NCBI RefSeq assembly: GCF_016745235.1
Contig: NZ_JAELVM010000003.1
Span: 1,054,001-1,118,000, forward strand
Direction: 5' to 3'
DNA from: Chryseobacterium endalhagicum
GTDB taxonomy: Bacteria; Bacteroidota; Bacteroidia; Flavobacteriales; Weeksellaceae
Length of the DNA stretch: 64,000 nt
Position 1 is the stretch's first letter. Each line of letters begins with the position of its first letter. Positions 1-64,000 of this stretch are shown piece by piece. The notes below the pieces were generated by a model. It was given only the letters and a program-made list of their open reading frames with translations, was not told the origin of the DNA and ran no database searches. A program made the translations under genes and the position numbers.

Positions 1-1
1 T

Positions 2-925
2 GCAAGACAGAGAATCGAAAGCGGCGACACGCAGGAAGCCTGGTACCCAAGACTACACAGTTTTGCGGTGGGATTGGTAGGTTCTCCAGATCTGGCGGCA
101 GCAAGAAAAGCGGCAGATCATATCGGATCGGTTCATCATGAAGTTAATTTTACCGTTCAGGAAGGCCTGGATGCCGTACGTGATGTGATTTACCATCTGG
201 AAACTTATGATGTCACGACCATCAGAGCTTCCACCCCAATGTATCTTCTGGCCAGAGTGATTAAATCTATGGGAATAAAAATGGTTCTTTCCGGAGAAGG
301 CTCAGATGAACTGTTCGGAGGCTATCTGTATTTCCACAAAGCTCCCAACGCGAAAGAATTCCATGATGAAACGGTAAGAAAACTGGGCAAGCTCCATTTG
401 TATGATTGTTTAAGAGCCAACAAGGCTTTGATGAGCTGGGGAATTGAAGGCAGGGTTCCTTTCCTTGACAAAGAATTTATGGATGTTGCCATGAACGTAA
501 ACCCACAGGATAAAATGATCAATACCGCAGAAGGAAAAATTGAAAAATGGGTCTTGAGAAAAGCTTTCGAGGATATTCTTCCGGAATCTATCGCCTGGAG
601 ACAGAAAGAGCAGTTTTCAGACGGTGTGGGATATTCATGGATCGATACCTTAAAAGAAGTGGCAGAAAAAGAAGTTACCGATGAAATGATGGCCAACGCA
701 AGATTCAGATTCCCGCTGAACACGCCTCAAAACAAAGAGGAATACCGATACAGAACCATCTTTGAAGAACATTTCCCAAGTGAAACTGCTGCGGCAACGG
801 TTCCATCTGTTCCTTCAGTAGCCTGCTCCACGCCTATCGCTCTGGAATGGGACGAAGCTTTCAAAAAAATGAATGACCCGAGCGGAAGAGCGGTAAAAGT
901 GCATGAGACGAGCTATGGTTCATGA
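2..925 (+). CDS. asnB: Asparagine synthase B (glutamine-hydrolysing), C-terminal part
   Basis: This is the C-terminal synthetase part of AsnB, which makes asparagine from aspartate, ATP and glutamine-derived ammonia in the cytoplasm. The frame is open to the left edge, so the N-terminal glutaminase domain (with Cys2) lies outside the window. Reading from base 2 gives the AsnB-typical stretch [14 protein letters not shown], and the PP-loop pyrophosphatase-like fold is supported by [13 protein letters not shown] and by [11 protein letters not shown]. About 307 residues are visible and the frame ends at a normal stop. A GTG at base 68 is internal, not a start. The gene is followed by a block of repeats and then a weak hairpin terminator. 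Confidence 0.95.
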
Positions 926-950
926 TGCGGAGTTCCGTGTTTCGTGATTC

Positions 951-1248
951 GGGGTTTGAGAGTCGGAGTGTTTTAGTGTTGGAGAGTATAAATCCGGAAA
1001 TATTGAATAAGCGACAAACACCAGGTGGCTGAGGACCTCGAAGCCACCGTTCGTTTCGGGGTGCTGGTTGACAGTTGCTAGTTCAGGGTTTGAGAGTCGG
1101 AGTGTTTTAGTGTTGGAGAGTGTAAATCCTGAAATATTGAATAAGCGACAAACACTAGGTGGTAGAGGCTCTCGAAGCCACCGCTTGTTACGAAAAACAT
1201 TGAATAAGCAACAAATATCTGGTGGCTTCGGGAGTTCCTACCCACCAG
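951..1248. repeat. Intergenic dispersed repeats (two full copies, one partial)
   Basis: Two near-identical units of about 100 bp start at about 951 and 1086. Each begins GGGTTTGAGAGTCGGAGTG, continues through AATATTGAATAAGCGACAAAC and ends in an imperfect hairpin of the form GGTGGC...GAGG..CCTCGAAGCCACC. A shorter third unit (about 1198-1248) keeps only the TTGAATAAGCAACAAA part and the GGTGG hairpin. The same unit occurs in the opposite orientation at 31008-31200. No convincing coding sequence lies here; the short open frames across it follow the repeat. Confidence 0.85.
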
Positions 1249-1340
1249 TTCTGCCCTCACCTGTCTGAAATCTGACATCTGGCATCTGATCTCTCTAACT
1301 TCTAACCTCTAATTTCTAACTTCTATTTCTCAAAACATTA

Positions 1341-1371
1341 TCAATCCTGTAGCAATACGGGATTTTCTTTT
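1341..1371 (+). terminator. Hairpin terminator after asnB and repeat block
   Basis: AATCCTGT (1343-1350) pairs with ACGGGATT (1357-1364, one G-T pair) across a 6-nt loop and is followed by a T-rich stretch. It would end transcription that has read through the repeat block from asnB. Confidence 0.55.
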
Positions 1372-1434
1372 GAATAAACGTTAATAATATAATATAATTT
1401 AACTGACAATCAAAAATAATATCCAAGAAATAAT

Positions 1435-1442
1435 TATATTTG
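1435..1442 (+). promoter_or_regulatory. Bacteroidota -7 element TATATTTG
   Basis: The octamer matches TAnnTTTG and sits 27 nt before the ATG at 1470. It overlaps a TTG codon at 1440 that would otherwise extend the open frame, which argues for the ATG as start. I see no clear -33 TTTG. Confidence 0.5.
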
Positions 1443-1469
1443 GACAACGAAAATATCAATTATAAAAAA

Positions 1470-2282
1470 ATGAGAAGAAATCTTACTGTTTTATTTGCCT
1501 TGCTATCCATCAGTTTTGCTTTTGGACAGGGAAAATATGGCAAATACTTGAATTCAAAAAAGCTTGCCTTAACTTATAAAAGCGTGAAAGATGCTGATAA
1601 GGATGATTACTATCAACAGTTTTACTGGCTGGTAAAGGCAGAACAGCTTAAAACGTATCCTCACCTGAAAGATATAAAGCCTGTTGTTTTATATGAGTTT
1701 GTAAAATATGTAAATCCTCAGAATCCTACCAAAAAGCTGGATGAAAGGGGAAAAGAACTCAGAGCAACAGCAGAATTATCTTTAAATCAATATTTTAAAA
1801 ATAAGAACTTCGAGAACAATTCGGTTTTAATGTACAACCTTGAAACCTATGTAGATCCTTCCAAAGGACAGTTCTATACCAAAGTGGACCCTGAAAAGAT
1901 CAAAGAAATGGTTCCTAAAGAATTGTTTGCTTTCAACTCTGTCAACAGAAACTTAGGAGAAGAAAAAACATATTATTTGTGGATCGACAAGAAAAAAGAT
2001 GATCTTAATATTGTAGACATCATTCCTAACGAAAAAGAAGACAAAGCGTTCTACACAAGATTGAAACAGTATCTTCCAAGCTATAAGTTTTCCAAGTACG
2101 TTCCTACAGTGAAAAAAGGAAACAAATCAGACAAAACAGATATCGATTACTACTATATCATGCCGTTTGAACAAAACACCGATAACATCGAGTACAAAAC
2201 AAAAGATTTCAAAACTTACATCTTAAGCCAGTACAGAAAAGCCGGCGACGAATGGAAAGGAGTAGAAAAACCTAGAAAATAA
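1470..2282 (+). CDS. Exported protein of unknown function
   Basis: This encodes about 270 residues. The N-terminus MRRNLTVLFALLSISFAFGQ is a clear Sec signal peptide ending in an AFGQ cleavage site, so the product is periplasmic or outer-membrane associated. The mature part is rich in Lys, Tyr and Asp with no recognisable domain, no Cys pair and no further membrane segment. I chose the ATG at 1470 because the upstream TTG at 1440 overlaps the -7 promoter element and would put charged residues before the signal peptide. The gene is monocistronic: it has its own promoter-like octamer and a strong terminator behind it. Confidence 0.8.
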   Translation: MRRNLTVLFALLSISFAFGQGKYGKYLNSKKLALTYKSVKDADKDDYYQQFYWLVKAEQLKTYPHLKDIKPVVLYEFVKYVNPQNPTKKLDERGKELRATAELSLNQYFKNKNFENNSVLMYNLETYVDPSKGQFYTKVDPEKIKEMVPKELFAFNSVNRNLGEEKTYYLWIDKKKDDLNIVDIIPNEKEDKAFYTRLKQYLPSYKFSKYVPTVKKGNKSDKTDIDYYYIMPFEQNTDNIEYKTKDFKTYILSQYRKAGDEWKGVEKPRK

Positions 2283-2287
2283 ATCAA

Positions 2288-2319
2288 AAAGTCCTGTGAA
2301 AATTCACAGGACTTTTTTA
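2288..2319 (+). terminator. Rho-independent terminator
   Basis: A perfect stem AAGTCCTGTGAA/TTCACAGGACTT with a 2-nt centre (2290-2315) runs into a T6 tract. It terminates the exported-protein gene before the MFS gene. Confidence 0.9.
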
Positions 2320-2419
2320 ATTTTATATGAAATCCTTTATCTAAGGATCAAACGGTTTTAAAACAGCCATCGATTAAAAAAACAAATCTGGAATCCATCA
2401 GGTTTCCAGTCTACACCCA

Positions 2420-3823
2420 ATGACAGAAACAAGCCCGCAACAGACCTCTGTAAAAAAAATACTTCCACTCATCCTGGCTACTGCTATCTTTATGCAGATG
2501 CTGGATTCCACCATTCTGAACACTTCCCTGCCCTCAATCGCCAAGGATCTTCATGAATCTCCGCTGAATATGCAGAATGCTATCATCAGTTATGTTCTGA
2601 CTTTAGCCGTTTTCATGCCTGCGAGCGGTTTTCTGGCGGACCGGTTCGGAACTAAAAAAGTATTTATTTTTTCACTGGTTCTTTTCAGTCTGGGTTCACT
2701 GTTCTGCTCTATGTCTCAAAATCTTACGCATCTGGTGATTTCAAGAGTTATTCAGGGGGTTGGAGGAAGTTTGATGACTCCCGTAGGAAAACTGGCCCTC
2801 ATTAAAACTTTTGATAAAAGCGAACTGCTTAAAGCCATGAATTTCGCTATCATCCCTGCCTTAATAGGCCCTGTACTGGGTCCACTGGTCGGAGGTTATA
2901 TGGTAGATTATCTTTCCTGGCACTGGATCTTTCTGATTAACATTCCAATAGGAATTCTAGGAATTATTTTAGGCTTAAAATATATGCCCGATTACAAATC
3001 CGCCGATGTCGATTTCGATCTGAAAGGGTTCCTGATTTTTGCAGCAGCATCGCTTCTGTTATCCATTTCTCTGGAACTCTTCGGAGATATGCAGAATATC
3101 AGTCCGGTTCTTTTTGTTTTCATTCTTGGTTTCCTGTTCCTCTACTATTATTACAAACATGCCAAACGGGGAGGAAATCCTATCTTTCCGCTGGATCTGT
3201 TTCAGGTAAGAACTTTCCGTGTTGGAATTGTGGGGAATCTGGCTACCCGGCTGGGGATCAGTTCCGTTCCGTTGCTGCTTCCTTTGATGATTCAGATTGC
3301 TTATAAACAATCTGCCGTAACTTCGGGCTGGATCATTGCTCCCATGGCGCTGACCGCCATATTCGGAAAATCATCGGTGATTAAAATTCTGGATAAATAC
3401 GGGTACCGCCAGACTTTAATGGTGAATACCTTCATCATCGGAACCCTGATCTGTCTTCTTGCCATTCCTGATATCCATACCAATTTATACTGGTTCGTTC
3501 CCATTATTGCCATTCTGGGGTTCTTCAATTCCATTCAGTTTACTTCTATGAATACCATTTCTATTGCTGATCTCAGGAATTTCCAGACCAGCAGCGGTAA
3601 TTCACTGATCTCCGTCAACCAGCAGCTCGCCATCGGGTTTGGGATTGCTTTCGGATTGATTGTTTTAAAATTATTTGAAAATTCAGACCTTATCGAAGGT
3701 GAAATTCACAACGCATTCCGCTATACTTTCCTTACTGTAGGCATATTGACCATCATCTCCGGTTTTGTGTTCAGAAGACTTCATATTTCAGATGGGAAAA
3801 ATATGAAATCGAAGGAGGAGTAA
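2420..3823 (+). CDS. MFS transporter, DHA2 (14-TM drug:H+ antiporter) family, MdtD-like
   Basis: This is an inner-membrane proton-coupled exporter of 467 residues, a usual length for 14-helix DHA2 members. Visible family motifs are LDSTILNTSLP in helix 1 (residues 28-38), motif A GFLADRFGTKK in the loop between helices 2 and 3 (70-80), VISRVIQGVGG in helix 4, and the antiporter motif C region GPVLGPLVGG (150-159). The N-terminal half resembles E. coli MdtD (YegB) more than EmrB. The substrate cannot be read from sequence. No adaptor or outer-membrane factor is next to it, so it probably works alone. ATG start at 2420. Confidence 0.9.
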   Translation: MTETSPQQTSVKKILPLILATAIFMQMLDSTILNTSLPSIAKDLHESPLNMQNAIISYVLTLAVFMPASGFLADRFGTKKVFIFSLVLFSLGSLFCSMSQNLTHLVISRVIQGVGGSLMTPVGKLALIKTFDKSELLKAMNFAIIPALIGPVLGPLVGGYMVDYLSWHWIFLINIPIGILGIILGLKYMPDYKSADVDFDLKGFLIFAAASLLLSISLELFGDMQNISPVLFVFILGFLFLYYYYKHAKRGGNPIFPLDLFQVRTFRVGIVGNLATRLGISSVPLLLPLMIQIAYKQSAVTSGWIIAPMALTAIFGKSSVIKILDKYGYRQTLMVNTFIIGTLICLLAIPDIHTNLYWFVPIIAILGFFNSIQFTSMNTISIADLRNFQTSSGNSLISVNQQLAIGFGIAFGLIVLKLFENSDLIEGEIHNAFRYTFLTVGILTIISGFVFRRLHISDGKNMKSKEE

Positions 3824-3906
3824 GACAAAAAGGCTGATAAGCAAATTTGCTTTCTTCGCCCCTTTCGAACTTAACACAGATCAATGCCCCCGATTGCCCG
3901 CTTCAC

Positions 3907-3914
3907 TATATTTG
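3907..3914 (+). promoter_or_regulatory. -7 element TATATTTG before pirin gene
   Basis: TAnnTTTG match 21 nt upstream of the ATG at 3936. An upstream in-frame TTG (3894) lies before this element, so initiation there is unlikely. Confidence 0.5.
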
Positions 3915-3935
3915 TTATATAAAATTCACAATATT

Positions 3936-4811
3936 ATGACAGCGAAAAAAGTAGAAATCGTAGTATCACCAAGACCTGCACATTTTGTAGGCGATGGTTT
4001 CAGGGTTCATAATTTTATACCAGGGGTACAAGGTTTGGACATGAAAAGAATGGACCCGTTCATTATGCTTGATTACAACTCAAAATTCCATTTCAACGGT
4101 TCTGAAAGACCCAGAGGTGTAGGCGTTCATCCTCACAGGGGTTTTGAAACCGTAACGATAGCTTATCAGGGTAAAGTAGAGCACCACGACAGCTCAGGAG
4201 GCGGCGGCGTTATCGGAGAAGGCGACGTACAGTGGATGACCGCGGCAAAAGGCGTTCTTCACAAAGAATACCATGAAACCGAGTGGTCTAAAAAAGGCGG
4301 TATTTTCCAGATGGTTCAGCTTTGGGTCAATCTTCCGGCCAAAGATAAAATGAGCCAGCCCAAATACCAAGCGATAGAAAATTCAGCTATGGAGCGTGTG
4401 GATCTGGGTGAAAATGGTTTTGTGGAGATCATTGCAGGAGAATATAGCGGTCACAAAGGTCCGGCAGAAACTTTTACACCACTGAATATGATGAATGCCA
4501 AATTAAAATCCGGTGGAAAAGCTGAGTTCAGTTTTCCGGCCCGTTTTAATACAGCGGCATTGGTCATTGAGGGGAGCATTATGGTAAACGGAGAAGAAAA
4601 AGCAAAATCAGATCATCTGGTTTTATTTAAAAATGAAGGCGATACATTCACCATAGAAGCTCTTGAAGATGCTGTTGTACTCATCATCAGCGGAGAGCCT
4701 ATTAATGAACCGATCTATCCGCATGGCCCTTTCGTGATGAATTCCCGGGAAGAAATCATGCAGGCGTTTGAAGATTTCAATACCGGAAAGTTCGGCTATC
4801 TGGAAGATTGA
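3936..4811 (+). CDS. Pirin family protein (cupin)
   Basis: This is a bicupin pirin of about 291 residues. The N-terminal cupin carries the metal-binding set HPH (H65, H67) and, after a conserved GDVQWMTAAKGVLHKE stretch, H109 and E111, matching the two-His, His, Glu iron site of pirins. Characterised bacterial pirins act as quercetinases or as redox-sensing partners of other proteins; the substrate here is unknown. The ATG at 3936 is preferred to an upstream TTG because it starts just before the conserved pirin N-terminus and follows a promoter octamer. A second pirin is encoded at 5416-6315. The two are clearly paralogous in the metal motif but otherwise diverged. Confidence 0.9.
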   Translation: MTAKKVEIVVSPRPAHFVGDGFRVHNFIPGVQGLDMKRMDPFIMLDYNSKFHFNGSERPRGVGVHPHRGFETVTIAYQGKVEHHDSSGGGGVIGEGDVQWMTAAKGVLHKEYHETEWSKKGGIFQMVQLWVNLPAKDKMSQPKYQAIENSAMERVDLGENGFVEIIAGEYSGHKGPAETFTPLNMMNAKLKSGGKAEFSFPARFNTAALVIEGSIMVNGEEKAKSDHLVLFKNEGDTFTIEALEDAVVLIISGEPINEPIYPHGPFVMNSREEIMQAFEDFNTGKFGYLED

Positions 4812-4929
4812 GAAATTTAAATTTATCTTAATCTTAGATTATTCCTTTTTTATTAACTTTATATAATAGTGTTTGGTGAAACGCAGAGACTCAAATTCAA
4901 TTGAAATATGATGTTATAATAAATACATC

Positions 4930-4962
4930 AAACCTTATAGATTTTTGAAACTTATAAGGTTT
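4930..4962. repeat. Inverted repeat AAACCTTATA/TATAAGGTTT
   Basis: A perfect 10-bp stem with a 13-nt loop lies in the 234-bp gap between the first pirin and the frameshifted GNAT gene. No T tract follows on either strand, so it may be a structured leader or a small dispersed palindrome and not a terminator. Confidence 0.5.
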
Positions 4963-5045
4963 AGTGAAATAAAGAAAAGCATTATAAATATTCAATTTTT
5001 TTTTAGTCTTTGCGGTCCGCCAGCCTACTTACAATACAACAATTT

Positions 5046-5358
5046 ATGAAACCAGAATTTGAAAATATACCTCTTGTAAAGGCAGAGAAAAGATTTGAAA
5101 TAGAAATCGACGGACATTTTGCATTTATCGATTACCGTGAAATGGGGCCACCAGATCGCTCTGATACACACCGAAGCAGAGCCTGAACTTGCGGGAACGG
5201 GGGCAGCTGTTGCCGTTGTAGAAAAAACATTGGCTTATATTGAAGAAAACGGGAAAAAACTTCTTCCGTTCTGCCCTTATGTTTTTGCCTATATCAAGAA
5301 ACATCCGGAGTGGAAACGTATTGTTGATGAAAGATTTGAAGGATACGACAAACTGTAG
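5046..5358 (+). pseudogene. GNAT family (YjdJ-like) N-acetyltransferase, frameshifted
   Basis: The frame from ATG 5046 reads MKPEFENIPLVKAEKRFEIE... up to FIDYREMG and then runs into a stop (RSDTHRSRA*). The neighbouring frame picks up exactly there with GHQIALIHTEAEPELAGTGAA and continues to the stop at 5358. Removing one G from the GGGG run at 5144-5147 restores a 103-residue YjdJ-like small GNAT with the LAGTGAA acetyl-CoA loop and the LLPFCPYVFAYIKKHPEW tail. The intact paralogue at 8065-8352 shows the same architecture. It is either a true pseudogene or a homopolymer sequencing error. It would head the redox/stress operon that continues to 8352. Confidence 0.8.
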
Positions 5359-5415
5359 CCATCAATTCAACCTCTATTCATTAACTTAATCTCAATTCAA
5401 AAACATTATTTTATC

Positions 5416-6315
5416 ATGTCAAATATCGGACTTATCATAGAAGAAAAAGCAGCAGATATAGGAAATTTCCTGGTGGGAAGGCTTCTTCCGTTCCGCGAAA
5501 AAAGAGCAGTGGGACCTTTTGTTTTCATTGATCATATGGGACCGTCTGAACTGAAGGATTACCAGAACCTTGATGTTCCGCCGCATCCGCATATCGGATT
5601 ATCTACTTTAACCTATCTTCTGGAAGGATCTATTTTTCACAGAGACAGCATCGGAAGTGCTGTTGAAATCAAACCGGGCGCTGTGAACTGGATGACAGCC
5701 GGAAAAGGCGTTGTACATTCCGAAAGAACCCCTGAATATTTAAGACACAGCGACAAGCGGCTTCATGGGTTTCAGATCTGGGTAGGCTTACCAAAGCATC
5801 TGGAGCAGACCGAGCCCAGTTTCCATCATATTGAAGCGGATGAAATCCCGGTATGGGAAGAAGACGGAGTTCAGTATAAACTGATTGCCGGAGAAGCATT
5901 CGGAAGAAGCTCTGCAGTTCCTGTTCACAGTAAATTATTTTTTATTGAGATCAAAACTAAAGAAGCGAAGAAAATAAGCATAGGAAAAGATCTTTACGGC
6001 GAAGCAGCCATGTATGTTCTGGACGGAACGGTTTCCACGGATGGAAATTCTTACGGTTCAAAACAGCTGATGATTGCTAAAGACACGAAACTTTGCGAAT
6101 TTGAAATGAGTGAAAACGGAACGGTATATCTTTTCGGCGGCGAGCCGTTTGAGGAGGAGCGTTTTATATTCTGGAACTTCGTGAATTCAGATAAGGAACT
6201 GCTGGATCAGGCCAAAGTCAACTGGAATGATCAGAATCACGATGCATTTCCTCAGGTTCCGGGCGACGACAAAGAATATGTTCCACTTCCAAAGGCCATT
6301 TTAAACAGAAAATAA
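5416..6315 (+). CDS. Pirin family protein (second paralogue)
   Basis: This pirin has 299 residues. The N-terminal cupin metal ligands are visible as H57 and H59 in PPHPHIGLSTLTYLLEG and H101 and E103 in MTAGKGVVHSERT. LHGFQIWVGLP after the first cupin is typical of the subgroup that includes E. coli YhhW. It lies 57 bp after the frameshifted GNAT gene and 22 bp before an NADPH-FMN reductase gene, in the same orientation. The operon setting suggests a role in handling oxidised aromatics or redox stress, which is an inference. Confidence 0.9.
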   Translation: MSNIGLIIEEKAADIGNFLVGRLLPFREKRAVGPFVFIDHMGPSELKDYQNLDVPPHPHIGLSTLTYLLEGSIFHRDSIGSAVEIKPGAVNWMTAGKGVVHSERTPEYLRHSDKRLHGFQIWVGLPKHLEQTEPSFHHIEADEIPVWEEDGVQYKLIAGEAFGRSSAVPVHSKLFFIEIKTKEAKKISIGKDLYGEAAMYVLDGTVSTDGNSYGSKQLMIAKDTKLCEFEMSENGTVYLFGGEPFEEERFIFWNFVNSDKELLDQAKVNWNDQNHDAFPQVPGDDKEYVPLPKAILNRK

Positions 6316-6337
6316 CAGCCTTACAGATTATTCAACC

Positions 6338-6877
6338 ATGAAAATATTAGCATTTGCAGGAAGCTCATCCTCTACATCCATCAACAGGGAGCTGGTAAAA
6401 TTTGTTCTGAAAGATTTTCAGGACGAGGAAATCAATCTGATTGATCTGAATGATTTCACCATGCCCGTTTTTTCTGTAGACCTTGAAAAGAAAGGATTTC
6501 CGGATGAAGCCCATCATTTTTTAAAGGAAATTGAAGCATGTGACGTGATCATCTGCTCTCTTGCAGAGCACAACCGGTCTTACAGCGCAGCTTTTAAAAA
6601 TGTCTTCGACTGGTCGTCCAGGATCAATGTAAAAGTTTTTCAGAACAAACCCATGCTTTTGATGAGTACATCTCCCGGAGGCTATGGCGGCGGTAATGTG
6701 ATGAATACGGCAAAAACATTTTTCCCCCAGTTTGCAGCAGATATTAAGGATACGTTCTCGCTTCCCAAGTTTTATGAAAATTTTGATCTTGAAAGCGGCG
6801 TGATCAATCCGGATATGCTTAAAGATCTCAAAGACAAGATCGCACGCTTTAAAAATGAAATAAAAACCAATGACTAA
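6338..6877 (+). CDS. NAD(P)H-dependent FMN reductase family protein
   Basis: This is a flavodoxin-like oxidoreductase of 179 residues. The FMN phosphate-binding loop is AGSSSSTSINRELV (residues 7-20), followed by CSLAEHNRSYSAAFKNVFDW, the usual second flavin-contact region, and LLMSTSPGGYGGGNVM. It likely reduces FMN, quinones or azo compounds with NADPH in the cytoplasm. Its 3' end overlaps the next gene by 8 nt, indicating translational coupling. Confidence 0.9.
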   Translation: MKILAFAGSSSSTSINRELVKFVLKDFQDEEINLIDLNDFTMPVFSVDLEKKGFPDEAHHFLKEIEACDVIICSLAEHNRSYSAAFKNVFDWSSRINVKVFQNKPMLLMSTSPGGYGGGNVMNTAKTFFPQFAADIKDTFSLPKFYENFDLESGVINPDMLKDLKDKIARFKNEIKTND

Positions 6878-7448
6878 GGGAAGACTTGAGGCTTTCAGTG
6901 ATGGCGTTATGGCGATCATCATTACCATTATGGTCCTTGAACTTAAGGTACCTGAAGGAAGCAGCTGGATGAGCCTCAAACCTTTACTTCCCAAGTTTCT
7001 TGCTTATATTTTCAGCTTTATTTATGTAGGAATCTACTGGAACAACCATCATCATATGTTTCAGGCTGTAAAAAAGGTGAACGGAAGCATCCTGTGGGCC
7101 AATCTTCATCTGCTGTTCTGGCTTTCATTAATGCCCATCGCAACAGAATGGATCGGAGCCACGCATTTTGCAGAAAATCCGGTCGCGGCGTACGGCATAT
7201 GCCTGATCATGTCTGCAGTAGCCTATACGATTATGGAGCATCTGATTGTACAGTGTGAGGGTGAAAATTCCAGATTAAAGGAAGCGATACATTCAAAGTT
7301 TAAAGAATATATCTCCATCATATTTTATGTCCTCGGAATCGCTGTTTCATTTTTTTATCCTTATATTGCCATAGGTTTTTATTATCTCGTGGCTCTGATA
7401 TGGCTGATTCCGGACAAAAGAATCGAAAAATTACTAAAAGAAGATTAA
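6870..7448 (+). CDS. TMEM175 family (DUF1211) potassium channel-like membrane protein
   Basis: This protein of 192 residues has about six hydrophobic segments. The N-terminal signature RLEAFSDGVMAIIITIMVLEL (positions 5-25) contains the R..xFSDG motif of helix 1 that lines the pore in TMEM175 channels, followed by YVGIYWNNHHHMF. Bacterial members form tetramers of a single six-helix unit, and this length fits. It starts inside the reductase gene (8-nt overlap) and ends 1 nt before the YjdI-like gene. What a K+ channel does in a redox operon is not evident from sequence. Confidence 0.88.
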   Translation: MTKGRLEAFSDGVMAIIITIMVLELKVPEGSSWMSLKPLLPKFLAYIFSFIYVGIYWNNHHHMFQAVKKVNGSILWANLHLLFWLSLMPIATEWIGATHFAENPVAAYGICLIMSAVAYTIMEHLIVQCEGENSRLKEAIHSKFKEYISIIFYVLGIAVSFFYPYIAIGFYYLVALIWLIPDKRIEKLLKED

Positions 7449-7449
7449 T

Positions 7450-7668
7450 ATGGAAACACACGAGTATCCCAACGGCAGTATCACTGTCATCTGGCAGCCC
7501 CAGAAGTGTATCCACTCGGCTGTCTGCGTAAAAATGCTTCCCAAAGTCTACAATCCCAAGGACAGACCGTGGATAAAAGCAGAAAACGCAAGTCCAGAAC
7601 AACTTAAAAACCAGATAGACCAATGTCCTTCGGGAGCATTGAGTTATAAATTCAATACAGAACAATAA
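7450..7668 (+). CDS. YjdI-like (4Fe-4S) mono-cluster protein
   Basis: This is a 72-residue ferredoxin-like protein of the divergent mono-cluster family. It shows K19-C20-IHSAV-C26 near the N-terminus and C59-P-S-G-A-L near the C-terminus, the arrangement seen in E. coli YjdI. A fourth ligand is not obvious, which is normal for this family. In E. coli yjdI is next to yjdJ, a small GNAT; here an OsmC gene sits between the YjdI-like gene and a YjdJ-like gene. Its stop codon shares one base with the OsmC start. Confidence 0.88.
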   Translation: METHEYPNGSITVIWQPQKCIHSAVCVKMLPKVYNPKDRPWIKAENASPEQLKNQIDQCPSGALSYKFNTEQ

Positions 7669-8063
7669 TGGCGGTAACCGTAAAAGCAAGTTTAGGAAAA
7701 ACAAAATATTATACCGAGGTAACGGCTGGCGAAAACCGGATCATTACCGATGAACCTATAGATAAAGGCGGGCAGAATAAAGGGTTCAATCCATTCGAAA
7801 TTTTAGCAACTTCCCTGGCAAGCTGTACTGCTGCCACTTTAAGAATGTATATTGAAAGAAAGGAATGGGATGTGGAAAACATCCATGTGGAAGTAGAGCT
7901 GGAAAATTATCCTCTCACGAAAAGAGCTGTTTTCAAAAGGGATATTGCCTTTGAAGGCATTCTGGATGATGAGCAGATAAAAAGACTCCATACCATCGCA
8001 GATGCCTGCCCTGTACACAAAATGCTAACCAACGAAATAGAAATACTAACCAAATTTTCATAA
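7668..8063 (+). CDS. OsmC/Ohr family peroxiredoxin-like protein
   Basis: This OsmC family protein of 131 residues reduces organic hydroperoxides or peroxides with paired cysteines. The peroxidatic Cys is C53 in LATSLASCTAATLRMY and the resolving Cys is C114 in IADACPVHKML. FNPFEILATSLASC is typical of the subgroup of short OsmC proteins (YhfA-like). Start and stop are tightly packed with neighbours (1-nt overlap upstream, 1-nt gap downstream), so it is co-translated with YjdI and the small GNAT. Confidence 0.92.
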   Translation: MAVTVKASLGKTKYYTEVTAGENRIITDEPIDKGGQNKGFNPFEILATSLASCTAATLRMYIERKEWDVENIHVEVELENYPLTKRAVFKRDIAFEGILDDEQIKRLHTIADACPVHKMLTNEIEILTKFS

Positions 8064-8064
8064 T

Positions 8065-8352
8065 ATGACCGAAGTAAAACAAAACAACGACGAAAAACAC
8101 GGAAGTTTTGAAGCTTTCATAGATGGAAGACGCGCAGGAATGATGACGTATACCTGGGCTGGAGAAGAAAGATTCATCATAGACCACACAGAGGTGGAAG
8201 AAGCCTATAACGGAAAAGGTGTAGGCAAAGAAATGCTTCTGGCAGCCGTAGACTTTGCCAGGAAAAACAACAAAAAGATCATCCCTCTCTGTCCGTTTGC
8301 CAAAGCAAGTTTTCAGAAAAGTGAGGAACTGCAGGATGTTTTAGTCAACTAA
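8065..8352 (+). CDS. Small GNAT (YjdJ-like) N-acetyltransferase
   Basis: This is a 95-residue minimal GNAT. The acetyl-CoA loop is VEEAYNGKGVGKEML, followed by FARKNNKKIIPLCPFAKASFQK, the conserved tail of the YjdJ/YidJ group. Its paralogue at 5046-5358 is frameshifted. Targets of this family are mostly unknown. It ends the redox/stress operon and is followed by a strong terminator. Confidence 0.88.
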   Translation: MTEVKQNNDEKHGSFEAFIDGRRAGMMTYTWAGEERFIIDHTEVEEAYNGKGVGKEMLLAAVDFARKNNKKIIPLCPFAKASFQKSEELQDVLVN

Positions 8353-8378
8353 GTCTGATTTCTGTCCTTAAGATACAG

Positions 8379-8412
8379 GCCTTCCGGAGTATACTTCCGG
8401 AAGGTTTTTTAT
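8379..8412 (+). terminator. Rho-independent terminator of the redox/stress operon
   Basis: Stem CCTTCCGGA/TCCGGAAGG (8380-8388 and 8396-8404) with a 7-nt loop is followed by six T. Confidence 0.9.
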
Positions 8413-8436
8413 TTTCAGAACCGAACAGAAAAAAAC

Positions 8437-8444
8437 TATATTTG
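8437..8444 (+). promoter_or_regulatory. -7 element TATATTTG before symporter gene
   Basis: Consensus TAnnTTTG 21 nt before the ATG at 8466 and just after the preceding terminator, so the symporter has its own promoter. Confidence 0.55.
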
Positions 8445-8465
8445 TAAAATTTTAATTGAAAAACT

Positions 8466-9905
8466 ATGTCTCCAGTTATATTACTCTCTATTATTATCGT
8501 CTACTTCGCATTGCTGCTGTGGGTAGCCTACAGAACAGGAAAAGGAAGTGATAATGAAAGTTTCTTCATCGGAAACCGTAAGAGTAACTGGATGCTTGTA
8601 GCTTTTGGAATGATCGGGACGTCCCTTTCGGGAGTAACGTTCGTAAGTGTTCCCGGAGCAGTAGGAAATGATAAGTTTGCGTACCTGCAGATCACTTTGG
8701 GTTATCTTATCGGATATATTGTGGTTGCGTATGTTCTTCTTCCTCTGTATTACCGCTTGAAGCTGACCTCTATCTATGGTTATCTCCAGCAGCGAATGGG
8801 CCAGCTTTCCTATAAATCAGGGGCATGGATCTTTATTGTTTCCAGACTGGTAGGGGCTACAGCAAGGCTGTATCTTGTAGTGAATATCCTTCAGATCTCT
8901 ATTCTGGACAACCTGGGAGTTCCGTTTATTGTGACAACGCTGATCATTTTAGCCATGATTATTCTGTATACCTATGAAGGCGGGGTAAAAACAATTGTAT
9001 GGACGGATACTTTACAGACTTCATGTATGCTTCTGGGACTGATCATCTGTACGGTTTATATGCTGAATCACTTAGGATTAAGTTTCGGCGAAAGCTTTAC
9101 CGCTATGCAGGATAAAGGCTACACCAAAATTTTTGATTTTGATCCGAACCAGAAAAGCTTCTTCATCAAGCAGATTCTTGCAGGAGCTTTCATTACCATC
9201 ACCATGACCGGAATAGATCAGGAAATGATGCAGAAAAGTTTATCGGTAACCAGACTGAAGGATTCACAGAAAAATATGGTGACTTTGGGCTTCATTCTTC
9301 TTGGAGTTATTTCATTATTCCTTTATATGGGCGGGCTTCTTCATCTTTACGGAGCTCAGGAGCATGTGGCCAGCTCAGGAGACCAGCTTTTCCCTGACGT
9401 TGCACTGAACCATATGCCCGGTTTTATTTCCATCATCTTTATTATTGCCCTGATCTCAGCATTATTTCCAAGTGCGGACGGTGCAATGACGGCTCTTACC
9501 TCTTCTTTATGTATTGATATTTTCGGGATGAAAGAAAAGCAGGACTGGGATGATTCCAAAAAAGAAAAATTCAGAAAAAGAATACACCTTATTGTCGCCC
9601 TATCCTTCCTGATTATGGTCGTGATCTTTAAGGTGATCAATGACAATTCCATGATCGGTCTTATTCTGAAGCTTGCCGGATTCACTTACGGGCCGCTTCT
9701 GGGACTTTTCGCCTTTGGAATTTTCACTAAATACAAGGTTAATGACAAGCTGGTTCCTTATGTATGTATCGCAGCACCGGTAATCTCATTTTTCATTGAC
9801 AAATACCAGGAAAACATCTTTGGAGACTTTAAAATAGGACTGGAACTGCTGATCATCAACGGATTGCTGACGTTTATAGGACTTTGGCTGATCAGAAAGA
9901 AATAA
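8466..9905 (+). CDS. Sodium:solute symporter (SSS family)
   Basis: This is an inner-membrane Na+-driven uptake carrier of 479 residues with about 13 hydrophobic helices. Helix 1-2 carries SFFIGNRKSNWMLVAFGMIGTSLSGVTFVSVPG, the Na+-site region of the family, and the later stretch SALFPSADGAMTALTSS matches the conserved helix 8-9 segment. The closest flavour is the sialic acid/proline/YidK-like group, but the solute cannot be told. It stands alone between a terminator and the next promoter. Confidence 0.92.
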   Translation: MSPVILLSIIIVYFALLLWVAYRTGKGSDNESFFIGNRKSNWMLVAFGMIGTSLSGVTFVSVPGAVGNDKFAYLQITLGYLIGYIVVAYVLLPLYYRLKLTSIYGYLQQRMGQLSYKSGAWIFIVSRLVGATARLYLVVNILQISILDNLGVPFIVTTLIILAMIILYTYEGGVKTIVWTDTLQTSCMLLGLIICTVYMLNHLGLSFGESFTAMQDKGYTKIFDFDPNQKSFFIKQILAGAFITITMTGIDQEMMQKSLSVTRLKDSQKNMVTLGFILLGVISLFLYMGGLLHLYGAQEHVASSGDQLFPDVALNHMPGFISIIFIIALISALFPSADGAMTALTSSLCIDIFGMKEKQDWDDSKKEKFRKRIHLIVALSFLIMVVIFKVINDNSMIGLILKLAGFTYGPLLGLFAFGIFTKYKVNDKLVPYVCIAAPVISFFIDKYQENIFGDFKIGLELLIINGLLTFIGLWLIRKK

Positions 9906-9913
9906 CAGGCAAT

Positions 9914-9947
9914 TTTGTTAAAACCAGAGAGTTTCATCGTATTTTTG
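9914..9947 (+). promoter_or_regulatory. Promoter TTTG-N22-TATTTTTG
   Basis: A -33-like TTTG at 9914-9917 and a -7 element TATTTTTG at 9940-9947 precede the SGNH hydrolase gene. The small hairpin CTGCG/CGCAG lies in the predicted leader. Confidence 0.5.
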
Positions 9948-9991
9948 TAAAACTGCGGCTGTTCGCAGCTATCTGAAACAAAACAATCTGT

Positions 9992-10681
9992 ATGAAATTA
10001 TCTGTTTTCCTTCTCATGGGTTTATTCTTAGGCGTATTTTTCAAAGCTCAGAGTGCTGTTGATTTTGCTAATCTTGCGAGATACAAAGATGACAATGCCA
10101 CTATTCTTAATGCCAGGAAAAAAACGGATGTGGTCTTTATGGGCAATTCCATTACGGAAGGCTGGGTTAAAAGCCATCCTGAATTTTTCTCTGAGAATAA
10201 TTACGCTGGCCGCGGCATCAGCGGGCAGACCACCTCACAAATGCTGCTAAGATTTCAGAATGATGTGGTGGCTTTAAAACCAAAACTGGTCGTCATTAAC
10301 GGAGGCACCAACGATATTGCTCAAAATACCGGAGCTTATGATCCTGATTTCACTTTCAACAACATCAAAGCTATGGCTGATATTGCCCACAGCAACGGAA
10401 TAAAAGTGATTATTGCATCCGTACTCCCTGCCGCAGCATTCCCGTGGCGCAAGGATATAACCGATGCTGTCCAGAAAGTAGATGCTCTGAACGTCAGACT
10501 GAAACAATACTCACACGCCAGTAAACTCACCTTCGCTGATTACAATACAGCAATGCGTAATGAAAAGGGCGGCATGCGGGAAGGCCTTTCAAAAGACGGT
10601 ATCCATCCGAATGCTGCAGGTTATGCCATTATGGAACCGATTATTAAAAAAGCCATTCAGAATGCATCAGGAAAAAAATAA
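9992..10681 (+). CDS. Exported SGNH/GDSL hydrolase (acyl esterase)
   Basis: This secreted esterase has 229 residues, with a signal peptide (MKLSVFLLMGLFLGVFFKAQS). The SGNH blocks are all present: block I GNSITEGW with nucleophile S53, block II GISGQTTSQML with the oxyanion Gly, block III NGGTNDI with the Asn, and block V D202-G-I-H205 completing the triad. It resembles the PAF-acetylhydrolase-like group common in Bacteroidota, which often deacetylate carbohydrates. No glycan-use genes are adjacent, so the substrate is open. Confidence 0.9.
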   Translation: MKLSVFLLMGLFLGVFFKAQSAVDFANLARYKDDNATILNARKKTDVVFMGNSITEGWVKSHPEFFSENNYAGRGISGQTTSQMLLRFQNDVVALKPKLVVINGGTNDIAQNTGAYDPDFTFNNIKAMADIAHSNGIKVIIASVLPAAAFPWRKDITDAVQKVDALNVRLKQYSHASKLTFADYNTAMRNEKGGMREGLSKDGIHPNAAGYAIMEPIIKKAIQNASGKK

Positions 10682-10710
10682 ATTCCAGATCTTTTTACCC
10701 ATCCCCCAGC

Positions 10711-10762
10711 AACCTTAACCTTAACCTTAACCTTAACCTTAACCTTAACCTTAACCTTAACC
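10711..10762. repeat. Telomere-like tandem hexamer (AACCTT)n
   Basis: Eight perfect AACCTT units (10711-10758) are followed by AACC. They fill the gap between the SGNH gene and the next gene and end 14 nt before its ATG. Number changes would alter the 5' leader but not a reading frame. Confidence 0.97.
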
Positions 10763-10775
10763 CAAATCATACACC

Positions 10776-11294
10776 ATGAAAAAAATTATTTCTCTTTTTG
10801 TATTCATCCTCACATTCACTGGCATGACAGCCCAGGATTTTGAGGTATCAACGCTGAGGATCGGCCCGTACAAAGTTTTTATGGAAAAAACAGAAGCTGA
10901 GAAAATTTCCGGAACAAAACTGAAAACAACAGACGGAACTACCAAAAACAATGTGAAGCATAACGGAGAAACCATCCAGATTGATCTTTACGATACCTAT
11001 ATCAGCGAAGCAAAACCCAGCGTGGCAAGCATTATGGGACTGACGACCACGAGTAAAAAATTCAAAACAAAAAGCGGAATCGGTATCGGAAACACGAAAG
11101 ACGACCTGATCAATGCTTACAGAAATCATCCCAGCTTTACGGTACATCCGGCATGGGATGACAAGGGTGAGAAACGGCTGAAAGACACCGGATATTTCAC
11201 TTTGGAAGATCTTGATGCAGGCACCCAGCTTTCCTTTAAATTTGTGAACAACATGATTACAGAAATCTCTGTATACCTTAATGAAGGCTGTTAA
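10776..11294 (+). CDS. Exported protein of unknown function
   Basis: This encodes 172 residues with a signal peptide (MKKIISLFVFILTFTGMTAQ). The mature part has a stretch GIGIGNTKDDLINAYR, reminiscent of the G.s..evl..yG pattern of small exported SmpA/OmlA-like folds, but I cannot assign a family. Only one Cys (last residue) is present. The start lies directly behind the AACCTT tract, so its leader RNA would contain the repeat if transcribed from upstream. Confidence 0.75.
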   Translation: MKKIISLFVFILTFTGMTAQDFEVSTLRIGPYKVFMEKTEAEKISGTKLKTTDGTTKNNVKHNGETIQIDLYDTYISEAKPSVASIMGLTTTSKKFKTKSGIGIGNTKDDLINAYRNHPSFTVHPAWDDKGEKRLKDTGYFTLEDLDAGTQLSFKFVNNMITEISVYLNEGC

Positions 11295-11320
11295 AACCAG
11301 TATTTCTTATAAATAATTCT

Positions 11321-11348
11321 AAATCCGGATCTTAAGTCTGGATTTTTG
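11321..11348 (+). terminator. Rho-independent terminator
   Basis: AAATCCGGA pairs with TCTGGATTT (one G-T) around a 7-nt loop, followed by TT. It separates the exported-protein gene from the transketolase pair. Confidence 0.75.
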
Positions 11349-11403
11349 CATTTCCATAAGCCATTAAAAAATTGTAAATTCGCGTGCAAATAAATCAGAT
11401 ATA

Positions 11404-12255
11404 ATGAGTAAAAGTATCGAAGAGTTAAAATCTCTTACTACGCAGATCAGAAGAGACATTTTAAGAATGGTTCACGCTGTAAATTCAGGTCACCCGGGCG
11501 GAAGTTTAGGTTGTACGGAATATTTCACAGCGCTTTACGGAAAGGTGATGAACTACAGTCTGCCTTTCACTATGGAGGGGAAAAATGAGGATCATTTTTA
11601 TCTTTCAAACGGGCATATTTCACCGGTTTTCTATTCTACTTTAGCGAGATTTGGCTTTTTTCCTGTAGATGAACTGAGAACTTTCAGAAAACTGGATTCA
11701 AGACTTCAGGGACACCCAACTACTCATGAGGGTCTTCCGGGAATCAGAATCGCTTCAGGATCTCTTGGTCAGGGACTTTCTGTAGCACTTGGAGTAGCTC
11801 AGGGTAAAAAACTGGATGGCGACCCATCTCTTGTTTACACGCTTCACGGTGATGGTGAACTTCAGGAAGGTCAGGTTTGGGAAGCTTTGATGTATGCTGC
11901 GGCTAAAAAAGTTGATAATATTATTTCAACGATTGACTACAACGGGCGCCAGATCGACGGAGATACGGATGATGTATTGAGCCTTGGAAATCTTCATGCT
12001 AAACTTGAAGCATTCGGATGGACTGTTCTGGAAGAGAAAAACGGTAATGATCTTGAAGCGGTAATCGCGATCCTTGAGAAAGCAAAAACTGAAACCGGAA
12101 AAGGAAAACCTGTAGTGATCATTCTTCATACAGAAATGGGTTACGGTGTAGATTATATGATGGGTTCTCATGCATGGCACGGAAAAGCTCCTAATGATGA
12201 GCAGCTTGACAATGCATTTAAGCAGCTTTATCTGGAAGCTCCGGCAGACTATTAA
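11404..12255 (+). CDS. tkt: Transketolase, N-terminal subunit
   Basis: This is the thiamine-pyrophosphate half of a two-subunit transketolase, a pentose phosphate pathway enzyme moving two-carbon units between sugar phosphates. It has 283 residues. Key features are SGHPGGSLGCTEY (28-40) and the TPP/Mg motif from GDG (149-151) to N180 in STIDYNGRQ. The C-terminal pyrimidine-binding half is the next gene. Split transketolases are usual in Bacteroidota and archaea. Confidence 0.95.
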   Translation: MSKSIEELKSLTTQIRRDILRMVHAVNSGHPGGSLGCTEYFTALYGKVMNYSLPFTMEGKNEDHFYLSNGHISPVFYSTLARFGFFPVDELRTFRKLDSRLQGHPTTHEGLPGIRIASGSLGQGLSVALGVAQGKKLDGDPSLVYTLHGDGELQEGQVWEALMYAAAKKVDNIISTIDYNGRQIDGDTDDVLSLGNLHAKLEAFGWTVLEEKNGNDLEAVIAILEKAKTETGKGKPVVIILHTEMGYGVDYMMGSHAWHGKAPNDEQLDNAFKQLYLEAPADY

Positions 12256-12257
12256 TT

Positions 12258-12317
12258 ATAAATGATAAATTTTCACCGATAAATGATGAGATTATAAAGT
12301 TTAAACCTATCATTTAT
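12258..12317. repeat. Intercistronic inverted repeat ATAAATGATA/TATCATTTAT
   Basis: Ten-base arms at 12258-12267 and 12308-12317 flank a spacer that holds a further copy of ATAAATGAT. It lies between the two transketolase subunit genes and could form a stem in the shared transcript. Confidence 0.45.
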
Positions 12318-12340
12318 CACGACCAAAAACTTTAGTAAAA

Positions 12341-13288
12341 ATGAAATATACATATACAGAAAAAAAGGATACACGTTCAGGTTTCGGAGCGGGATTAGCA
12401 GAACTGGCTGACAAAAATCCTAATGTAGTAGCGCTTTGTGCAGACCTTATCGGTTCTTTGAAAATGGAGAAATTCATTGAAAAGGCACCGGAAAGATTCT
12501 TCCAGATTGGAATTGCAGAGGCTAACATGATGGGGATTGCAGCAGGTTTGAGCATTACCGGAAAAATTCCTTTTACCGGAACTTTTGCCAACTTTTCTAC
12601 TTCAAGAGTGTATGACCAGATCCGTCAGTCTATCGCTTATTCAGGGAAAAATGTAAAGATCTGTGCATCTCACGCCGGACTTACATTAGGTGAAGACGGA
12701 GCTACCCACCAGGTTCTGGAAGATATCGGGATGATGAAAATGCTTCCGGGTATGACGGTTATCAACCCATGTGACTACAACCAGACGAAAGCGGCTACTA
12801 TTGCTATTGCTGAGCACGATGGTCCTGTATATTTAAGATTCGGAAGACCTACAGTTCCTGTATTTATCCCTGAAGATATGCCTTTCGAGATCGGAAAAGG
12901 AATCCTGCTTCAGGAAGGTACTGATGTAACGATTGTTGCCACAGGACACCTGGTATGGGAATCTCTTGTAGCGGCTGATGAGCTTGAAAAAGAAGGGATC
13001 TCTTGTGAAGTGATCAACATCCACACGATCAAACCTTTAGACGAGGAAATCATCATTAAATCTGTTGAAAAAACCGGAAAGATCGTTACTGCTGAAGAGC
13101 ACAACTATCTGGGTGGTTTAGGAGAGTCTGTCGCGGGAATGCTTGCAAGAAAAAGACCTACAAGACAGGAATTTGTTGCTGTAAATGATACTTTCGGAGA
13201 ATCTGCTACGCCAGCGGAATTGATGAAGAAATACAAGATTGATGCTGCGGCTGTAAAAGAAGCTGTAAAAAGAATCTTAGCGAACTAA
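12341..13288 (+). CDS. tkt: Transketolase, C-terminal subunit
   Basis: This subunit has 315 residues and contains the pyrimidine-binding and C-terminal transketolase domains. The catalytic Glu that activates TPP is E60 in [38 protein letters not shown] is the conserved active-site loop. The gene follows the N-terminal subunit by 85 bp in the same orientation and is closed by a strong terminator, so the pair forms one operon. Confidence 0.95.
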
Positions 13289-13308
13289 GATTGGCTATAT
13301 CATATAGA

Positions 13309-13343
13309 TTCGGGCTGTTTCTTCGAAACAGCCCGATTTTTTT
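13309..13343. terminator. Strong terminator after the transketolase genes
   Basis: An 11-bp stem CGGGCTGTTTC/GAAACAGCCCG with a 3-nt loop (13311-13335) is followed by ATTTTTTT. It sits between convergent genes and probably serves the transketolase operon. Confidence 0.93.
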
Positions 13344-13357
13344 ATAGATCTGGATTA

Positions 13358-13870
13358 TTACAGAGGCCTGTTTATCGGCTGTTCAAGTGCATCAAGAACC
13401 GGATAGAGTATTTTCTGAAGGAATTCATTTTCCCTTTCCCGGGATGTCTTGGAACCTGAAAAATAATTACTGACCTTATAGTTTTTAATGAACTGGCTTC
13501 TTTTTTTTGCGATTGCATAATAATATCCCCCGCTGTCTTCATTGATAAAATAGGTCATTTCATCAAAGTTCATGATCTTTTTAGTGGTAAAATGTTTTCT
13601 GTAGATGGATTTTTCCCGCTTATCGAAAATATATTTCACAGGAACCCTGAAAACCAGATCCACCAGAAGGTAGCCCATATAGACAACCCAGAGGGCAAAG
13701 GCAATGATCAGGACCTTTTCATTGACGGTGTCTTTTAACCAGTAGCCAATCGGGACGACAAGTATTCCGGCCGCCAGCCACCATCTCAGGGTACGCAGAA
13801 AATAATAGTGGGGCATAAAAGTGATTTCGCTGCCGTTTTCTTCAAATCGATACCGGTCTGCAGTGTTCAT
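13358..13870 (-). CDS. Membrane protein of unknown function
   Basis: This encodes 170 residues with two adjacent hydrophobic helices (about 29-45 and 55-73), a short tight turn between them and a charged cytoplasmic C-terminal domain ending in LDALEQPINRPL. The layout (helix pair, then a beta-rich domain with IFDKREKSIYRK) resembles small bacterial PH-like membrane proteins, as does its neighbour, but this is only a fold-level impression. It overlaps the upstream gene by 4 nt (ATGA), so the two are co-translated. Confidence 0.7.
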   Translation of the reverse strand: MNTADRYRFEENGSEITFMPHYYFLRTLRWWLAAGILVVPIGYWLKDTVNEKVLIIAFALWVVYMGYLLVDLVFRVPVKYIFDKREKSIYRKHFTTKKIMNFDEMTYFINEDSGGYYYAIAKKRSQFIKNYKVSNYFSGSKTSRERENEFLQKILYPVLDALEQPINRPL

Positions 13871-14331
13871 CGTATATTTTCATTTAAACGCATGATATCT
13901 TCGGTTTCATTCACCATTTTCTGTATCCCTTTACGCGTCAGGGTCTGCCCTATCGTAAGTTTTTCATCTTTTCCGTTGATATTAAAATGAATAGAAAGGA
14001 TCACATTGGTTGTGATGAATCCCATATATTTCATTGCCAGGGTCTCGAAATTGGTAAAATCCTGGAAGGAATAGGTTTTTGCAGAAACGAAAATACTATG
14101 CTTTCCGGTGATCGTCTTCCGTTCAGTATCTATCACCAGTTTTTTTGCAAAGAAATTAACGATGATCAGTATTCCAAACGCAATAAGGAACAGACCTAAT
14201 AAAGGAATTCCATATTTATAAGCCAATCCTGCGGCAATAAAAAAAAGAATAACCAGTATGGAAATAAATACCGGCTGATTTTTGAAAACAAATAAAGTTC
14301 CGTCTTTTTTGTAAAATTGATAAGAGTTCAT
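13867..14331 (-). CDS. Membrane protein of unknown function
   Basis: This encodes 154 residues. Two hydrophobic helices (about 22-40 and 44-63) are followed by a soluble part with VIDTERKTITGKHSIF, a strand-turn-strand pattern like its downstream partner. It is translationally coupled to the 13358-13870 gene by a 4-nt overlap. The pair is probably a diverged tandem duplication or a heteromeric membrane complex; no function can be named. Confidence 0.7.
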   Translation of the reverse strand: MNSYQFYKKDGTLFVFKNQPVFISILVILFFIAAGLAYKYGIPLLGLFLIAFGILIIVNFFAKKLVIDTERKTITGKHSIFVSAKTYSFQDFTNFETLAMKYMGFITTNVILSIHFNINGKDEKLTIGQTLTRKGIQKMVNETEDIMRLNENIR

Positions 14332-14364
14332 GATTAATAGTAATTTGTTTAAGGTATAGCTATA

Positions 14365-14904
14365 TTACAGAGTTTTAAAACGTTCTGCAATCTCGTCGTC
14401 GTTTATGGTTTTAAAGGTATTCAAATCTGTTTTAAAATACGAATCATGGATAGAAAAATAAGCATCTTTACTAACTTCCGCCTGCGTTGAAGCAATTTTC
14501 CAGCATTCGCAGAACCAGTCTTCAAATATTTTATATTTTTCGTCATTGTATTCGTCCCAGATCTCATCAAATTCTTCGTCATCTTCACTGTTCTCCTGAA
14601 AATCTGCAGCTGCATCCCATATTTTTTCCGGCAGAAAAGCATTCCAACTGTCTTTTTTCACGTGGACAGGCAGGTGTAATGGTTCCGTAATGATCTCTCC
14701 TTTTTTGTCTGCAGCCCAGGCAGTAATGTTCAGATAATCGTATTCATATTCAAAATACAGGGCTCCGGTATCTATTGCGCTTTTATCTTTGAAATAAGTT
14801 AACAGACCTCCTTTAAGCATTTGTACAAAGTCTTCAACCATCTGCTCTGTAGTAGTGGCAAGATAATTTTTTAACTCAATATTGAGATTTTTAAGATTCT
14901 GCAT
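14365..14904 (-). CDS. Conserved hypothetical cytoplasmic protein
   Basis: This encodes 179 residues, very acidic in the middle (NSEDDEEFDEIWDEYNDEKYKIFEDWF), without signal peptide or membrane segment. The aromatic and acidic pattern is like small immunity or SMI1-type proteins, but no diagnostic motif is visible. It lies 33 bp upstream of the membrane-protein pair in the same orientation and may share a transcript with it. Confidence 0.65.
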   Translation of the reverse strand: MQNLKNLNIELKNYLATTTEQMVEDFVQMLKGGLLTYFKDKSAIDTGALYFEYEYDYLNITAWAADKKGEIITEPLHLPVHVKKDSWNAFLPEKIWDAAADFQENSEDDEEFDEIWDEYNDEKYKIFEDWFCECWKIASTQAEVSKDAYFSIHDSYFKTDLNTFKTINDDEIAERFKTL

Positions 14905-15029
14905 AAGACAATTGGGTGATTTGGTTTTCTGATGACCATTAAACTACAAAAATAGATGAAAAATTGAAGGTTTGAACTATCAATTGGCACATTCTACATC
15001 TTATTTTTGTGTATGCATCAGCCTTTTAT

Positions 15030-15179
15030 CCTTTTGTACAAAAGGAATATCAGAATATTTGTCCTGTGATGCAATCCTATCGGTTCATCCGCTTTATTTT
15101 AGAATTTTTAATTAATAAAATTTTCCATTAAAAGCTTTTTAAAGATTCATTTACCTATGTACAAACCTGTGTACAAACC
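15030..15179. promoter_or_regulatory. TGTACAAA palindrome and direct repeats upstream of the RiPP operon
   Basis: CCTTTTGTACAAAAGG (15030-15045) is a perfect 16-bp palindrome. TGTACAAACC occurs twice, at 15158-15167 and 15170-15179, 12 bp apart. All three share the core TGTACAAA and lie 57-206 bp upstream of the predicted -7 element. They look like operator sites for a dimeric regulator, which is an inference. The rest of the 470-bp gap between 14905 and 15375 is AT-rich with no credible gene. Confidence 0.5.
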
Positions 15180-15235
15180 CGAAAACTCACAAAAAATACG
15201 CATTATTACTCACAAAGATGTGATGTAATTATTTC

Positions 15236-15243
15236 TAGTTTTG
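15236..15243 (+). promoter_or_regulatory. -7 element TAGTTTTG of the grasp-with-spasm operon
   Basis: TAnnTTTG match that would give a leader of about 125 nt before the precursor ATG at 15376. It overlaps an in-frame TTG (15241), which makes that upstream TTG an unlikely start for the precursor. No clear -33 element is seen. Confidence 0.45.
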
Positions 15244-15375
15244 AAACCATCAATGTTGATTGTCTGTTCGGCAGATCCGCCTGTAAGTGTACAGTACAGA
15301 AAGAAAAACAGAACAGCAAAACCCAATGCCAGGGATGATATGGCAGCACAAATATTAATTAAAAATTATTCAATT

Positions 15376-15570
15376 ATGAAAAAATTACAAGGAATGAAGA
15401 ACTTTTCTTCATTGGAAAACAAGAAGCTGAAAAATTCAAAAGTTATTTTTGGAGGTGGTACAAATGTTAGAACAACCCAAGAAACGGCTCCTAATGGTCA
15501 GCCTGGTAATACTGGTGATACCAGACTTCTGAATGATGGAAAACCTCATTCTACCATAACAGTTGATTAA
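15376..15570 (+). CDS. gwsA: Grasp-with-spasm RiPP precursor peptide
   Basis: This peptide of 64 residues is placed directly upstream of an ATP-grasp ligase and a SPASM protein. The N-terminal leader MKKLQGMKNFSSLENKKLKN is Lys-rich and has the FSSLE-KKL motif seen in Bacteroidota precursors of this class; it ends in SKVIFGGG (GGG at 26-28). The putative core (29-64) is rich in Thr, Asn, Asp and Gly with acidic and hydroxyl residues (TTQET, GDTR, STITVD) that could be joined by ester or amide links by the ATP-grasp enzyme. The ATG at 15376 is chosen over far upstream codons because these overlap the promoter. A hairpin terminator right behind the gene would make the precursor transcript more abundant than that of the enzymes. 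Confidence 0.85.
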   Translation: MKKLQGMKNFSSLENKKLKNSKVIFGGGTNVRTTQETAPNGQPGNTGDTRLLNDGKPHSTITVD

Positions 15571-15573
15571 ATA

Positions 15574-15598
15574 GGAGGGGGAATTTCCCCCTCTTTTT
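15574..15598 (+). terminator. Terminator/attenuator after the precursor gene
   Basis: GAGGGGG (15575-15581) pairs with CCCCCTC (15587-15593) around AATTT, followed by five T. With the next gene starting 23 nt later, it is best read as a partial terminator that sets precursor-to-enzyme stoichiometry. Confidence 0.85.
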
Positions 15599-15620
15599 CA
15601 TATAACAAAATACGTTGGTT

Positions 15621-16514
15621 ATGAAATACAGAATAATCTTTTTCCTGCCACTGATAATACTCACTCTTATTTCCTGCAAGAGTAAAAAGCTTAACTACAT
15701 CAATTATTACAATAAGGTTTATGCAATTGATAGTACTTTCAGGGTCGATAAAGATACTTTAGCAACCATAAGAAAGTACAGAAAACTGTTCAGGAAATTT
15801 CCTCCTGTACAGAATGAAAGAATGGAGGAATATGAAACTTACATCAGATATGCAGACCAATATCATAGAAATTTTGGTGGAAAAAGAAGTCTTGATAAAC
15901 TCATAGCACAGGCTGCTCCCAATTGGAAATACAAAAGGTTGGAACCTGATTTTTTTAAACTCTATAAAAAGTATGGAATTGACAGCATCACTGTTGAGCA
16001 AAAAGTTCTTCAATGGAAAAAAAGTTTGAACAAAACTCTGATAGATTCTTTTAGCATTGCATTTAAACGTGATCAGCATAATGACCGCGTTGGACCATAT
16101 GTTGAAATGAATGATCGGAAAAATGCAGAACTTCTGATCTGGACCTTTAAAAACTATGGATTTCCATCCAGACAGAAAATAGGTCTTTATGGAAACAATG
16201 AGCAGTTTATGTATATGGGAACCCTTCTCAATCATATGGCAGGAACAAAGCATTATGAATACTTCAAGACAAAATTACTGGAATATGTAAGATCCGGTGA
16301 GTGTACCCCAAGGGATTATATTGAGATGGTAGACAAATTCCAATATATTCATTATCTACATCCTATTTACGGAGTATATATGCATTATGACACGAATTTT
16401 AGTACTGAAGATTCTATAAGAATAAATCGCGACCGGCAAGCAGTAGGCTTTCCCACATTCAAACAGTCTTCAAAAATAACAAAAGACTTCCAAAGAAAAA
16501 TAAATAATCATTAA
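15621..16514 (+). CDS. Lipoprotein of unknown function in the RiPP locus
   Basis: This encodes about 297 residues. The N-terminus MKYRIIFFLPLIILTLISC is a lipoprotein signal with the lipobox LISC (C19), so the mature protein is anchored in a membrane, probably the outer one. The rest is Tyr- and Lys-rich and largely helical by pattern, with no domain I recognise. It starts 50 bp after the precursor stop and ends 5 bp before the ATP-grasp gene, so it belongs to the operon. A periplasmic or surface job (export, receptor or target of the modified peptide) is plausible but unproven. ATG at 15621 is preferred over a TTG two codons upstream. Confidence 0.8.
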   Translation: MKYRIIFFLPLIILTLISCKSKKLNYINYYNKVYAIDSTFRVDKDTLATIRKYRKLFRKFPPVQNERMEEYETYIRYADQYHRNFGGKRSLDKLIAQAAPNWKYKRLEPDFFKLYKKYGIDSITVEQKVLQWKKSLNKTLIDSFSIAFKRDQHNDRVGPYVEMNDRKNAELLIWTFKNYGFPSRQKIGLYGNNEQFMYMGTLLNHMAGTKHYEYFKTKLLEYVRSGECTPRDYIEMVDKFQYIHYLHPIYGVYMHYDTNFSTEDSIRINRDRQAVGFPTFKQSSKITKDFQRKINNH

Positions 16515-16519
16515 TTTAT

Positions 16520-17422
16520 ATGATCCTGATTATCTCTCAAAATAATGACATCACTACAACAGAAGTTATTAAATATCTTATTCAGATGAAGAAAAAATTT
16601 ATCCGTATTCATGAGGATGAATTTTTTGAGATAAAAACCCGTAGTAAGAAGATTTTTCTTGAAAGCAGCCGTAATACATTCTTCCTTGATGAAATAAAAA
16701 GTGTCTGGTACCGCAGAGGAGGATTAAATTTTAAAAGATTGAAATATACTAATCGTTCCATTCATTTGAATATGGCGGAGACACAGCACTGGCTTGAAGA
16801 CTATATCCGAAAGGTACTGGAATCCAAAAAAAGCATAAACAAAGAAAGTAACAGCGACGTTAATAAGCTTATCGTGCTGGACAAAGCAAAAGATATTGGA
16901 TTTGATGTTCCTGAATACTTTTTAGCAGAAAATACTGACCATGTAGAAATAGAAAAGACCATTATAAAAACATTGAATGGAAATGTTATGCTGGATGAGA
17001 TCAAAAAAAATGCCGGTGGTTTTATGTATACAGCTGTGGTTAAGGATCAGGAAGAAGGAAATTTTTTCATCACTTTTTTTCAAGAGAAGATTGAAAAAGA
17101 TTTCGAAATAAGAACGTTCTATTTAAATGGCCAATGCTGGTCTATGGCTATATTCTCACAAAATGATGCACAAACTCTGGTAGATTTCAGAAAATATAAT
17201 GAAATGAAACCCAACAGAAATGTTTCCTATCATCTTCCCTCTACTATTGAAAAAAAAATTCATTTGCTCATGCAGTCTTTGGATCTTAACTCCGGGTCAC
17301 TGGATTTTATAAAGAAAGGAGACAGATATTATTTCCTGGAGGTTAATCCAATTGGTCAGTTCATGGGACTTTCCAACACATGCAATGGTTTCCTCGAACA
17401 AAAAATAGCCGAATACTTATGA
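16520..17422 (+). CDS. gwsG: ATP-grasp peptide maturase, grasp-with-spasm system
   Basis: This ATP-dependent ligase of 300 residues is predicted to link side chains in the precursor peptide. The N-terminal half has the VWYRRGG motif (62-68) typical of MvdC/MvdD-like graspetide ligases. The ATP-grasp core shows a Lys/Gly region IKKNAGGFMYT (161-171), FFQEKIEKDFEIRTFYLNG (186-204) and the Mg2+ site with D262, E274 and N276 in SLDFIKKGDRYYFLEVNPIGQF. The stop overlaps the start of the 60-aa gene by 4 nt (ATGA). Its neighbours, a small precursor with a GG-type motif and a SPASM protein, fit the grasp-with-spasm arrangement known in Bacteroidota. Confidence 0.9.
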   Translation: MILIISQNNDITTTEVIKYLIQMKKKFIRIHEDEFFEIKTRSKKIFLESSRNTFFLDEIKSVWYRRGGLNFKRLKYTNRSIHLNMAETQHWLEDYIRKVLESKKSINKESNSDVNKLIVLDKAKDIGFDVPEYFLAENTDHVEIEKTIIKTLNGNVMLDEIKKNAGGFMYTAVVKDQEEGNFFITFFQEKIEKDFEIRTFYLNGQCWSMAIFSQNDAQTLVDFRKYNEMKPNRNVSYHLPSTIEKKIHLLMQSLDLNSGSLDFIKKGDRYYFLEVNPIGQFMGLSNTCNGFLEQKIAEYL

Positions 17423-17601
17423 AAAGACTTTATCACGAAAAAAATAAATTACCTCTTACGTTCAAATATATTGAAATCTTTAAAACCAAAAATGTAGGTA
17501 AAACCCATAGCAACATGTTATTTTTTGTACACAGTGAAAAGTACCAGACAGAACATCATGTAAGAGAAAAACCGCTAAAACCGCTTATAAGAATTTTATG
17601 A
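17419..17601 (+). CDS. 60-aa protein between the ATP-grasp and SPASM genes
   Basis: This encodes 60 residues (MKRLYHEKNKLPLTFKYIEI to PLKPLIRIL). It is basic, without Cys, signal peptide or membrane helix, and has several aromatic residues. Its ATG overlaps the gwsG stop (ATGA at 17419-17422) and its TGA overlaps the gwsS ATG (ATGA at 17598-17601), so it is positioned for coupled translation on both sides. A longer in-frame start at 17380 would lie inside gwsG and is less likely. I do not recognise the family. A role as leader-binding adaptor or carrier of the peptide is possible but only by position. Confidence 0.75.
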   Translation: MKRLYHEKNKLPLTFKYIEIFKTKNVGKTHSNMLFFVHSEKYQTEHHVREKPLKPLIRIL

Positions 17602-18671
17602 AATATTTTAATGTATTCAATAATATCCTCATAACTAAAGGAGCCACACGCATTTTAGTCTCTGATCTTCAAAGAAACTTTTCGGAACTGTACCCTTTGG
17701 AATTGTATGAAATTATAGGGGAACTGAAGAATAAGTCTATAGAAAATATCCTGAAAAATTATGATACAGAATCCATCCTATTCGTCCAGGAATATATTAA
17801 TTTATTGATTGAAAAAGAATACGGTTTCATAACGGAAGGAGATTGGGACAGGAATTTCCCGCCACTTTCTTATCAATTTTATGAACCCAATGAAATTTCT
17901 AATATCCTCATCGAAATTAATGACATTTCAGTTCTGGACAAAATCAAACAGGATGTAGAAAACCTTGGAGTGAAGCATCTTGTTATTTACAGTCATAAAA
18001 AACTTTCGCTTAGGGACTTCAAGGATATTGACTTAAAATTTAAAAGTTCAGTCTTAAACGGTATTGAAATGATCTCTCCTTTCCACGCTCATGTAGACCG
18101 AAAATTTATTGATTCTCTTCATCAAACCGTAGACAGAATTTATAATTTGGTATTTTATAATTGCTCAAAAACTCCGTTCAGACACAAACATGAATTCAGA
18201 TTCACCTTACAGTTCAGCCGTGAAAATCTCAAAATTTCCTCCTGCGGAAAAGTAGACCTGAAATATTTCAATACCAATATCTCAAAAGTTTCGGAAGCCA
18301 TCCATCATAATTCCTGCCTTCACAAAAAGATCGGAATAGATATTCACGGCAACATAAGAAACTGTCCGTTAATGCCTGAAAGCTATGGAAACATTAATGA
18401 TACCAGCCTGGAAGAAGCTTTAACCAAACCAGGATTCAGAAAATACTGGAATATCACCAAAGATCAGATAAATGTCTGCAAAGACTGCGAATTCCGGTAT
18501 ATCTGTACAGACTGCAGAGCCTACACGGAACGAAACCACAAAGACAGTGAGGGATTAGATATTTCCAAGCCTTTAAAATGCGGTTATGATCCTTATACGG
18601 GAAAATGGGAAGCGTGGAGTACAAATCCGCTAAAAAAAGAGGTTATCAGCTTCTACGGACAAAGCAGCTAA
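17598..18671 (+). CDS. gwsS: SPASM-domain peptide maturase, grasp-with-spasm system
   Basis: This encodes 357 residues. The C-terminal half has the full SPASM cysteine set for auxiliary 4Fe-4S clusters: C240, C256 after the GNIRN turn, then C294-x2-C297-x5-C303-x2-C306, and C328. No CxxxCxxC radical-SAM motif is present in the N-terminal part; the only other Cys are C189 and C216. Thus it is either a degenerate radical-SAM relative or a pure Fe-S/peptide-binding partner. It is translationally coupled to the 60-aa gene. It closes the operon; a membrane-protein gene follows on the other strand 20 bp away. Confidence 0.88.
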   Translation: MKYFNVFNNILITKGATRILVSDLQRNFSELYPLELYEIIGELKNKSIENILKNYDTESILFVQEYINLLIEKEYGFITEGDWDRNFPPLSYQFYEPNEISNILIEINDISVLDKIKQDVENLGVKHLVIYSHKKLSLRDFKDIDLKFKSSVLNGIEMISPFHAHVDRKFIDSLHQTVDRIYNLVFYNCSKTPFRHKHEFRFTLQFSRENLKISSCGKVDLKYFNTNISKVSEAIHHNSCLHKKIGIDIHGNIRNCPLMPESYGNINDTSLEEALTKPGFRKYWNITKDQINVCKDCEFRYICTDCRAYTERNHKDSEGLDISKPLKCGYDPYTGKWEAWSTNPLKKEVISFYGQSS

Positions 18672-18691
18672 TGCTTAGTGTTCTGAAATTC

Positions 18692-19069
18692 CTATCTGAA
18701 AAATTTCCATTTCGGAATAATCGCCAGCATCCCGAATCCTGTGAACAGAAAAAGATTGGTTACATCCGTATATAAAAAGGTAGACAGATAATAGTTGTGC
18801 ATAAAGAAATGCAGGACCAGCAAAGCCGGAAACATAAAAATTCCGATTTTCCTGTAGAAAAACATCAGGACAAGCCCGATAATCATCAGTACGTCAATAG
18901 AAAAGATCACGAAAAAATACCACCTCGGGATCTGAAGATATTCGTGCTGCAGATATTCATCCACATCTATTCCCAGCCCCATCACGGTGAACAGCATCAG
19001 TGCTGCAAATGCTAAAATAAAACCCCATCCTTTCTTTGGATCCTCATCAAAATAACTGTATTCTTCCAT
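18692..19069 (-). CDS. Small integral membrane protein
   Basis: This encodes 125 residues with four hydrophobic segments (about 15-33, 50-70, 74-92, 99-120) and a short acidic N-terminus. It resembles the DUF2569/DoxX-like class of four-helix proteins in size only; no conserved motif allows a name. It converges with the RiPP operon and lies 71 bp upstream of, and on the same strand as, the Lrp-type regulator's 3' side. Confidence 0.7.
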   Translation of the reverse strand: MEEYSYFDEDPKKGWGFILAFAALMLFTVMGLGIDVDEYLQHEYLQIPRWYFFVIFSIDVLMIIGLVLMFFYRKIGIFMFPALLVLHFFMHNYYLSTFLYTDVTNLFLFTGFGMLAIIPKWKFFR

Positions 19070-19139
19070 AGGTACAAAATTAAAGAACTTATGAATAAAT
19101 CCATAAGTTCTTTAATATAATATTCGTTTAAAATTTGAA

Positions 19140-19610
19140 TTATATAGAAATAGCGTTGATCAATCTGTTTTTGTCGCTCAAATACTCCTCCATAGAGATC
19201 ATACTTTCGGTTCTCATTACATCTTGAATGTCGTCTATCTGATAAATAATTCTCTTCGCATCCTCTGTATTCTTAGCTCTTACTTTACAGAAAATATTAT
19301 ATTTCCCGGAAATAACGCTTGCTTCGATTACATTTGGAAGTATTGATAATTCTTTCAATACCTCTTGAGTGCGGTTTGATTTTGTCAAAAGGATCCCAAT
19401 GAAAGCTGTAAAGTGATAGTCCAGCTTACCATAATCGATATTAAGAGATGATCCCAAAATAATACCTGCATCCTCCATTTTTTTCACTCTTACGTGAATT
19501 GTTCCAGCAGAAACATCCATCTGCTTTGCAATTTCAGTAAAAGGCATTCTTGTGTTTTCGACTAAGAAATCAAGAATCTTCTTGTCTATTTCGTCCAGTT
19601 GATAGTTCAT
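19140..19610 (-). CDS. Lrp/AsnC family transcriptional regulator
   Basis: This is an amino-acid-responsive DNA-binding protein of 156 residues. The winged HTH is at about 2-60 with FTEIAKQMDVSAGTIHVRVKKMEDAGII as recognition region, followed by the RAM ligand-binding domain (TAFIGILLTKSNRTQEVLKEL...). Such proteins form octamers and often control amino-acid metabolism genes and their own. Its promoter is in the AT-rich gap to tamB (-7 element at 19655-19662). Confidence 0.93.
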   Translation of the reverse strand: MNYQLDEIDKKILDFLVENTRMPFTEIAKQMDVSAGTIHVRVKKMEDAGIILGSSLNIDYGKLDYHFTAFIGILLTKSNRTQEVLKELSILPNVIEASVISGKYNIFCKVRAKNTEDAKRIIYQIDDIQDVMRTESMISMEEYLSDKNRLINAISI

Positions 19611-19654
19611 ATTAGTTAAATTACAATTTTCTTAAAAAATCTATGTATTTGTTG

Positions 19655-19662
19655 CAAATTTA
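19655..19662 (-). promoter_or_regulatory. -7 element TAAATTTG for the Lrp-type regulator
   Basis: TAnnTTTG on the minus strand, 44 nt before the ATG at 19610, within AT-rich DNA separating it from the end of tamB. Confidence 0.5.
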
Positions 19663-19744
19663 TAAAAAATAATTTAACTAAAAAAATTATATCAAACATT
19701 AACAATAATTAACACAGATGATAAAAATCATTAAAATATTACGA

Positions 19745-22700
19745 TTATTTACTCCCTGATTTTGTTGAATCTGTTTTTATTTCCACTTTCGCTTCCGGTG
19801 GTTTTTTGTCTTTTCTCTTCTTTTTAAATAGGGAATTAAAGCTTTTACTCCACACTACACCCCCACCATACGCTTGATTTGCAGAACCATTCGTACTTAC
19901 CATTCCGATATTGGTAGGTTTGGAGTATCCTCTCAGAACGAGACTTCCGTCATTCTTTTTGGAAATATCATATTCAATAGATCCTTCTCCGGAGAGATAA
20001 TTGTTTTGTGTGCCTTCTGTTTTTGTTAAAGGAATCCCCAGTCCGGTCTTAATATTAATCCTCGGTGAAAGCGCTACACTTACCCCGGCATTGGCCCGGT
20101 CTGCAGTATTGGAGTTCTGATCTCCTTTTACATAGTTCAGGTCAATCTGGAATTCGTTACTCATTGTGTTCAGAACAGATCCAAGCTGTTTCAGAAGCAT
20201 ATTATATCCTGAAGATTCTGCGACTCCTGCCACATCAAAATCTACGCCTCCACTATTGGACACGTTAAATGTACTCAACAAAAGGATTGACCCAAACTGA
20301 AGGACCTTTTCCCCTTCCTGGCTCATCTTGGCCGCCAAAGTTTCTTTAACCTGGCTCGATACATCCAGCGCGGTTACATTCAGGTCTATTTTCGGATTGA
20401 TCAATGACTGGGTAATATTCGCCTGAAGCAGGACACTGATAGGCTGCAGTTTCCCCATACTTAAATATTCACCTGCATTGGATACCATTCTTACATAATT
20501 GGCTGTAATATCCAGCGCCGGTTTCATGGCGTCCCCATCCCATCGGATGCTGCTGTTCTTCTCAATCTGGAAAGTCTTATTCAGGATCGCTTTGGAAACA
20601 AAGGTTCCGTTATCTACTTTATAGGTACCGTTCATGGCAATCGCGCCCTGTCTTCCCATCTGGAATCTAAGTTTGTCCGCCACTCCTTTTACCGTAATAT
20701 TTCCTACATCATCGCCTACCAGTACATTCACGGTAGTGCCTTTATCTACATCCAGACTGAAGTCAATATTCATGTTGGCTCCCGTCTTTTTCTTTTCTTC
20801 CAGAGTGATCAGGCCGTCTTTTCCTTCTTTCAGGAACCTCAGCATTTTAAATTCTTCTACATTCGATGTTGAGCTTGAATTAAAAGTAAAATTACTACCA
20901 TTCAATGCCTTCATATTTGGGGTGGAAATACTCAGTCCGGAAACAGGTCCGTCCACATACAGATCTCCCTGTCCGTAAACCCTTCCCCAGAAAAGGTCAT
21001 ACTCTTTTTGGGTCGTGTTCAGCATCAGAAGGTTATCTGCTCTCATGATCAGGTTGACTCCCATTGAAGAAATGGTTTCAAACTGGATGGCTCCGGAAAT
21101 TGTTCCTTTAGAATTGGATCTTCCGTCGTGAACTTCAATATTGTTAAGGATGGCAAGTCCTCGGGAAAGCGGAATCACGGTATCATCAAATGAATAATCT
21201 ACGCCTGTAAAGAGAAGTTTCAGACCAAAGCCTTTCATTGCAATGTCGCCGCTGTAGTCAAGATCGCTCAGCTTTCCATTGATTTTAAGGTCTCCCGTAG
21301 CTTTTCCACGTAAGTTTCCAAAAATGGTCTGAACAAACTGCTGGGTAAAAGCAATGTCAAAATCACGCATTTCAGCCGTCAGATCAATCGTGGGAGAAGC
21401 CGTATTATTATTTACTGTTCCTGTCAGATGCAGGTTGTTATTTCCCAGAACTCCAGCCGAAGCTACTTTTACATCAACATCATATACATTTAATGAGAAA
21501 CCGTTGGTTGCGGAAATCGTAAGATTCCCCATCTCATTGCCATTCATCATAATATTATCTACCGTAAGATCTACAAGCGGCTGCAATGTACTTTTGTCCA
21601 TCTTGATCTTCACACTTCCGTTGGCAAGGCCTTTAATACCCATCGGGTTACCTCCGGACTGCATTTCAAGCAGCTTTTCTACGGCAAATTCTTCAATATC
21701 CGCATCTACATAAAAATCTTTTGCAGATTTAAACTGAGCCTCTTTAATAAACAAAGCACTTTTATCCGAGAATACCCGCAGGTTCCGGATATCAAAATCT
21801 GAGGTGGCTTTTCTATAGGTAATGGAATGATCCAGCTCAGGGCTTGTATCAATAGCCCAGGTCACATCATTGAATTTAACTTCTGTAGGTTCAAATCTGA
21901 AAACATAATCTCCTGCCGCATTGGTAGACTGGTCTACATTAATCGCGTAGGCTTTGAGATTTTCATTCAGCTCATCTTCCGGACTTCCGTGCTTGAAAGT
22001 CGTTGCGAGGTGAAGGGCAGTTCCGTTTTCATTTTTCCCTTTAAGTTCAAAATCCTTGATAATATTTTTATTGTATACCAGTTTGCTGATCCTTGCATAC
22101 AGCTGCTCATTAAGATTGGCCGTATTGATCCTCACCATCACACTGTCGATCATCGCACTGTCCCTGGAAATATTGTCCCGGTCATTGATCTTATAATCAG
22201 GATTTGCGGCTGCCAGAGCTTTGTCTGCATCCGTTATCTCCTCTTTCTTCGTCATGAGATATTTCAGAGCGTTGGCATCCAGATTCAGGATCAGATCATT
22301 TGAATCTCCGTTGTATTCTCCTTCTACTACAGCGCCTTGCGGAAGTTTCAGGTCAGGAAGGAAATAATTCACCACACCCTGCTGAATATCAAAATTCATT
22401 TTAAAATTCTGGCCTCTGTATAATTTTCTAGGCGGCGGCCCTACCAATATTCTTCCGATCCCGTTTTCTACCATTCCGGCAAGGTCTGCCAGGTTATATT
22501 TCCCGGAGATCTTCCCGCTTGCAGCTCCCGGTGCATCCACATCAATCACACGTCCTCCGGCTTCTATGAAAGTTTTAATTTTCGCGTTCGGAATATTATA
22601 TTTTTGGGTGGCTGTAGCAAAATTAAGGTTATTGGCATCAACGTCCAGCGTAAGATCATTAATGGAAGACATAGACATTTTACCTTCCACCTGGCCGCTT

Positions 22701-24535
22701 ACGATCTGGCTTCCCGGTTTATTGGTGAAATAATTCATATTCAGATGGGTAACATCTGCATTCACATTCATATTGATCCTTGGCGTGCTGAAATCAATAA
22801 GTCCTTTAATCGTAGCTTTAGCCTGTTCATCATTCATGGTGATGAGTCCGTTGTATTTTTTATGATCCAATAATCCGTCCAGATACACATTACTGATGTG
22901 CTTATCCATAATATCAATGCTGGTGATCTGGGATTTGGTGGTCAGACGCATGGTATTGACGTCAAAACTCTGTCCGTTCAGATCAAATTTACCGGAAATC
23001 AGACCCACTGCTTTACTTTTCGTGATCACAGACGTGTTCAGGTCTTTTACTTCCAGATATCCGGAATATTTAGGCATTGCCGTGCTGTAGTCGGTAAGTG
23101 AAAGTTTGCTGATCTTAGCCTGCCCGATTCCTGTCATCAGATTTCCATCCGTCACGTATACCTGCTTCGGATCTACTTTTGCCGTTCCGTTATATTTCAG
23201 TTTCCCGAAGTCATCTGCAAAATTCTTCATCTTCTTTGAAATAAATGAAGGCATCATGGCTTTAAGGTCTTTGTAGGTAAAATCGGTGGAAAGATCTTTG
23301 GTTTCGATGGAGAAGTTTCCTTTCAGCAGCCGGTCAACTTTCATTGTTTTGGTCGCAATATTCACATCAGGATTTCTGATCAGGAAGTTTTCCAGGTGAA
23401 ACTTATTCAGCGGGCCGGTCATTTTTCCTGCCAGATTGAACGGTTTAAAATTATCCCAGTTCGTTACAAAATAGCTGATATCATACCCGCTAAGCTGGCT
23501 TCCCTGCTTAATTTCCATATCCCAGCGCACGCGGTCTGCAAAATCGGACCACGAGCCGTCATGAAGATTGAATTTGATATTTCCCTGAAGAAGTGAATGA
23601 TCGGTATTTAAGGTAAGATCCTTCAAAGACAAAAACTCAGGGGTCAAAGAAAGTTCGGTGGAAAAAGTATCTACAAAATGGGATTTCCCCCATCTGGAAG
23701 TGACGAAGGACATATTATTGATCAGCGCTGAAATATTAGGACCATTGACCTTTACATTGGGGGCTTTTAAATTGAATTTTGTTGCGGTAAGCCATTTTCC
23801 CGGTTCTCCCGGAGAGTTCTGACTGGTAATGGAAACCTTGGAATCAATGATCTGAACCCGGGAATCCAATTGGAAAGGAGGTTTTTTAGGATCTCTTTTT
23901 TTACCGCTGTCGAAAAGCTGCGTAAATCTTATAAAATTGGAAATACTGTCCCCTTTGTAAGTGATGACCTTTACATCTGCATTGACAAGGGTAAGGGAAT
24001 TGAAACTTAAGGAATTGCTGTTTCCGGAAATCGCATTGTAAGCAAGGGCCATCCAATCGGAATTGGCGCGGAACTCTTTTGCTGTGATGAATTCCAGACC
24101 TTTGTAATCTTTGATCTTTAATCCCTTTATCGTTACATCTCCGAAATAATCTACTTCTACACTTTCGGTAGTCATCCCGGATTTAAAATCTTTATTAACG
24201 ATCTGAAGTGCCTGATCTGCCGCCCATTGCTTGGTGGCAGGAAGATTAATCACGATCAGAACACCTCCCACAATAACCACGCCCAGCCAGAAAAGGATCA
24301 GGAGAAGTTTGGCCCACCAGGAATAGCTGGTGACATCTTTCACCGCCTGCTTTCCAAATTCTTCAGCCGTCTCCACGGGATGATGAATAGCATCCGATGC
24401 CAGCTCAGATGCTTCTTTAACTGTTTCCTTTACAGCACCTTCTACATTCTCAACAGTCTTCTGTACCTGATCACCTATGTTCTCAGCTACTGATTTTTTA
24501 TTCTCATTCTCGTTATTATTCTCTAACTTTGCCAT
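19745..24535 (-). CDS. tamB: TamB/DUF490 family translocation and assembly module protein
   Basis: This is a giant AsmA-like protein of about 1596 residues that spans the periplasm and helps move lipid or outer-membrane protein between membranes. The N-terminal soluble stretch (1-72, apolipoprotein-like repeats of VKETVKEASELASD type) precedes one membrane helix (about 75-97). The body is repetitive beta-rich sequence, and the C-terminal third is the DUF490/TamB domain. The C-terminus is a Lys-rich tail. An ATG at 24535 (MAKLENNNENEN) is chosen over an upstream in-frame codon, because the latter lies inside tsaD on the other strand. A matching TamA is not in the window. Confidence 0.88.
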   Translation of the reverse strand: MAKLENNNENENKKSVAENIGDQVQKTVENVEGAVKETVKEASELASDAIHHPVETAEEFGKQAVKDVTSYSWWAKLLLILFWLGVVIVGGVLIVINLPATKQWAADQALQIVNKDFKSGMTTESVEVDYFGDVTIKGLKIKDYKGLEFITAKEFRANSDWMALAYNAISGNSNSLSFNSLTLVNADVKVITYKGDSISNFIRFTQLFDSGKKRDPKKPPFQLDSRVQIIDSKVSITSQNSPGEPGKWLTATKFNLKAPNVKVNGPNISALINNMSFVTSRWGKSHFVDTFSTELSLTPEFLSLKDLTLNTDHSLLQGNIKFNLHDGSWSDFADRVRWDMEIKQGSQLSGYDISYFVTNWDNFKPFNLAGKMTGPLNKFHLENFLIRNPDVNIATKTMKVDRLLKGNFSIETKDLSTDFTYKDLKAMMPSFISKKMKNFADDFGKLKYNGTAKVDPKQVYVTDGNLMTGIGQAKISKLSLTDYSTAMPKYSGYLEVKDLNTSVITKSKAVGLISGKFDLNGQSFDVNTMRLTTKSQITSIDIMDKHISNVYLDGLLDHKKYNGLITMNDEQAKATIKGLIDFSTPRINMNVNADVTHLNMNYFTNKPGSQIVSGQVEGKMSMSSINDLTLDVDANNLNFATATQKYNIPNAKIKTFIEAGGRVIDVDAPGAASGKISGKYNLADLAGMVENGIGRILVGPPPRKLYRGQNFKMNFDIQQGVVNYFLPDLKLPQGAVVEGEYNGDSNDLILNLDANALKYLMTKKEEITDADKALAAANPDYKINDRDNISRDSAMIDSVMVRINTANLNEQLYARISKLVYNKNIIKDFELKGKNENGTALHLATTFKHGSPEDELNENLKAYAINVDQSTNAAGDYVFRFEPTEVKFNDVTWAIDTSPELDHSITYRKATSDFDIRNLRVFSDKSALFIKEAQFKSAKDFYVDADIEEFAVEKLLEMQSGGNPMGIKGLANGSVKIKMDKSTLQPLVDLTVDNIMMNGNEMGNLTISATNGFSLNVYDVDVKVASAGVLGNNNLHLTGTVNNNTASPTIDLTAEMRDFDIAFTQQFVQTIFGNLRGKATGDLKINGKLSDLDYSGDIAMKGFGLKLLFTGVDYSFDDTVIPLSRGLAILNNIEVHDGRSNSKGTISGAIQFETISSMGVNLIMRADNLLMLNTTQKEYDLFWGRVYGQGDLYVDGPVSGLSISTPNMKALNGSNFTFNSSSTSNVEEFKMLRFLKEGKDGLITLEEKKKTGANMNIDFSLDVDKGTTVNVLVGDDVGNITVKGVADKLRFQMGRQGAIAMNGTYKVDNGTFVSKAILNKTFQIEKNSSIRWDGDAMKPALDITANYVRMVSNAGEYLSMGKLQPISVLLQANITQSLINPKIDLNVTALDVSSQVKETLAAKMSQEGEKVLQFGSILLLSTFNVSNSGGVDFDVAGVAESSGYNMLLKQLGSVLNTMSNEFQIDLNYVKGDQNSNTADRANAGVSVALSPRINIKTGLGIPLTKTEGTQNNYLSGEGSIEYDISKKNDGSLVLRGYSKPTNIGMVSTNGSANQAYGGGVVWSKSFNSLFKKKRKDKKPPEAKVEIKTDSTKSGSK
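24524..24531 (+). promoter_or_regulatory. tsaD -7 element TAACTTTG inside the tamB coding start
   Basis: TAnnTTTG match whose last base is 8 nt before the tsaD ATG at 24540. It overlaps codons 2-4 of tamB on the other strand. If functional, tsaD mRNA would be nearly leaderless. Confidence 0.5.
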
Positions 24536-24539
24536 TATT

Positions 24540-25556
24540 ATGAGCGACTCTATAATTTTAGGTATTGAATCGTCCTGCGACGACACCTCAGCAGCTATCA
24601 TCAAGGGAAACTGTATTCTATCGAACATCGCTGCGAATCAGGCCATCCATAAAGAATATGGAGGTGTAGTCCCGGAACTGGCATCGCGAGCGCATCAGCA
24701 AAATATAATCCCCGTTGTTGAAAAATCTCTTACTAAAGCAAATATACAACAAAATGCTATTTCAGCTATAGGATTTACACGCGGCCCCGGACTTTTAGGA
24801 TCACTACTGGTAGGAACATCATTTGCTAAGTCTTTGGCTATGAGCTTAAATGTTCCGTTAATTGAAGTAAACCATCTCCAGGCCCACATTTTAGCCCATT
24901 TCATTGACGATGCAAATCCTATGCCGCCAAAATTCCCCTTCCTGTGTCTTACGGTAAGCGGCGGCCATACAATGATTGTCCTGGTAAAGGATTATTTCGA
25001 CATGGAAATTATCGGGAAAACTATTGATGATGCAGCAGGAGAAGCTTTCGACAAAATCGGAAAGATCTTCGACCTTGATTATCCTGCCGGACCTATTATA
25101 GACCGACTGGCGAAGGAAGGAAACCCGAATGCATTTACATTCAACAAACCCAGAATGGAAAACTATGATTATTCATTCAGCGGTATCAAAACTTCGGTTC
25201 TGTATTTCATTCAGAAGGAAGTGAAAAAAAATCCGGATTTCATCAAAGAAAACCTCAACGATCTTTGTGCTTCCGTTCAGAGAACCATTATTGAAATCCT
25301 GATGGCCAAACTTGAAAAAGCAGCCCAGGAATTAAATGTAAAAGAAGTAGCCATTGCCGGTGGTGTTTCTGCCAATTCCGCATTGAGAACAGCGATGCAG
25401 GATAATCATGAAAAATTAGGCTGGAATATTTACATTCCAAAATTTGAATATACCACAGATAACGCTGCGATGATCGCCATGGTCGCCCAGCTGAAATTTG
25501 AAAGAGGAGAATTTACGGATATGAGAATTTCCGCAACTGCAAAATATGATTTATGA
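24540..25556 (+). CDS. tsaD: tRNA N6-adenosine threonylcarbamoyltransferase TsaD
   Basis: This transfers the threonylcarbamoyl group to A37 of ANN-decoding tRNAs with TsaB/TsaE. It has 338 residues, the normal length. GIESSCDDTSAA (8-19), the metal-binding HLQAH (H112, H116), TVSGGHTM (138-145) and IAGGVSANS are all present. ATG 24540 gives the classic MSDSIILGIESSCDD start; a more upstream in-frame codon would run back into tamB. The start is 4 bp from the tamB start on the other strand. Confidence 0.97.
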   Translation: MSDSIILGIESSCDDTSAAIIKGNCILSNIAANQAIHKEYGGVVPELASRAHQQNIIPVVEKSLTKANIQQNAISAIGFTRGPGLLGSLLVGTSFAKSLAMSLNVPLIEVNHLQAHILAHFIDDANPMPPKFPFLCLTVSGGHTMIVLVKDYFDMEIIGKTIDDAAGEAFDKIGKIFDLDYPAGPIIDRLAKEGNPNAFTFNKPRMENYDYSFSGIKTSVLYFIQKEVKKNPDFIKENLNDLCASVQRTIIEILMAKLEKAAQELNVKEVAIAGGVSANSALRTAMQDNHEKLGWNIYIPKFEYTTDNAAMIAMVAQLKFERGEFTDMRISATAKYDL

Positions 25557-25963
25557 AAATACTCTTAGAAGAAAAAGTACTGGGAACGCAGTCTAAAAAG
25601 AACTCAAAATACTACTGGGTTTTAGAAACCGTTACAGGAAAAAATGAAGTGACAGAAACATCTGAAGACGAAGATTATTTAATGATCAGTTCAGAAATCG
25701 GATATGTTCAAAATATAAAGGAAGAGATCGTAGAGAAAATCAATTCAGAAAATGTATTTAGTTTTCCTTACGAGCCCAAAGAAGGAGATTATTTATCCAT
25801 CAAAAATAATTTAAGAAAAAACGAATATCTGAATTTAATTTTTCTGAATAATAAGTGGGTGGAAGAAATTTACTCATGTTCATACAGAGATTGTGAAGGT
25901 GATATTTATACCACGATAAAAACTGGTGTCGCATTTTTAAGCGAGAATGAAATTACCTTTTAA
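25553..25963 (+). CDS. Hypothetical protein coupled to tsaD
   Basis: This encodes 136 residues. Its ATG overlaps the tsaD stop (ATGA), so it is co-translated with tsaD. It is acidic, with no signal peptide or membrane segment. The C-terminal third includes SYRDCEGDIYTTIKTGVAFL. I do not recognise a family. The region from 25964 to 26207 that follows holds nothing identifiable. Confidence 0.7.
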   Translation: MKILLEEKVLGTQSKKNSKYYWVLETVTGKNEVTETSEDEDYLMISSEIGYVQNIKEEIVEKINSENVFSFPYEPKEGDYLSIKNNLRKNEYLNLIFLNNKWVEEIYSCSYRDCEGDIYTTIKTGVAFLSENEITF

Positions 25964-26207
25964 TCATCAACGTGAGTTCGGGTTTATCATAACGGAAGGA
26001 AGTCAGAAGCCCGAAGAGGGAAGTTATTGAAGTCCAAAGATAGAATATAGGTGTTTTAATTAATATTTTCAAAACTACTTCAATCGATTTAGAAGAAATT
26101 GTTAAATACTTACGGTCCAATAGTAACTTCCATCCTCCAGCTCCCATCTTCCAACCTTTTAATCATCCCTTATCTATAAAATTCAGGTGCATTCTAAATA
26201 TCAATAT

Positions 26208-26909
26208 ATGAAACTTTTTTTTGGCGAAATTAATAACGGAAAGGCAATAATTAATGACGAAGAACAGCAGCACATTGTGAAAGTTCTTCGTATGAAAGAT
26301 GGTGAAGATATTTATGTGACGGATGGTAAAGGGAATGTTGCTTCCGGAAAATTAGTGATCGAAGGGAAAAAAGCCGGCCTTGATGTTTCCGAAATTAAAA
26401 AAGATACTCCGGACTTCAATCCTAAACTTCACATCGCTATTGCTCCGACAAAGAACATCGACAGGATCGAGTTTTTTGTGGAAAAAGCCGTGGAAATGGG
26501 CATCTCTGAGATCAGTATTATTATTACGGAGAAAACCGAGCGTAAAAACATCAATATTGATAAAATCAGGAAACAGGCAGTTGCGGCATCCAAACAGAGT
26601 CTGAGATTTCATTTTCCGGTGATCAATGATGCTGTGAAACTGACGGATTTTCTAAAAAATATTGATCCGGAACATACTTTTGTCGCTCACTGCCATGAAA
26701 ACCTTGAAAGGATTGAACTTAAAAATATTCCTGCTTTGGAACAGATCACTTTCTTAATTGGTCCCGAAGGGGATTTTTCTGAAAGGGAAATCCAGTTTCT
26801 GTCCGACAGTAATGTAAAAGCAGTTTCACTTGGAAACCAAAGGCTCAGAACTGAAACGGCGGGTGTATTTGTGGCGGCGTGGAATTATTTCAATATGATG
26901 AGGAATTAG
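26208..26909 (+). CDS. rsmE: 16S rRNA (uracil-1498-N3)-methyltransferase RsmE
   Basis: This SPOUT-fold methyltransferase (233 residues) modifies U1498 of 16S rRNA. The N-terminal PUA-like part includes EEQQHIVKVLRMKDGE, and the SAM-binding knot shows IGPEGDFSEREI (184-195) and SLGNQRLRTETA (207-218). The ATG at 26208 gives the usual MKLFFGE start and is favoured over a GTG at 26187. Confidence 0.95.
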   Translation: MKLFFGEINNGKAIINDEEQQHIVKVLRMKDGEDIYVTDGKGNVASGKLVIEGKKAGLDVSEIKKDTPDFNPKLHIAIAPTKNIDRIEFFVEKAVEMGISEISIIITEKTERKNINIDKIRKQAVAASKQSLRFHFPVINDAVKLTDFLKNIDPEHTFVAHCHENLERIELKNIPALEQITFLIGPEGDFSEREIQFLSDSNVKAVSLGNQRLRTETAGVFVAAWNYFNMMRN

Positions 26910-26986
26910 ATGTTAGAGGCTAGAAGTTAGAAATTAGTATGTCCATTTATCAACATATCATCCAATTAACACATCATCACATCAAC

Positions 26987-27658
26987 TTACATTTCAAGGT
27001 TGTGGTCTCTCAGATATTTTTCGAAGATTTGCTGTCCGCTCCGCATGGAATTGACGGCCCAACGGATCTTCATTCTCAGCAGTTTTTCTTCGCTTAATTT
27101 ATAGTCAATCCCTGATTTCAGAAGTTTTTGTTTCAGTTCGTACATACAGATTCCGGCGGCTACGGAAACATTGTAACTTCTCGTTAAGCCATACATCGGA
27201 ATCGCCAGGGTTTCGTCTGCAAAATCTATCACTTCTTCAGATACGCCTTCCATTTCGGTTCCAAATACAAGGGCAACAGGTTCTGTAATCTGATAATCAG
27301 GAAGCATCACCGCATTCTTTTCCAGCGAAACAGCCAGAATTTTATAGCCTCGGTCCTTAATATTCTGTAACGAAGCTATATTTTTAGGCATTTTCTCAAC
27401 TTCCACCCATGTTTCGGCACCTTTGGTCACGGTAAGATTAGGATCAAAAATATTCTCCTCTTCCATCGCCACCACTTTATGAAAAGCATTGGCTTCTACG
27501 GATCTTATGATGGCTGCTGCATTTCTGAACTGGTACACGTCATCCATCACAGGAAGAATAAAATCGGAACTTTCCTGAGAAAAATGCTCTATTTTTTCTA
27601 ATCTCTTCTCTGTTAAAAACTGCTTTAAATATTCAAAAGTTTGCGCTAAATCTTCCAT
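26987..27658 (-). CDS. trmH: TrmH-like tRNA/rRNA ribose 2'-O-methyltransferase
   Basis: This SPOUT methyltransferase of 223 residues matches the TrmH organisation: motif 1 RNAAAIIRSVEA (45-56, catalytic Arg region), motif 2 ALVFGTEMEGVS (129-140), motif 3 IPMYGLTRSYNVSVAAGICMYE (153-174). A C-terminal extension (RMKIRWAVNSMRSGQQIFEKYL) is like that of TrmH, which methylates G18 in tRNA. The exact target nucleotide is inferred. It converges with rsmE. Confidence 0.88.
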   Translation of the reverse strand: MEDLAQTFEYLKQFLTEKRLEKIEHFSQESSDFILPVMDDVYQFRNAAAIIRSVEANAFHKVVAMEEENIFDPNLTVTKGAETWVEVEKMPKNIASLQNIKDRGYKILAVSLEKNAVMLPDYQITEPVALVFGTEMEGVSEEVIDFADETLAIPMYGLTRSYNVSVAAGICMYELKQKLLKSGIDYKLSEEKLLRMKIRWAVNSMRSGQQIFEKYLRDHNLEM

Positions 27659-27685
27659 TCATTTTCAAATCTTTGCAAATTAACG

Positions 27686-27693
27686 TAATTTTG
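27686..27693 (+). promoter_or_regulatory. -7 element TAATTTTG before ansA
   Basis: TAnnTTTG match 46 nt before the ansA ATG, in the 81-bp gap from the divergent TrmH-like gene. Confidence 0.45.
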
Positions 27694-27739
27694 GGCTATG
27701 AACCTGAACGAGGCTCAATTTCTTAGAAAAAAGTAATTC

Positions 27740-28756
27740 ATGAAACGAAAAGTCCTGCTCATTTATACCGGAGGAACCATCGGTATGGAAAAAGATTATG
27801 AAACCGGAAGTCTCCGTGCCTTTGATTTCGGAAATATTTTCGAAAAAATGCCTGAGATGAAATTAATGGAATGTGAAGTATTTGTCCATCCATTTGCAAA
27901 ACCGCTGGATTCATCGGATATGGGACCTGAGGAATGGAAGGTAATTGCCAACTATATTCTCAAAAATTATGAGCTGTATGACGGTTTTCTGATCCTTCAC
28001 GGAACGGACACGATGTCTTATACGGCTTCTGCTTTAAGTTTTATGTTGAAAGGCCTTAGAAAACCTGTGATCATGACCGGTTCGCAGCTTCCGATCGGAG
28101 ATCTGAGGACTGATGCCAAGGAAAATCTTCTGACCAGTCTTTATTATGCCAGTCTCTATGAAAATGATGAAGCTGTAATTCAGGAGGTTGCCGTTTATTT
28201 TGAATATAAATTGTTAAGAGGAAACAGAACGCTGAAATATTCTGCGGAGTATTTTGATGCGTACTCAAGCCCCAACTACCCTATTCTGGGACAATCGGGC
28301 GTTCATTTAAATATCATTAAAGATAATCTGTACCGTTGCGACCCTGAAGTGGAATTTCACGTAGATGAACATATTTCTGAAGATATTCTTTTCTGGAGAA
28401 TTTTTCCGGGAATGCACCTGAGCCACTTTAAAGAAATCCCTAAAATGAAGGTGCTGATTCTTCAGGTTTTTGGTTCCGGAACGATTTTCAGCAGTGAAAA
28501 AACCCAGGAAACGCTTGAAGAAATCAGAAGCAATGGAACCGAAATTGTGGTGGTAAGTCAGTGTATATCAGGCGGTATTTCATTTGGAAAGTATGAAAAC
28601 AGCAATATATTCTCAAGGATCGGAGCAATCAGCGGAAGGGATATGACCGCCGAAAGCGCTATCACCAAAGCAATGCACCTGATTGATAACCCCAACTACA
28701 CAGGAACCTTCGCCGACAACTTCACCAGAAGTCTTTGTGGAGAAATAACTGACTAA
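27740..28756 (+). CDS. ansA: Type I L-asparaginase
   Basis: This cytoplasmic asparaginase of 338 residues hydrolyses L-asparagine to aspartate and ammonia. The first catalytic Thr lies in IYTGGTIGM (8-16, T13). The second set is LHGTDTM (86-92, T89 and D90) with a Lys in TDAKENL (124-130). No signal peptide, consistent with the type I cytoplasmic form. It ends shortly before the tRNA-Ser gene. Confidence 0.95.
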   Translation: MKRKVLLIYTGGTIGMEKDYETGSLRAFDFGNIFEKMPEMKLMECEVFVHPFAKPLDSSDMGPEEWKVIANYILKNYELYDGFLILHGTDTMSYTASALSFMLKGLRKPVIMTGSQLPIGDLRTDAKENLLTSLYYASLYENDEAVIQEVAVYFEYKLLRGNRTLKYSAEYFDAYSSPNYPILGQSGVHLNIIKDNLYRCDPEVEFHVDEHISEDILFWRIFPGMHLSHFKEIPKMKVLILQVFGSGTIFSSEKTQETLEEIRSNGTEIVVVSQCISGGISFGKYENSNIFSRIGAISGRDMTAESAITKAMHLIDNPNYTGTFADNFTRSLCGEITD

Positions 28757-28770
28757 TTTTTCAATAATAA

Positions 28771-28801
28771 TTTGCAGATTCCAGAAATTACCCTATTTTT
28801 G
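28771..28801 (+). promoter_or_regulatory. Promoter TTTG-N19-TATTTTTG for tRNA-Ser
   Basis: The -33 TTTG (28771-28774) and -7 TATTTTTG (28794-28801) are spaced by 19 nt, the expected Bacteroidota arrangement, 11 nt before the tRNA. Confidence 0.75.
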
Positions 28802-28812
28802 CAATCTCAAAT

Positions 28813-28899
28813 AGAGAGGTGTCCGAGTGGTTGAAGGAGCTACCCTGGAAAGGTAGTATACGGGTAACTGTATCGAGGGTTCGAATCCCTTCCTCTCTG
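28813..28899 (+). tRNA. tRNA-Ser (anticodon GGA)
   Basis: The acceptor arms AGAGAGG (28813-28819) and CCTCTCT (28892-28898) pair perfectly, with G as discriminator. The anticodon stem-loop is CTACC-CTGGAAA-GGTAG with anticodon GGA at 28847-28849, reading UCC/UCU. A long variable arm (TATACGGGTAACTGTATC) identifies a class II serine tRNA. The T arm GAGGGTTCGAATCCCTT is standard. CCA is not encoded. Confidence 0.97.
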
Positions 28900-28908
28900 C
28901 AAAATTAT

Positions 28909-28942
28909 AAAAGTCTTAAACTTAGTTGTTTAAGACTTTTTT
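28909..28942 (+). terminator. Terminator after tRNA-Ser
   Basis: Stem AAGTCTTAAAC/GTTTAAGACTT (28911-28938) with a 6-nt loop runs into TTTT. The 260 bp between it and the next gene shows nothing else I can identify. Confidence 0.9.
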
Positions 28943-29203
28943 GTTTATAAATTGGTGCTACTTTATCGCAAGGTTAATTAAATTCCAGTGTATTATCAGG
29001 GTAAACAAAGGCGTAAATGCTTAAAAAGGTAATACAATAATATATTCCCCTACCCGTCATTAAATTTAATCAAATCTTTCTTTTAAAAACCATAAGCCAC
29101 TACTGATTGTCAGCAGGCTTTTCTATTCCTAAAATATTCCTAAATCATGTCTTTCATTTGTCCTGTTTATCAATAGTGTTGATATCAATCAGACAGTTAT
29201 TTA

Positions 29204-29932
29204 ATGAAGAAAGACTTTATGTTCGGAATGATTTTTAGAACTAAAATTAGTATCGGAATATTTTTATCCGTATTAACAAGCAGTTTATTACAAGCGCAGA
29301 TCAGTCCGCCGGGGCTTGGAGATGCCAATACTGCTTCGTGGTTAGCTTTTGGAGTAAAGAAGCGGCTGGATTCATTAGGAAAGAAAGAAACTTTAAGCTA
29401 TATCGCTCTGGGCCGGAAAAGCAGCCCGGACCAGTATAATCCGGTTTCGAAACAGGCTATTGTTGTTTTAAACCATGAAGTCTACCATTCTTTTGCTCCT
29501 CATCAGCAATACAGTTACGCTATCAGTTACCGCAGGCAGCCAAAATATGAAAGTGCTTCGCCTTATAAAAAGGAGGTTACGGAACAGGAATTCAGAATGT
29601 ACGGAAGATATGCCTACACTTTTACTTTAGGAAAACGATGGAAACTGAAGAATACCGTCCGCCAGGAGTTCCGGAAGTTTTTTGATTCTGATTTTCGTCA
29701 GGCTGAAGAAAATTTTCAACTGAGAACGAGGATAAAAAGTCAGCTGACCTATACGCTATCAAAGAAAAATAATCAGAAACTGGCTTTAAGTACTGAAGGT
29801 TTGTTTTCCACCAGTTATCTTAATCAGCCAAACCGGAAATGGACATCATTCGGGTACAGGGAAATGCGGGTTGCGGCTTATTATATGTTCAATATTCCTC
29901 ATTCTCCTTTCACCGTGGAAGCAGAAGTGTGA
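29204..29932 (+). CDS. DUF2490-like outer-membrane protein, apparently frameshifted at the 3' end
   Basis: This encodes 242 residues as read. It has a signal peptide ending around LLQAQ and then alternating aromatic/charged strands typical of a DUF2490 outer-membrane beta-barrel (YSYAISYRRQPKYES, RMYGRYAYTFTLGKRWKLKN, LALSTEGLFSTSYL). The frame stops after FTVEAEV, but the neighbouring frame continues from the same codon as VKKGGVHYLAVDVIWNLSYK with a stop at 29991, which is a normal barrel C-terminus. Removing two bases from the GTGTG at 29927-29931 would join them into about 262 residues. So this copy is probably broken in its last strand, or the sequence has an error. Confidence 0.75.
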   Translation: MKKDFMFGMIFRTKISIGIFLSVLTSSLLQAQISPPGLGDANTASWLAFGVKKRLDSLGKKETLSYIALGRKSSPDQYNPVSKQAIVVLNHEVYHSFAPHQQYSYAISYRRQPKYESASPYKKEVTEQEFRMYGRYAYTFTLGKRWKLKNTVRQEFRKFFDSDFRQAEENFQLRTRIKSQLTYTLSKKNNQKLALSTEGLFSTSYLNQPNRKWTSFGYREMRVAAYYMFNIPHSPFTVEAEV

Positions 29933-30017
29933 AGAAAGGCGGAGTGCATTATCTGGCGGTGGATGTTATATGGAACCTTAGTTATAAGTGATGAATGATG
30001 AGTGATAAGTGATGAGT

Positions 30018-30052
30018 GAATGGTGAATGGTGAATGGTGAATGGTGAATGGT
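30018..30052. repeat. Tandem heptamer (GAATGGT)x5
   Basis: Five perfect GAATGGT units follow a degenerate run of GATGAGTGATAAGT-like units directly behind the DUF2490 gene. It is non-coding and lies before the minus-strand terminator. Confidence 0.95.
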
Positions 30053-30060
30053 GGCAAAAT

Positions 30061-30095
30061 TAAACAAAATCCCAACAGAAATGCCGGGATTTGTC
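30061..30095 (-). terminator. Terminator for the minus-strand gene at 30155
   Basis: On the minus strand AAATCCC pairs with GGGATTT (30067-30073 and 30086-30092), followed by TTTGTTTAATTTT. Confidence 0.65.
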
Positions 30096-30154
30096 TGGAG
30101 GATCTGTCCGGATCTTCCACAATATAATTTAGATATGAATGTTTGGTCGAAAAT

Positions 30155-30856
30155 TTAATTACAAATGGTCAGAAACTGATGGCTCATCTGCACTTTGAAT
30201 TTGGCTTCCGATTTAAGTTTTGCATACGAAGTATATTCAAAAGCCTGTACGGATTTCAGTTTCTTATCGATATATTCTGCGATCTGGGCCACAGAAAAAA
30301 TAAAATCCCTGTACACTGCCATATCAACAGTCTGTCCATAATAAGGAAGATAAGCCTTCAAAAAAGGAACTGCAGCCTGATGCCTGCCATAATTGACACA
30401 ATATCCGGCTCCTTCCCTTGACGTAATAATCTCACGATCATTGATATAATCCAGGATCGTTTTATTTCCGTCCAGTGTATTTCCGTTTTTTAGGAGATGC
30501 CTGTTGATTTTATCCAGGATGTGCTGGGCATATTCCATCATCGTAATGGTTTTCCATTCAAATATATGGTTCATGCCTTTGGAAGCCTTAGGATCTTTTC
30601 CGTTTTCACAGCTTGTGCAGAAAGAAAGTCCGATCTTTTCGTGATAAGGAAAAAAGCAGTCTTTGATCTCCATGGAAGCATCAGCCATCAGCCTGTCATC
30701 TGCAAAGTTATAGTACAAATACGGACTGTAAAGATCTGCAAGCGCCTTTAAATAATCAATTTCGCTGGCATTGTGATATTCTTCAAACCATTTTTCAAGG
30801 GTATCGTAATAATGGCTTTCAAATTCTTTAAAACTTAAGTAAAACGGCAATTCCAT
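30155..30856 (-). CDS. Conserved hypothetical protein
   Basis: This encodes 233 residues from ATG 30856 (MELPFYLSFKEFESHYYDTL). A longer frame from a TTG at 30880 exists but is less likely. It is rich in Tyr, Phe and Lys, cytoplasmic by appearance, with a Cys pair in LSFCTSCENGKDP and a conserved-looking TSREGAGYCVNYGRHQAAVPFLKAYLPYY. I cannot assign a family. The 19-nt repeat ATGCGACAAAACTTGACGT lies just upstream of its start (30894-30912). Confidence 0.7.
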   Translation of the reverse strand: MELPFYLSFKEFESHYYDTLEKWFEEYHNASEIDYLKALADLYSPYLYYNFADDRLMADASMEIKDCFFPYHEKIGLSFCTSCENGKDPKASKGMNHIFEWKTITMMEYAQHILDKINRHLLKNGNTLDGNKTILDYINDREIITSREGAGYCVNYGRHQAAVPFLKAYLPYYGQTVDMAVYRDFIFSVAQIAEYIDKKLKSVQAFEYTSYAKLKSEAKFKVQMSHQFLTICN

Positions 30857-30893
30857 AGCTCTGTAATTTTGATAAGACAAAGCTATTGCTGTA

Positions 30894-30912
30894 ATGCGAC
30901 AAAACTTGACGT
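30894..30912. repeat. Copy 1 of 19-nt repeat ATGCGACAAAACTTGACGT
   Basis: The identical 19-mer is found at 44902-44920. Both copies lie upstream of minus-strand genes and both touch an AT-rich tract on the GACGT side. Confidence 0.8.
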
Positions 30913-31007
30913 GTTATTTTTTTTATAAGAGATAAGAGGCAAGAACCAGGAAGCAAGATGTTAGATTTCAGATGTCAGACACCAGATTTCAGACAAGAGA
31001 TAGTATT

Positions 31008-31200
31008 ACTGGTGGCTTCGAGAGCCTCTGCCACCAGATGGTTGTCGTTTATTCAATGACAATTTAAAACTCACTCACTCCGAAACCCGAAACGACGGTG
31101 GCTTCGAGGGCCTCTGCCACCTGGTGTTTGTCACTTATTCAATATTTCCAGATTTATACTCTCCAACTCTAAAACACTCCGACTCTCCAACCCCGGAACT
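31008..31200. repeat. Dispersed repeat, inverted copies of the 951-1248 unit
   Basis: Two units in the opposite orientation: a partial one (about 31008-31057, hairpin GGTGGCTTCGAGAGCCTCTGCCACC region plus TTGTCGTTTATTCAAT) and a full one (about 31081-31200) running through TATACTCTCCAACTC to CCGACTCTCCAACCCCGG. The block fills the gap between the M20 peptidase and the gene at 30155. Part of the full copy reaches the 3' flank of the peptidase gene. Confidence 0.85.
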
Positions 31201-31213
31201 CGAAACCCCGGAA

Positions 31214-32746
31214 CTATTGATCATAATTCGTCATCATAAATTCAAAATAACGAATCATCTTCAGGTAGTTCTCGATACTGAGGTATTCATTGGTACTGTG
31301 GATGCTCTGCTGCTCTGATCTGTTGATGCGGATAGGCATAAATCTGTAGATATTTTTACTTACGATCTGGTATTTGTAGGCATCGGTTCCGGCCATGGTA
31401 AGGTATGGAGTGACGATGGCACCGGGATAAATTTCCCTGATACCGGCTTCTATCAGTTTAAAACTTTTAGTATTGGAAGGAGAAACGGCGGAAGCTTCTC
31501 TTGTATTGTCGATTTCTTCTACCTCAACGTCGAAGCCTTCTGTCGCTTTTGCAATGTGGTCACGCACATCTTTCAGACTGTTTCCGGGAAGAAGTCTGAA
31601 ATTGACTACAAATTCCACTTCAGGGGAAAGAACGTTGGTTCCGTCGCTTCCTTTCATCATGGTTAAAGCGGTAGTAGTCCTTACAAGCGCGTTGGTGGTA
31701 TTATTTTTTGTGAGTTGCGATAAAAGAAGAGGTTTCAGCAGCCACTGATTGGAAATGGCCAGCCTGCTGGTGAAAGGCATGGATCCGCCAATATTATCGA
31801 AAAATTCTTTGATCAATGGGGTGATCTCCGGCTTCATCTGATCATCCTCAAGACGCTGCATAATAACGGCGGCTTTTCCGATGGCACTTTCCATAGGAGG
31901 CATTGAGGAGTGCCCGCCAAGTCCTTTCACCTTGATCTTGGCCGATAAAAAGCCTTTTTCTGCACAGCCTACTACAGCGACGTCCGAATCTATTCCTGCT
32001 ATATTTCCTTTCCGCATAATGAGGCCGCCTTCATCATATACTGCTTCGAACTTCAATCCTTTTTTCTTAAAGTACTCTGCAATCTGCATCGCCCCTTTTT
32101 GTCCGCCCACTTCCTCATCGAAACCGAAAGCCAGATAAACATCCCGTTTGGGAAGCTTTTTGCTCTCAATAACCGCTTTCATGGATTCCATCAGGGAAAA
32201 AAGCATTCCTTTCATATCAATGGCTCCCCTACCGTAGATTCTTCCGTTCGCGACGGTTCCTGAAAAGGGTTCGAAATCCCAGTCTTCTGACACTTGGGAA
32301 ACGGGAGGCAGCGGCTTATCACCTGGCCGGAAAATATTCTGTTCATTATTTTTCACATCGGCATCTCCGGGAGGCACTACATCTATGTGGGAAAGGAAAA
32401 GTATGGGCTCTAACACAGGATCACTTCCTTTAAGCCTGAACACCAGGGCATGGGTATTGATTTCCGTGTTTTCAGTAGATTGATATACCGATGGATAGGC
32501 TGTTTTCAGGTATTCTTTAAACTGATCAAAGGGAGCGTAATTGAATTCGCCCAGGCTTCCGGTAGAAACTGTAGGAATTTTGAGACCGCCTGAAAAACGT
32601 ATCAGGGCAGAATCATTTTTCACGGGTTTCCAGCCGTCCGAATTTCCAGCTGTATTTTTTTTAAATGGGTAGGTATACATTTTGATCAGCAGTACAGCAA
32701 CCAAAATAACAAGAATCCCAAGAATGATGAGAAGGAACTTTTTCAT
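31214..32746 (-). CDS. Membrane-anchored M20 family metallopeptidase
   Basis: This is a zinc-dependent exo- or carboxypeptidase of 510 residues, similar in outline to PM20D1/carboxypeptidase S. An N-terminal membrane helix (about 3-22) anchors it; the catalytic domain is presumably periplasmic. Metal ligands and catalytic residues are seen in LFLSHIDVVPPGD (H120, D122), YGRGAIDMKG (D177) and GFDEEVGGQKG (E211, E212). ATG 32746 is chosen because it gives the hydrophobic anchor directly; an upstream in-frame codon adds a non-hydrophobic stretch. Confidence 0.9.
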   Translation of the reverse strand: MKKFLLIILGILVILVAVLLIKMYTYPFKKNTAGNSDGWKPVKNDSALIRFSGGLKIPTVSTGSLGEFNYAPFDQFKEYLKTAYPSVYQSTENTEINTHALVFRLKGSDPVLEPILFLSHIDVVPPGDADVKNNEQNIFRPGDKPLPPVSQVSEDWDFEPFSGTVANGRIYGRGAIDMKGMLFSLMESMKAVIESKKLPKRDVYLAFGFDEEVGGQKGAMQIAEYFKKKGLKFEAVYDEGGLIMRKGNIAGIDSDVAVVGCAEKGFLSAKIKVKGLGGHSSMPPMESAIGKAAVIMQRLEDDQMKPEITPLIKEFFDNIGGSMPFTSRLAISNQWLLKPLLLSQLTKNNTTNALVRTTTALTMMKGSDGTNVLSPEVEFVVNFRLLPGNSLKDVRDHIAKATEGFDVEVEEIDNTREASAVSPSNTKSFKLIEAGIREIYPGAIVTPYLTMAGTDAYKYQIVSKNIYRFMPIRINRSEQQSIHSTNEYLSIENYLKMIRYFEFMMTNYDQ

Positions 32747-32868
32747 GGCAGTAGATTTTGTGTGGTGTAACAAATATACCAAACAAAATAATGATACCTG
32801 TACGAAAAGCTTAGTATTTCTCTAAAAAAGGGATGAACAATTTTGGGTGCTCGCTTTAAGCTTATCCT

Positions 32869-33330
32869 TTAATTAATTTCTAATCTATTAATTTCCTGAA
32901 CCTCCATAAGCTTATGGCTATATTGAGTTTTGACAAGTATATCCAATATGTCTTGCGGTAGTTCATTCAATTTTAATGGATTTTCTGGACCAGCAACTAA
33001 ATGATAATAAGGCTCTGAAAACTGATTTGGATAAGATTTATCAAAAGAATATAACCCTTTCTTTGTCATCGATACATAGTCTTCCAAATATCTTTCATCA
33101 GCTCCTGAACCTGATATTTTAATCAATATGCTGTCTAATTTTGAACTAACTTCTACTTCAGATATTTCGGGTAAGTTTCTAAAATAATGTACTAATATTT
33201 GACGCTTTTCTTCAGATTCAGCTACAGAATCAGGTAGCTTTCCACCACCGGAAGCCATAAATCCCACATATTCAGCATCTGTGAAAAACCAATCCATATC
33301 CATTGTTTGTTGTTCAATTTCTGTTATCAT
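32869..33330 (-). CDS. Hypothetical protein at the end of the RHS locus, possible immunity protein
   Basis: This encodes about 153 residues from ATG 33330; an ATG at 33303 (MDMDWFFTDAEY) is an equally possible start. It is acidic with no signal peptide, containing MDWFFTDAEYVGFMASGGGKLP and PYYHLVAGPENPLKLNELPQ. Single small acidic genes of this kind often follow RHS tips as immunity genes in Bacteroidota. It lies beyond the direct-repeat copy at 33395-33432 without a recognisable toxin tip of its own. Function is an inference from position. Confidence 0.6.
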   Translation of the reverse strand: MITEIEQQTMDMDWFFTDAEYVGFMASGGGKLPDSVAESEEKRQILVHYFRNLPEISEVEVSSKLDSILIKISGSGADERYLEDYVSMTKKGLYSFDKSYPNQFSEPYYHLVAGPENPLKLNELPQDILDILVKTQYSHKLMEVQEINRLEIN

Positions 33331-33394
33331 AATCAATATTTAGCTATTAAAAGGTTTTTTACAAATTTGATTTCTTAGGTCTTGGAGACTTTAA

Positions 33395-33432
33395 TTTAAG
33401 CTAAAATAATAACACCACTACAAAACAGTGAT
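33395..33432. repeat. Direct repeat copy B (degenerate terminator-like)
   Basis: TTTAAGCTAAAATAATAA (33395-33412) and a degenerate CACT...AGTG hairpin match copy A at 34402-34441. On the minus strand the hairpin precedes a TTATTATTTT tract, so it resembles a terminator at the end of the orphan cassette. The adjacent 33433-33478 is notably GC-rich (GCTCGCGCCAGCCGGGGAC) compared with its neighbours. Confidence 0.75.
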
Positions 33433-33479
33433 CTTTACGAAGACATGGGCTACAAGCTCGCGCCAGCCGGGGACTTTGC

Positions 33480-33881
33480 TCAGTGTTTTTTATCTATAAT
33501 CTTTTTATAACAATTCTCCCCATCATGGTAGCCAAAGCAAAGTATAATATTCTTATCTTTTTTCTCAAAAAAAGTAGTATAGGTCATATCAGTATCATTC
33601 ACATCTTCTGGAAAGGCAATTAAATCTTTATCAAAATTTAAATAAAAATCATTAAACTCTATTGTGTTACCTTCTAATTTGTATTTCGAATTGTAATTCA
33701 ACAATTTCTTCCCTTTTATATTGTAAATTACTCTGTTATAAACCCCATCCTTGTTAATCGTTAAAGTGTCATATGTATTCTTGTATGATATGGGTGAATA
33801 TTTTCCATATATATCTTCATTACTAATATTTTGGCAAGAAAATAAAAAAGGTAATAAAATTAAACTTATACTTTTTTTCAT
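33480..33881 (-). CDS. Small lipoprotein in orphan RHS cassette, candidate immunity protein
   Basis: This encodes 133 residues. The signal peptide MKKSISLILLPFLFSC has the lipobox LFSC (C16). The mature part looks like a small beta-barrel-type lipoprotein (KYKLEGNTIEFNDFYLNF). It starts 26 nt behind the stop of the orphan RHS tip and ends before direct-repeat copy B. A lipoprotein would suit protection against a toxin acting in the periplasm; this is inferred from position only. Confidence 0.65.
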   Translation of the reverse strand: MKKSISLILLPFLFSCQNISNEDIYGKYSPISYKNTYDTLTINKDGVYNRVIYNIKGKKLLNYNSKYKLEGNTIEFNDFYLNFDKDLIAFPEDVNDTDMTYTTFFEKKDKNIILCFGYHDGENCYKKIIDKKH

Positions 33882-33907
33882 ATTTATTAAATTTAAGTTT
33901 GTTCGAT

Positions 33908-34402
33908 TTAAAATCTAGGTCTTGTTAGTATAGATGGTGGTGTTATAGCTTGTTTAAAAACGTTATTTGAGGTTGGGTTAACTACTTTTTGTTGAACTTC
34001 GGACTTGCTTTCAGTCCATATATAAGTCTGATATGTATTGTCATAACTATTTACCTTTCCATCGGTTCTTTCAAAATTATTTACTGGTAATCTATAAAAC
34101 AATGACTCTTGTGACTTAGAATCAGTCATTAAAAAAAGTGTTTCATCTCCTAATTTATACCAAGATACATTTGATCTTCCCCACATTTGCTCATACATAT
34201 CAAAATTTGCTGTTATGGGGTTAGCTTGAAGATAATCCAATCTTGTATTTCCTAAATGATCAGTGTAATTGTACACATACTTCCCGGTATCAGAATTATA
34301 ATAGCCTTCTGCCGTTGGGAAGAATTTCAATGTGCCGTTTTCATACTGGAAGCCGTCTATATAATCTGTGGTGTCGGTACCGAAGATCTTTCTTACTTTA
34401 TT
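33908..34402 (-). pseudogene. Orphan RHS core fragment with its own C-terminal tip
   Basis: On the minus strand this reads VRKIFGTDTTDYIDGFQYENG through YNYTDHLGNTRLDY, closely matching the main RHS protein (FGTEATDYLDGFQYENG...DHLGNTRLSY), then diverges to an unrelated tip of about 100 residues ending SILTRPRF. The frame is bounded upstream by a stop and has no ATG; only a TTG at 34330 could start. The homology begins abruptly next to repeat copy A. The PFGL...GKE and DPDG junction of a normal RHS end is missing. It looks like a displaced former 3' end of the RHS gene. Confidence 0.75.
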
Positions 34403-34441
34403 TTAAGCTAAAATAATAAAACCACTGCAAAAAACAGTGGT
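34402..34441 (-). terminator. Direct repeat copy A: hairpin terminator after immunity candidate
   Basis: On the minus strand ACCACTG/CAGTGGT (34441-34421) is followed by TTTTATTATTTTAGC. The segment is repeated as copy B at 33395-33432. It ends the main RHS operon and marks where the orphan RHS fragment begins. Confidence 0.75.
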
Positions 34442-34505
34442 TTATTTTTATTACTGGTGCGAGCGTCCCGGGCAAAAGTTGAGACGAATTCTATATTATT
34501 AACAC

Positions 34506-34916
34506 TTAATTATTTTTACTCAATTTTTTACATTTACATGGCGGAGGGGCGCCATCAAAATTCTTACTATCAAAATGCAAATAATATTTTTTATTCTGAC
34601 CTTCAATAAAAAGTGTTAGATTGTTTTTTTCTTTAGAAACATGATCCCCTATTTGAATTTTATTTTTCCATTGGTCAAGCATAGGTAGACAAATTTCACC
34701 AAAATTCATATAAGCATTCATATGATTTGCAGTATCTGCAACTTCACCTAAATATTTATTTCCTCTCATTTCAATGGGAGAAAATTCATTTATAAATGAT
34801 TCTTTCCCCGATTTGAAAAAATCAGACATATTATTCTTTTTTGAACTAAAATAGATAAAAAGAATTATGAATCCGATTAAAGAGATGATGAGTAATATTT
34901 TATTATTTTTTAACAT
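34506..34916 (-). CDS. Putative membrane-anchored immunity protein for the RHS tip
   Basis: This encodes about 136 residues from ATG 34916, only 7 nt after the RHS stop, so it is in the same operon. One N-terminal membrane helix (LLIISLIGFIILFIYF) is followed by a soluble domain with HMNAYMNFGEICLPMLDQWKNKIQIGD and a Cys-containing tail (PPPCKCKK). Genes in this position normally encode the cognate immunity protein of the RHS tip. No family is recognised. Confidence 0.7.
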   Translation of the reverse strand: MLKNNKILLIISLIGFIILFIYFSSKKNNMSDFFKSGKESFINEFSPIEMRGNKYLGEVADTANHMNAYMNFGEICLPMLDQWKNKIQIGDHVSKEKNNLTLFIEGQNKKYYLHFDSKNFDGAPPPCKCKKLSKNN

Positions 34917-34923
34917 TTCAACA

Positions 34924-37900
34924 TTAATTTTTAACGGGTGTAGTTCCAAAAAGCTTCGTTGCTCCGTATTGATATGATAAGCCTAAGCCAATTGGATTGG
35001 TACCAATACCAAAAGTTGTATAACCTTTTGCACCATTATTATTTAGTCCAAAATTACTCGGGCTCATATCTCTAAATTGAAATTTTCCATCGTAGTCCGT
35101 TCCTCCGTAAGAAGCATTTAAGAAAGGAACTCCTCCTGAATAGCTCATACCATTTCCCGCAAAGTCCCCAATTTTAAAATCATGCCCTGCAGCAGGAGTA
35201 ACACTATACATACTAAAAGAAGGTCCTACATCATAACCAACTCCAAAATTTATATTAGCATAAAAAGAACTCCCATTATTATTATCTGCAGAAACATATC
35301 CTATAGCTCCAGACCATCCAGCCCCAATTATTGTACTAAATCTAAACTCTCCACCCATTCCACCAGATCCAGCTAAAGGTAATTGACTTATAGTAGCTAA
35401 CATCTGACTATCAGGATTCACCCCAATTTGCGTTCCTCCTCCAGTTGTAAAAGATTCTGTCATTACCTTTCCACTTGAGTCAGTTGCCACACCTGAAGCA
35501 TCTAAAGTATATTGATAATTTTGTTGCCCATTACTAGTCCCGGTTACAGTTAGGGCATCATAATATTCTTGAACTCCAGTATATTTCTTATCTTTTGCAT
35601 CTTGTAGTGAATGAACATCTTTGTCATAAGTGATACTTGTTTTTCCATCTAATATTGTTTTGATCCACCCATTTGCCTCCCTTCCGTCGGGATCTATAAA
35701 GCTAATCGGATTATTAAAAGCATAATTATAAGGACTATGACGAGTCATCTTCTCTGCCAACGGATCCACAACTCCCCATCTACCCAGATCAGCCATATAC
35801 ATCCTCGCTCCATAATCATACATCCCACTTTCCTGAAGCTCTTTCCCATTATACTTGTATTTATACGCCGGATTCCCCAGCAAAACATTATACCCCTCAT
35901 GCTTCAAGCCAAACGGATAATAATTGCTTTCCTCAATAATTTCCGCTCCTGCACCGTTTTTAAAGTAGCTTAGTCTCGTATTTCCTAAATGGTCTGTATA
36001 ATTGTACACATACTTTCCAGTCTCAGAATTATAATAGCCTTCTGCAGTCGGGAAGAATTTCAATATCCCATTTTCATACTGGAAGCCGTCTAAATAATCG
36101 GTGGCTTCTGTTCCAAAGAGCTTTTTAACTTTTACCCCATCTGCTCTGTAAGTATAATCTGTTACTTTGGAGTTTTGGGTAACCTTGCCTGGTAAATTTA
36201 AATAATTATATTGAATAGAAATACCTTTATCTGATTGAACCGTCATATTTCCATTCAGATCATAGTTGATAATGCTTCCTGTACTTCCGGATGCCAGTGG
36301 ATAGCCGCTTAATGCATTACCGGTTCCTTTTTCTTTAAGGTAGGCTAATTTATTACTCTGTTCAGCATTTTCATAATGATATTCCAGGTCATCCATCACT
36401 TCAGGGGCGGTGTAGCCGGGAAGCTGTTTTCCTCTTCTGAGAAGGGTTTTGATGTTTCCGTTCAGATCGTAGGTAAGCTGCTCATGGTATTCTCCTCTGT
36501 CTAAGTTCATGGCATCCCAAAAACGGCCTTCTTTAAGACGGTTCAGGGGATCATATTCATAGGAGTAGTTTCTTAATACGGCATCATTTTGGGTAATCCA
36601 TGACATCTGGGAAATATTTCCATTATACTTTGCAGAGCCGGAAAACTGGCTGTCCGGTTTGTTATACCTCAGCTCATAGGCAAAGAGTTTATTCTGCAGA
36701 TTGGAGGGGTCATTTAATCTGGTAAGCCATCCTCTGATGTTGTAGGCATATTTCACAGTCTGCAGCGGGCTGCCTGTAGTATTTCCAACATTTTTGGTCT
36801 GGATCTGCCCAAGGTCATTGTACAGGTTTTCAGCAAGGAGTTCCTGTGCCCCACCGTTGAGCTGGTGCCAGTGTCTTACCATTCTTTCCTGATGGTCGTA
36901 TTCAAAAGTCTCTTTGATATTTACTTTTGTACCACCTGCCACTCTCTGATGCTCGGTAAGGGTATACTCCGGCACGCCTGAAAATTTCAGAAAGCTTTCG
37001 GTTTTGGTATAGCCTCCAAGATGATTGACGGAATGGGCAGATATCGCTCTTCCTTTTTTATCGTAATAGGTATACGTCTTGGTCCAGCTGTCATTTTCAA
37101 CATTCTTTACATAAGATGCTGTAGGCAGACTTTTGGTACTTACACTTGAATTCTGGGTAATCTGCGGTAAAACTTCCTGTGTTAAAATAGTTCCGGGAAC
37201 CGCCGGAGCACCCTGAGGATAAGTATCATAATAATTTACTGAAAGGATCTTATCGATACCTGTAGGATAAGAAACATTTCCGTATTCTATAGCTGTTCCA
37301 TTAAGGGAGAAGCTTCCGCCACGGGTTTCGTGGGAAACGTTCGCAGCCTGATTATCGACATAATTCTGAATATCCTGTCTTGGTGTTCCATCTCTTGAAA
37401 TTCCGGTATAGACTACCCTGCCAAACTGATCATATTTGGTAAAAATCCATGAATTATCAGCTGTAAAATTGGAAATTCCATTTTTCAGGACAATATCCCG
37501 GTACAGGATTATCTGGTCTTTTTTATTATAGACCATCTGTTCTTTGCCTTTTCCGGGAAGTTTCTTTTCTACCAGCCTGTTTCTGCCATCATATTTATAC
37601 TGGTAGCATAAATGTTCCAAAGCTGAAGCAGATACTGATGTGGAAGAGGCAGCCAATGGCGGAATCACGAATGCCAGCTGGTCATATTCGTTGTAGACAT
37701 AATAGGTGTCTGCATTTTCAGAGGCGCTGATCACTTTTCTAACCAGAAGGGTCTGCCCATTGCCATTTTTGAATTCTATGGTTTTATTGCCATCTTCATC
37801 GGCAACGGTATTTTTATACAATTGTGAGGCCCCATAATTTCCTGATATGCTTAATACGGAAGACGTTGCTCCATCAACCCAGCTGGTTACGGTGGTATAT

Positions 37901-38580
37901 TTTTTCACTTCATCTGCCGTATTGGTATCATAACCGAATACTACGGGCTTGTTCTGCCAGTCGGTACCGGGATTTTTCTGGCTCAGAATTCTGTCCAACG
38001 GAGAATTTTCCAGATTTTTATGGCTGAAAGGATAGGAATCATTAATTCCGTTGGCCTGATAATAAGTATTGGTACTGCTTTCCACTCCAGTCTGGATATT
38101 TCCATTCTGCGAAGACATAGGAACGGGAAGCCAGCTGTCTACCTGTCTTCCAAATCCATCATACGGAATATGGGTGACCAGATCTTTTCCGGTAGGCGTA
38201 GATTTGATGCTTACCGACTGTTTGGGTCTTCCTAAGCCATCGAAAAACTGTACGCTCTGTATCTGCTGCAGAGAGCCGTTTGAAACCTCAGTGGGTACTA
38301 AATACTGTCTGGTATAAATATAATTTTCAGTATTGGGAATCGTAGAGGAATAATCAACCGTAATAGGCGTATACGTATTACCGGGATTTCCTGTAGAAGA
38401 TGTTCCGATATAAGCCCTGAAGGTTCCGTTCACAGAACTGAAGCTGAATCCCGGAAGCATCCGGATCTTTTGGGGATCGGCAACTTCTGTATTGGGAGCG
38501 GGAGGAGCAGTCAAAACAATCTGCCCATAATGATAGCTGCCCAATATCAATGCTATGCCCAGATATATTTTTTTGTGCAT
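34924..38580 (-). CDS. RHS repeat protein with variable C-terminal tip (polymorphic toxin-like)
   Basis: This is an exported RHS protein of 1218 residues. It has a signal-like N-terminus (MHKKIYLGIALILGSYHYGQ), a Bacteroidota-type leader domain (DUF6443-like, about 70-200: YIYTRQYLVPTE...VQFFDGLGRPKQSVSI), then YD/RHS repeats, and the core-closing motif (YDYGARMYMADLGRWGVVDPLAEKM ... FNNPISFIDPDG). The tip after DPDG (residues 963-1218; bases 34924-35694) is Gly-, Ser- and aromatic-rich with alternating strands (ANINFGVGYDVGPSFSMYSV) and no nuclease or deaminase motif that I can see. It is followed by a small gene in the immunity position. Toxicity and secretion route are inferred from family knowledge. 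Confidence 0.85.
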   Translation of the reverse strand: MHKKIYLGIALILGSYHYGQIVLTAPPAPNTEVADPQKIRMLPGFSFSSVNGTFRAYIGTSSTGNPGNTYTPITVDYSSTIPNTENYIYTRQYLVPTEVSNGSLQQIQSVQFFDGLGRPKQSVSIKSTPTGKDLVTHIPYDGFGRQVDSWLPVPMSSQNGNIQTGVESSTNTYYQANGINDSYPFSHKNLENSPLDRILSQKNPGTDWQNKPVVFGYDTNTADEVKKYTTVTSWVDGATSSVLSISGNYGASQLYKNTVADEDGNKTIEFKNGNGQTLLVRKVISASENADTYYVYNEYDQLAFVIPPLAASSTSVSASALEHLCYQYKYDGRNRLVEKKLPGKGKEQMVYNKKDQIILYRDIVLKNGISNFTADNSWIFTKYDQFGRVVYTGISRDGTPRQDIQNYVDNQAANVSHETRGGSFSLNGTAIEYGNVSYPTGIDKILSVNYYDTYPQGAPAVPGTILTQEVLPQITQNSSVSTKSLPTASYVKNVENDSWTKTYTYYDKKGRAISAHSVNHLGGYTKTESFLKFSGVPEYTLTEHQRVAGGTKVNIKETFEYDHQERMVRHWHQLNGGAQELLAENLYNDLGQIQTKNVGNTTGSPLQTVKYAYNIRGWLTRLNDPSNLQNKLFAYELRYNKPDSQFSGSAKYNGNISQMSWITQNDAVLRNYSYEYDPLNRLKEGRFWDAMNLDRGEYHEQLTYDLNGNIKTLLRRGKQLPGYTAPEVMDDLEYHYENAEQSNKLAYLKEKGTGNALSGYPLASGSTGSIINYDLNGNMTVQSDKGISIQYNYLNLPGKVTQNSKVTDYTYRADGVKVKKLFGTEATDYLDGFQYENGILKFFPTAEGYYNSETGKYVYNYTDHLGNTRLSYFKNGAGAEIIEESNYYPFGLKHEGYNVLLGNPAYKYKYNGKELQESGMYDYGARMYMADLGRWGVVDPLAEKMTRHSPYNYAFNNPISFIDPDGREANGWIKTILDGKTSITYDKDVHSLQDAKDKKYTGVQEYYDALTVTGTSNGQQNYQYTLDASGVATDSSGKVMTESFTTGGGTQIGVNPDSQMLATISQLPLAGSGGMGGEFRFSTIIGAGWSGAIGYVSADNNNGSSFYANINFGVGYDVGPSFSMYSVTPAAGHDFKIGDFAGNGMSYSGGVPFLNASYGGTDYDGKFQFRDMSPSNFGLNNNGAKGYTTFGIGTNPIGLGLSYQYGATKLFGTTPVKN

Positions 38581-38589
38581 ATTATTAAA

Positions 38590-39714
38590 TTAATGGGTGG
38601 TACTGCTTTTCATTTGACGAATTTCTTCTTTCAGCTGCTTCATTTCTGATGAAATACTCTGTAATGCTGAATTCTCTGCTTCTAACTTCTGAATTTTTTC
38701 CCGCTGATCTTTCAGCTGTCTGTTTTGCTCAATGGCATATAAGGTCAGTTCTTCAATCTTCTGCAACAGCTTAATCTGAAACTCCCCCACATTAACGCCT
38801 TCTTTTTCCATTACTCTGGCAGAAGCTATTTCGGGTAAATGTTTTTTCTCTTTGATATGCTTCTCCACCTCTTCCAGCTTGGGAAGGTCATAATTTTCTT
38901 CAAAAACGAAATCTGCAGTTGGAGTCAGGGTCACTTTTATTTCTTTGGCTTCCAGTTTTCCCTGAAGAAGAGCATTTCCATTCAAGGAAATTTTCATAAC
39001 TTCATTCATCGATACAGGAGCATTTAAAGCAACCTGCTGATTAGACTTGGTTAAAAAACTGATTCCTTCATTATCAAGTGTAATGGCCACTTTTGCAAAG
39101 TCAAGTGTTCCATTACTGGATAACCATCCCAAACCTGCGCCATTTGCCTTAACTCCAAAACTCATATATGTTGATGTTGAACTCCTTAAAGATCCCCAGT
39201 TATTTAAGGAACCATCTTCATATCTAATCGCAAAAGCATTAATTCCTTCAGAAGAATTGCTGCCACCCGCTAATACATTACCTGAAACGTCCAGTTTTTC
39301 CCGGGGAGCGGAAGTTCCTATTCCTATATTTCCATTCCTAAGGATTGACAATCTTTCTACCAGACTTGCCGCACTGTTGCCGTCATTCACTGAGATAGAA
39401 AATTTTGAGGCATAGGTATTTCCTGTTTCCTCCGTAGCTGTTATTCTGGCTTTGGGAGAGTTCTGGTATCCTGTAAATTCTAAAGCAGGATATTTTGGAT
39501 TTGCCGAAAAGGCACTCCATCCCCCCGTTGAAATGGTTATTTTACCCCCATTCTGGTCTGCTACTTCTAAATTGGAGTGAGGATCATGAACCCCAATTCC
39601 TACATTAGCTGATGTTGGAGTGGATGTTGGGTTGATAATACTTCCAGATGTATATAGTTGTCCAGAAGCCAATTGAGCAGCAAAAATGCCTGCGATGAAT
39701 ATTGTTTTTTTCAT
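38590..39714 (-). CDS. Tail-fibre-like exported protein with C-terminal coiled coil
   Basis: This encodes 374 residues with a signal peptide (MKKTIFIAGIFAAQLASGQ). Repeats of the type VGIGVHDPHSNLEV and GIGTSAPREKLDVSGN are typical of Bacteroidota tail-fibre-like surface proteins. The segment around residues 260-320 (HLPEIASARVMEKEGVNVGEF) is the conserved chaperone-like end seen in such proteins, but no S74 protease Ser-Lys dyad is evident. The last 60 residues form a coiled coil. It lies 9 nt before the RHS gene in one operon. Confidence 0.8.
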   Translation of the reverse strand: MKKTIFIAGIFAAQLASGQLYTSGSIINPTSTPTSANVGIGVHDPHSNLEVADQNGGKITISTGGWSAFSANPKYPALEFTGYQNSPKARITATEETGNTYASKFSISVNDGNSAASLVERLSILRNGNIGIGTSAPREKLDVSGNVLAGGSNSSEGINAFAIRYEDGSLNNWGSLRSSTSTYMSFGVKANGAGLGWLSSNGTLDFAKVAITLDNEGISFLTKSNQQVALNAPVSMNEVMKISLNGNALLQGKLEAKEIKVTLTPTADFVFEENYDLPKLEEVEKHIKEKKHLPEIASARVMEKEGVNVGEFQIKLLQKIEELTLYAIEQNRQLKDQREKIQKLEAENSALQSISSEMKQLKEEIRQMKSSTTH

Positions 39715-39726
39715 AATCTGAGTTTT

Positions 39727-42700
39727 TTATTGTTTGTAATTGTATTTGAATTCTTTTAAAATTTTTCCTGTAGTACTATTTTCTCTGACCTCCATTAATC
39801 TATTGGCTGTATCATAAATATATACTTCCCTGATTCCTGAGGGCGGGGTGATACTTTTTACACCGATTAAAGGATCATAAGTGTAGGTGCTAATCTGATA
39901 GGTTGACAGTCCGGTATTATTTCTGAATAAATCTAAAGCGGAGATCAAAGACTGTTCAGAAGCATCTGTACCTTGCTGAGCATCATTAACAGAGGCATTA
40001 ACAATATTATCTATCAATGTTTGTGGAATATCTGAGAGTTTTGCGCCTTCTATTTTAGCAATAGGCTGGGTATTATTGTAGCCCCAGATGATCGTGGTTG
40101 AAATACCGTTTTTGGTTGTATATTGCTGCAGATTGCCATTAGAATCATATTTATCATAGGTAATCTCGGTAGATGGAATTGTTCCTGTCTGAAGATCGTA
40201 GGAAAGAACTGAACTAGGAAACAGATTGGAAGGACTATCATACTTCGTTTCGGATCTTGAAATTATTTTCCCGGTATCACTTTCATTTTGTTTTTTCTTT
40301 ACAACAGTTCCTAAAGGTATCCCTACCATATTGGCATTAATCAGCTTTGTATTATTCTTCTCATGAGCATACTGGTAAACCGTCTCTTGAGTACCAAGAT
40401 CCGGGAAAACATTTTTTTGAGCAGTCAGCTGATAATGATCATTACTATCATATGAGAAAGTATCCTTAAAGGTTAAAACCTGATTATTCCTGTACTCATA
40501 ATTTGTAGTTTTATTTTTTTCAATTTTACCACTGTTAAAATAATAAGGCTTATAGTATATTTTAAAATTATCCCCATAATCTGCAACTAAAAAATTATTA
40601 TGCGGCAGAGGTTTGTTTACCAGATGAGAAAGATTCATATACATTTGAGCCAGTGGGACAACATAATAATTTCTGTTTTTAGTATAGCCAGTGATTGCTC
40701 CGTCTGCAGATTCAAAACCCATCGGGGGACTGATTTCATAAGGAGTATCAAAACCACCGAACTTGTATTCATTCAATTCTTCCTGCAAAAGTCTGTAAGA
40801 ATTATTGATGTTCTCAAAATATTTTTTTGATATCAAAAGTCCTCTTGACCACTGGTTATCAGTAGGTAAAGTAAAGGGGTATTTTAAGAAATTATTCCCA
40901 TCGGCAAAATTTGTAAATTCATAATCCGTACGTCCTTTGTTTTCAAGTTCATCACCTTGGTACTCTTTTACATAACTATATCCCATGCTGTTAGACTCCA
41001 GAGAAGAGTTTATTGAACCAGCGAAAACACCTTTTGGATCTAAAATGCGAACATTATTGGCATTCAACCCCACAATCCCTACATATTCCTTCATTCCAAA
41101 TAAATCTCCACTGCCTTTTCCTGTAGGCCCTTTATATTCAAATGTTTTTTTAATTTTTAATTGATTATTATCTAAATATCTGATTTGCCTGATCCTATTT
41201 CCTGGTCCGTAGTAAAATGTCTCATTATTAGTACTATTATTTGCTACTTTATAATCTAATATCAGCGAAACACTTTCAGATTCGTTAGAAATTATATCAT
41301 CCAATGAGCAGCCGTATGCTGTTATACCTAATTTGTATGACGAACCTCCGGTTAATGCTCTGGTCGTAGAAGTACCTTTCACAATGGTTTTATTAGCCCC
41401 TATATTGGGGAAAAGAATAACTCTTGTACCATTTTGCTCTACCCAACCGGTGTAATAACTGCATTGCGTAGGCATATTAGGATTTACAAATGCGTGATAA
41501 TCAAGTGTTATCTTTACTTCTGAATCATACAAGTTGGGATCTATAATAATATCTTTATAGTATGAATTTGTAGCAGTATTGTAATTCGGAAGTATATCTC
41601 CTGCTTTTAGAAGAATTTCAGATTTAGTTTGGTATGGAGCGTTAATCGTACCCAATGTCCCCTCCATATTAAAAGTAGGTTTCAGAAGATTATTTTCGTA
41701 GGTAAATTCAGTTTTTAATCCTGTAGAATGGTTTATTGATTCTAAGATTCCAGCTTTAGACCCTTCCTCGTTACTTTCTCTGTTGCTTGATAAGTGTCCG
41801 TTATAATCAAAAAAATGCAGATAAGACCCGTTTGCAGCATTATTATAATATCCCCACATATCCTGAGATGTTGAAAATCTATTGGGAAGCAAAGTGGTGG
41901 TGTAATTATAATTATACTTTTCAATAACCGTATTTTCTTTCGAATAACGGATAGCTTCACTTAAAAACATTCTTTTATTTGAGGAAGTATCTAATAAAGC
42001 CAATAGTGAATTCATATTTGGATTCTGGAGTGATTCCTGAATATTATAATTAAATTTAAAGTATTCAATCAAATGATCTTTACTGTCAAAAATCTGAATT
42101 TTATCGAGTGCTTTTCCTCCCTGAATGTCTGTACGATTAACAGAAGATGGTAAAAATTTAACTTTTCCTTCAGAAAATTCAATTGATTCCAGAATATATT
42201 TATTTTCAATAATCTTAGAAAAGTAGGTATAAACTCCCGGGTTGGTAGGCTGATCACAAGGTGTAGAAATACAAGGATAAACAATCTTGTCGTAATCTTT
42301 TTTATAATAATAAGACTCATCCAAAGTATAATTATATTTTATCAGATCACCACTAACAGTCTCAATCTGAATTAAATACCAGGTATCAGTATATGCATCT
42401 TCTGAGTTGTCACCATTTAAATCATAAGAATTTAAGGGTGTACCAGTTTGAATATAGCTTTGTATCTGAAGTGAACTTTTAAAAGATTTTGGGCCTAAAG
42501 TTCCATAGTGAAACTTATTTCCCTTGTCATCAACGATTACCCAACTGTTCAGTAAAGAATTTTGAGTGGCAGTTGGTGATATTTTATAATCACTAAAAGG
42601 CTGTTGAACAATTTTTTTATCGAGTTGGTCAAAGATAAATTTTCCAGAATAACCTGGTGTAGAAAAATAAAACTGATCAGGAACCAAATCTCTTGTTGGC

Positions 42701-43110
42701 GAGGCAATTGTTTGGTTGTAGACCGCAAATCTCTTTTGAAGATCGCTAAAAAAATTAGTATAACTATCAGTAATCAGATAGCCGTTTGATGAATCATCAG
42801 GTCTGTCTCTCACCTGTCTGCTAATCATACCACCATAGCTTAGACTCCATCCTAACCCCACTGTTGAAGCTATATCTTCTACCCTTATTCCTCTTGAATG
42901 GTAATCCAATTGAATAGGGATAGCCAGATCCTTTGTCTTTATTGTATATATTGGCAAATTAATATTGACAAGTCCATTATTGAGAGAAACCGGTGTTTCT
43001 GTAAATTTAAACACCGATGATGCATCAAGATTAGGTGATTTTACATTGATCTGAGCAGAAACATTTATTGTATAATTCAAAACTATCAATAATAAAATTT
43101 TATTTTTCAT
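39727..43110 (-). CDS. Large exported RHS/YD-repeat-like protein
   Basis: This encodes 1127 residues, signal peptide MKNKILLLIVLNYTINVSAQ. The N-terminal part has the motif PISLNN/VNINLPIYTIKTKDLAIPIQLDYHSRGIRVED and STVGLGWSLSYGGMISRQVRD, conserved at the start of large RHS-partner proteins in Bacteroidota. The C-terminal third has YD-type repeats (ITYDKYDSNGNLQQYTTKNG, YTYDPLIGVKSITPPSG, YDTANRLMEV) and the motif IIWGYNNTQPIAKIEGA. It ends without a toxin tip. It sits between the T9SS protein (3-nt gap) and the tail-fibre-like gene (12-nt gap), so it is probably part of the same surface apparatus. Confidence 0.82.
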   Translation of the reverse strand: MKNKILLLIVLNYTINVSAQINVKSPNLDASSVFKFTETPVSLNNGLVNINLPIYTIKTKDLAIPIQLDYHSRGIRVEDIASTVGLGWSLSYGGMISRQVRDRPDDSSNGYLITDSYTNFFSDLQKRFAVYNQTIASPTRDLVPDQFYFSTPGYSGKFIFDQLDKKIVQQPFSDYKISPTATQNSLLNSWVIVDDKGNKFHYGTLGPKSFKSSLQIQSYIQTGTPLNSYDLNGDNSEDAYTDTWYLIQIETVSGDLIKYNYTLDESYYYKKDYDKIVYPCISTPCDQPTNPGVYTYFSKIIENKYILESIEFSEGKVKFLPSSVNRTDIQGGKALDKIQIFDSKDHLIEYFKFNYNIQESLQNPNMNSLLALLDTSSNKRMFLSEAIRYSKENTVIEKYNYNYTTTLLPNRFSTSQDMWGYYNNAANGSYLHFFDYNGHLSSNRESNEEGSKAGILESINHSTGLKTEFTYENNLLKPTFNMEGTLGTINAPYQTKSEILLKAGDILPNYNTATNSYYKDIIIDPNLYDSEVKITLDYHAFVNPNMPTQCSYYTGWVEQNGTRVILFPNIGANKTIVKGTSTTRALTGGSSYKLGITAYGCSLDDIISNESESVSLILDYKVANNSTNNETFYYGPGNRIRQIRYLDNNQLKIKKTFEYKGPTGKGSGDLFGMKEYVGIVGLNANNVRILDPKGVFAGSINSSLESNSMGYSYVKEYQGDELENKGRTDYEFTNFADGNNFLKYPFTLPTDNQWSRGLLISKKYFENINNSYRLLQEELNEYKFGGFDTPYEISPPMGFESADGAITGYTKNRNYYVVPLAQMYMNLSHLVNKPLPHNNFLVADYGDNFKIYYKPYYFNSGKIEKNKTTNYEYRNNQVLTFKDTFSYDSNDHYQLTAQKNVFPDLGTQETVYQYAHEKNNTKLINANMVGIPLGTVVKKKQNESDTGKIISRSETKYDSPSNLFPSSVLSYDLQTGTIPSTEITYDKYDSNGNLQQYTTKNGISTTIIWGYNNTQPIAKIEGAKLSDIPQTLIDNIVNASVNDAQQGTDASEQSLISALDLFRNNTGLSTYQISTYTYDPLIGVKSITPPSGIREVYIYDTANRLMEVRENSTTGKILKEFKYNYKQ

Positions 43111-43113
43111 TTC

Positions 43114-44739
43114 TTATTTTTTTATCAGTTTAGCACTCGCCGTTTTATTCGCATCCGTTTTTATCGTCACCAGGTAAGCGCCCTGAATTAAATTCTGCGT
43201 ATTAATCTTCGTCACTTTATTCTTAGTCTTCAAACTCTGAAGCTGTCTGCCACCCATATCATACAACAGAATATCTGCTTCCTTAAATTCATATCCGATT
43301 TCCACATAAGCATAGTCTGAAACCGGATTCGGATAAATTTTAATGTCTTGTTTTTCAATCAGCTTATTGATTTGGCTATCACCCAGCTTTACAATCTTCC
43401 AGTTCTCTTTTCCCAGTTCTTCTGCGCTGGTTCCTGCAAGAACAATAGAACCGTCCCTGTTCAGTTTAATATCTGAAAGCCTTTCCTCTCTTTTTCTGGA
43501 TTCTCCTTTCACATGCTTTCTCCACTGTTCATTGCCGTCCTGATCCAGATACAGCATCCAGAAGGTTTCGTCATCTGCTGAGGTTCCTGAGCCTGTCGAA
43601 GGACCTTCTGCCTGCGTATATCCGCCTAATAAAATTCCTTTTGAAGATTTATCATCAGCTGAATGCAGAACACTTGTTCCCATTAAAATGTCCCTATTTC
43701 CAAAATTGTAAGATTTCTGCCAGATCTCTTCACCTCTTTCGTTAAGTGAGATCAACCACAGATCTGTTCCTTCTTCAATTCCTACAGTTTTATTCCCTGA
43801 TTTTTCTGATCTGGATTCTCCACCAATCAAATATCCGACGGATGTTAATGCCAGAGTTCTTATATGATCATCTCCTTTTCCTCCAAAGTTCTTTTCCCAC
43901 TCTACTTTTCCTTCTTTTGAAAGCTTTACAATCCAGTAATCGCCTTCACCGTAGTTATCTGTAGATTTCGGGGTGCGGGATACGGGATACGCGGTAGCTC
44001 CAGCCGTTTTATCAACTGAACCCGAAACACGAACCTCGGAACTCCTTGAGTAGATCCCTAGCAATGCTCCTCCATCCTTCGTTGGAATTATTTTCTCCAC
44101 TTCATCAAGACCTTTTCCACCCAAAATGGTTTCAGAAAGAATTTTTCCGTTCTTGTCAAGTTTAGTGATCAGAACATCTTTGGAACCGTAACCTTTGGAA
44201 GAATTCTGGATATTTCCAGCCACAACAAATCCAAAATCTGTAGTCTGAATAACCGATCTGGCTTCCTCATCTGAAGAAGTTCCCAGCGTTTTCTGCCAAA
44301 GTTCATCTCCAAATTCATTCAGTCTGATTAACCAGATATCTGAACCCCCTTTTGAATCTTCTTTTTTATCTAATCCTTTTCCGGAATAGGAAGTTCCTGC
44401 AATTAAAAATCCTCCTTCTTGAGTAGCTACAGAAGCTGAAAGATAATCATGGTTTTGTCCTGAGAAATACTTTTCCCAGACTTCTTCACCCTGCTGGTTT
44501 AATTTGATTAAGTGAAAATCGTAACCGTTATTCTGCTTACTTGCTGTTCCCTGAGGCTCTCGAAGGGAACCTGCCTGAATAGAGCTACCACTTATCAGAT
44601 ACTGCTGATCAATCGTCGTCGTTATCTGGCTTAGAAAATCCTGTGTAGAAGATTTGATGTCCTTCTGCCACAATACTTCCTGAGCAGACAGCCCAAGAAG
44701 TGTGCACAAAGTAAATGCACCGGAATAGAATTTCTTCAT
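43114..44739 (-). CDS. T9SS-sorted repeat protein
   Basis: This encodes 541 residues with a signal peptide ending near LGLSAQ. The body is made of several repeats of the pattern GGFLIAGTSYS...G..D.WLIRLNEFGDELWQK, probably a beta-propeller. The C-terminus (about 465-541) is a type A T9SS sorting domain: IKIYPNPVSDYAYVEI, then LLYDMGGRQLQSL and GAYLVTIKTD...SAKLIKK. It is therefore secreted across the outer membrane by the machinery whose core genes gldKLMN lie at 55.7-60.5 kb. It heads the RHS operon and has a good promoter. Confidence 0.88.
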   Translation of the reverse strand: MKKFYSGAFTLCTLLGLSAQEVLWQKDIKSSTQDFLSQITTTIDQQYLISGSSIQAGSLREPQGTASKQNNGYDFHLIKLNQQGEEVWEKYFSGQNHDYLSASVATQEGGFLIAGTSYSGKGLDKKEDSKGGSDIWLIRLNEFGDELWQKTLGTSSDEEARSVIQTTDFGFVVAGNIQNSSKGYGSKDVLITKLDKNGKILSETILGGKGLDEVEKIIPTKDGGALLGIYSRSSEVRVSGSVDKTAGATAYPVSRTPKSTDNYGEGDYWIVKLSKEGKVEWEKNFGGKGDDHIRTLALTSVGYLIGGESRSEKSGNKTVGIEEGTDLWLISLNERGEEIWQKSYNFGNRDILMGTSVLHSADDKSSKGILLGGYTQAEGPSTGSGTSADDETFWMLYLDQDGNEQWRKHVKGESRKREERLSDIKLNRDGSIVLAGTSAEELGKENWKIVKLGDSQINKLIEKQDIKIYPNPVSDYAYVEIGYEFKEADILLYDMGGRQLQSLKTKNKVTKINTQNLIQGAYLVTIKTDANKTASAKLIKK

Positions 44740-44783
44740 CTGCTTGTGTATTTTAGTTTAAGATTAGTTTTATAATTTCGCGA

Positions 44784-44813
44784 CAAATTTAACACTTTTT
44801 AACGTACCACAAA
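44784..44813 (-). promoter_or_regulatory. Promoter TTTG-N18-TAAATTTG of the RHS operon
   Basis: On the minus strand -33 TTTG (44813-44810) and -7 TAAATTTG (44791-44784) are spaced by 18 nt, 44 nt before the ATG at 44739. Confidence 0.75.
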
Positions 44814-44901
44814 TCTCATTGCCGAGATTTAATGTAAGTTTTAAAGGAATAGAATATTATTCATACTTCCCTTTTAATTTGTGAACAAAATTAACTCTGT
44901 G

Positions 44902-44920
44902 ATGCGACAAAACTTGACGT
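44902..44920. repeat. Copy 2 of 19-nt repeat ATGCGACAAAACTTGACGT
   Basis: Identical to 30894-30912. It lies between the terminator of the efflux operon and the promoter of the RHS operon. Confidence 0.8.
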
Positions 44921-44960
44921 ATAAAAATAAAAAGGACTGACCCCCGAAAGAATCAGCCCA
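44921..44960 (-). terminator. Terminator of the RND efflux operon
   Basis: On the minus strand GGGCTGA pairs with TCAGTCC (one G-T) and is followed by TTTTTATTTTT, 38 nt behind the stop of the outer-membrane factor gene. Confidence 0.75.
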
Positions 44961-44997
44961 AAACATTAACTGTTTATATAGATAGAATTATGATGTC

Positions 44998-46449
44998 TTA
45001 TTTCCAGCCTCCACCTAAGCTTTTGTAAATATCTACCACGGTGCTCAGCTGTTTCTGTTTGGCTTCTATCAGCTCCATTTTCGCATCCAGAGCGTCCCTC
45101 TGGTTCAGAAGCACTTCAAGATAATCAGCCCTTGAGTTCCGGAACAGTTGGTTCGCAATATCAATAGACTGATCCAGCGCTTTGGTTTCCTGCGATTTCA
45201 TCTGATAGTACTGGTCAATATTTTTCACCTTCGACATCAGATTGGCCACATCCAGATAAGCATGCAAAATGGTTTTATCATACTCATATAAGGACTGGAT
45301 CTGTTTCGCATCTGCAGTCTGAAAGTTCGCTTTGATGGCACTTTTGTTGATCAGCGGACCCGCCAGTTCACCCGCTAAATTATAAGCAATAGATTCCGGC
45401 ATTTTAACCAGATAAGAAGGCTTGAATGCTTCCAGACCTAATGTTGCTGAAATTTCCAGCGATGGATAAAACTCCTTTCTTGCAGCTTCCACATCCAGCT
45501 TTGACGCTTTCAATTCCAATTCTGCCTGTTTGATATCCGGACGATTCGCCAGTAACTGGGACGGTATTCCTGTATACACCGTTTGCGGCATCGTAGACAT
45601 AAAACTCTCCTTCGATCTTACAATAGGCTGCGGATATCTTCCCAGCAATGCATTGATCTGGTTTTCTTTTTCCGTGATATCCTGGCGGATGGTATACTCC
45701 GCGGCTTTGGACTTGGCCAGCTCTGCTTCAAACTTCTTCACAGCCAATTCCGTAGCGGCAGCAGCCTCTTTCTGAATTTTAGAAATTTCCAGTGCTCTCT
45801 GCTGCAGTTTGATATACTGCTGAATAATATCCAGCTGATTATCCAGTGCCAGCAGCTCATAATAATTATCCGCTACTTCTTCAATAAGATTGGACAGCAC
45901 GAAATTTTTTCCCTCAACTGTAGAAAGATAATGGGCAACAGCCGCTTCTTTCTCCGTTCTGAGTTTTTTCCAGATATCAATTTCCCAGTTCGCCATCAAT
46001 CCGCCTTCAAAATTACCCAGCGGATCCGGCATTTCTCTTCCGGGTTCTATTTCTGTAGTGGCATCACCGGCACCCTCACTCGTGTAGCGGCCTGCTTTTT
46101 TCAGTCCCGCACCTATTCCGGCAGAAACGGTTGGAGTCAGCTTTCCTTTTTTAGCTAAAACACCGCTTTTTGCAATTTCAATTTCCTGAAGCGTGATCAG
46201 TAATTCCTGATTGTTTTTTAAAGCTGTTTCAATTAAGCTTACCAGATTCGGGTCTGTAAAAAACTGTCTCCAGGGAGTTGTTCCACTGTTTACATTCGCA
46301 TTCTGCTGCTCTTCCTGATTGAAATTCTGAGGGATGTTTTCTTTCACCTCATCTTTTATAACGGTGGCCATAGGCGCTCTACAGCCTGTGAGTACAAGCG
46401 ATAAGGCGATGGCTGCTATATATTTACTATAAATCTTCATGTTTGTCAT
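44998..46449 (-). CDS. Efflux outer-membrane lipoprotein (OprM/NodT family)
   Basis: This is the outer-membrane channel of a tripartite RND pump, 483 residues. The lipobox LTGC near residue 23 marks it as a lipoprotein. The two long helical repeats of TolC-like factors are visible, with TPWRQFFTDPNL near the start, LIEEVADNYYELLALDNQL, and IPSQLLANRPDIKQAELELKASKLDVEAARKEFYPSLEISA, a hallmark of the family. It overlaps the 3' end of the permease gene by 23 nt; an ATG at 46440 is the alternative start. Confidence 0.93.
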   Translation of the reverse strand: MTNMKIYSKYIAAIALSLVLTGCRAPMATVIKDEVKENIPQNFNQEEQQNANVNSGTTPWRQFFTDPNLVSLIETALKNNQELLITLQEIEIAKSGVLAKKGKLTPTVSAGIGAGLKKAGRYTSEGAGDATTEIEPGREMPDPLGNFEGGLMANWEIDIWKKLRTEKEAAVAHYLSTVEGKNFVLSNLIEEVADNYYELLALDNQLDIIQQYIKLQQRALEISKIQKEAAAATELAVKKFEAELAKSKAAEYTIRQDITEKENQINALLGRYPQPIVRSKESFMSTMPQTVYTGIPSQLLANRPDIKQAELELKASKLDVEAARKEFYPSLEISATLGLEAFKPSYLVKMPESIAYNLAGELAGPLINKSAIKANFQTADAKQIQSLYEYDKTILHAYLDVANLMSKVKNIDQYYQMKSQETKALDQSIDIANQLFRNSRADYLEVLLNQRDALDAKMELIEAKQKQLSTVVDIYKSLGGGWK

Positions 46450-49400
46450 CGTGTTGATAAGGTTCAGTTTGTTCTGTTAAAGGATTTTCCTCCTCATATC
46501 TTGCCAGTCTTGATTTCTCTGCGATGGTTCCGAAAATATAATACAGCCCCGGAATAATCATCAGCCCGAAAATAGTTCCGATCAGCATCCCTCCGGCTGC
46601 GGCAGTACCAATCGTCCGGTTTCCTACTGCTCCCGGCCCGGTTGCCATCACCAACGGAATAAGTCCCGCAATAAAGGCAAACGAAGTCATCAGGATCGGA
46701 CGGAAACGGATGGCCGCCCCTTCAATAGCCGCTTTCGCAACCGGAATTCCTTCCTCCGCTTTCTTCTGAACCGCAAATTCTACGATCAGTACGGCATTTT
46801 TACCCAGCAGACCAATCAGCATCACCATTGCCACCTGAGCATAGATGTTGTTTTCCAGACCTAATAATTTTAAACATAAAAACGCTCCGAAAATACCTGT
46901 AGGAAGGGATAAAATCACCGGCAGCGGCAGAATAAAGCTTTCATACTGCGCCGCAAGGATCAGATACACAAATCCAAGACACACCAGGAAGATAAATACT
47001 GCCTCATTTCCTCTGCTTACTTCATCTTTGGAAATACCTGCCCAGTCGATACCGAAACCTCTAGGAAGCGTTTTATCCGCAACTTCCTGAATGGCTTTAA
47101 TGGCCTGCCCGCTGCTGTATCCCGGTGCCGGCGTTCCGCTCACCTCCGCAGAATTGTACATATTATGTCTGGTGATTTCTGACAGTCCATATACTTTTTC
47201 CATTCTCATAAAATCTGAATACGGAACCATCTGGTCTTTATCATTTTTCACATATAATTTAAGCAGATCGGTAGGCAGCGCACGGTACTGAGGTCCGGCC
47301 TGCACAATCACTTTATAAGGTCTGTCAAAACGGATGAAACTCGTTTCGTAGTTGGACCCGATCAAAGTAGACAGGTTGTCCATTGCATTTTCTATCGTTA
47401 CTCCCTTCTGTTCAGCAAGATCGTTATCCACTCTAAGCATATACTGTGGAAAACTTGCAGAGTAGAAAGTAAATGCAGATCCGAGTTCTGGACGTTTCTT
47501 CAGCTCTTTTACAAAATCATTGCTGACCTGCTCCATTTTATGGTAATCCCCGCTTCCGGCTTTATCCAGTAAACGAAGCTCAAAACCTCCTGCAGCACCA
47601 TACCCTGGAATGGAAGGCGGCTGGAAGAATTCTATATTGGCTCCCGGAATATTCTTGGCTTTTTCTTCAAGCTTTTCAATAATCTCAGCAGCGGATTCTT
47701 TTCGTTCTTCCCAGCTTTTAAGGTTAATCAGGCAGGTTCCGGAGTTGGATCCCGTACCTTCTGTTAAGATTTCGTACCCAGCCAGTGAAGAAACGGACTG
47801 CACCCCATCAATATCTTCAGATTCTCTTAATAATTCTTTCGCGATCTGGTTGGTTCTTTCCAGAGTAGATCCCGGAGGTGTCTGGATAATGGCGTAAATC
47901 ATCCCCTGATCTTCCGCCGGAATAAATCCTGAAGGAAGTGAATTGCTCAGGAAGAAGGTACAGGCACAGAATGCCAGCAATAAAGGAAGTGTGATTGATT
48001 TTTTCTTAACGGTTTTGTTAAGCATTTTCTCATATCTTCCGGCTCCTTTCGTGAATAAATTGTTGAATTTATCTAAGAAAATGGTAATCGGGGTTTTCTT
48101 TTTAACTTTTCCGTGGTGATTTTTTAAGATCAAAGCACATAAAGCCGGCGTCAGTGTTAAAGCTACAACTCCCGAAAGGATAATGGCAGAAGCCATCGTA
48201 ATGGAGAACTGACGGTAAAATACCCCAACAGGACCTGACATAAACGCAATCGGAATGAATACAGAGGCCATAACGAGGGTGATTGCGATAATCGCTCCGC
48301 TGATCTCATGCATCGCTTCTTCTGTTGCTTTTAACGGTGACAATCCTTTTTCTTCCATCTTCGCGTGAACGGCTTCAATCACCACAATGGCATCATCGAC
48401 GACGACCCCGATGGCCATTACCAAGGCAAAAAGTGAGATCATGTTCAGCGTAATTCCAAATGCGGACATGACGGCAAATGTACCAACCAGTGAAACCGGA
48501 ACCGCCAGCGCCGGAATTAAGGTCGAACGCCAGTCTCCAAGGAACAGAAATACCACAATGGCTACCAGAATAAAGGCCTCAAACAAAGTATGAACCACCT
48601 TTTCCATGGATGCATCCAGGAATCTGGAAACGTCATAGCTGATGTCGTAGTGCATTCCTTTCGGGAAGTTGTTTTTCTCAAGATCTTTCATCAAAGTTTT
48701 TACATTTTTGATAACGTCACTTGCATTGGAACCGTACGATTGTTTTACAGTAATCGCAGCAGAAGGTTTTCCATTTAATGTAGAATAAATATCATACATG
48801 GAAGAACCGAATTCTATATCTGCAACGTCTTTTAATCTTACAAATTCGCCGCCCGGTTTTGCTTTCAGGATAATATTCCCGTAATCTTTTTCATTGTTGA
48901 AACGTCCGGAATATTTCAGAATATATTCAAAGGATTGAGAACGTTTTCCTGAACTTTCACCTGTTTTACCCGGAGAAGCTTCTAAACTCTGCTGGTTCAG
49001 GGATTCCATCACTTCGTCGGCGGAAATATTGTAAGCGGTAAGCCTGTCCGGTTTAAGCCAGATACGCATGGCATATTCCCGGGTTCCAAGGATATCAGCG
49101 AAACCTACTCCACTTACCCTTCTCAATTCGGACATCACATTGATATCTGCATAGTTGAAAAGGAATTTCTGGTCAGCTTTGGGATCGTCACTGTACAGGT
49201 TAATGTACATCAACATATTCGGTTCTTCACGGGTAATTTTTACCCCTTCACGCACTACCAGCGGAGGAAGTTTGTTGACCACGGAAGATACACGGTTTTG
49301 AACGTTTACTGCGGCTACATTGGGATCTGTTCCAAGATCAAATACGATCTGGATGGATGCTTCCCCGTCGTTACCGGCATCGGACGTCATATATTTCATA

Positions 49401-49621
49401 CCCGGAACTCCGTTCAGTCCTCTTTCGAGGGGAATTACTACTGATTTGATCAATAGTTCGTTGTTCGCGCCCGGATATTCTGCGGTGATATTTACTTTTG
49501 GGGGTGAAATGGAGGGAAACTGGGTTACTGGAAGTTTTACCAGCGACAGAATCCCCATAAATACAATGATCAGTGAGATCACAATAGACAGAACAGGTCT
49601 GCGGATGAATTTCTTAAACAT
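46427..49621 (-). CDS. RND efflux permease, HAE1 (AcrB-like) family
   Basis: This is an inner-membrane proton-driven drug exporter of 1064 residues. It starts with FIRRPVLSIVISLIIVFMGILSLVKLPVTQFP and has the proton-relay pair in VVDDAIVVIEAVHAKMEEKG, the signature FIPIAFMSGPVGVFYRQFS, and the C-terminal GLLGKNAVLIVEFA and FRPILMTSFAFIAGLIPLVMATGPGA segments. Gene order adaptor-permease-channel is standard. Substrates cannot be told. Confidence 0.95.
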   Translation of the reverse strand: MFKKFIRRPVLSIVISLIIVFMGILSLVKLPVTQFPSISPPKVNITAEYPGANNELLIKSVVIPLERGLNGVPGMKYMTSDAGNDGEASIQIVFDLGTDPNVAAVNVQNRVSSVVNKLPPLVVREGVKITREEPNMLMYINLYSDDPKADQKFLFNYADINVMSELRRVSGVGFADILGTREYAMRIWLKPDRLTAYNISADEVMESLNQQSLEASPGKTGESSGKRSQSFEYILKYSGRFNNEKDYGNIILKAKPGGEFVRLKDVADIEFGSSMYDIYSTLNGKPSAAITVKQSYGSNASDVIKNVKTLMKDLEKNNFPKGMHYDISYDVSRFLDASMEKVVHTLFEAFILVAIVVFLFLGDWRSTLIPALAVPVSLVGTFAVMSAFGITLNMISLFALVMAIGVVVDDAIVVIEAVHAKMEEKGLSPLKATEEAMHEISGAIIAITLVMASVFIPIAFMSGPVGVFYRQFSITMASAIILSGVVALTLTPALCALILKNHHGKVKKKTPITIFLDKFNNLFTKGAGRYEKMLNKTVKKKSITLPLLLAFCACTFFLSNSLPSGFIPAEDQGMIYAIIQTPPGSTLERTNQIAKELLRESEDIDGVQSVSSLAGYEILTEGTGSNSGTCLINLKSWEERKESAAEIIEKLEEKAKNIPGANIEFFQPPSIPGYGAAGGFELRLLDKAGSGDYHKMEQVSNDFVKELKKRPELGSAFTFYSASFPQYMLRVDNDLAEQKGVTIENAMDNLSTLIGSNYETSFIRFDRPYKVIVQAGPQYRALPTDLLKLYVKNDKDQMVPYSDFMRMEKVYGLSEITRHNMYNSAEVSGTPAPGYSSGQAIKAIQEVADKTLPRGFGIDWAGISKDEVSRGNEAVFIFLVCLGFVYLILAAQYESFILPLPVILSLPTGIFGAFLCLKLLGLENNIYAQVAMVMLIGLLGKNAVLIVEFAVQKKAEEGIPVAKAAIEGAAIRFRPILMTSFAFIAGLIPLVMATGPGAVGNRTIGTAAAGGMLIGTIFGLMIIPGLYYIFGTIAEKSRLARYEEENPLTEQTEPYQHDDKHEDL

Positions 49622-49643
49622 ACTGCTTCGTTTTACGAGTAGA

Positions 49644-50729
49644 CTACTCTGCTTTTAGTTTCAATGACTGAAGAACTTTTTTAGGATCCTGGAATTTGAT
49701 CTGTATTTTCTGATCGTCTTTCACTTTCTGAACACCTTCCAAAAGGATTTTATCTCCTTCTGCAAGCCCTGAACCCACTACATACAGATCAGGGAGTTCA
49801 TAAGCTACTTTTATATTTCTGGATCTGGCAGTCCCGTTTTTATCAATGATGAAAACATATTTCTGATCCTGAATTTCGTACGTGGCTTTCTGAGGAATAA
49901 TAAGTGCATTGTGAACCGGAAGTGTCATCTGTACTTTTCCGGTTTCTCCGTTTCTAAGCAGCTTATCAGGGTTCGGGAATTTTGCTCTGAAGGCGATATT
50001 TCCTGTTTCGTTGTCAAATTCTCCTTCTATGGTCTGGATTTCACCTTTTTGAGGAAGCATTTCCCCATTGGCCATAATCAGAGATACCTGGTTGCTGCCT
50101 CTGTCCGCCGCATGAGTCTGGTAGCTGATATATTCCGGTTCCGAAACGTTAAAATAACTGTACACATTAGTATTGTCTGATAAAGAGGTTAGTAAATCTC
50201 CTTCATCTACAAGGCTACCAAGTTTCAGCGGAATTCTATTGATCACCCCAGAAAAAGGGGCTTTGATATCGGTAAAAGACAGGTGGATCTGGGCCAGTTT
50301 CATTTCAGCATTGGCAGCATCCAGCTTGGCTTTGGCCATGGCTCTTTCGTTTTTCGAAACAATATTGTTGCCTGCCAGCGTACTGGCGTTCTTCAGTTCT
50401 ATGGAAGCCTGCTCCACTTCTGCTTTGGCTTTTAATAATTCCGCCTGATAAAGCTGCGGCATAATTCTGAAAAGGGTCTGCCCGGCATGTACATACTGAC
50501 CTTCGTCTACATAAATTTTTTCAAGAAATCCTTTTTCCTGTGCACGGACTTCAATGTTCTTTACAGACTGGATCTGGGCTACATATTCTTTGTTGATCAC
50601 CGTGTCCATTTTTACAGGGCTGGTCACGGGATATACTGCGGCTTCTTCTTTTTCTTCTTTCTTCTGACTGCAGCCAACGGTCAGTAAAAGGGTGCTTATC
50701 GCAATGCCTGAGGCAACTCTTTTGATCAT
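49644..50729 (-). CDS. RND efflux periplasmic adaptor (membrane fusion protein)
   Basis: This AcrA-like adaptor has 361 residues and is a lipoprotein (LLTVGCSQKK). It shows the lipoyl half-motifs (VRAQEKGFLEKIYVDEGQYVHAGQTLFRI and DIKAPFSGVINRIPLKLGSLVDEGDLL) flanking a helical hairpin (AELLKAKAEVEQASIELKNA), then beta-barrel and membrane-proximal domains. It is the first gene of the efflux operon, 22 nt upstream of the permease. No TetR-type repressor is adjacent. Confidence 0.94.
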   Translation of the reverse strand: MIKRVASGIAISTLLLTVGCSQKKEEKEEAAVYPVTSPVKMDTVINKEYVAQIQSVKNIEVRAQEKGFLEKIYVDEGQYVHAGQTLFRIMPQLYQAELLKAKAEVEQASIELKNASTLAGNNIVSKNERAMAKAKLDAANAEMKLAQIHLSFTDIKAPFSGVINRIPLKLGSLVDEGDLLTSLSDNTNVYSYFNVSEPEYISYQTHAADRGSNQVSLIMANGEMLPQKGEIQTIEGEFDNETGNIAFRAKFPNPDKLLRNGETGKVQMTLPVHNALIIPQKATYEIQDQKYVFIIDKNGTARSRNIKVAYELPDLYVVGSGLAEGDKILLEGVQKVKDDQKIQIKFQDPKKVLQSLKLKAE

Positions 50730-50875
50730 AATTCTAGAGTTTAATATAAATCGTTAATGTTTTGAATGAAAAGGCGGTAATAGAAGTCCTGCGCCGTGAT
50801 GATTACCGGCATATACAACGCAGTTGTTCTCCTGGCCGGATTTCGGACAGAAAACAGATCTCGGAAAATGAAATT

Positions 50876-51265
50876 TTAAATTCTGATAGAACGGATCAGA
50901 ATGAATGTTTTAACATTGGAATACAGCGAAAGAAAGCCATGAATACAAGGTTTTCTGCTTTTAAAAGAACGAAGTCCAAAAATATAGACCAAACTGAATA
51001 CACTGGCAAATACAGCAATGATCTGTATGGTATCAGACAGCTGAAAGTCATCTTCAGCAAGCTCCAGCGTGGAATTATCAATATTGTCTGCCATCTGCTG
51101 CACCGAAAGCTTTTCGAAGGTTTGGTTCAGGCGGTTGGCTTTTTTGGGCATATGGTGAGAAACATGACCTGAATAGTCATTTCGGAGTGTTTTAACACTA
51201 AGCCTGCTCTCTACTACGAAAAGCAGAAAAAGACCGGTTAAAAAGTAAATAATAAAGTTTCTCAT
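50876..51265 (-). CDS. Small membrane protein upstream of the efflux operon
   Basis: This encodes about 129 residues from ATG 51265. It has an N-terminal hydrophobic helix (MRNFIIYFLTGLFLLFVVES), a soluble middle with MADNIDNSTLELAEDD, and a second helix (IIAVFASVFSLVYIFGL). Codon use looks genuine. It is 147 bp upstream of the adaptor gene on the same strand, so it may or may not share the transcript. No family recognised. Confidence 0.6.
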   Translation of the reverse strand: MRNFIIYFLTGLFLLFVVESRLSVKTLRNDYSGHVSHHMPKKANRLNQTFEKLSVQQMADNIDNSTLELAEDDFQLSDTIQIIAVFASVFSLVYIFGLRSFKSRKPCIHGFLSLYSNVKTFILIRSIRI

Positions 51266-51825
51266 TTTGAAGTGGCAAATGTACATTTAGAAAGGTATAT
51301 CCTCATAGCAGATTAACAAAATTTAACGCTCCTTTAAATTAGCTGAATGAGCCTATTTCTCAGAATTATTATTAAAAATCATGGAAATTAAAAAATAATA
51401 AGACCTAACATTTAATGCAGAAAGAAATATTATACAAAAAAACAGTTAACAGAATTCAAAACTCAATACAATATTAATTATTATTTAAAAATATATTATA
51501 TATTAATATTATTCATAATAATTTGTATATTTATTAAAAATTAATAACAATAAATCAATTATTTAACACAGTTTGAAAACTTAAAAAAAATAATATAACT
51601 GTAATTTTTGATTTAATAGTTATTTTTTAAACTAACCAACCATAGAAAATATTAATTATGAAACAAAGAGTCTTTCTTACCGGTCCTTAACTCTGCTCAG
51701 GCGAAAACAACCACTACAGCCTGGCCATCTTTTATTTTACGAAATCTTTAATTGTCTCCACTTAAATGAAGACAAGATTTTGGTTTTTCTCAAACTGAAC
51801 TAATCACCTTAATACTTTTTTTAAT
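51266..51825. other. AT-rich intergenic region with a possible short-gene relic
   Basis: This is a very AT-rich stretch. The only thing of note is an ATG at 51658 reading MKQRVFLTGP and a stop; the next frame carries NSAQAKTTTTAWPSFILRNL, which looks like the end of a signal peptide and a mature start. It could be a decayed small exported-protein gene. I see no other feature. Confidence 0.35.
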
Positions 51826-52827
51826 ATGAAAAACAAACTATTTTTACTAGGATTAACGCTGATTTCATCATTATTTACAGCACAGATCGGAATTAACACC
51901 CCCAATCCGCAAAACACCTTCCATGTGGATGGGGCCAAGGACAACTTACCGGTAGGAACCCCCACTTCTACCCAGCAAGCCAACGATTTCATTATTACCT
52001 CAACCGGCAGTACCGGAATTGGAACAACAGCTCCGGATGCCTCCGCCATTCTGGAGATCAATTCGCCTGACAGAGGAATACTGGGACCCAGAATCAGCCT
52101 TACTTCAGCTACGATGCAGCTCAGCGGAAACCCGAACGCCACAGGTCTTCTGGTATACAACACAGGCCCGGTTCTTCCTTCGGGGTATTATTTCTGGAAC
52201 GGCTCTGAATGGAGAGTCTTCAATACTTCTTCATCGGGAGGCGGCGGCGGAAACGGACCTATTGCGAGCATTGAGAACATAGCAGTTATGGGACCACTTA
52301 CAGCAACCACCGATAACGGAAGAACTGGATATGCTCTGGCGATCACCACACCTGACGGGAAATTCTCTGTCCGGACCTTCATCCCCACAAGTTTAGCTTT
52401 TTCTCAGGTTAACCTTCAAATCAGAAATAATTCAACCGGCAATGTGGAAATCATTTCCAACGGACACTATCTTTGGAGTGGCGCCGGAGGATATCAGCAA
52501 AATCAGCTCAGACTTCCTCCTGGAGCATGGGCAGGTGACAATGCCCTTTCGAGTGCAGCTCTTATTGACGCCACAACCGGCGCAAGAATTCAAACAGCAT
52601 CCACCAATCCTTATTGGGGAGATCCGGAAACCTACGCAGGAGGGATGCCTGAGCAGAGAATTTATGCATGGACTACCAACAGCGGTACCGACAAGGTGTT
52701 TTATAAACTGTATTACATGATGGGCTCATCTTCACCTACAAGTGTAGGAAACGCTACCACCTGCCCGGGAGGCACATGCAGCACAACTAAAGCATTTTTC
52801 ACCATTGACCAGATCACAGCTCCTTAA
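51826..52827 (+). CDS. Exported tail-fibre-like surface protein
   Basis: This encodes 333 residues with a signal peptide (MKNKLFLLGLTLISSLFTAQ). It begins IGINTPNPQNTFHVDGAKDN and has GSTGIGTTAPDASAILEINS and GLLVYNTG....PSGYYFWNGSEWR, the recurring pattern of Bacteroidota surface proteins found in many Chryseobacterium genomes. A Gly-rich linker (SSSGGGGGNG) separates it from a C-terminal domain without a T9SS sorting signal. Its function is unknown. It is followed by a strong terminator. Confidence 0.78.
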   Translation: MKNKLFLLGLTLISSLFTAQIGINTPNPQNTFHVDGAKDNLPVGTPTSTQQANDFIITSTGSTGIGTTAPDASAILEINSPDRGILGPRISLTSATMQLSGNPNATGLLVYNTGPVLPSGYYFWNGSEWRVFNTSSSGGGGGNGPIASIENIAVMGPLTATTDNGRTGYALAITTPDGKFSVRTFIPTSLAFSQVNLQIRNNSTGNVEIISNGHYLWSGAGGYQQNQLRLPPGAWAGDNALSSAALIDATTGARIQTASTNPYWGDPETYAGGMPEQRIYAWTTNSGTDKVFYKLYYMMGSSSPTSVGNATTCPGGTCSTTKAFFTIDQITAP

Positions 52828-52849
52828 AAGCTTTACAAAATACCGATTA

Positions 52850-52882
52850 CAGAGAACTGCATTTTTCAGTTCTCTTTTTTTA
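52850..52882 (+). terminator. Rho-independent terminator
   Basis: GAGAACTG (52852-52859) and CAGTTCTC (52867-52874) form the stem, followed by seven T. Confidence 0.92.
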
Positions 52883-52962
52883 TGCAACACTTCAAAAAGC
52901 AAACTCCCGACGGCATGATTTAAATCATTTTTTACTGGGTATCAGCATTATATAATTTTTAA

Positions 52963-52970
52963 TAAATTTG
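52963..52970 (+). promoter_or_regulatory. -7 element TAAATTTG before a candidate small ORF
   Basis: TAnnTTTG match located 28-39 nt before the two nearby ATGs (52998, 53009). No clear -33. Confidence 0.5.
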
Positions 52971-53008
52971 CACCCAATTAAAACAACAAATGTAACCATG
53001 AAAAAAAA

Positions 53009-53155
53009 ATGTACTTTTTTATTCTTAAAACCGGCTGCTTAAAGCAGTATTCCAACGGTAATCTGCATAATCCACCTTTAAAGAACACAGTCTCTTCTAC
53101 GATTTATAAAAAGACACTGCAAAGAAGCCGTAATGCAGAACAAATAGAAAAATAA
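53009..53155 (+). CDS. Candidate 48-aa small protein
   Basis: ATG 53009 opens a 48-codon frame (MYFFILKTGCLKQYSNGNLH... to AEQIEK) ending at 53155. It is basic with an uncharged aromatic N-terminus. A second ATG at 52998 precedes an A9 tract and stops after 14 codons (MKKKCTFLFLKPAA). If the tract had ten A it would join the longer frame as MKKKMYFFILKTG, so a homopolymer slip may hide a longer N-terminus. It lies between a terminator and the MliC-like gene and has its own promoter octamer. Expression is not demonstrated. Confidence 0.35.
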   Translation: MYFFILKTGCLKQYSNGNLHNPPLKNTVSSTIYKKTLQRSRNAEQIEK

Positions 53156-53258
53156 GATTAATTTATGTAAAATTAACATATATTTATTAGAAATATTTGT
53201 AAATTTATGTAGTATTAATATCACAATTTCATGACACACTTACAAATCACTTATCACT

Positions 53259-53651
53259 ATGAAAAAATTATTCACATCGGTCCTTATCGGGCTGGCAGTC
53301 CTTTCCTCAACAGCGTGTAAACATCCGGGCAAAGAAGCGGAAACCGTAACCGAGGCAGTTCCTGAAAACAAAGACGAGATCTCAAAAGATGTTTTCACCG
53401 ATGCTTATGGAGAAAAAATTGAGGTCACCATCAATCACACAAAAAGTACAGCAACCGTTCATCTGGAGGGTAAAACCTACGATCTTAAAAAAAGCGATGC
53501 TCTTCCTGAATACACGGCAAGTAATGAGGAATATCAATACTCTGATATTAAAGGAAATATTACCCTGCTTAAAAAAAATGTAGATATGGTCCTGTTTCAC
53601 GCCAAACGTGATCCCAAAGGTTCCGGACCTGCAAAAATGGCTTCTTATTAA
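53259..53651 (+). CDS. MliC-like lipoprotein (lysozyme inhibitor family)
   Basis: This encodes 130 residues. The signal peptide ends in the lipobox STAC (C20). The mature domain VFTDAYGEKIEVTINHTKSTATVHLEGKTYDLKKSD...YQYSDIKGNITLLKKN has the strand order and spacing of MliC/PliC inhibitors of C-type lysozyme, though the usual Cys pair is absent, so inhibitory activity is uncertain. It is followed closely by a META-domain lipoprotein. Confidence 0.78.
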   Translation: MKKLFTSVLIGLAVLSSTACKHPGKEAETVTEAVPENKDEISKDVFTDAYGEKIEVTINHTKSTATVHLEGKTYDLKKSDALPEYTASNEEYQYSDIKGNITLLKKNVDMVLFHAKRDPKGSGPAKMASY

Positions 53652-53692
53652 TTGAGGAAATCCACAAAAATCAAACATCACAAAATCATACT

Positions 53693-54127
53693 ATGAAAAA
53701 CTTATATTATTATTTATCCACGCTGGTTTTGCTCGTATTTCTTACGGCATGCAAAACTCCCCCGGCACAGACTACAACAGCTGATATCATGGGGAAAACA
53801 TGGAAACTGACGGAGCTGAACGGGCAGCCGATACAGCTTAAAAATCCTAAAAATAACCCTTACTTCAAACTTAATACGGAAGGCATGAGATATGAAGGAC
53901 ATGCAGGATGCAACGGTGTAGGCGGAACTTTTGAGATCAAGCCCGATGCCATGAGAATTAAATTCAACCAGGGAATGTCTACGATGATGGCTTGTGACGA
54001 TCTTGAAACGGAACAACGTTTCACGAAAGCTTTACTGGCTGCAGACAATTATTCTGTAAACGGAAATACATTGACTTTAAATAAAGCGAGAATGGCTCCT
54101 TTGGCTAAATTTGTTCTTCAACCTTAA
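53693..54127 (+). CDS. META domain (HslJ-like) lipoprotein
   Basis: This encodes 144 residues; lipobox LTAC. The META domain is clear from GKTWKLTELNGQPI, GHAGCNGVGGTFEIK and STMMACDDLETEQRFTKALLAADNYSVNGNTLTL. Family members include E. coli HslJ, an outer-membrane-associated heat-inducible protein linked to novobiocin resistance. Its gene is 41 bp behind the MliC-like gene, with a terminator behind it, so the two probably form a small envelope-stress operon. Confidence 0.9.
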   Translation: MKNLYYYLSTLVLLVFLTACKTPPAQTTTADIMGKTWKLTELNGQPIQLKNPKNNPYFKLNTEGMRYEGHAGCNGVGGTFEIKPDAMRIKFNQGMSTMMACDDLETEQRFTKALLAADNYSVNGNTLTLNKARMAPLAKFVLQP

Positions 54128-54157
54128 TTGGGAGAGACCAAAAAGCTGATAAAACAG

Positions 54158-54196
54158 AAAAGGCAAATGGGCAGATAAGCACATTTGCCTTTTTTA
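54158..54196 (+). terminator. Rho-independent terminator
   Basis: AAGGCAAATG (54160-54169) pairs with CATTTGCCTT (54182-54191), followed by a run of T. Confidence 0.85.
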
Positions 54197-54314
54197 TTTA
54201 CCCTGAGTTCGGGATAATATTTGTTTAAAATATCCTGTACGTTTATACTATTTTTAACTAGATATCCGCAAAGCTCTTTTAATTCTTTTATTTTCCGGTC
54301 GCAAAGACACTCTG

Positions 54315-54572
54315 TTAAGACTTCCTATAGAACATATAGCAGATCAGCAGGCTTATATTGACCAGAACGGCAAATGCATTAGACAAAATAATAGGCAGCT
54401 CATCTTTCTTAAAACCATACCAAACCCAAAGCGACAGGCCGGAAATAAGAACCAGAAGCATCACCAGAGATATATCTTCCACATTCTTCTCTCTGATCAC
54501 CTTGATCAGCTGAGGGATCATAGAAATGGAGGTAAGAACCCCTGCAATGATACCCAGAATATTTTCGTCCAT
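54315..54572 (-). CDS. SemiSWEET family (PQ-loop) sugar transporter
   Basis: This encodes 85 residues with three membrane helices. The first helix has the PQ motif in LTSISMIPQLIKVIREKN, followed by SLVMLLVLISGLSLWVWYG, the family pattern. SemiSWEETs are homodimeric passive sugar carriers. It lies 39 bp downstream of the FAD oxidoreductase gene on the same strand. Confidence 0.9.
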   Translation of the reverse strand: MDENILGIIAGVLTSISMIPQLIKVIREKNVEDISLVMLLVLISGLSLWVWYGFKKDELPIILSNAFAVLVNISLLICYMFYRKS

Positions 54573-54611
54573 AGTTTAATTTTTTTTTGGTTAATGGCTT
54601 CTAGCTTTTGC

Positions 54612-55646
54612 TTATTTAAATCTGTCACTTGAAACTTCTTCGTGCAGTGGAATATTTTCTTCAATAAACTGATACAGGCTGTGAGAGAAATAACAACCAT
54701 TAAGAATTCCTCTTGCCCCAAGTCCATTGAAAACGTACAGATTATCATAAGTTCCATGTCTTCCTATGATGGGTCTTCTGTCTTTCACAGTCGGTCTGAA
54801 ACCAAAATTCACTTCTTCCACCTCAAAATCATAGGGATAAATTTCGGACAGCCCATTTACGAGTTGAGCTACTGCGGATTCGTCTACGTGATGATGCAAT
54901 TGTTCTCTGTCATAGGTTCCGCCATAGAAATGGAGTCCGTTATCCGTCGGAAACAGAAAATGTTTCTTTTTGATCGTTATATCTTCAGGAATAGGTTCTG
55001 AAAGTTTTACCTTGATGTGATGTCCTTTGTTCGGAACTACTGCAATATCCGAAAAGAAAGGATTTTCTTTCACACCCATTCCTTCACAGAATATCATATT
55101 TTTAAACTGAAGATCTTTGTAGATTCCTTCAGAAGCCTCTACTTTTCCGTAATCAAACTTTTCTTTGATCAGAAGTTCATTTTTTTCTAAAAAATCAAAT
55201 AGATCCATGAAAAATCCATTTACCTGAAGTCTGGCAGACTGATTGACCTTTCCGGTGTTAAAGTCGTTTTTTACTACCTCTAAATGATCGAATTTTTGAT
55301 CAAGAAAAGCAGAAAGTTCTTCATTGCCCGATTTTTTCAGCCAGAGCTTCTGTTCGTTCTCATCATGAAAAATTCTGTGGATGGGTGAACTGATCAGATA
55401 ATTTTTTCCGGTGTAGGATTCTATCTCTGCTAAAGTATCTTTAAGAAAGTCGATCTGTTCCTGCGCTTTCCAGAAAGTCGTGAATTTCTTAAGCACCACA
55501 GGGTTGATAATTCCTGCAGAAACCTGAGAAGCACTTTTTCTGCCTTCTGAGAAGAGGACAAAAGATTTGTTGTGCTTTATTAACTGATGAGCGAAAAACA
55601 ACCCCGCATACCCATCTCCAACGATAATATAGTCTATATGTTTCAT
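54612..55646 (-). CDS. FAD-dependent oxidoreductase (DAO/glycine oxidase-like)
   Basis: This encodes 344 residues. The N-terminal dinucleotide-binding motif is DYIIVGDGYAGLFFAHQL (G-x-G-x-x-G as GDGYAG). The end has FRPTVKDRRPIIGRHGTYDNLYVFNGLGARGILNG, the conserved C-terminal FAD contact of D-amino-acid-oxidase-type enzymes. The ATG at 55646 is chosen since the upstream in-frame part falls into the gldN terminator hairpin. The substrate is unknown. It follows gldN in many Flavobacteriia, as I recall. Confidence 0.88.
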   Translation of the reverse strand: MKHIDYIIVGDGYAGLFFAHQLIKHNKSFVLFSEGRKSASQVSAGIINPVVLKKFTTFWKAQEQIDFLKDTLAEIESYTGKNYLISSPIHRIFHDENEQKLWLKKSGNEELSAFLDQKFDHLEVVKNDFNTGKVNQSARLQVNGFFMDLFDFLEKNELLIKEKFDYGKVEASEGIYKDLQFKNMIFCEGMGVKENPFFSDIAVVPNKGHHIKVKLSEPIPEDITIKKKHFLFPTDNGLHFYGGTYDREQLHHHVDESAVAQLVNGLSEIYPYDFEVEEVNFGFRPTVKDRRPIIGRHGTYDNLYVFNGLGARGILNGCYFSHSLYQFIEENIPLHEEVSSDRFK

Positions 55647-55649
55647 AAA

Positions 55650-55685
55650 TAAAAAAACCTGAGTAAAAGTACTCAGGTTTTGTAT
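55650..55685. terminator. Terminator after gldN
   Basis: ACCTGAGTA/TACTCAGGT (55657-55665 and 55670-55678) has a 4-nt loop; on the minus strand it runs into T7. It separates the gld operon from the FAD oxidoreductase gene. Confidence 0.85.
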
Positions 55686-55702
55686 AAATATCAAGTGAAA
55701 TC

Positions 55703-56641
55703 TTAGTAATTCCACATATCATTTTCCATGCTAAGGATCTGACTTTTGATTCTTTCGCTTTCTTCCATCTGATCGTCAGCATCTTTAGGGATATAGTCCT
55801 TGATGGTACCGTCACCTAAACCGCTTGATGATTTATAGATTACTGAAGAGAATCTTCTTGCATTGATGATATCATCGAAAGACAGGTCTGCAGAAGAATT
55901 TTTTCTGTTGTACACAAAATTGTTTGCCAACACGTCTCTTGCATTCGGATAGAAAATCCAGAACAGGTCGATAAGCTCGTCATTGCTCGCAATAGGCTTA
56001 CCATCTGGTCCGATAACACCCTGTACAGCAGGATCTGGTCCCATAGCTGCAATACCAAGAGGTCTGTATTTCATCTGCCCGTCTCTCTTATCGATAAACC
56101 ACATACCCATGATTTTAAGAACTTTTACTTTATCAGTAGTCGTCTTGAAAACGTCGGTATATTCTTTTTTCTCCTGTTCAGTTAATTGTCTTCCTGAGTT
56201 AAGGATATCAATAGCAGCATCATTGATGATTACTTTTTCCAATCTTTTCTGAATTCCTTCCGGAGAAAGTTTCACTGTAAAGTTTTCATCATCATAAACC
56301 TGCTCGATCTTTCCGCTTAATGCAGCATCCAGTAATAACTGATACAGGGATCTTGTAGGTGTAGCCAAAAGCCCATCCGGATTATCATAGTAGAATGGCT
56401 GGTTGATCTTATCATTCATATCAATGATCTCCCAAACAAACATACTCTTATAGATATCTTTATCTTCTACAAAACCGTACTCAAGAGGCTTTACCGTTTT
56501 ATCAACAATAGTATCACCAACTTTTTGTTTGTTTTCCTCTCTCATCTGTCTGAACTCTTCCGGCGAAGCTGCGTTCAGAATAGTCTGGGAAAAAGCAAAT
56601 CCCGAAACTAATACTAAAAGGGTGCTAATATATTTTTTCAT
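55703..56641 (-). CDS. gldN: Gliding motility / T9SS protein GldN
   Basis: This encodes 312 residues with a signal peptide (MKKYISTLLVLVSGFAFSQ). The GldN domain is recognised from KPLEYGFVEDKDIYKSMFVWEIIDMNDKINQPFY and KILKIMGMW... (here VKVLKIMGMWFIDKRDGQMKYRPLGIAAM). With GldK it forms the periplasmic ring of the type IX secretion system. It is the last gene of the gldKLMN operon, 20 nt behind gldM. Confidence 0.95.
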   Translation of the reverse strand: MKKYISTLLVLVSGFAFSQTILNAASPEEFRQMREENKQKVGDTIVDKTVKPLEYGFVEDKDIYKSMFVWEIIDMNDKINQPFYYDNPDGLLATPTRSLYQLLLDAALSGKIEQVYDDENFTVKLSPEGIQKRLEKVIINDAAIDILNSGRQLTEQEKKEYTDVFKTTTDKVKVLKIMGMWFIDKRDGQMKYRPLGIAAMGPDPAVQGVIGPDGKPIASNDELIDLFWIFYPNARDVLANNFVYNRKNSSADLSFDDIINARRFSSVIYKSSSGLGDGTIKDYIPKDADDQMEESERIKSQILSMENDMWNY

Positions 56642-56661
56642 AATAAATTACAATTTTAGTC

Positions 56662-58254
56662 CTATGGAATATTAATGATAATAGGAGTAATGTTTTTAAT
56701 TACCTGGCCATCCAGTCCTTGAGCCGTAACTTTGATATCGAAGATGGAAACTACATCTCCAGATCTAAGATTCTTCACCAGTCCAGCGGCGTCATTCAAT
56801 GAATTTCCGTGAACTAATAGTGCTGCTCTACCTGGTACTCTCACCATAAACTGCGTTACAGTAAATGAAACCGGGAAGTCAAAGTCAGGAATCGCTGCCT
56901 GTACTGTCTGGTTCTGGATTGAACCTGGCGGCATCGCTACGATACTCTGTCCTCTGATCTGACCTTGTGGCGGCGGAACATTCTTAATTCTATATTCAAA
57001 TACCTGAGATACAGATTTTCCGTAAGGATCAGTTCCTGATAATGTAAGTTTAACCGTATTCCCTGAGGTAGGTTTCACATTCCATTTTCCTGGACCTGTA
57101 CTTTTCACTGAAGCTCCCGGAGCAGATAATGAAAGTTTAGAATTATCAGCACCTAAGATTGATCCTGAAACAGGGTTCTCAAGTCCTCTATACATTACAT
57201 TCATTTTATCCGCAGAAAGCAATAATCCTTTTTCAAGTTTTACTTCTCTTGGTCCTGCGATTACGTTATACGTGTGCGTCCATGGGAAACTCTGAGGTTT
57301 TCCTGAAGCATCCGTTAAAGTAATTGTTCCTCCCAGTTTGTGCTCGCCGATACCGGAACCTGAAATAGAGGTAATCCCTTTTCCGTTCTCTACTCTGCCT
57401 ACCCCTGAGATGGCAATCTTGTTACTTGTAGAATAAGTACCCAACATTACTTTTACTTCAGCCTGTTTTCCTGCCTGGATATCTACCGGACCTGAAACAA
57501 TAGGCTCATAGCTTGAGAATTTGATACTTGCATCCACTTTCTCCTGAAGTAATAATGCCAATGCATCAGACTGTACGTTTCTCGCATCATTCTGGATAAT
57601 CTCTAAATTAGAGATAGCGGCGATTAACGGCTGGTGATAGAATTTATTCTGAAACCAAGTCTTGTCATTCGGAGATTTTCCTTTTGGATATTCAGCGATC
57701 AGAGATTTGTTAGCTCTGTCTACTAAATCTTTCAATTGAGGATTGTTTCCAAAAGTTGCATTGATATAATTTCTTACGTCGTCAATTTTTGCTTTTAAAT
57801 CTAAAGCTCCTTTTGAAGGCGTATTTTCTTCTCCTTCTTTGAAGAAATATTCTGTAGTCGCTTCATTATTATTCAGCGCTGCGAAATTTTCGCTTACATC
57901 AATATCTTTTCCTGTTTTCGGATCTTTATCATGAAAATCCGAAGATTTTTTTAAAGCATCCTTGATCCCCTGTGCCGAAGCCACCAAAACATCAATTTTA
58001 CCTTTTAAAACTTTATACTGTCCCCAAGGCTGTGCATAAGTATCCGGTACCTGCATCGCTTTAGCCTCAAGCGTTTTTTCGAAAATCTTTTCGTTTTTAT
58101 TCTCTGTTAAAGTCCTTGTTTCATTCAATGCTCTGGTAGAGTCATAGTATGATCTGATGATTTCTGCATCAATATTTAGGGCCATCATCGCGATGAACAC
58201 CAAATACATCAGGTTGATCATCTTCTGACGAGGGGTCTGTTTTCCTTGTGCCAT
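56662..58254 (-). CDS. gldM: Gliding motility / T9SS protein GldM
   Basis: This encodes 530 residues. An N-terminal membrane helix (INLMYLVFIAMMALNI) anchors it; the long periplasmic part (D1-D4 domains) follows. The GldM C-terminal domain shows PGSIQNQTVQAAIPDFDFPVSFTVTQFMVRVPGRA. GldM forms the rotor shaft of the T9SS motor with GldL. It lies 52 bp behind gldL. Confidence 0.95.
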   Translation of the reverse strand: MAQGKQTPRQKMINLMYLVFIAMMALNIDAEIIRSYYDSTRALNETRTLTENKNEKIFEKTLEAKAMQVPDTYAQPWGQYKVLKGKIDVLVASAQGIKDALKKSSDFHDKDPKTGKDIDVSENFAALNNNEATTEYFFKEGEENTPSKGALDLKAKIDDVRNYINATFGNNPQLKDLVDRANKSLIAEYPKGKSPNDKTWFQNKFYHQPLIAAISNLEIIQNDARNVQSDALALLLQEKVDASIKFSSYEPIVSGPVDIQAGKQAEVKVMLGTYSTSNKIAISGVGRVENGKGITSISGSGIGEHKLGGTITLTDASGKPQSFPWTHTYNVIAGPREVKLEKGLLLSADKMNVMYRGLENPVSGSILGADNSKLSLSAPGASVKSTGPGKWNVKPTSGNTVKLTLSGTDPYGKSVSQVFEYRIKNVPPPQGQIRGQSIVAMPPGSIQNQTVQAAIPDFDFPVSFTVTQFMVRVPGRAALLVHGNSLNDAAGLVKNLRSGDVVSIFDIKVTAQGLDGQVIKNITPIIINIP

Positions 58255-58306
58255 TCTCTTTTCTTTTGTTTTAGATTAAGTAGTTAAATTTAGAAATGGT
58301 TAGGAA

Positions 58307-58999
58307 TTAAGACTTCATAGCAGTAAGCATACCACCATAAACTCTATTTAAGCTGTTAAGATTAGTTGTTAAACCTTGTAACTCTTGATTGAATTTTTCA
58401 GATTGCTCTGCAGACTTCTGCATATCTGCTACATATTTGTTAGCAAATTCAGATTGTCTTTTACCGCTTTCAAGCTGCATTGCGTATAAAGCATTCATAC
58501 TTTCCATATGCTGAGCAGCTTTGTTAAGCTGATCGTTATATTTATGAGTAGAAGCAGAAACGTCAACAGTCTGGTTGATCTGGTCTACAGAATTAGAGAA
58601 CTTGTCGATACCGGTTCTTAATCTGTCGAACAACTGAACGTCCAGTTTTGCATCCTGAAGCATTTTGTCTAATTTATTTGAAAGAGAATTTTCTAATTCT
58701 GCAAACTGCTGTGCATTGTTTTTAGATGACACATTAGAATGTAAAGGGTTTGGGTTAGCATGCTTATCTAATAATTCAGGATAAACGTTTTCCCATGCAT
58801 AAGATTCTTCTGATTTAGGAGGGTCGAATGCGAAAATGATAAAGATAATAGCCTCCGTAATAAGTCCCACTGTAAGAGCGATATTACCGTTAATAGGTCC
58901 CAAGGTAATGTGAGTAATTTTAAGCCAAGCTCCAAGAATTACAATTGCAGCACCGAATGAATAAAAGAAATTCATCCAAGCATCTTTAGTCTTAAACAT
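58307..58999 (-). CDS. gldL: Gliding motility / T9SS protein GldL
   Basis: This encodes 230 residues. Two membrane helices (WMNFFYSFGAAIVILGAWLKI and IALTVGLITEAIIFIIFAF) carry the motor function; a conserved Glu lies in the second helix (LITEAII). The cytoplasmic C-terminal half is coiled coil. GldL5-GldM2 is the proton-powered motor of T9SS. Confidence 0.95.
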   Translation of the reverse strand: MFKTKDAWMNFFYSFGAAIVILGAWLKITHITLGPINGNIALTVGLITEAIIFIIFAFDPPKSEESYAWENVYPELLDKHANPNPLHSNVSSKNNAQQFAELENSLSNKLDKMLQDAKLDVQLFDRLRTGIDKFSNSVDQINQTVDVSASTHKYNDQLNKAAQHMESMNALYAMQLESGKRQSEFANKYVADMQKSAEQSEKFNQELQGLTTNLNSLNRVYGGMLTAMKS

Positions 59000-59059
59000 A
59001 TTAAGTTAGTTTTTTTAATGTTAAATAAAATTGTTATTGAAAAATAATTGTATGGTTAA

Positions 59060-60481
59060 TTATCTGTTAACTCTTCTTGGCTTCACTGCTGCTTCAGGAA
59101 TATCCTGTACAGTTCTGAATCCGATATAGCTTCTTGCGGAATCTTTTCTTTCCCAATCTCTTGCACCTGTCATCAGGGCATATCCTATATCTTTCCAAGA
59201 TCCACCTCTTACTGATCTCTTCGTATCCTTTTTATCTTTTGTAGAAGGATTTAACGTGGATGAGAATCCGTAAGAAGAGTTGTTATATGCAGATTCTGTC
59301 CATTCAGAAACGTTTCCAGCCATATCAAATAACCCAAATCCATTTTTCTTAAATTTCTTTACTGGAGCTGTATATGTATAAGTACCTTTTTTCTCGTCTT
59401 CCATGTAGTTACCTCTCTTAGGTTTGAAGTTGGCAAGGTAGCAACCTCTGTCATCCATTAAATATGGACCACCCCAAGGGTAAGTAGCATTCTGCATTCC
59501 GCCTTTTGCTGCATATTCCCATTCGATTTCTGTAGGAAGACGGAATATCAATGGTCTTTGTTTTTTTCTTTTTAAACTTTCGTTGTAATCTGTTTTCAGT
59601 TTAGATCTGAAGTTACAGTAAGCTCTTGCCTGATCCCACGTTACCCCTACTACAGGATAATCTTTATAGGCTTTGTGCCAGAAATACTGCTCGAACAATG
59701 GTTCGTTGTATGTAAAGTGGAAATCATTTACCCAAACTGTAGTATCAGGATAAATGGCGATGCTTGAACTTTTAAGGTAGTTAGCTCCTCTTTCGTTGTC
59801 AGCAAGCGCAGCATCCATATCTCCCCACTGATAGTTGTATTTTAGTTTACTTACGTCTAAAATCCTTTCGTTTCCGATTCTTGAAGAAGCAGGCAAATAC
59901 ATAGATTCCAGAACTTCCGCATATTCTACATCAGGATACTTTCCAGTGCTCCAGTGTAATGGGATTTTCCAGTCTAATTTTTTAGAAGCATCATATCCTC
60001 CATCTTCTCTTCCTCCTTGGCCGTCTAAATATTCTTGATAAGGTGTTAAATTTTCTTCTTTTTTAGCAAGATATGCATAGTCACCGATGCTTGCTCCTCT
60101 ACGTCCGCCTTCTTCACCGCCTTCCCCAGCAGCTTCCGCAAGTAGAGTTCTCGCAATGGAATCTCTTACATAATTGATAAATACTCTGTATTCTGCATTG
60201 GTAGTTTCCGCTTCATCCATAAAGAATGAGGAGACAGTAACCGTTTTCAATGATGCTTTTTCAGGGGTATTTGTTGGATCCTGATCAGCAAGACCAGCAA
60301 CAAATGAACCTGCAGGAATAGCAACCATTCCAAATGGTCTTTCCGCAACAAATGATTTCGTTTTTTCTCTTGGTATCAACTCTCCTTTCGTTCCAGGCTT
60401 CCCTACAGAAGAACTGCCACCACCTGAACAAGATACTGATGCTACCGACGCAGACAATAATAAAAGAAATATCCTTTTCAT
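59060..60481 (-). CDS. gldK: Gliding motility / T9SS lipoprotein GldK
   Basis: This encodes 473 residues. The lipobox SVSC anchors it in the outer membrane. The formylglycine-generating-enzyme-like (sulfatase-modifying factor) domain is visible: MVAIPAGSFVAGLADQD, PVVGVTWDQARAYCNFRSKL, RLPTEIEWEYAAKGG, GLFDMAGNVSEWTES and RSVRGGSW. GldK partners GldN in the T9SS ring. First gene of the gldKLMN operon; a near-consensus TATATTTA lies upstream. Confidence 0.95.
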   Translation of the reverse strand: MKRIFLLLLSASVASVSCSGGGSSSVGKPGTKGELIPREKTKSFVAERPFGMVAIPAGSFVAGLADQDPTNTPEKASLKTVTVSSFFMDEAETTNAEYRVFINYVRDSIARTLLAEAAGEGGEEGGRRGASIGDYAYLAKKEENLTPYQEYLDGQGGREDGGYDASKKLDWKIPLHWSTGKYPDVEYAEVLESMYLPASSRIGNERILDVSKLKYNYQWGDMDAALADNERGANYLKSSSIAIYPDTTVWVNDFHFTYNEPLFEQYFWHKAYKDYPVVGVTWDQARAYCNFRSKLKTDYNESLKRKKQRPLIFRLPTEIEWEYAAKGGMQNATYPWGGPYLMDDRGCYLANFKPKRGNYMEDEKKGTYTYTAPVKKFKKNGFGLFDMAGNVSEWTESAYNNSSYGFSSTLNPSTKDKKDTKRSVRGGSWKDIGYALMTGARDWERKDSARSYIGFRTVQDIPEAAVKPRRVNR

Positions 60482-60589
60482 GTTAATTTTTATAATTAAG
60501 CCGTAAATATATAATTTTTTTAAGAAACTTTTAAGATTTTTTTTGAAATAACGGAAGAAATCTAAATTTATTTTATTTACAACTCTTTT

Positions 60590-62443
60590 TTATTCCACGG
60601 TCACCGATTTTGCAAGGTTTCTCGGCTGATCTACATTGGCTCCACGGTATACAGCGATATAATACGCTAACAGCTGTAGAGGCACTGATGCAACGATTGG
60701 TGAGAAACATTCCGAAGTTTCCGGGATTTCAATAACATAATCCGCCATTGAGCTTACCTGCTGATCTCCTTTATTCACTACAGCAATCACTTTTCCTTTT
60801 CTGGCCTTAATTTCCTGAACATTGCTTACAATCTTGTCATAATGCCCTTTTTTAGGCGCAATGATTACGATTGGCATATTCTCGTCGATAAGGGCGATAG
60901 GACCATGTTTCATTTCTGCAGCAGGATATCCTTCAGCATGAATATAAGAGATTTCTTTCAGTTTAAGGGCCCCTTCCAATGCAGCAGGATAATTGTAACC
61001 TCTTCCCAGATAAAGGAAATTGGTTGCGTTTACAAAGTCTTTTGCAATATTCTGCGTAAGCTCGTGGGTGGTACTTAAAACTTCTTCGATCTTTTTAGGG
61101 ATAGCATCCAATTCAGAAATTAAGCTCATGAATTCTGCGTTTCCTAGGTTACCATTATGTTTTCCTAATTTGAATGCAATTAAGGTAAGAATGGTAAGCT
61201 GAGCTGTAAATGCTTTTGTAGAAGCGACCCCAATCTCAGGACCGGCGTGTGTATATGAACCGGCATCTGTAATTCTTGCAATGGAAGAATCCACTACATT
61301 ACAAATACCGTATATAAATGCTCCTTTTTCTTTTGCTAATTTTAATGCAGCCATCGTATCAGCAGTTTCTCCGGATTGAGAGATGGCGATAACAACGTCT
61401 TTATCTGTAATAATAGGGTTTCTGTATCTGAATTCGGAAGCGTATTCCACTTCTACAGGAATCCTTGCATATTCTTCAATAAGATATTCCCCGATAAGGC
61501 CTGCATGCCATGAAGTACCACAAGCAATAATGATAATTCTGTTGGCATTCTTGAATCTTTCCACATGATCCCAGATCCCTGCCATTTTGATAACGCCTTC
61601 ATCTACAAGAAGTCTGCCTCTCATCGTATCGTGGATAGATTTAGGCTGCTCGAAGATCTCTTTAAGCATGAAATGCTCATAACCTCCTTTTTCAATCTGT
61701 TCAAGGCTTAATTTCAGTTCCTGGATCTCAGGCTCAATTTTCGAATTATCGTTAATAGTTCTGATATCTACTCCATTTTCCAATGAAATAGTAGCCATAT
61801 GACCTTCTTCAAGATAGATCGCTTCTTTTGTAAATTCTACGAAAGGAGAAGCATCAGAGGCGATGAAATATTCTTTATCACCAATTCCGATTGCTAAAGG
61901 AGATCCTAATCTTCCAACAACCAATACTCCCGGATAATCTTCGTGAAGCACAGTAATAGCGTAGGCTCCGTATACTTCATTCAAAGCATATCTCACCGCA
62001 GTAGGGAAATCTATTTCCGTATTCACATCCATGAAATACTGGATAAGGTTTACCAGAACTTCCGTATCTGTTTCAGATTTAAATGTAAATCCTTTTTCCG
62101 TAAGCATTTTTTTAATGGTATCATAGTTTTCTATAATTCCATTGTGTACAAGAGCGATCTTGTTATTGTTTGATAAATGCGGGTGCGAATTTCTATCACT
62201 TGGAACTCCATGTGTAGCCCATCGCGTATGTCCCATTCCTATTTTGGCTGTGCCTTTCAACTGCGCTGAAATATTCACCAAATCATCTACCTTGCCTTTT
62301 GTTTTTTCTACTTCAAATTTTCTGTCTGAACCTTCTAAAACGATTCCGGCACTGTCATACCCTCTGTATTCTAATCTTCTAAGACCGTTGATTACAATTT
62401 CATACGCATCTTGAAATCCTGTATATCCTACAATTCCGCACAT
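60590..62443 (-). CDS. glmS: Glutamine--fructose-6-phosphate transaminase (isomerizing)
   Basis: This makes glucosamine-6-phosphate for peptidoglycan and LPS. It has 617 residues: N-terminal Ntn glutaminase with nucleophile Cys2 (MCGIVGYTGF), linker, and two SIS domains (IIACGTSWHAGL, ISQSGETADTMAALK, LGRGYNYPAALEGALKLKE). The typical C-terminus QPRNLAKSVTVE is intact. It lies upstream of gldK on the same strand with a 108-bp gap. No glmS ribozyme-like structure is obvious in the 39-bp gap to DUF4270. Confidence 0.97.
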   Translation of the reverse strand: MCGIVGYTGFQDAYEIVINGLRRLEYRGYDSAGIVLEGSDRKFEVEKTKGKVDDLVNISAQLKGTAKIGMGHTRWATHGVPSDRNSHPHLSNNNKIALVHNGIIENYDTIKKMLTEKGFTFKSETDTEVLVNLIQYFMDVNTEIDFPTAVRYALNEVYGAYAITVLHEDYPGVLVVGRLGSPLAIGIGDKEYFIASDASPFVEFTKEAIYLEEGHMATISLENGVDIRTINDNSKIEPEIQELKLSLEQIEKGGYEHFMLKEIFEQPKSIHDTMRGRLLVDEGVIKMAGIWDHVERFKNANRIIIIACGTSWHAGLIGEYLIEEYARIPVEVEYASEFRYRNPIITDKDVVIAISQSGETADTMAALKLAKEKGAFIYGICNVVDSSIARITDAGSYTHAGPEIGVASTKAFTAQLTILTLIAFKLGKHNGNLGNAEFMSLISELDAIPKKIEEVLSTTHELTQNIAKDFVNATNFLYLGRGYNYPAALEGALKLKEISYIHAEGYPAAEMKHGPIALIDENMPIVIIAPKKGHYDKIVSNVQEIKARKGKVIAVVNKGDQQVSSMADYVIEIPETSECFSPIVASVPLQLLAYYIAVYRGANVDQPRNLAKSVTVE

Positions 62444-62482
62444 ATTTTTATTTTGTCTAGTGTTTGTTTATTTTTATCTGTA

Positions 62483-64000
62483 CTATTGTTTAGTACCGTA
62501 AATGACTCTTAACTGAATTCTTTTTGGATTTGTTTTGTCTGAACCAACATAAACGCCTCTTTCTGTTTCAAATGCTCTTTTTGTATATCTGTATCCTAAC
62601 GGGGCAGTATCAGACATAACAAACTTCCCAATGTTTAGCAATAGTAGTTTATTAGTCTTAGTAGTTCCATCTTCCGCCGGTTCCACAATATCCTTTACTG
62701 TTTTCGTTACTGTAAATTCATAGTAAGAAGGATTTTTATCCAGATCATATGATCTTAGCCATGTAAAACCTACAGAGGTATCAGCGAGGAATTCCTTCGG
62801 AGTAAATACTCCTGACCCTGTTGCAGTTTCTGTTAAAAAAAGAAGAGTAAAATTATCTGCTATTTTTTTATACTTATTGCTCCAGCTTGCAGCATCTGTA
62901 TAGATTCTGATTTTTGCACTTACAATAGCCGCTTTTTTCTCATTATACTGCTTTTTAAGTTCTGTAATAGTTTCATCCGGTATTTTTACACGTACCGAAG
63001 GACCTCCCATTCCCTGAAGATAAAGTTTAGGATCTCCGGTTGTTGTATTGATCATGTCCTTTGCAGTATTCCAGGCAGAACCTATTCTGTTGTATTCATA
63101 CTGGCCGAGACGTGCATTACCAAGACTTCCTGTTAACAGTAATTTAAAAGTAGACTGTGGTCTTGTAATAGTACCATTGGTGTCCTTCTCGTTGGTGTAA
63201 TACATGATAATCTCCATATTATCAGGAGCCATCTGTAAAAGATATCCGTCTGTATCGGTTACGGAAAGTCTTATCCCCTTAAAATATCTTGTAAAGTTGG
63301 CTGCATCCATCAGCTCCGGTTTCCCGTTCTTGTCAAGAATCTTGGTCTGGAAAAAATCGTTTTTCAAACGGATTCTAAGTCCCGGCTCTGAAGTAAATAC
63401 TGTTGAATTATCTGATTTTTTGGTAATGGTTTTAGCGGTTACCCGTCCCTCAAGAATACCAGATCCCAAAGATTCTCCGGTACTTACAGACGCATTGGAA
63501 TATCTGAAAGCATCTGAATTACCATCTAAGAATGTAGTAATTTCATCTACATTGATGTGCATCAGACTATGAGATCCACCGGAACCTAGCTTTGTCTTAC
63601 CGTATTTAAAAGAAAAATCGGTAGGATATGTTTTTATATCTGTAGAAACAGCTACATTTTCGGTTCCTATCAATATATTTTCGTCTTTAAGCGGACGCGT
63701 TACTATCGAATCGGCAGCAGAAGAAATATAAGGTTTCATGACCAATACAACAGAATCTACTTTTGGCGTTTTACCGAAATCAAAATTATCCGTACTCATT
63801 CTCAGCTGGGTAAGATAGGATGCTTTCTGCATACCAAACTGCGGCTCGTTGAAAGCCCCTAAAACAGCAAGAGATAAACTTGATCCTGTAGTACTTACCT
63901 GGCTTACAAGTCTTCCTGCATCACTTCGGATAGAATCATTATTATTAACATTATAAGCAATAAGGTCATATGAAGTTACATTCCCTTCCGCAGCACCGTC
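62483..64000 (-). CDS. DUF4270 family exported protein (5' end outside window)
   Basis: The visible part has 505 residues and the frame is open to the right edge; the N-terminus and signal peptide are outside the window. Identification rests on LAVLGAFNEPQFGMQKASYLTQLRMS at the edge, and on the overall beta-rich pattern with VDSVVLVMKPY and LRVIYGTKQ. The ATG at 63832 is internal. DUF4270 genes next to glmS and gldKLMN are commonly seen in Flavobacteriia, as I recall. Function unknown, possibly a surface protein. Confidence 0.85.
   Translation of the reverse strand, partial: DGAAEGNVTSYDLIAYNVNNNDSIRSDAGRLVSQVSTTGSSLSLAVLGAFNEPQFGMQKASYLTQLRMSTDNFDFGKTPKVDSVVLVMKPYISSAADSIVTRPLKDENILIGTENVAVSTDIKTYPTDFSFKYGKTKLGSGGSHSLMHINVDEITTFLDGNSDAFRYSNASVSTGESLGSGILEGRVTAKTITKKSDNSTVFTSEPGLRIRLKNDFFQTKILDKNGKPELMDAANFTRYFKGIRLSVTDTDGYLLQMAPDNMEIIMYYTNEKDTNGTITRPQSTFKLLLTGSLGNARLGQYEYNRIGSAWNTAKDMINTTTGDPKLYLQGMGGPSVRVKIPDETITELKKQYNEKKAAIVSAKIRIYTDAASWSNKYKKIADNFTLLFLTETATGSGVFTPKEFLADTSVGFTWLRSYDLDKNPSYYEFTVTKTVKDIVEPAEDGTTKTNKLLLLNIGKFVMSDTAPLGYRYTKRAFETERGVYVGSDKTNPKRIQLRVIYGTKQ

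Follow-up and report, generated by a model that had tools for sequence, protein, structure and literature searches.

A five-gene grasp-with-spasm operon

We found five genes in a row on the + strand, at positions 15376-18671 of the window (the whole 64,000-nucleotide stretch of DNA that was analysed). They encode a precursor, a lipoprotein, an ATP-grasp ligase, a 60-aa protein and a SPASM protein; all coordinates below are on the + strand. The precursor with its GGG-ending leader, the ligase and the SPASM protein had been pointed out in an earlier note made from the sequence letters, and all three are there, together with the two further genes. From 15030 to the precursor start, no gene of the five-gene set was seen. 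The ligase gene (gwsG, 16520..17422) and the SPASM gene (gwsS, 17598..18671) are separated by 176 bases, and the small gene between them (17419..17601) overlaps each by four bases (ATGA). From spacing and conservation, we infer that the five genes form one transcript.

The earlier note had suggested an HMM search. In it, the 300-aa ligase GwsG passed NCBIfam model TIGR04192 with 348.4 bits (cut-off 230), and the 357-aa GwsS, whose gene lies beside that of the ligase, passed TIGR04193 with 416.4 bits (cut-off 175). The precursor, GwsA, matched TIGR04139 (31.9 bits, cut-off 40) and PF14406 (21.4 bits, cut-off 25) in its leader part only; both matches are recognisable but sub-threshold.

The note had also made its case depend on co-conservation, and we found it: all five genes were recognised in 28 of the 32 loci nearest in kind to the window. 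Among 197 genomes of the bacterial family, 71 of 72 ligases over the cut-off had a GwsS match within 4 kb, with the remaining one at 4.3 kb. A second set of GwsS proteins was also used (51 of 63 ORFs kept, at least 300 aa and on the + strand, from 47 of 56 loci), which may share species with the first set of 85; a ligase lay within 4 kb upstream of 50 of these 51 full-length proteins. Across 81 loci, HMMs recognised the ligase and SPASM protein in all 81, the precursor in 47 and the lipoprotein and the 60-aa protein in 42 each. Because this wider recognition is partial, the five-gene set is a property of the window's clade. Grasp-with-spasm operons themselves are common in the bacterial family (TIGR04193 match in 54 of the 197 genomes, over the cut-off in 50).

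The two over-threshold matches and the co-conservation support, at the level of sequence, the assignment of the locus to grasp-with-spasm graspetide operons, a kind of operon already described, as the note had supposed. No difference in kind from such systems was found. The locus shares with 'branch 5' of PMC8939145 both the ligase and SPASM families over cut-off, and its lipoprotein and 60-aa protein are as described there, the small gene immediately preceding the one for the SPASM protein. The two extra genes are therefore not unexplained, as they had been called: the same paper describes the lipoprotein as 'cluster 23' and the 60-aa protein as a family named LPL. The locus is perhaps graspetide group 14 of PMC13097080, judging from the co-occurrence of that group with SPASM proteins.

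The precursor and its ligase

GwsA (15376-15570, 64 aa) consists of a 28-aa leader ending in GGG (15376..15459) and a core without cysteine (15460..15570, including the stop codon). The core had been proposed to be the modified part; it has 36 aa and is longer than the 23 aa quoted in the earlier note. We aligned 32 precursors, chosen by leader motif in the window and in loci L035-L065 and drawn from 31 of these 32 loci. The leader is common to these relatives, bearing in mind that its motif was also used to pick them. The position of Asp48 was found to be Asp or Glu in all 32 precursors and that of Asp54 acidic in 25. The best donor column is that of Thr33, with Ser or Thr in 23, and none of the core columns has Ser or Thr in all 32. 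Cysteine occurs in 21 of the precursors, at the position of Thr46 in 17 of them. The other 11, the window's included, are cysteine-free, and their loci keep GwsS nonetheless.

A phmmer search with GwsG matched 5ig9 (E 1.8e-16), 5ig8 (9.8e-16), AMdnB 7m4s (1.5e-12) and CdnC 7mgv (3e-11); we take the first two to be MdnC and MdnB. Graspetides carry ester or amide links between side chains, put in by an ATP-grasp ligase. With ATP, GwsG would link side chains of Ser or Thr in the GwsA core to those of acidic residues, with Asp48 the most likely partner and Asp54 a possible one.

GwsS lacks the radical-SAM motif and has a predicted leader-binding domain

The CX3CX2C radical-SAM motif is absent from GwsS of the window and was found in none of the 85 family members (window included) and none of the 51 in the second set. 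Neither a radical SAM family nor, by sequence, a PqqD family was present among the 25 listed of the 44 Pfam families matched by GwsS relatives. The SPASM domain (18243..18608) was recognised by PF13186 with 27.2 bits (cut-off 21.5), and 47 of the 64 members in the alignment (64 of the 85) matched as well. Its eight cysteines (216, 240, 256, 294, 297, 303, 306 and 328) are complete in 75 of the 85 members, among them the window's protein. Four of them (294, 297, 303 and 328) are kept in all 85, while the other four (216, 240, 256 and 306) are jointly missing in nine. From anSME ligand assignments, we take the latter to be the ligands of one whole cluster; since they are lost together, that cluster would be dispensable.

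An AlphaFold2 model of GwsS (pLDDT 89.9) predicted an RRE (leader-binding) domain at residues 2-80 (17601..17837), a radical-SAM-like half barrel at about residues 95-210 (17880..18227) and the SPASM domain. Residues 2-78 of the model aligned with 6jx3_B, a lasso peptide B1 protein with its leader (VIA-align Z 10.3, rmsd 1.9, 77 aligned), and the RRE also matched 5v1v_A and 5v1u_A (both Z 9.4). Foldseek retrieved 5v1v_A and 5v1u_B with probability 1.00, but with E values of merely 0.019 and 0.059. A PqqD-like winged-helix fold is thus present at residues 2-78 of the predicted structure. The half barrel has four beta/alpha units, where radical SAM enzyme barrels have six. It aligned with radical SAM/SPASM structures, with a high rmsd over long alignments (6.3 to 7.6 in the first three). 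A profile match to 7uek (OT3, E 6.3e-7) was set aside, as this designed TIM barrel is no relative.

In the model, GwsS has an RRE, a barrel and a SPASM domain in one chain, in common with the RRE-radical SAM-SPASM maturases 5wgg (presumably CteB) and SuiB (5v1q) and, for barrel and SPASM domain, with PqqE (6c8v). It differs from them in lacking CX3CX2C and in having fewer barrel units. In PMC8939145, which names TIGR04193, this protein is called a SPASM radical SAM enzyme. It would then be a tailoring enzyme whose product, in addition to the links made by the ATP-grasp ligase, has a thioether or a carbon-carbon bond, and the NCBIfam label 'SPASM domain peptide maturase', the resemblance of the model to radical SAM/SPASM enzymes and the recurrent precursor cysteine would all agree with this. 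By motif, however, radical SAM function is rejected in both sets, overlapping as they may be, and the Pfam matches listed do not restore it. Loci with cysteine-free precursors retain GwsS, and a thioether cannot be its role here because the window's precursor has no cysteine. By sequence GwsS is not a radical SAM enzyme, and we consider such tailoring very improbable. In our reading, GwsS is a partner of the ligase that brings an RRE and probably does no more than hold the peptide for it.

Several observations weigh against the partner reading. The eight SPASM cysteines kept in most members could point to a chemical function of the clusters, the NCBIfam label calls GwsS a maturase, and the cysteine at the Thr46 position would fit cysteine-directed chemistry in the 17 precursors that have it. 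The high-rmsd alignments of the model, the sub-threshold scores of GwsA and the lack of a constant Ser/Thr position in the core point the same way.

The 60-aa LPL protein

The small protein carries KLPLTF at residues 10-15, and its Pro12 is invariant in 38 of 38 aligned sequences. It gave no match in Pfam or NCBIfam. A small ORF precedes GwsS in 75 of 85 cases and in 48 of 51 in the second set. A hydrophobic-Pro-hydrophobic motif, a pattern chosen post hoc, was present in 46 of 74 small proteins, against a mean of 9.0 and a maximum of 16 in 200 shuffles. In two loci (L052 and L077) the small protein contains a precursor-like stretch with GG and does not have this motif.

Microviridin leaders carry a PFFxRFL motif. 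The 60-aa protein may be a leader-like activator, acting as a leader in trans: LPLTFKYI would replace PFFxRFL and activate GwsG, while the RRE of GwsS would hold the GwsA leader. The invariant proline, the excess of the motif over shuffles and the precursor-like stretches of L052 and L077 agree with this. PMC8939145 likewise notes a resemblance of LPL to the Phh leader motif, which is absent from branch 5 precursors. The motif is, however, missing from 28 of the 74 small proteins, L052 and L077 among them. The GwsG loop aligned to what we take to be the leader-binding region of 5ig9 also argues against it: the loop is five residues shorter than in 5ig9, so leader docking would differ, and in other clades it is longer and nearer to 5ig9. 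We regard a leader in trans as possible but doubtful.

PMC8939145 itself proposes a role like that of the PqqD chaperone, in which the LPL protein would place the precursor in the SPASM protein. The regular position of a small ORF before GwsS agrees with this. The analogy weakens because GwsS has its own predicted RRE, already a PqqD-type fold, so that a second one would be redundant; nor did the 60-aa protein match any Pfam or NCBIfam family. A chaperone of this type therefore appears unlikely to us. A role of the LPL protein in recognition, which the earlier note had suggested, is possible.

The lipoprotein, a probable divergent member of DUF6624

The lipoprotein (15621..16514, 297 aa) has a lipobox (LISCKS) whose Cys19 was found in 35 of 35 close relatives. 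The window's protein itself matched nothing in Pfam or NCBIfam, PF20329 included, and PF20329 gave weak matches in 5 of the 35 (best E 0.0055). Profile comparison of the relatives with DUF6624 by hhalign was clearer (97.9%, E 4.7e-13, residues 159-285), and on this basis we place the lipoprotein, as a probable and divergent member, in DUF6624, with the domain in its C-terminal half. The alignments comprised 48 of 50 lipoprotein candidates, 35 of those 48 with the more divergent omitted, and 9 of 14 DUF6624 matches. DUF6624 (PF20329) proteins have been reported near graspetide groups 18, 20, 23 and 42 (PMC13097080). For the export or recognition role that the earlier note gave to the lipoprotein, we found no support.

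The structural model (pLDDT 88) had no match among solved structures at E <= 0.001. All matches obtained were to TPR-type or other helical proteins, with Z 7.5 or less. One of the 48 members had a TPR match at E 0.0066. Since helical proteins reach Z 7.5 by chance, a TPR-like N-terminal part is a lead only.

Three DUF6624 residues are kept in the relatives, His205 in 35 of 35, Asp238 in 33 and Arg272 in 34, while Gln residues invariant in the nine DUF6624 proteins are lost from the window's lipoprotein clade. The lipobox, the lost Gln residues and the presence of two or more copies at several loci would fit a role in immunity or sensing better than one in maturation, whereas the three kept residues suggest an active site. 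We consider immunity or sensing a credible possibility, short of an even chance.

A proposed pathway

We propose, with a probability of roughly 0.6, that in this graspetide operon the cluster-less GwsS is the leader-binding partner of GwsG, that the LPL protein completes the complex, and that export and the action of the lipoprotein follow. The N-terminal RRE of GwsS would bind the GwsA leader with no radical chemistry involved. The body of GwsS, with its radical cluster lost and its SPASM iron-sulfur sites kept, would present the core to GwsG, which implies that the ligase depends on its partner. The 60-aa protein, encoded by a gene overlapping both neighbours, would complete the GwsG-GwsS complex. 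Cleavage behind GGG would then release the peptide, and a C39-peptidase transporter encoded elsewhere would probably export it. The genome has three ORFs with a C39 domain (PF03412), 733-742 aa long, and none of them is on the window's contig; since the search was made at the level of this domain, the export step is a guess. Outside the inner membrane, the DUF6624 lipoprotein may act on the peptide or guard against it.

There is precedent for such a partner in rosaritide biosynthesis, where the graspetide ligase MirB needs MirC, which co-occurs with it, is itself no ligase and has a weakly RRE-like N-domain (PMC13097080). MirC is of the PPIase/chaperone type, whereas GwsS is a radical-SAM-like SPASM protein, and the partner dependence shown for MirB is only proposed for GwsG. 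We also entertain, as a rather unlikely idea, a split machine: a cluster-less, radical-SAM-like iron-sulfur scaffold would bind the leader for an ATP-grasp ligase, and an activating motif of the leader type, which microviridin systems have on the substrate itself, would come in trans from the 60-aa protein.

The earlier note had described the product chemistry as poorly known, and we likewise found no characterised grasp-with-spasm product in the literature searched. The part of PMC9576775 consulted names graspetide groups 2, 7, 8 and 19 and one unnumbered, with no characterised product of this kind. No paper on a SPASM protein without the radical-SAM motif in a grasp-with-spasm context was found in the literature searched either; a characterised product, or a mention of the absent motif, may be found in surveys of graspetide groups and of the SPASM family. 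PMC8939145 discusses the SPASM protein at length and, in the part consulted, regards it as a radical SAM enzyme, from which a cluster-less reading departs. What we add is the lack of CX3CX2C in GwsS, the RRE in its predicted structure, a clade lacking the ligands of one cluster, the exclusion of a thioether by the cysteine-free precursor of the window, the weakened PqqD analogy for the 60-aa protein, and the probable placing of the lipoprotein in DUF6624 as a divergent member.

If GwsS is a cluster-less partner, a plain graspetide is to be expected as the product, and heterologous expression should include both GwsS and the LPL protein. A radical-SAM-like scaffold without a radical cluster would, if the reading is true, add a new role to those of the SPASM fold.

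Gene order and conservation

The five genes of the locus lie head-to-tail on the forward strand, encoding the precursor GwsA (15376-15570), a lipoprotein (15621-16514), the ATP-grasp graspetide ligase GwsG (16520-17422), a 60-aa protein of the LPL family (17419-17601) and the SPASM protein GwsS (17598-18671). The 60-aa gene overlaps both GwsG and GwsS by four bases. GwsG and GwsS scored above the NCBIfam cut-offs of their respective grasp-with-spasm families (TIGR04192 and TIGR04193), while GwsA matched family models through its leader part only, with scores under the cut-offs. At 11404-13288, two adjoining ORFs resemble, by eye, what we take to be the N and C halves of transketolase.

For locus comparison 80 stretches were retrieved, giving counts over 81 loci. 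GwsG and GwsS were recognised in all 81 and the precursor, lipoprotein and LPL protein each in only 42 to 47, so the full five-gene set marks the clade of the window. The complete set was recognised in 28 of 32 loci (the window and L035-L065), the exceptions being L043 (no LPL protein match), L050 (no precursor; this stretch starts at the first base of its contig), L052 and L063 (no lipoprotein). In the reverse search, 71 of 72 ligases over the cut-off had a GwsS match within 4 kb. A second set of named genomes, including Chryseobacterium, Flavobacterium, Pedobacter, Kordia and other Bacteroidota, yielded 51 full-length GwsS proteins, with a ligase within 4 kb upstream of 50, a preceding small ORF for 48 and a lipoprotein match in the locus for 24. 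The co-occurrence expected in the earlier note was thus found, and its assignment to grasp-with-spasm RiPPs is borne out by the family scores and the conserved gene set. The locus is genuine and conserved, a predicted graspetide operon whose kind has been described before.

Within the taxonomic family, 54 of 197 genomes had a TIGR04193 match (50 above the cut-off), and in the sample across the phylum 30 of 395 did (12 above). The four named matches exceeding 70% identity were all from Chryseobacterium. The same genome as the window holds a second grasp-with-spasm locus (L112, G000:C3:1195620-1197749), whose ligase lies above the TIGR04192 cut-off (275.6 bits) and whose GwsS falls under that of TIGR04193. 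It also holds two adjoining graspetide-type ATP-grasp ligases (L003 and L004, G000:C2:1040946-1042851; 114.6 and 136.7 bits, both below the TIGR04192 cut-off); such tandem pairs recur among related genomes. Elsewhere, two internal stops interrupt a GwsS match (G185:C1:2677679-2678695), which is perhaps a decaying copy.

The lipoprotein and the LPL protein

The lipoprotein and the 60-aa protein, called unexplained in the earlier note, are both already in print. The position of the lipoprotein gene, the lipobox and the conservation of a His and an Arg fit 'cluster 23' as described in PMC8939145. DUF6624 (PF20329) was matched by 8 of 48 lipoprotein relatives (best E 5.9e-19) and weakly by 5 of the 35 closest (best E 0.0055); the profile of these 35 matched the DUF6624 profile at 97.9% (E 4.7e-13). 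Compared with DUF6624, the lipoprotein keeps the His, Asp and Arg and has lost the glutamines. Its model is all helical (pLDDT 88), and a search of solved structures with it found no clear relative. PMC13097080 places DUF6624 near graspetide groups 18, 20, 23 and 42. As that name is not used in the available text of PMC8939145, the link to 'cluster 23' is newly drawn here. Nine loci (L036, L039, L040, L041, L047, L054, L058, L060, L062) carry at least two lipoprotein genes, in most cases with one copy between the ligase and SPASM genes.

According to PMC8939145, the gene of the LPL family sits immediately before the SPASM gene in every case; the paper proposes a PqqD-like chaperone role and likens the LPL motif to the Phh leader motif, which these precursors lack. 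A small ORF (38-110 aa) ended close to GwsS in 75 of 85 cases, abutting or overlapping it in 54. Two patterns, both picked after inspecting the sequences, recurred among 74 distinct small proteins: a hydrophobic-Pro-hydrophobic motif in 46 (mean 9.0, maximum 16 in 200 shuffles) and a C-terminal KP-type motif in 33 (mean 1.5, maximum 6). The GwsG loop is five residues shorter than the aligned region of 5ig9, which we take to be leader-binding; corresponding loops are longer in ligases of other clades. The LPL protein, if it is itself a leader supplied in trans, would dock differently. The small ORFs before GwsS in L052 (GwsS at 6153-7268, reverse strand) and L077 (3378-4484, forward strand) encode a precursor-like stretch that ends in GG, a hint that precursors and the proteins at the LPL position may share an origin.

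GwsS and the precursor cores

The CX3CX2C radical-SAM cluster motif was found in none of the 85 GwsS proteins of at least 300 aa and in none of the 51 of the second set. An AlphaFold2 model built from an alignment of 64 sequences (pLDDT 89.9) places at residues 2-80 a putative leader-binding RRE domain, with matches to the RRE domains in leader-bound structures of lasso peptide B1 proteins (6jx3_B, Z 10.3, rmsd 1.9 over 77 residues; 5v1v_A and 5v1u_A, Z 9.4). Because GwsS would carry its own RRE, a PqqD-like role for the LPL protein looks redundant. Matches to radical SAM/SPASM structures covered the whole model or its remainder: 5wgg (Z 11.2, rmsd 6.3), TigE 8vpo (Z 11.0, rmsd 7.6), PqqE 6c8v (Z 10.8, rmsd 5.6) and, by Foldseek, 5why (E 1.8e-5).

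Eight cysteines (216, 240, 256, 294, 297, 303, 306, 328) were present in 75 of 85 GwsS. Nine lacked 216, 240, 256 and 306 together, and one further exception (L100, 1-1015) lacked 216 and 240; 294, 297, 303 and 328 were kept in all 85. Presumably, by anSME ligand assignments, the nine have lost one whole auxiliary cluster and kept the other. Loss of one cluster in one clade suggests that it is dispensable for a reaction shared by GwsS proteins. The second set holds three proteins out of 51 that, by pattern match, resemble these nine. The GwsS of L112 is among the proteins that lack four of the eight.

We aligned 32 precursors from 31 loci, selected by leader, so that leader conservation is partly a result of selection. 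At the core position of Asp48 all 32 had an acidic residue, as did 25 at that of Asp54; Ser/Thr was most frequent in the column of Thr33 (23/32). Cysteine occupied the position of the window's Thr46 in 17. Since 11 of the 32, the window's included, are cysteine-free, a thioether-forming role of GwsS cannot be general.

As judged from motif and model, GwsS is a predicted RRE-bearing, radical-SAM-like protein without a radical cluster; the favoured reading makes it a partner of GwsG, the ligase. The correction that this offers is that the SPASM protein of the locus would be one without a radical cluster.
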